Below are positions 1 to 8,899 of a stretch of 8,899 nt of DNA, one piece after another. Numbering within the stretch: the stretch's first letter is position 1; every line of letters starts with the position of its first letter. Under the pieces are notes generated by a model, which saw nothing but the letters and a program-made list of their open reading frames with translations, made no database searches and was not told the DNA's origin. Source of the DNA: Deltaproteobacteria bacterium (GTDB taxonomy: Bacteria; Desulfobacterota_C; Deferrisomatia; Deferrisomatales; JACRMM01); the NCBI GenBank assembly GCA_016218905.1, contig JACRCS010000325.1, forward strand, positions 1-8,899, in the 5' to 3' direction. The position numbers and the translations under genes were made by a program.

Positions 1-227
1 GCCGCGAGGATCGGGGGGCCGGCCGCATCACCGGCCGCAAGGAGCGCCTGGTACGCGGCGGCCCGGGTTTCGGCGGGCGCGGCCCGGCCGAGGAGCGCGA
101 CGAGAGAGCGAACAGCCCGCGTATCCCCCCTCTGCGCCCCCGCTTGCAGCGCGGGAACGTCGGGCGGACCGGGCACTCCGCAGCCGATCGCCAGAAGGAC
201 GAGGACGAGAGCGAGGCGGCGGCTCAT
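1..227 (-). CDS. HEAT-repeat-like lipoprotein, 5' part only (3' end outside window)
   Basis: Reading from the ATG at 227 gives 75 codons open to the window edge, so the gene continues to the left. The protein starts MSRRLALVLVLLAIGC: basic n-region, hydrophobic core, then a plausible lipobox ending at Cys16, which predicts a lipid-anchored envelope protein. After the anchor come alpha-helical segments (about residues 29-46 with RGDTRAVRSLVALLG, and 52-75 with ETRAAAYQALLAAGDAAG), whose spacing of Gly-Asp, Arg-Ala-Val and Leu pairs resembles HEAT or PBS-lyase-type repeats; such repeats normally act as protein-binding scaffolds. The ATG directly follows the TAG of the preceding gene (TAGATG) and has no clear Shine-Dalgarno, so it probably depends on translational coupling. 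The lipoprotein call is firm; the HEAT call is moderate because only one to two repeats are visible. Confidence 0.78.
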   Translation of the reverse strand, partial: MSRRLALVLVLLAIGCGVPGPPDVPALQAGAQRGDTRAVRSLVALLGRAAPAETRAAAYQALLAAGDAAGPPILA

Positions 228-971
228 CTACCAGACCGTGTGCACCGTGATGTCCACGGTCCTCACCACGCCCGTCTCGGGGACGATGACCGCCGAGGGC
301 TCGACCGTGCCCTTGTCGTAGCGGCCGTACAGGTCACCCACCTTGGGCGGACCACCGTACTTGTCCCGGGCACACAGGTAGAAGGTCCCCGCCTTGGGCA
401 GCTTCACCTCGTATCGGCCGTCCGGCCCGGTCCTGGCCGACACGTACTTGGGCCTCTCCGACATCTGCACGTGCTCGTAGAGGTGGACCCGTACTCCCTC
501 CACCGGCTTGCCCTCCGGGTCGGTGACCTGACCAGAGATGGCGGCCTTCCACTCCGCCTCGCTCCCCAGAGACTCCTTCGGGTTCCCCTGCTTGACGTAG
601 GCGAGAATGTTGAAGCTCAGGGGCTTTCCGGCCTCCACGTGGATCCGCACCGGATCGGTCTTGACGTCGCCTTCCCGAACCGGGCCCGTCTCCTCCCCGT
701 TGGTGCGTCTGCGGGCGACGAGAAGGAAGTCGCCGGGCGGAAGCTCAATCGAGAATGCGGCCGTCGGGCCCAGGGGGCCGAGTTGGGTGAAGGGAGGGCC
801 GCGGAGGTCCTCACCGGGCCGGTAGACGTCCACGGTCGCTCCGCTCACGGGCATATAGACCGAGCCGGAGACCCGGGACAGGCCCCCGGAACTGCCCGGC
901 ACATCGGGCGAGGAGGAGCCGCAGCCAGCGGCGACGAGAGCGGCGAGGAAACCAACGTACCGGGGTCGCAT
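228..971 (-). CDS. Two-domain carboxypeptidase-regulatory-like (beta-sandwich) lipoprotein
   Basis: This 247-residue protein begins MRPRYVGFLAALVAAGC, a lipoprotein signal with acylation expected at Cys17. A Ser/Gly/Pro linker (18-30) leads to two repeats resembling the carboxypeptidase regulatory-like, transthyretin-like beta-sandwich: domain 1 about 32-127 (SGSVYMPVSGATVDVY, later LLVARRR and GPVREGD at 96-102) and domain 2 about 144-247 (ISGQVTDPEGKPVEGVRVHLY, FYLCARDKYGGP, GDLYG at 212-216). Its C-terminus (TVDITVHTVW) resembles that of the protein encoded at 5048-6109. It is the fourth member of the paralogous set here but has two domains where the others have three. No catalytic residues are seen, so a structural or binding role in the envelope is inferred. 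The ATG at 971 lies seven bases after the preceding TAG, with AAGGAG at 982-987 ten bases upstream. Confidence 0.9.
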   Translation of the reverse strand: MRPRYVGFLAALVAAGCGSSSPDVPGSSGGLSRVSGSVYMPVSGATVDVYRPGEDLRGPPFTQLGPLGPTAAFSIELPPGDFLLVARRRTNGEETGPVREGDVKTDPVRIHVEAGKPLSFNILAYVKQGNPKESLGSEAEWKAAISGQVTDPEGKPVEGVRVHLYEHVQMSERPKYVSARTGPDGRYEVKLPKAGTFYLCARDKYGGPPKVGDLYGRYDKGTVEPSAVIVPETGVVRTVDITVHTVW

Positions 972-978
972 CAGGGGC

Positions 979-2040
979 CTACTCCTTCGGATTCGTCAGC
1001 GCAGCCGGATCCACCAGAACCAGGTGGATCGGAGCGGAGACGGCGTTGTGGTCCTTGACCACCCCGTCCAGGGTAGAAAGTCCGAATCGTAGCTCCTGGC
1101 CCGGCGCGAACGCCACGTCGTCGGGGTCGAGACCTCGAAGGCGCCGGCTCAGGGTAACACGCCAAGTGCCCCGGCCTCGGCTGCCTCGACCCTCCACTTC
1201 GCTCCGCCCCGAAGGGACCGGTAGGAGCCGAAACGCCGGCGCGAGCGCGCCAGGGGCTGGCGCCGGCGCCTCGAGCGGCGTGTCACCGGGTCCGAACGCG
1301 TTCGGCGCACTCGAAGAGGCACGCAGCGAGTTGGGCGCGAACCACTCTCCGGCACCGTCGCCGAGCCGTCCGGTCGCGGTGAGGCGTGCGTCCTCCGCCA
1401 TACCCCCCACCCGGCCGCGGCCGGAGCGCCAGATCCAGAGATCCAGGGGAGGAGTTCCCGGGGGCGACACCATGACGTAGTCGGCATAGGCTCGTGGCCC
1501 CTCCATCTTCCAGTCGCGGAGGTGACACGCCTGTTCGCAGGAAAACGTCCGGCCCGCCGGCCCCCAAAGGATTCCCAGTCCGTCCTCGCCCTCTCCCAGG
1601 TTCGCGACCCATCGAGCACCGTCCCAACGCCACTGATGCCCCACATCCTCCGTCGGATCCACCCACTCGGCGCGCAGATACAAGCACTCGGCCGTGTAGA
1701 AAGCCCGGACCCGGATGTCTACGGGCGGCGCACCCGTACCGTGGTGACAGGACGCGGTGGCCGTGTGCACCGCATCGGAGTCCACGTCCGCATCCCCGGG
1801 CCGGCTCGTCCTGCCTCCCCTCGCCGTCACGTGCAGTGCAACCGACTCCTCCCACTGGGCCTCCGTCGGGGCCCGGTCCAGCCGCAAGGCGTAGAGGCGG
1901 TCGACCCTCTGCCCGCAACCGATCCCGAGCATCCCGAAAGGGCCGGCGCCGAGCATCGCGAGGCATGTCCAGCGGACGATCCACCGAACCCGACGGCATG
2001 GGTCTCTGCTCCGGATCCCGTCTGAGACGTCGAAGGGCAT
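979..2040 (-). CDS. Exported ethylbenzene-dehydrogenase-type haem-binding domain protein
   Basis: 353 residues from the ATG at 2040. Features typical of the EB_dh family (gamma subunit of ethylbenzene and related DMSO-reductase-family dehydrogenases, and cytochrome-like relatives) appear in order: VRAFYTAECLYLRAEWVDPTED (111-132), EDGLGILW (152-159), FSCEQACH (166-173), a Met at 179, PLDLWIWRSGR (198-208), and a C-terminal LRFGLSTLDG strand region (317-326). C168-x3-C172-H173 is a variant of the CxxCH haem-c motif, so either covalent haem c or a haem b held by Met/His ligands is possible. The N-terminus has an unusually long basic leader before a hydrophobic stretch (about 20-41) ending LGIGC42: a secretion signal, possibly a lipoprotein with a poor lipobox (Gly at -3). 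A Pro/Ala linker (254-269) splits the domain. An upstream in-frame ATG at 2070 is less likely because the strong ribosome-binding site lies downstream of it. Confidence 0.85.
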   Translation of the reverse strand: MPFDVSDGIRSRDPCRRVRWIVRWTCLAMLGAGPFGMLGIGCGQRVDRLYALRLDRAPTEAQWEESVALHVTARGGRTSRPGDADVDSDAVHTATASCHHGTGAPPVDIRVRAFYTAECLYLRAEWVDPTEDVGHQWRWDGARWVANLGEGEDGLGILWGPAGRTFSCEQACHLRDWKMEGPRAYADYVMVSPPGTPPLDLWIWRSGRGRVGGMAEDARLTATGRLGDGAGEWFAPNSLRASSSAPNAFGPGDTPLEAPAPAPGALAPAFRLLPVPSGRSEVEGRGSRGRGTWRVTLSRRLRGLDPDDVAFAPGQELRFGLSTLDGVVKDHNAVSAPIHLVLVDPAALTNPKE

Positions 2041-2044
2041 CAGG

Positions 2045-2947
2045 TCAGTGCCTCCTCCAGTCCGGATCATCCGGAGGCTCGAGGGGGGGAACGTCGATCT
2101 TGGCTGGCCGAGGCAGCATCGGAGCGACAGTGACTCTGCCGAGCGCCGGATCCGAGCGCCGATCGACCACGGCCTCCAGGACTGCCGCCTCGTCTTCCGT
2201 CCCCCAGTAGTTACCCGGGAACGACAGGTCCTCCCGCTGCTCCAGGCCCATCTTCACGGGGGATCCGTTGCGGAGGATATTGTTCTCCCGAAAGACCGTC
2301 TTCCCCCGACACTCAGCAACCGGGAAGATGCCAGTCCCATTGTCGGAGATCTCGTTGGCCACGATCTCCGCAGGATGCCCCCTCTCCTCGAACCGCACAC
2401 CGTTTTGATTCCCGTGGATCCAGCACCCTTCCACTCGAAGGCGGGCCGTTGAAAAGCGAACCCCGTCGACGTTGTGGGCGAACTCGCAGCGGAGGATCCG
2501 GGCAGGACTGTAGTGGACCTGAACCCCGCTGTAGGCGTGGGAAAACCGCGCGTAACCGAGGCTCGCCCCTTCCGCAAAGTTGATCAACAGGTACTTCCAG
2601 TCGGACGGCCGCGGGATCGGCTCTGCCGAGGTGAACAGGATGGGAGCCTCCGCGGTCCCTTCGGCCGTGAGCCGCCCTTCCACCGTGAGCTCCGCATCCC
2701 CGATCCCGTCCCCGTCCCAGTCCACGCGCCGGAAGAAGATCTTCGTCCCCGGAAGGATCCGCAGGTGCCCCCCCCTGCGCACGACGACGATGCGGTCCAC
2801 CGTGATCTCACCTCGCCAGAGCGTGTCTCCGGTAACGGAGGTGATCGGCATCGAGTGGAGGTCACGCCCGAGCGGCCGAGGCGCACATGCCCCCATGAGC
2901 AGGAGGAGTGCACCCGAGGTAATCCCCACGCGGAGCGCCGTCTTCAC
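2045..2947 (-). CDS. Right-handed parallel beta-helix lipoprotein (NosD-like fold)
   Basis: 300 residues. A GTG start at 2947 overlaps the previous stop as GTGA. The signal LLLLMGAC predicts acylation at Cys21. The body shows the short Gly/Asn-rich turns of bacterial parallel beta-helices: LTVEGRLTAEGTAEAPILFTS (87-107), then rungs such as GVQVHYSPARILRCEFAHN, GVRFSTARLRVEGCWIHGN and IVANEISDNGTGI (141-207), closing with NNILRNGSP and NYWG (246-249), a common end-cap sequence in this fold, followed by the usual tail with DRRSDPALGRV. An inserted D76-W-D78-G-D80-G-I-G-D84 loop matches the DxDxDGxxD calcium-binding pattern. Carbohydrate-lyase relatives exist, but no catalytic set is recognisable, so a structural or polysaccharide/protein-binding role in the envelope is as likely. 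The C-terminal tail is Pro/Asp-rich. Confidence 0.9.
   Translation of the reverse strand: MKTALRVGITSGALLLLMGACAPRPLGRDLHSMPITSVTGDTLWRGEITVDRIVVVRRGGHLRILPGTKIFFRRVDWDGDGIGDAELTVEGRLTAEGTAEAPILFTSAEPIPRPSDWKYLLINFAEGASLGYARFSHAYSGVQVHYSPARILRCEFAHNVDGVRFSTARLRVEGCWIHGNQNGVRFEERGHPAEIVANEISDNGTGIFPVAECRGKTVFRENNILRNGSPVKMGLEQREDLSFPGNYWGTEDEAAVLEAVVDRRSDPALGRVTVAPMLPRPAKIDVPPLEPPDDPDWRRH
2051..2058 (-). promoter_or_regulatory. Ribosome-binding site deciding the start at 2040
   Basis: GGAGGAGG in the last codons of the beta-helix gene, ten bases before the ATG at 2040. It is downstream of the alternative ATG at 2070, which therefore lacks a comparable site. Confidence 0.68.
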
Positions 2948-4005
2948 GGCTCGAGCACCTGGCGAACCACGATCGTTACGCCCTGCACGATCCGGCCTTT
3001 CGCCACCTGCAGGGAATGATCCGGAGAACCCTCGTAGAGGCCGAACCGCTCCCCGGGCAGCGGCGACCCCCCGGTTCTCTCTCGCGCCCCTAAGTAGAAG
3101 AGCCCCCCCTCGCCCAGAGGCAGGGCGAAGGTTCCGGCCGGGCCCTTGGAGACGGCGACGAAATCCGGCATGCCGTGACCGATGGTGCGGTCCCGGTAGG
3201 CAAAGACATAGGCGTCGGGAACCGGTCTCCCCCCCTCGTCGAGAACCGAGCCTCGGATTCCCGTGCCGGTGAGAGCGAGCAGATCCTGGCCTGAGTCCTC
3301 CTCCTTCTCCTTGCGAGCCACGTGCAGCGCGAGAACCGCCTCCTCACCCGAATTCACCCGGACGGGATTCGCCGAGGCAACTCCGTACAGATCCCCCTCT
3401 CGCACCGGTCCCAGAGGGGACGAGGCCTCCCTCCGGCGCACCGCGACGTAGTAGGCACCCTCGGGAAGCTCGTCGACGAAGTACGCACCGTCCTGCTGCG
3501 TCGGGAAGGATTGCCGAAAGCCCGGCCCCTTGAGATTCTCGTCCTCATCCAGGTACAGATACACCACCGCACCGACGACCGGCTCGCCCTTCCACAGGAC
3601 CCCGCCGGAGAGGGCTCCGAAGCCGGGCTGCGCTTCGGGCAGGGGCCGGCGCGTCGGCTCCTCCCGAGGAACGGACTGTAGACCGACCCACGCCGAGGCG
3701 CCCGGCGCGAGCCAGAGAGGAGACTTCCCGGCCACGGCGACCAGTGGGAGGGTCCCCTCCGACGCTGCCCGGAGCCGGTAGGCTCCGGGGCGCAGAGGCG
3801 GGAAGGCGTAGCGCCCGTCGTCCCCGGAAACGGTCACTTCCTTGACCCGCCCGCTCCCCTCTTCCACGGTCACCGTGGCGCCCTTCAGGGGGCTGCCGTC
3901 GTGCACCACTCGACCGGCGAGGTGCGCAGGGGCAGCCCCGCACGCGGACAGGAGAACCCCGGCCGCGCAGGGGACCGCGGCACTCGCCAGGAGCCGGCGT
4001 CTCAC
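2944..4005 (-). CDS. Three-domain carboxypeptidase-regulatory-like lipoprotein
   Basis: 353 residues from the GTG at 4005, chosen because it gives a GTGA overlap with the preceding stop, has AAGAGG at 4011-4016 five bases upstream, and opens directly on a lipoprotein signal with the canonical lipobox L-S-A-C22. An ATG at 4074 in the same frame would put 23 Arg/Gly-rich residues before the signal. Three beta-sandwich repeats follow: about 28-113 (LAGRVVHDGSPLKGATVTV, a classical carboxypeptidase-regulatory start), 131-230 (GGVLWKGEPVVGAVVYLYLD, YYVAVRRRE, GPVREGDLYG at 199-208) and 250-353 (GSVLDEGGRPVPDAYVFAY, FYLGARERTGG, GERFGLYEG). A charged linker (KEKEED, 232-237) separates domains 2 and 3. 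An acidic DEDEN patch (153-157) sits in the first loop of domain 2. No enzymatic motif is seen; an envelope structural or binding role is inferred. Confidence 0.9.
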   Translation of the reverse strand: MRRRLLASAAVPCAAGVLLSACGAAPAHLAGRVVHDGSPLKGATVTVEEGSGRVKEVTVSGDDGRYAFPPLRPGAYRLRAASEGTLPLVAVAGKSPLWLAPGASAWVGLQSVPREEPTRRPLPEAQPGFGALSGGVLWKGEPVVGAVVYLYLDEDENLKGPGFRQSFPTQQDGAYFVDELPEGAYYVAVRRREASSPLGPVREGDLYGVASANPVRVNSGEEAVLALHVARKEKEEDSGQDLLALTGTGIRGSVLDEGGRPVPDAYVFAYRDRTIGHGMPDFVAVSKGPAGTFALPLGEGGLFYLGARERTGGSPLPGERFGLYEGSPDHSLQVAKGRIVQGVTIVVRQVLEP

Positions 4006-5051
4006 TTCCGCCTCTTCAACTGAAGCGTGACCTCTGCCGTCCCTCCGGCCGCGGCCGTCCCGTCCGCATACCAATCCCCGTCTCCCAAGGGGCCCCCGAG
4101 CGCCCGACGCGCCCGGAGAAACGCAGGCTGGCCAGGCGGCAACGGCAGGCGGGTCCGCCCCTCCCCGTCGGTGCTTAGGGAGGCCGCCAACGGGGGTCCG
4201 GTGCGCAACGCCGAGCCATAGGCCAGCACATAGTAGCCGGGAGCTGCCTTCCCCGTGGCGTCGACGACCCGCAGCTGAACACCCTGGAAGGCCTGCACGT
4301 CCTCCTCGAGTTGGCTCAACCGCTCGATGAGCGGAATCTCCACCTGTACCTCCTCCCCCTGGGCCACAACCACCGGATTGCGGGGGTAGAAGTTGAAGAG
4401 GTCACCGATCTCGATCGGGCCGTAGGCGCCGCCTCGGGCCCTCTTCCGGGCGACCAGGTAGTAGGTCCCCGGGGGCACCCGCACGCGAAACGAGCCCCGT
4501 GCGACCGGTTGAAGGACCCGGGCAGGCCCGTGGAAGACCGACCCCACCTCGTCGTAGACGTAGAGATAGACCTTCTCCACCTCTCGCCCCTTGGCCGTGA
4601 TCCTGCCCTGAAGCACCGACTGCGCGGCAGCCTTCCGCTCCTCCGCAACCACCTTCACCAGATTCACCCCCACCGCGGTCCACGCGCCCGGCGTTACGGT
4701 GACGGGAGAGCCGGAGTACAGGCAGTGGAGGTCCCCGGTCTCCGGACGCTGCCCTACCAAGCCCTCGCCTTTCTTCAGCGCCTCCACGACGTAGCGCCCT
4801 GACGGGACCGCGGCCTCGTACGCCCCGTCGGTGCCGGTGAGTGCTCGGGCGGCCGGCGCCACGCCAGTGAGGGGACCGAAGGAGCCAGGGCGGTACGGGT
4901 AGACGCGGACCTCCACCCCTTCGACGAGCACCCCTGCGAGGGAGGCCCGCCCCCGAACCCCTTCGGCACTGGACGCCCGCACCGCACCGAACAGCGCGAC
5001 AAGCGAAGCGATCAACACGAACCGGAGAATCACGCTACGTCGACCCGTCAC
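4002..5051 (-). CDS. Three-domain carboxypeptidase-regulatory-like secreted protein (no lipobox)
   Basis: 349 residues. Of three nearby GTG codons (5054, 5051, 5033), 5051 is preferred: it overlaps the previous stop as GTGA and sits seven bases after a GGAGG. The N-terminus is a Sec signal (RRSVILRFVLIASLVALFGAV) with probable type I cleavage after Ala29 (ASSA/EG); unlike its paralogues there is no lipobox cysteine, so the mature protein should be soluble in the periplasm or exported. Repeats: about 32-135 (GRASLAGVLVEGVEVRVYPY, TGDLHCLY), 146-242 (GRITAKGREVEKVYLYVYD, YYLVARKRARGG, GPIEIGDLF at 211-219) and 258-349 (LRVVDATGKAAPGYYVLAY, FLRARRALGGP, GDWY at 325-328). A short Glu/Gln-rich linker (243-257) lies between domains 2 and 3. 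The tail ends in basic KRRK. No catalytic motif; likely a partner of the neighbouring paralogues. Confidence 0.88.
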   Translation of the reverse strand: MTGRRSVILRFVLIASLVALFGAVRASSAEGVRGRASLAGVLVEGVEVRVYPYRPGSFGPLTGVAPAARALTGTDGAYEAAVPSGRYVVEALKKGEGLVGQRPETGDLHCLYSGSPVTVTPGAWTAVGVNLVKVVAEERKAAAQSVLQGRITAKGREVEKVYLYVYDEVGSVFHGPARVLQPVARGSFRVRVPPGTYYLVARKRARGGAYGPIEIGDLFNFYPRNPVVVAQGEEVQVEIPLIERLSQLEEDVQAFQGVQLRVVDATGKAAPGYYVLAYGSALRTGPPLAASLSTDGEGRTRLPLPPGQPAFLRARRALGGPLGDGDWYADGTAAAGGTAEVTLQLKRRK

Positions 5052-6109
5052 CACACCTCCTCCACGGATATCTCGACCCCGCCCACGACTTGCCCCTCTC
5101 GCACCACCAAACCCGCGCCAGTCTCGCCGCGATACGCCCCCACCCGCTCTCCCGGCTCGGCCGGGCCCCCGAGGCGAGACCTCGCCCCTAGATAGTAGGT
5201 TCCCCCGCCGGGCAGGAACAGAGAGAAACGGCCATCGGAACCCGAGGGCGCGCTCAACGCAAGGGGTTTGCCGGCCATGCGGGGATCCCGAAAGGCCAAG
5301 ATCCGAACCCCGTTGACGGGGCGCCCGTCCTCCGCGTGGATCCTGCCCAGGACGGAGGTCGCCGTCCGGGGCGAACCTCTCGTCATGTGCTGACGAACGG
5401 TCCGATCGACCGGGTGGAGACGCAGGGATCCCGCATCGGAGTACCGGCCGGCGGCAACCTCGACCGGCACGGCGGCGGTCCGGTCGCCTGGGGTAAGATC
5501 GCCGGAGTCGTCCCCCGAAGCCCGCCATCGGGCGGCCACCGTGTATGTCCCCGGCTTCAGATCCAGGCGGAACGATCCGTCGGACGCCGTCGGTTTTGCC
5601 GCCACAAACCCGGGGCCCGTCGGACGCTCGGCGCGACCGGGGTAGGCATACACCACGACCTTTCCCTTCCCGCCGCGTCCTACCTCCACCTTCCCCATGA
5701 CACCGGCCCCCGGGGTGCCTGCCGAAGACGAGAAGCCCGAGGGGTCGGAGAGAGAGACTTCCCCCCGGATCGTTCGGCCGGCGATGACGTCCAGGGGGGT
5801 CGGCCTCGCCTGGCCCACCAGACGAGCGCCCCGGCCTCCGGTCTCCACCGTGGCGCGGGCCCATACCCAATACCTGCCGGGCGGTAGCTCGATCCGAAAC
5901 GACCCGTCCGAGCCCGTCGCGGCCTCCGCCGCCGGCGGCACCGAGGGATCCTGTTCCGCCTTCGGATAGGCCCCGACGAGGGCGGCCGCAATCCCCTTGC
6001 CCTCCCAAATCACTCGTCCCTCGATCGTTCCGCCCTTCGGAGACGGGGAGCAGCCCCCGCCGATGACCGCAAGGAGGACGGCACCGGCCCAGACCGCGAC
6101 AGGCCCCAT
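5048..6109 (-). CDS. Three-domain carboxypeptidase-regulatory-like probable lipoprotein
   Basis: 353 residues from the ATG at 6109. The frame is open further upstream to 6469, but that extension overlaps the preceding gene's coding region, and 6109 has GGAGG seven bases upstream plus a TGATG stop/start overlap. The signal MGPVAVWAGAVLLAVIGGGC suggests acylation at Cys20, although Gly at -3 makes a weak lipobox. Three beta-sandwich repeats: about 28-122 (IEGRVIWEGKGIAAALVGAY, SDGSFRIELPPGRYWVWARA), 136-235 (GKVEVGRGGKGKVVVYAYP, GPGF, SDGSFRLDLKPGTYTVAARW, LTPGDR) and 252-353 (GRIHAEDGRPVNGVRILAF, YYLGARSRLGGP, GERVGAYRG). A Ser/Gly linker (124-136) separates the first two. The first domain lacks the GD-x-Y signature present in most paralogous domains. 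No enzymatic motif is seen; role inferred as envelope structural or binding. Confidence 0.9.
   Translation of the reverse strand: MGPVAVWAGAVLLAVIGGGCSPSPKGGTIEGRVIWEGKGIAAALVGAYPKAEQDPSVPPAAEAATGSDGSFRIELPPGRYWVWARATVETGGRGARLVGQARPTPLDVIAGRTIRGEVSLSDPSGFSSSAGTPGAGVMGKVEVGRGGKGKVVVYAYPGRAERPTGPGFVAAKPTASDGSFRLDLKPGTYTVAARWRASGDDSGDLTPGDRTAAVPVEVAAGRYSDAGSLRLHPVDRTVRQHMTRGSPRTATSVLGRIHAEDGRPVNGVRILAFRDPRMAGKPLALSAPSGSDGRFSLFLPGGGTYYLGARSRLGGPAEPGERVGAYRGETGAGLVVREGQVVGGVEISVEEVW
5056..5063 (-). promoter_or_regulatory. Ribosome-binding site deciding the start at 5051
   Basis: GGAGGAGG. Its first GGAGG is seven bases from the GTG at 5051 and four from the GTG at 5054, so 5051 is the better start. 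Confidence 0.68.
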
Positions 6110-8523
6110 CAAACCGCCTCCACCGGGAGCGCCCTCACCACCAACAACGCAGCCCCATAGAGTCCGGCACCGACCGAAAGCGTCGCCGTATACCCGAAGT
6201 TCATCGCGACCAGCACGGAACCGAGGGACCCCAGGACGCTTGCCGCCCCATTGACGGCCCACGCCCACGGGACCAGCTCTCGGGAGCGCGCGCCCAGGAG
6301 CGCGATGGCGCCGGGAAACGGAACCCCGAGGGTGAAGGCCAGCGGCAGGAGCAGACCGGTGGCCACAGTCCACCGCAAGGCATCGGGAAGAGGGAGCGCC
6401 GCAGTGAGGAGCCTGGGGACTACGAGCGCTTGGAGGAGTCCCAACGCCGCTGCACTCAGCAGGACCCACTGAAGGCGCGTTCGGGTGCTCGCGACAGATC
6501 CGGATACCAGGCTCCCCGCGCCGCCCCCGAGCAAGAAGGCGAAGAGGGTAGCAGTCGCCGCGTAGACCGGGTGGCCGAGGAAGAGGGAGAGCCGCTTCAT
6601 GGTTCCGATCTCCAGGGCCATATACCCGAGCCCCACCAGGGCAGCATAGGAGAGAGTCGCCGCAGATCGGGTTCCAGCCCCGGGCAGGACACGCACCATC
6701 ACGAGGGGCGCGAGAAGGGCCGTGACCGTCAGGACCGCCAGAATTCCGAAGGCGGCCCGCAGAATCTCCGCCCCGCGGTCGTCAAACCCCACCCGGTGGG
6801 GCAGATGGCCGCGCAGAAAGTCCCACGGACGCACCGTGTAGTAGAAGAACGGGCGGTCGTCGGTGGGAGGAGAAACGTCGAAGGGAAGACCCACCAGGGC
6901 CTCGTTGAGGGTCGGCGCGTCGAGAAGCCGCGACAAGGCGGTCTCCCCCCCAGGCGACGGGTAGACGAACGAGAAGCTCAACTCCCTCGCGAGCGCGGCC
7001 AGCCGCGCATCATCCGCCGGTGTGAAGGGCGCCTTGCACACGAGGACGTTCGCGAGCCCCCGATCGGAGACGACTCGGACGTGGGCACCGGGCCGAGAAA
7101 CACCTTCTCGGTCGAGCAGCGCCCGCGCCAGAGCGGTGAGCCTCAGGGCGCGCTGCTCGTAGCTGAAGCGACTCAGCGAAAGGATTCCGTTCGGAGACAG
7201 GCGCCGCCAGTAGTCTTGAAACGCCTCGACCGTGTGAAGAAGATCTTCGGAAAGGGTGAAGGCTCCGGCCGCCGGCGGAAGACGCCCGAAAAGCGCCGAT
7301 GCCTCCACCACGTCGTAGGTCTCCGTATCCAGGGCCGCGAACCTGCGACCGTCTCCCACCGACAGGTCGACACGGGGATCGGAGTAAGGTCTGCCCGTGA
7401 ACCCCTGAAAGGTCTCCTGGACCATTTCGACCACCTGGGGGTTGATCTCGACCGCCCTCACCTGGGCCCCCGGGAAGGAGAGCGCGATCCACACGTCCTT
7501 GCCCCCCCCGGGACCGAGGATGAGGGCTCGGGGCCGTGGGCGCAACTGGTAGGCGAGTGCCACGAGATTCGACCGAAAGTACTCCGGAGTGGCTCGCGAC
7601 ACGCGGCCGTCGTAGAGATTCGTGTATCCCGAATCGTCGACGACGAGGCCGACCTGGTCCGGCGTGGGCCCGGAATAGGACCGGGAGAGACCGAAGGCCC
7701 TACCGAGCTCACCCGCAGGAAGTGGAAACGCGGCGACCCGACTCATGGTGTTCCAGCGCACGGCAAGAAAGCGAGGCTCGTAGAGCCCGCGCGCAAAGGG
7801 GACCTCAGCCCCTCCGGAGACATGGGCCCACGCCCCCACCCCCAGCGCCAGCGCTGCGAGCACCAGCGAGACTCTCCGCAGCCCGGGCCCTGCGGCGAGA
7901 TCCCTCGCCCCGAGAAATCCCAAGAGAGCGGCCGCGCACAAGGCGGCGGGAGCGGACACGCGGCCCAGGAGCAAGGGGAGAGCGAGGCAGCCGACGGCCG
8001 AGCCGAGAAACGTGGCGGCGTAAGGTGCCTGGACGCGCGGAGCGGCCTGGACGAGGAGGCCGGCCGTCGCCACTCCGGCGGAGAAGAACGGAAGCCCTGC
8101 CACGCAGGCCAGTGCTCCAAGCCGAAGCCCGAAGCTCGCTGCCATCCCCGACCCCCGGGACCGGGAAAAGGGCTCGTAGAATGGCTGATGAAACGGAGCC
8201 AGCGTCGCCCGCGCCACGGCGGGGTCTGCCCTCACCCATGCCATGAAGGCGAGGAGCACCAGCACCGCGACGCCAAACCCCGCCGCCCACCAGCCCGGGG
8301 CCCTGCCCTGGCCCGTCCCGGGAACGCACCCCACGACCACACCGCCCGCTCCGAGGCCCAAGAGGGCCAGCGCAATGGCGAGGCTGGCAAAGTGGTACCA
8401 CATCATCACGGAGAAGACGCGCATCAGCAGCAGTTCGTAAAGGAGAACTCCCGCCGACAGAAGGAAGAGCCCCCGGAGCTTCCCGAACGCAACCCCGCGG
8501 ACCTTTGGCGACGCGAAACCCAC
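6109..8523 (-). CDS. Membrane-fused spermidine-synthase-like protein
   Basis: 804 residues, GTG start at 8523 (first start in an otherwise long open frame; GAGGAG nine bases upstream). Architecture: an N-terminal multi-pass membrane region (about 16-232), a soluble spermidine-synthase/methyltransferase-like Rossmann domain (about 250-590), and a C-terminal multi-pass region (about 600-804). Family marks are WNTMSRVAAF (257-266), a glycine-rich nucleotide loop ILGPGGGKD (335-343), acidic E359 in VEIN, GDGRRF (390-395) and the AFTLSEDLLHTVEAF segment (421-435). Authentic SpeE has a catalytic DSTD-like motif after YDV; here the equivalent stretch reads YDVVEASALFG, so spermidine synthesis is unlikely. 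A modified decarboxy-SAM or SAM-binding transferase, or a transporter-like role, is possible; no substrate can be named. It is the first gene of the probable operon and the only one without a cleavable export signal. Confidence 0.92.
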   Translation of the reverse strand: MGFASPKVRGVAFGKLRGLFLLSAGVLLYELLLMRVFSVMMWYHFASLAIALALLGLGAGGVVVGCVPGTGQGRAPGWWAAGFGVAVLVLLAFMAWVRADPAVARATLAPFHQPFYEPFSRSRGSGMAASFGLRLGALACVAGLPFFSAGVATAGLLVQAAPRVQAPYAATFLGSAVGCLALPLLLGRVSAPAALCAAALLGFLGARDLAAGPGLRRVSLVLAALALGVGAWAHVSGGAEVPFARGLYEPRFLAVRWNTMSRVAAFPLPAGELGRAFGLSRSYSGPTPDQVGLVVDDSGYTNLYDGRVSRATPEYFRSNLVALAYQLRPRPRALILGPGGGKDVWIALSFPGAQVRAVEINPQVVEMVQETFQGFTGRPYSDPRVDLSVGDGRRFAALDTETYDVVEASALFGRLPPAAGAFTLSEDLLHTVEAFQDYWRRLSPNGILSLSRFSYEQRALRLTALARALLDREGVSRPGAHVRVVSDRGLANVLVCKAPFTPADDARLAALARELSFSFVYPSPGGETALSRLLDAPTLNEALVGLPFDVSPPTDDRPFFYYTVRPWDFLRGHLPHRVGFDDRGAEILRAAFGILAVLTVTALLAPLVMVRVLPGAGTRSAATLSYAALVGLGYMALEIGTMKRLSLFLGHPVYAATATLFAFLLGGGAGSLVSGSVASTRTRLQWVLLSAAALGLLQALVVPRLLTAALPLPDALRWTVATGLLLPLAFTLGVPFPGAIALLGARSRELVPWAWAVNGAASVLGSLGSVLVAMNFGYTATLSVGAGLYGAALLVVRALPVEAV
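6117..6121 (-). promoter_or_regulatory. Ribosome-binding site deciding the start at 6109
   Basis: GGAGG seven bases before the ATG at 6109. It lies inside the end of the preceding coding region and rules in favour of this start over longer in-frame extensions. Confidence 0.78.
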
Positions 8524-8532
8524 GTACCCGTT

Positions 8533-8538
8533 CTCCTC
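8533..8538 (-). promoter_or_regulatory. Ribosome-binding site for the spermidine-synthase-like gene
   Basis: GAGGAG with a nine-base spacer to the GTG at 8523. It supports that GTG as the start; no earlier start codon exists in this frame before an upstream TAG. Confidence 0.75.
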
Positions 8539-8560
8539 AGAGCTCCGGGAACCCGGAACA

Positions 8561-8603
8561 GAAAACGGGCCCGCCGCCTTCCCGAAGAAGCTGCGGCAGG
8601 CCC
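8561..8603 (-). terminator. Rho-independent terminator or attenuator hairpin
   Basis: On the minus strand, an 11-pair outer stem (GGGCCTGCCGC with GCGGCGGGCCC, one G-U wobble; plus-strand arms 8567-8577 and 8593-8603) is followed inside by a four-pair CTTC/GAAG stem with a five-base TTCGG loop. The stem is followed directly by GTTTTC, a short four-T run. Orientation fits termination of the ASPIC/UnbV transcript. The T tract is short, so leaky termination or attenuation of the following operon cannot be excluded. Confidence 0.72.
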
Positions 8604-8667
8604 GCCGTGCGAAGCAATGGAGATGGCTGTCGCCCGACCGCCGGCCAGGAGTGAGGTCAGGAGAACG

Positions 8668-8899
8668 CTAGCGCTTCGCGACACCAATGGGCTCCGCCAC
8701 TGTCAGGACGCGGCCGGGTCGTACCCCCTCGATCACCCGGCGTGTGCCGCTGGGAAAACGAACCTCCACCGTGTACGTCTTGGTCGCGTCCAGCCCGAAG
8801 TGAAGCTCCTGCGGAGGCTGCGACACGAACCCCGAGCTCGTCTGCAGATCCCCCATCCCCGCCAGCCGTTTCCCCTCCCGCACCCACACCCGGGACCCC
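8668..8899 (-). CDS. ASPIC/UnbV-domain protein, C-terminal end only (5' end outside window)
   Basis: The frame is open from the right edge to a TAG at 8668-8670, giving the last 76 or so residues. The visible part matches the ASPIC/UnbV C-terminal module usually placed after FG-GAP/VCBS propeller repeats in CRTAC1-like extracellular proteins: RVWVREGKRLAG, LQTSSGFVSQ, LHFGLDATKTYTVEVRFPSG (a typical landmark is HFGLG...VEVRWPSG) and VLTVAEP. The propeller part would lie upstream, outside the window. The internal GTG at 8889 is not a credible start because conserved sequence is already in progress there. The gene is separated from the downstream operon by 144 bases with a terminator-like hairpin, so it probably belongs to another transcription unit. 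Confidence 0.85.
   Translation of the reverse strand, partial: GSRVWVREGKRLAGMGDLQTSSGFVSQPPQELHFGLDATKTYTVEVRFPSGTRRVIEGVRPGRVLTVAEPIGVAKR

Follow-up and report, generated by a model that had tools for sequence, protein, structure and literature searches.

The proteins at the centre of this study carry domains of the PF13620 (CarboxypepD_reg) family, whose transthyretin-like fold is widespread and by itself indicates no function. Tandem domains of this kind make up the sortase-assembled shaft pilins, and a single domain of 86 residues forms chain Y, a small chain that we take to be an assembly factor, of the octahaem hydrazine dehydrogenase complex of Kuenenia (6hif). Other parts of the locus resemble the haem-binding gamma subunits of DMSO-reductase type II enzymes, such as ethylbenzene dehydrogenase (2ivf_C) and nitrite oxidoreductase (NXR-C, 7b04_C), the right-handed beta-helix protein NosD of nitrous oxide reductase maturation, and the membrane ferredoxin donors NapGH, NosR and MauMN. 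The window, by which we mean the whole 8,899-nucleotide stretch of DNA that was analysed, covers most of two modules (M1 and M2) of a conserved gene set whose further members are known from relatives. The folds are known but the composition appears new, and searches with the set, its parts, the organisms and NXR returned no described system of this kind among the literature matches listed, as the initial annotation had supposed. Our tentative reading is that the set builds a lipoprotein-anchored envelope electron-transfer assembly, of which A, B, C and D are the predicted scaffold. The window contains the following features.

8668 to 8898, minus strand: C-terminus of an FG-GAP/ASPIC-UnbV beta-propeller protein, cut by the window end (PF07593, 45.6 bits, cut-off 23.4)
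6109 to 8523, minus strand: SpdS, a membrane protein with a spermidine-synthase-like Rossmann domain, M1 gene 1 (PF01564, 25.2 bits, cut-off 22.9)
5048 to 6109, minus strand: A, a lipoprotein with three transthyretin-like (PF13620) domains (63.4 bits; lipobox GGGC; ortholog group 100/98)
4002 to 5051, minus strand: B, an exported protein with three PF13620 domains and a signal peptide, without lipobox (36.6 bits; ortholog group 100/100)
2944 to 4005, minus strand: C, a lipoprotein with three PF13620 domains (77.3 bits; lipobox LSAC; ortholog group 100/99)
2045 to 2947, minus strand: h4, a right-handed beta-helix (NosD-like) lipoprotein (PF13229, 33.3 bits; PF05048, 30.4 bits)
979 to 2070, minus strand: EBdh, an ethylbenzene-dehydrogenase-gamma-like haem-domain protein and probable lipoprotein, M2 gene 1
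1738 to 1752, minus strand: SCHHG motif of EBdh, residues 107–111, candidate haem or metal ligands (invariant in 31/31)
1522 to 1539, minus strand: CX3CH motif of EBdh, residues 178–183, candidate covalent haem attachment (Cys, Cys and His invariant in 31/31)
228 to 971, minus strand: D, a lipoprotein with two PF13620 domains, the most conserved paralog (38.0 bits; lipobox AAGC)
438 to 491, minus strand: stretch R161–S178 of D (RVHxYxHxQMSERPKxVS; invariant positions, 20/20)
1 to 227, minus strand: N-terminus of a HEAT-repeat lipoprotein, cut by the window end, M2 gene 3 (lipobox AIGC; HEAT_2 match of a relative)

The initial annotation had described four paralogs with eleven domains in one operon. 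All four reading frames were recovered at the coordinates above, each scoring over the PF13620 gathering score of 32.3 bits in the profile scan, and eleven domains could be delimited, three each in A, B and C and two in D. The minus-strand operon is coupled by overlaps of 1, 4, 4, 4 and 26 nt, followed by a 7-nt gap. The HEAT assignment comes from a relative (L002:13877-14887; PF13646 HEAT_2, 76 bits); a full-length relative of the propeller protein (L002:3793-5256), with FG-GAP repeats and UnbV_ASPIC, lies immediately upstream of SpdS.

The same annotation held that the generic PF13620 call leaves the second half of these domains unexplained. A G[DE] pair is present there in nine of the eleven domains, and eight (A2, A3, B2, B3, C2, C3, D1 and D2) combine it with the Arg of the preceding xxAR strand; B1 has GDL without this Arg, and A1 and C1 have neither. 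When scripted signature patterns, composed with the window domains in view, were run against 27 generic PF13620 copies (3 of 30 having been removed as contig-edge copies), the loose form matched 8/11 window domains and 6/27 generic copies (p 0.008) and the strict form 6/11 and 0/27 (p 0.0002), with A2 mis-sliced and entered as a miss. The strict signature is thus not a general property of carboxypeptidase-regulatory domains. In ortholog alignments both the Arg and the Asp or Glu were invariant in A2 (R194/D209), A3 (R310/E321), B2 (R202/D217), C2 (R190/D205), C3 (R308/E319) and D1 (R87/D102), a pair that might form a salt bridge and thereby shape a loop for subunit contacts. In the R161–S178 stretch of D, the R, H, Y, H, QMSERPK and VS positions were invariant in 20/20 aligned sequences, window D included. 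A to D therefore differ from the described family in this Arg...G[DE] signature, in lacking a peptidase domain and in being tandem exported proteins within a redox cluster. A role as a metallocarboxypeptidase or metallopeptidase accessory was rejected, as no peptidase family (M14) occurred among the Pfam hits of A to D up to E 1.

Structures were predicted for C and EBdh, and the structural-match lists (VIA) represent a second look at the Foldseek matches, so that families absent from these lists may match as well. For C (AlphaFold2, mean pLDDT 87.8), the list for domain 1 opens with the small chain Y of 6hif, 28% identical over 81 residues; other transthyretin-like entries lie within 1 Z of it and count as ties. 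The single-domain fold is the same, but no octahaem enzyme like that surrounding chain Y is found here. Comparison of the tandem domains with TIE, shaft pilins and SlaB gave TM-scores of only about 0.2, so the string-of-domains plan is common to them and the arrangement is not.

In relatives, the gene set is organised as M1 (SpdS-A-(helix)-B-(helix)-C-helix), M2 (EBdh-D-HEAT-NapH-like) and M3 (permease-E-helix/propeller-OpuAC-DUF362-polyferredoxin), the NapH-like and M3 genes being known from relatives only, outside the window. An h4-type helix follows C in 14/17 loci with complete A-B-C; D adjoins EBdh in 19 and HEAT in all of 20 loci, and a Fer4_5 protein follows in 18 of these. The modules keep a constant gene order, and the suggested conservation together with haem-domain and beta-helix genes was confirmed. 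The single operon of four genes is not general, as D belongs to the second module, M2, which stands beside M1 on the opposite strand in L001, L002 and L012 and on another contig in many genomes. When 136 genomes of one order were searched, with the best 8–19 candidates per genome scored in most draws, so that weak extra copies may be missed, C and D were both found in 40, neither in 88, and D in 44; single C matches near 1e-81 to 1e-86 (e.g. G024, G332) may be A. D also occurred in 9/12 genomes of a small second phylum. Geothermobacter hydrogeniphilus is one of the isolates with the set. C and D were on different contigs in 29 of the 40 genomes with both, and two of the other 11 have them 96 kb and 1.6 Mb apart, showing that the modules are not always adjacent. 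In G050, which has D, E, B-like and C-like genes and a polyferredoxin, EBdh did not turn up at E values up to 1e-20 and the stretches read contained no SpdS; EBdh may therefore be dispensable.

An alternative is that the proteins form a stalk, pilus or coat, an adhesive or surface-layer-like shell with no role in electron transfer, the neighbouring redox genes serving other tasks. Such a shell could be built from transthyretin/CNA-B domains in tandem, the plan of TIE, shaft pilins and SlaB, low TM-scores aside, and scaffolds commonly contain FG-GAP/ASPIC, beta-helix and HEAT repeats. We nevertheless consider it unlikely, because in the window the EBdh gene, with its invariant CX3CH and SCHHG motifs, is flanked by h4 and D, and in 19/20 loci it stands ahead of D, because the Fer4_5 protein follows so regularly, and because A to D, in contrast to sortase-assembled shaft pilins, lack an LPXTG sorting motif.

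In the tree, A, B, C and D each formed one ortholog group, set apart by a branch that has 100% ultrafast bootstrap support. This supports the earlier proposal that the four variants are non-equivalent, and shows them to be anciently distinct. A fifth paralog, E, is encoded in M3 of relatives. Seven further PF13620-like proteins were labelled group M (neighbours in L086, L093, L101, L112 and L113, plus L087 and L020); six of them, more distant, cluster (100/99), and L020 falls inside E, so that 2 changes are required for each of E and M. M joined D weakly (90/70, midpoint root). An ordinary lineage-specific expansion of PF13620 lipoproteins, co-inherited by chance and having no joint function, would fit the frequency of the family, with at least one match in 44/59 genomes of the phylum, and the shared ancestry of the genomes, by which co-occurrence p-values overstate independence. 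It is nonetheless very unlikely given the patchy but joint presence of C and D in the order and in a second phylum, the constant gene order and the one tree group per position.

The electron-transfer reading follows from the invariant motifs of EBdh and from NapH/NapG-like iron-sulfur proteins in M2 and M3 of relatives. EBdh scores above the gathering cut-off of EB_dh (PF09459, 33.3) and has the gamma-subunit fold. Compared with 2ivf_C and NXR-C it adds CX3CH, a motif that can carry haem, and SCHHG; both were invariant in all 31 aligned EBdh sequences, the window's included, and a motif scan of EBdh found no canonical CXXCH. CX3CH and CHHG were both present in the EBdh of 19/20 D loci, the 20th being cut at a contig end. 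The predicted model has low confidence at the motifs (block means 42 for SCHHG, 67 and 47 for CX3CH). Met and Lys are the axial haem b ligands of DMSO reductase type II gamma subunits, namely Met155 and Lys305 in NXR-C (PMC8387239). The invariant M190 of EBdh (P0165 numbering) lies near the Met155 position, and Lys305 is beyond the aligned part. The curated gamma-subunit model TIGR03477 (DMSO_red_II_gam) gave 22 bits for the window and 26.3 for L002 against a cut-off of 169.85. In contrast to DMSO-reductase type II complexes, no molybdopterin alpha or iron-sulfur beta subunit family was detected in the eight window proteins scanned; flanks of relatives were partly annotated.

Other members likewise fall short of their curated relatives. 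SpdS, with 10 hydrophobic segments, reached 21 bits with the spermidine synthase model TIGR00417 (cut-off 249.55), and its catalytic-motif region reads ASA(V/L)FGR in 15/15 aligned sequences, the window's included, in place of the canonical DPxGP-type segment with the catalytic Asp of spermidine synthases. Activity as a spermidine synthase is thus doubtful. SpdS and the ArsP_1 permease, OpuAC and DUF362 proteins are not accounted for by a pure electron-transfer role. The M3 polyferredoxin combines NapH-like and NapG-like parts, and M2 has a Fer4_5 membrane protein, as in NapGH, NosR and MauMN, but all curated cut-offs are missed (NapH model TIGR02163, cut-off 213.05: 54.3 bits for the L016 M3 polyferredoxin, 31 for the L002 M2 protein), and the proteins annotated include no NapA, NosZ or MADH. 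Likewise, the beta-helices share right-handed repeats with NosD but score far below the cut-off of 300 of TIGR04247 (20.4 bits for the window helix, 70.9 for helix h2 of L016). With neither NosFY nor NosZ among the window proteins scanned, N2O-reductase maturation as such was rejected.

The set might alternatively serve to mature or assemble a metal or haem protein whose gene lies elsewhere: a NosD-like beta-helix, a NapH/NosR-like electron donor and binding proteins would load or protect a client, with A to E as chaperone-like assembly factors. NosD-like helices do occur with a NosR/NapH-like polyferredoxin, a BamB-like propeller is fused to a NosD-like helix in M3, and the best structural matches of C domain 1, which are tied, include a small chain from a multihaem enzyme complex. 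In addition, five of the six clustered group M proteins are encoded beside a giant multihaem cytochrome, a lead and not a test, as these five, from 5/40 paralog loci, were labelled by that neighbour. ORFs with at least 20 CXXCH motifs were present in those five loci (L086, 27; L093, 35; L101, 26; L112, 87; L113, 33) and ORFs with 10–19 in three further (L089, L095 and L114); across the 40 loci, no gene-for-gene link of A to D with multihaem cytochromes was found. As the modules hold no constant client gene as far as annotated, and the NosD model is so clearly missed, we regard this explanation as possible but rather doubtful.

For the envelope electron-transfer assembly, the best reading of A to E and the beta-helices is that of a scaffold; its redox function, contacts and acceptor we infer. 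NapH/NapG-like proteins of M2 and M3 would oxidise quinol, and the electrons would be received by the haem(s) of EBdh together with iron-sulfur and DUF362 proteins predicted to be Tat-exported; lipoproteins of the transthyretin-like and beta-helix types would fix these carriers in non-equivalent positions towards the outer membrane, where some acceptor would take over. No catalytic oxidoreductase was detected among the eight window proteins scanned. More speculatively, and on balance improbably, the set could be a new type of envelope conduit from the quinone pool to the outer surface, a lipid-anchored, pre-organised lattice in which five transthyretin-like proteins, none equivalent to another, and as many as four beta-helices position iron-sulfur carriers and carriers with one or two haems. 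It would take the place of the multihaem cytochrome wires known from metal-reducing bacteria.

Four vague 'carboxypeptidase regulatory-like' annotations can thus be replaced by the positions A, B, C and D, each defined, open to test and marked by invariant residues specific to its family, within a multi-module set of at least 15 conserved families that has no described function in the searchable literature. Since several members resemble redox proteins, the set may provide a so far unrecognised route of respiration or electron export in lineages that are studied for their extracellular respiration.

The minus strand of the window carries, in the direction of transcription, the end of an FG-GAP/ASPIC-UnbV protein gene, SpdS (a spermidine-synthase-like membrane protein), A, B, C, h4 (a beta-helix lipoprotein), EBdh (an ethylbenzene-dehydrogenase-gamma-like haem-domain protein), D and the first part of the gene for a HEAT-repeat lipoprotein, the last identified through its relative. 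A to D are exported proteins of three, three, three and two transthyretin-like PF13620 domains. All eleven domains could be aligned, A-B-C-h4-EBdh-D form one operon, and the four paralogs noted in the initial annotation are confirmed. A gap of 144 nt precedes SpdS, the overlaps between successive genes, SpdS through EBdh, are 1, 4, 4, 4 and 26 nt, and EBdh and D are 7 nt apart; GC3 is 0.78-0.87 across all nine frames. Lipobox-like sequences were found in A, C, h4, D and HEAT, and the signal peptide of B lacks a lipobox. Since a Cys past the hydrophobic stretch is kept in at least 90% of 31 sequences, EBdh is probably also a lipoprotein, despite the atypical GIGC box of the window copy. SpdS (6109-8523) retains the Rossmann core of spermidine synthase, and ASA(V/L)FGR replaces the expected catalytic Asp segment in 15/15 sequences; SpdS may be a pseudoenzyme or another transferase.

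The GD-x-Y signature described for these domains proved real but incomplete, being one end of a pair: the xxAR strand supplies an Arg, and its acidic partner (Asp or Glu) follows 11 or 15 residues later. With the window sequence counted in, the pair is fully invariant in A2 (domain 2 of A; 17 sequences), A3 (17), B2 (19), C2 (23), C3 (23) and D1 (20). In D2, R202 is invariant and D213 nearly so; B3 has the pair in the window sequence, B1 has GDL without the Arg, and A1 and C1 lack the pair. A strict pattern matched 6/11 window domains and none of 27 generic copies of PF13620 taken within the same phylum (p 0.0002), and a loose one 8/11 versus 6/27 (p 0.008), values that flatter the contrast because both patterns were drawn up with the window domains in view. 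The signature is not general to PF13620, its strict form being absent from all 27 of these generic copies.

A phylogeny of 80 relatives sets each paralog apart by a single branch (15 members for A, 15 for B, 17 for C and 15 for D), with ultrafast bootstrap 100, SH-aLRT 98-100 and recovery in 200/200 bootstrap trees. Each is one supported group with its own invariants, which supports the proposal of four positions rather than four redundant copies. In its invariant residues D is the most striking, with R161, H163, Y165, H167 and QMSERPK kept in 20/20 sequences.

A profile search with C matched 26 loci, among them loci titled Deferrisomatales, Desulfuromonadales or Desulfuromonas, Geothermobacter hydrogeniphilus and Deltaproteobacteria, with one weak Clostridia match. 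Complete A-B-C in that order was present in 17, preceded by SpdS in 15 (cut in L009, absent in L014) and followed by h4 in 14 (absent in L006 and L014, cut in L015); in Desulfuromonadales two further beta-helix genes are interspersed among A, B and C. An alginate-export-like outer-membrane beta-barrel (L002:1967-3517) lies upstream of one ASPIC-SpdS-A-B-C locus. D was sought in 24 genomes (from 25 C loci, L026 excluded, L007 and L020 being one genome); an ortholog was present in 20 at E < 1e-80, and G013 has a D fragment at a contig edge. HEAT adjoined D at all 20 of these loci, EBdh at 19, and at 18 there was a NapH-like protein of the Fer4_5 type, the domain itself being verified in two; every missing EBdh or Fer4_5 neighbour coincides with a contig end. 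In L017, a 106-residue D-like fragment (15477-15797), 80% identical to D, adjoins HEAT, and a full-length D of that genome lies on a separate contig (L031). A third module, recurring among relatives with some members absent, comprises an ArsP_1-type permease, ASPIC, the fifth paralog E, a beta-helix/BamB-like propeller fusion, DUF3467, OpuAC, DUF362 and a NapH-NapG-like polyferredoxin. G050 holds most of the set within one stretch, without EBdh or SpdS. The gene set is conserved in clusters, module by module.

A single draw from the phylum gave 247 genomes, of which 15 have D (E <= 1e-50). At E <= 1e-80, C and B were found in 13 of these, EBdh in 13 and E in 14, and none of the four in the 232 genomes without D. 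Looser thresholds brought C and B to 17 genomes, with G048 and G174 as the additions, E-like proteins to 18 (G086 being added as well) and EBdh-like proteins to 15, of which G161 and G251 lack D; in G050 and G223, D occurs without EBdh. Among 136 genomes of Geothermobacter's order, D and C each occurred in 44 and together in 40 (p 3e-25, a value that overstates independence because the genomes share ancestry). C and D shared a contig in 11 of the 40, at distances of 9.2-11.5 kb in nine and of 96 kb and 1.6 Mb in the remaining two; they lay on different contigs in 29, and therefore the modules are not always adjacent. The phylum of G018 (12 genomes, and so distinct from that of G012, which gave 247) has D in nine and C (E <= 1e-60) in six, all D-positive. 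Patchy presence inside the order, together with presence in a second phylum, argues for joint function. In one genome of a second phylum, a sigma-54 response regulator, a histidine kinase and a ResB-like gene (L075:11171-15346) stand immediately upstream of EBdh-D.

PF13620-like proteins also precede giant multihaem cytochromes in 5/40 paralog loci fetched, with 27 (L086), 35 (L093), 26 (L101), 87 (L112) and 33 (L113) CXXCH motifs. These proteins have 225-285 aa (the L101 copy is cut) and, with that of L087, form a single tree group. G006 (Desulfuromonadaceae bacterium UBA6124, locus L006), which carries the set, encodes a 2089-residue ORF with 87 CXXCH motifs:

L150:10187-11044, PF13620-like protein
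L150:11255-17524, plus strand, ORF with 87 CXXCH motifs, immediately following

An ArsP_1/SaoE-like permease starts the third module in several loci (for example L005:43-999 and L080:8812-9771), and an electron-transfer role leaves it unexplained. No description of the gene set was found in the literature searched. The putative multi-subunit assembly guessed in the initial annotation is now more likely. The composition of the gene set appears new, every fold in it being already known, and we tentatively suggest, at somewhat less than even chances, that the set serves as an envelope electron-transfer assembly.
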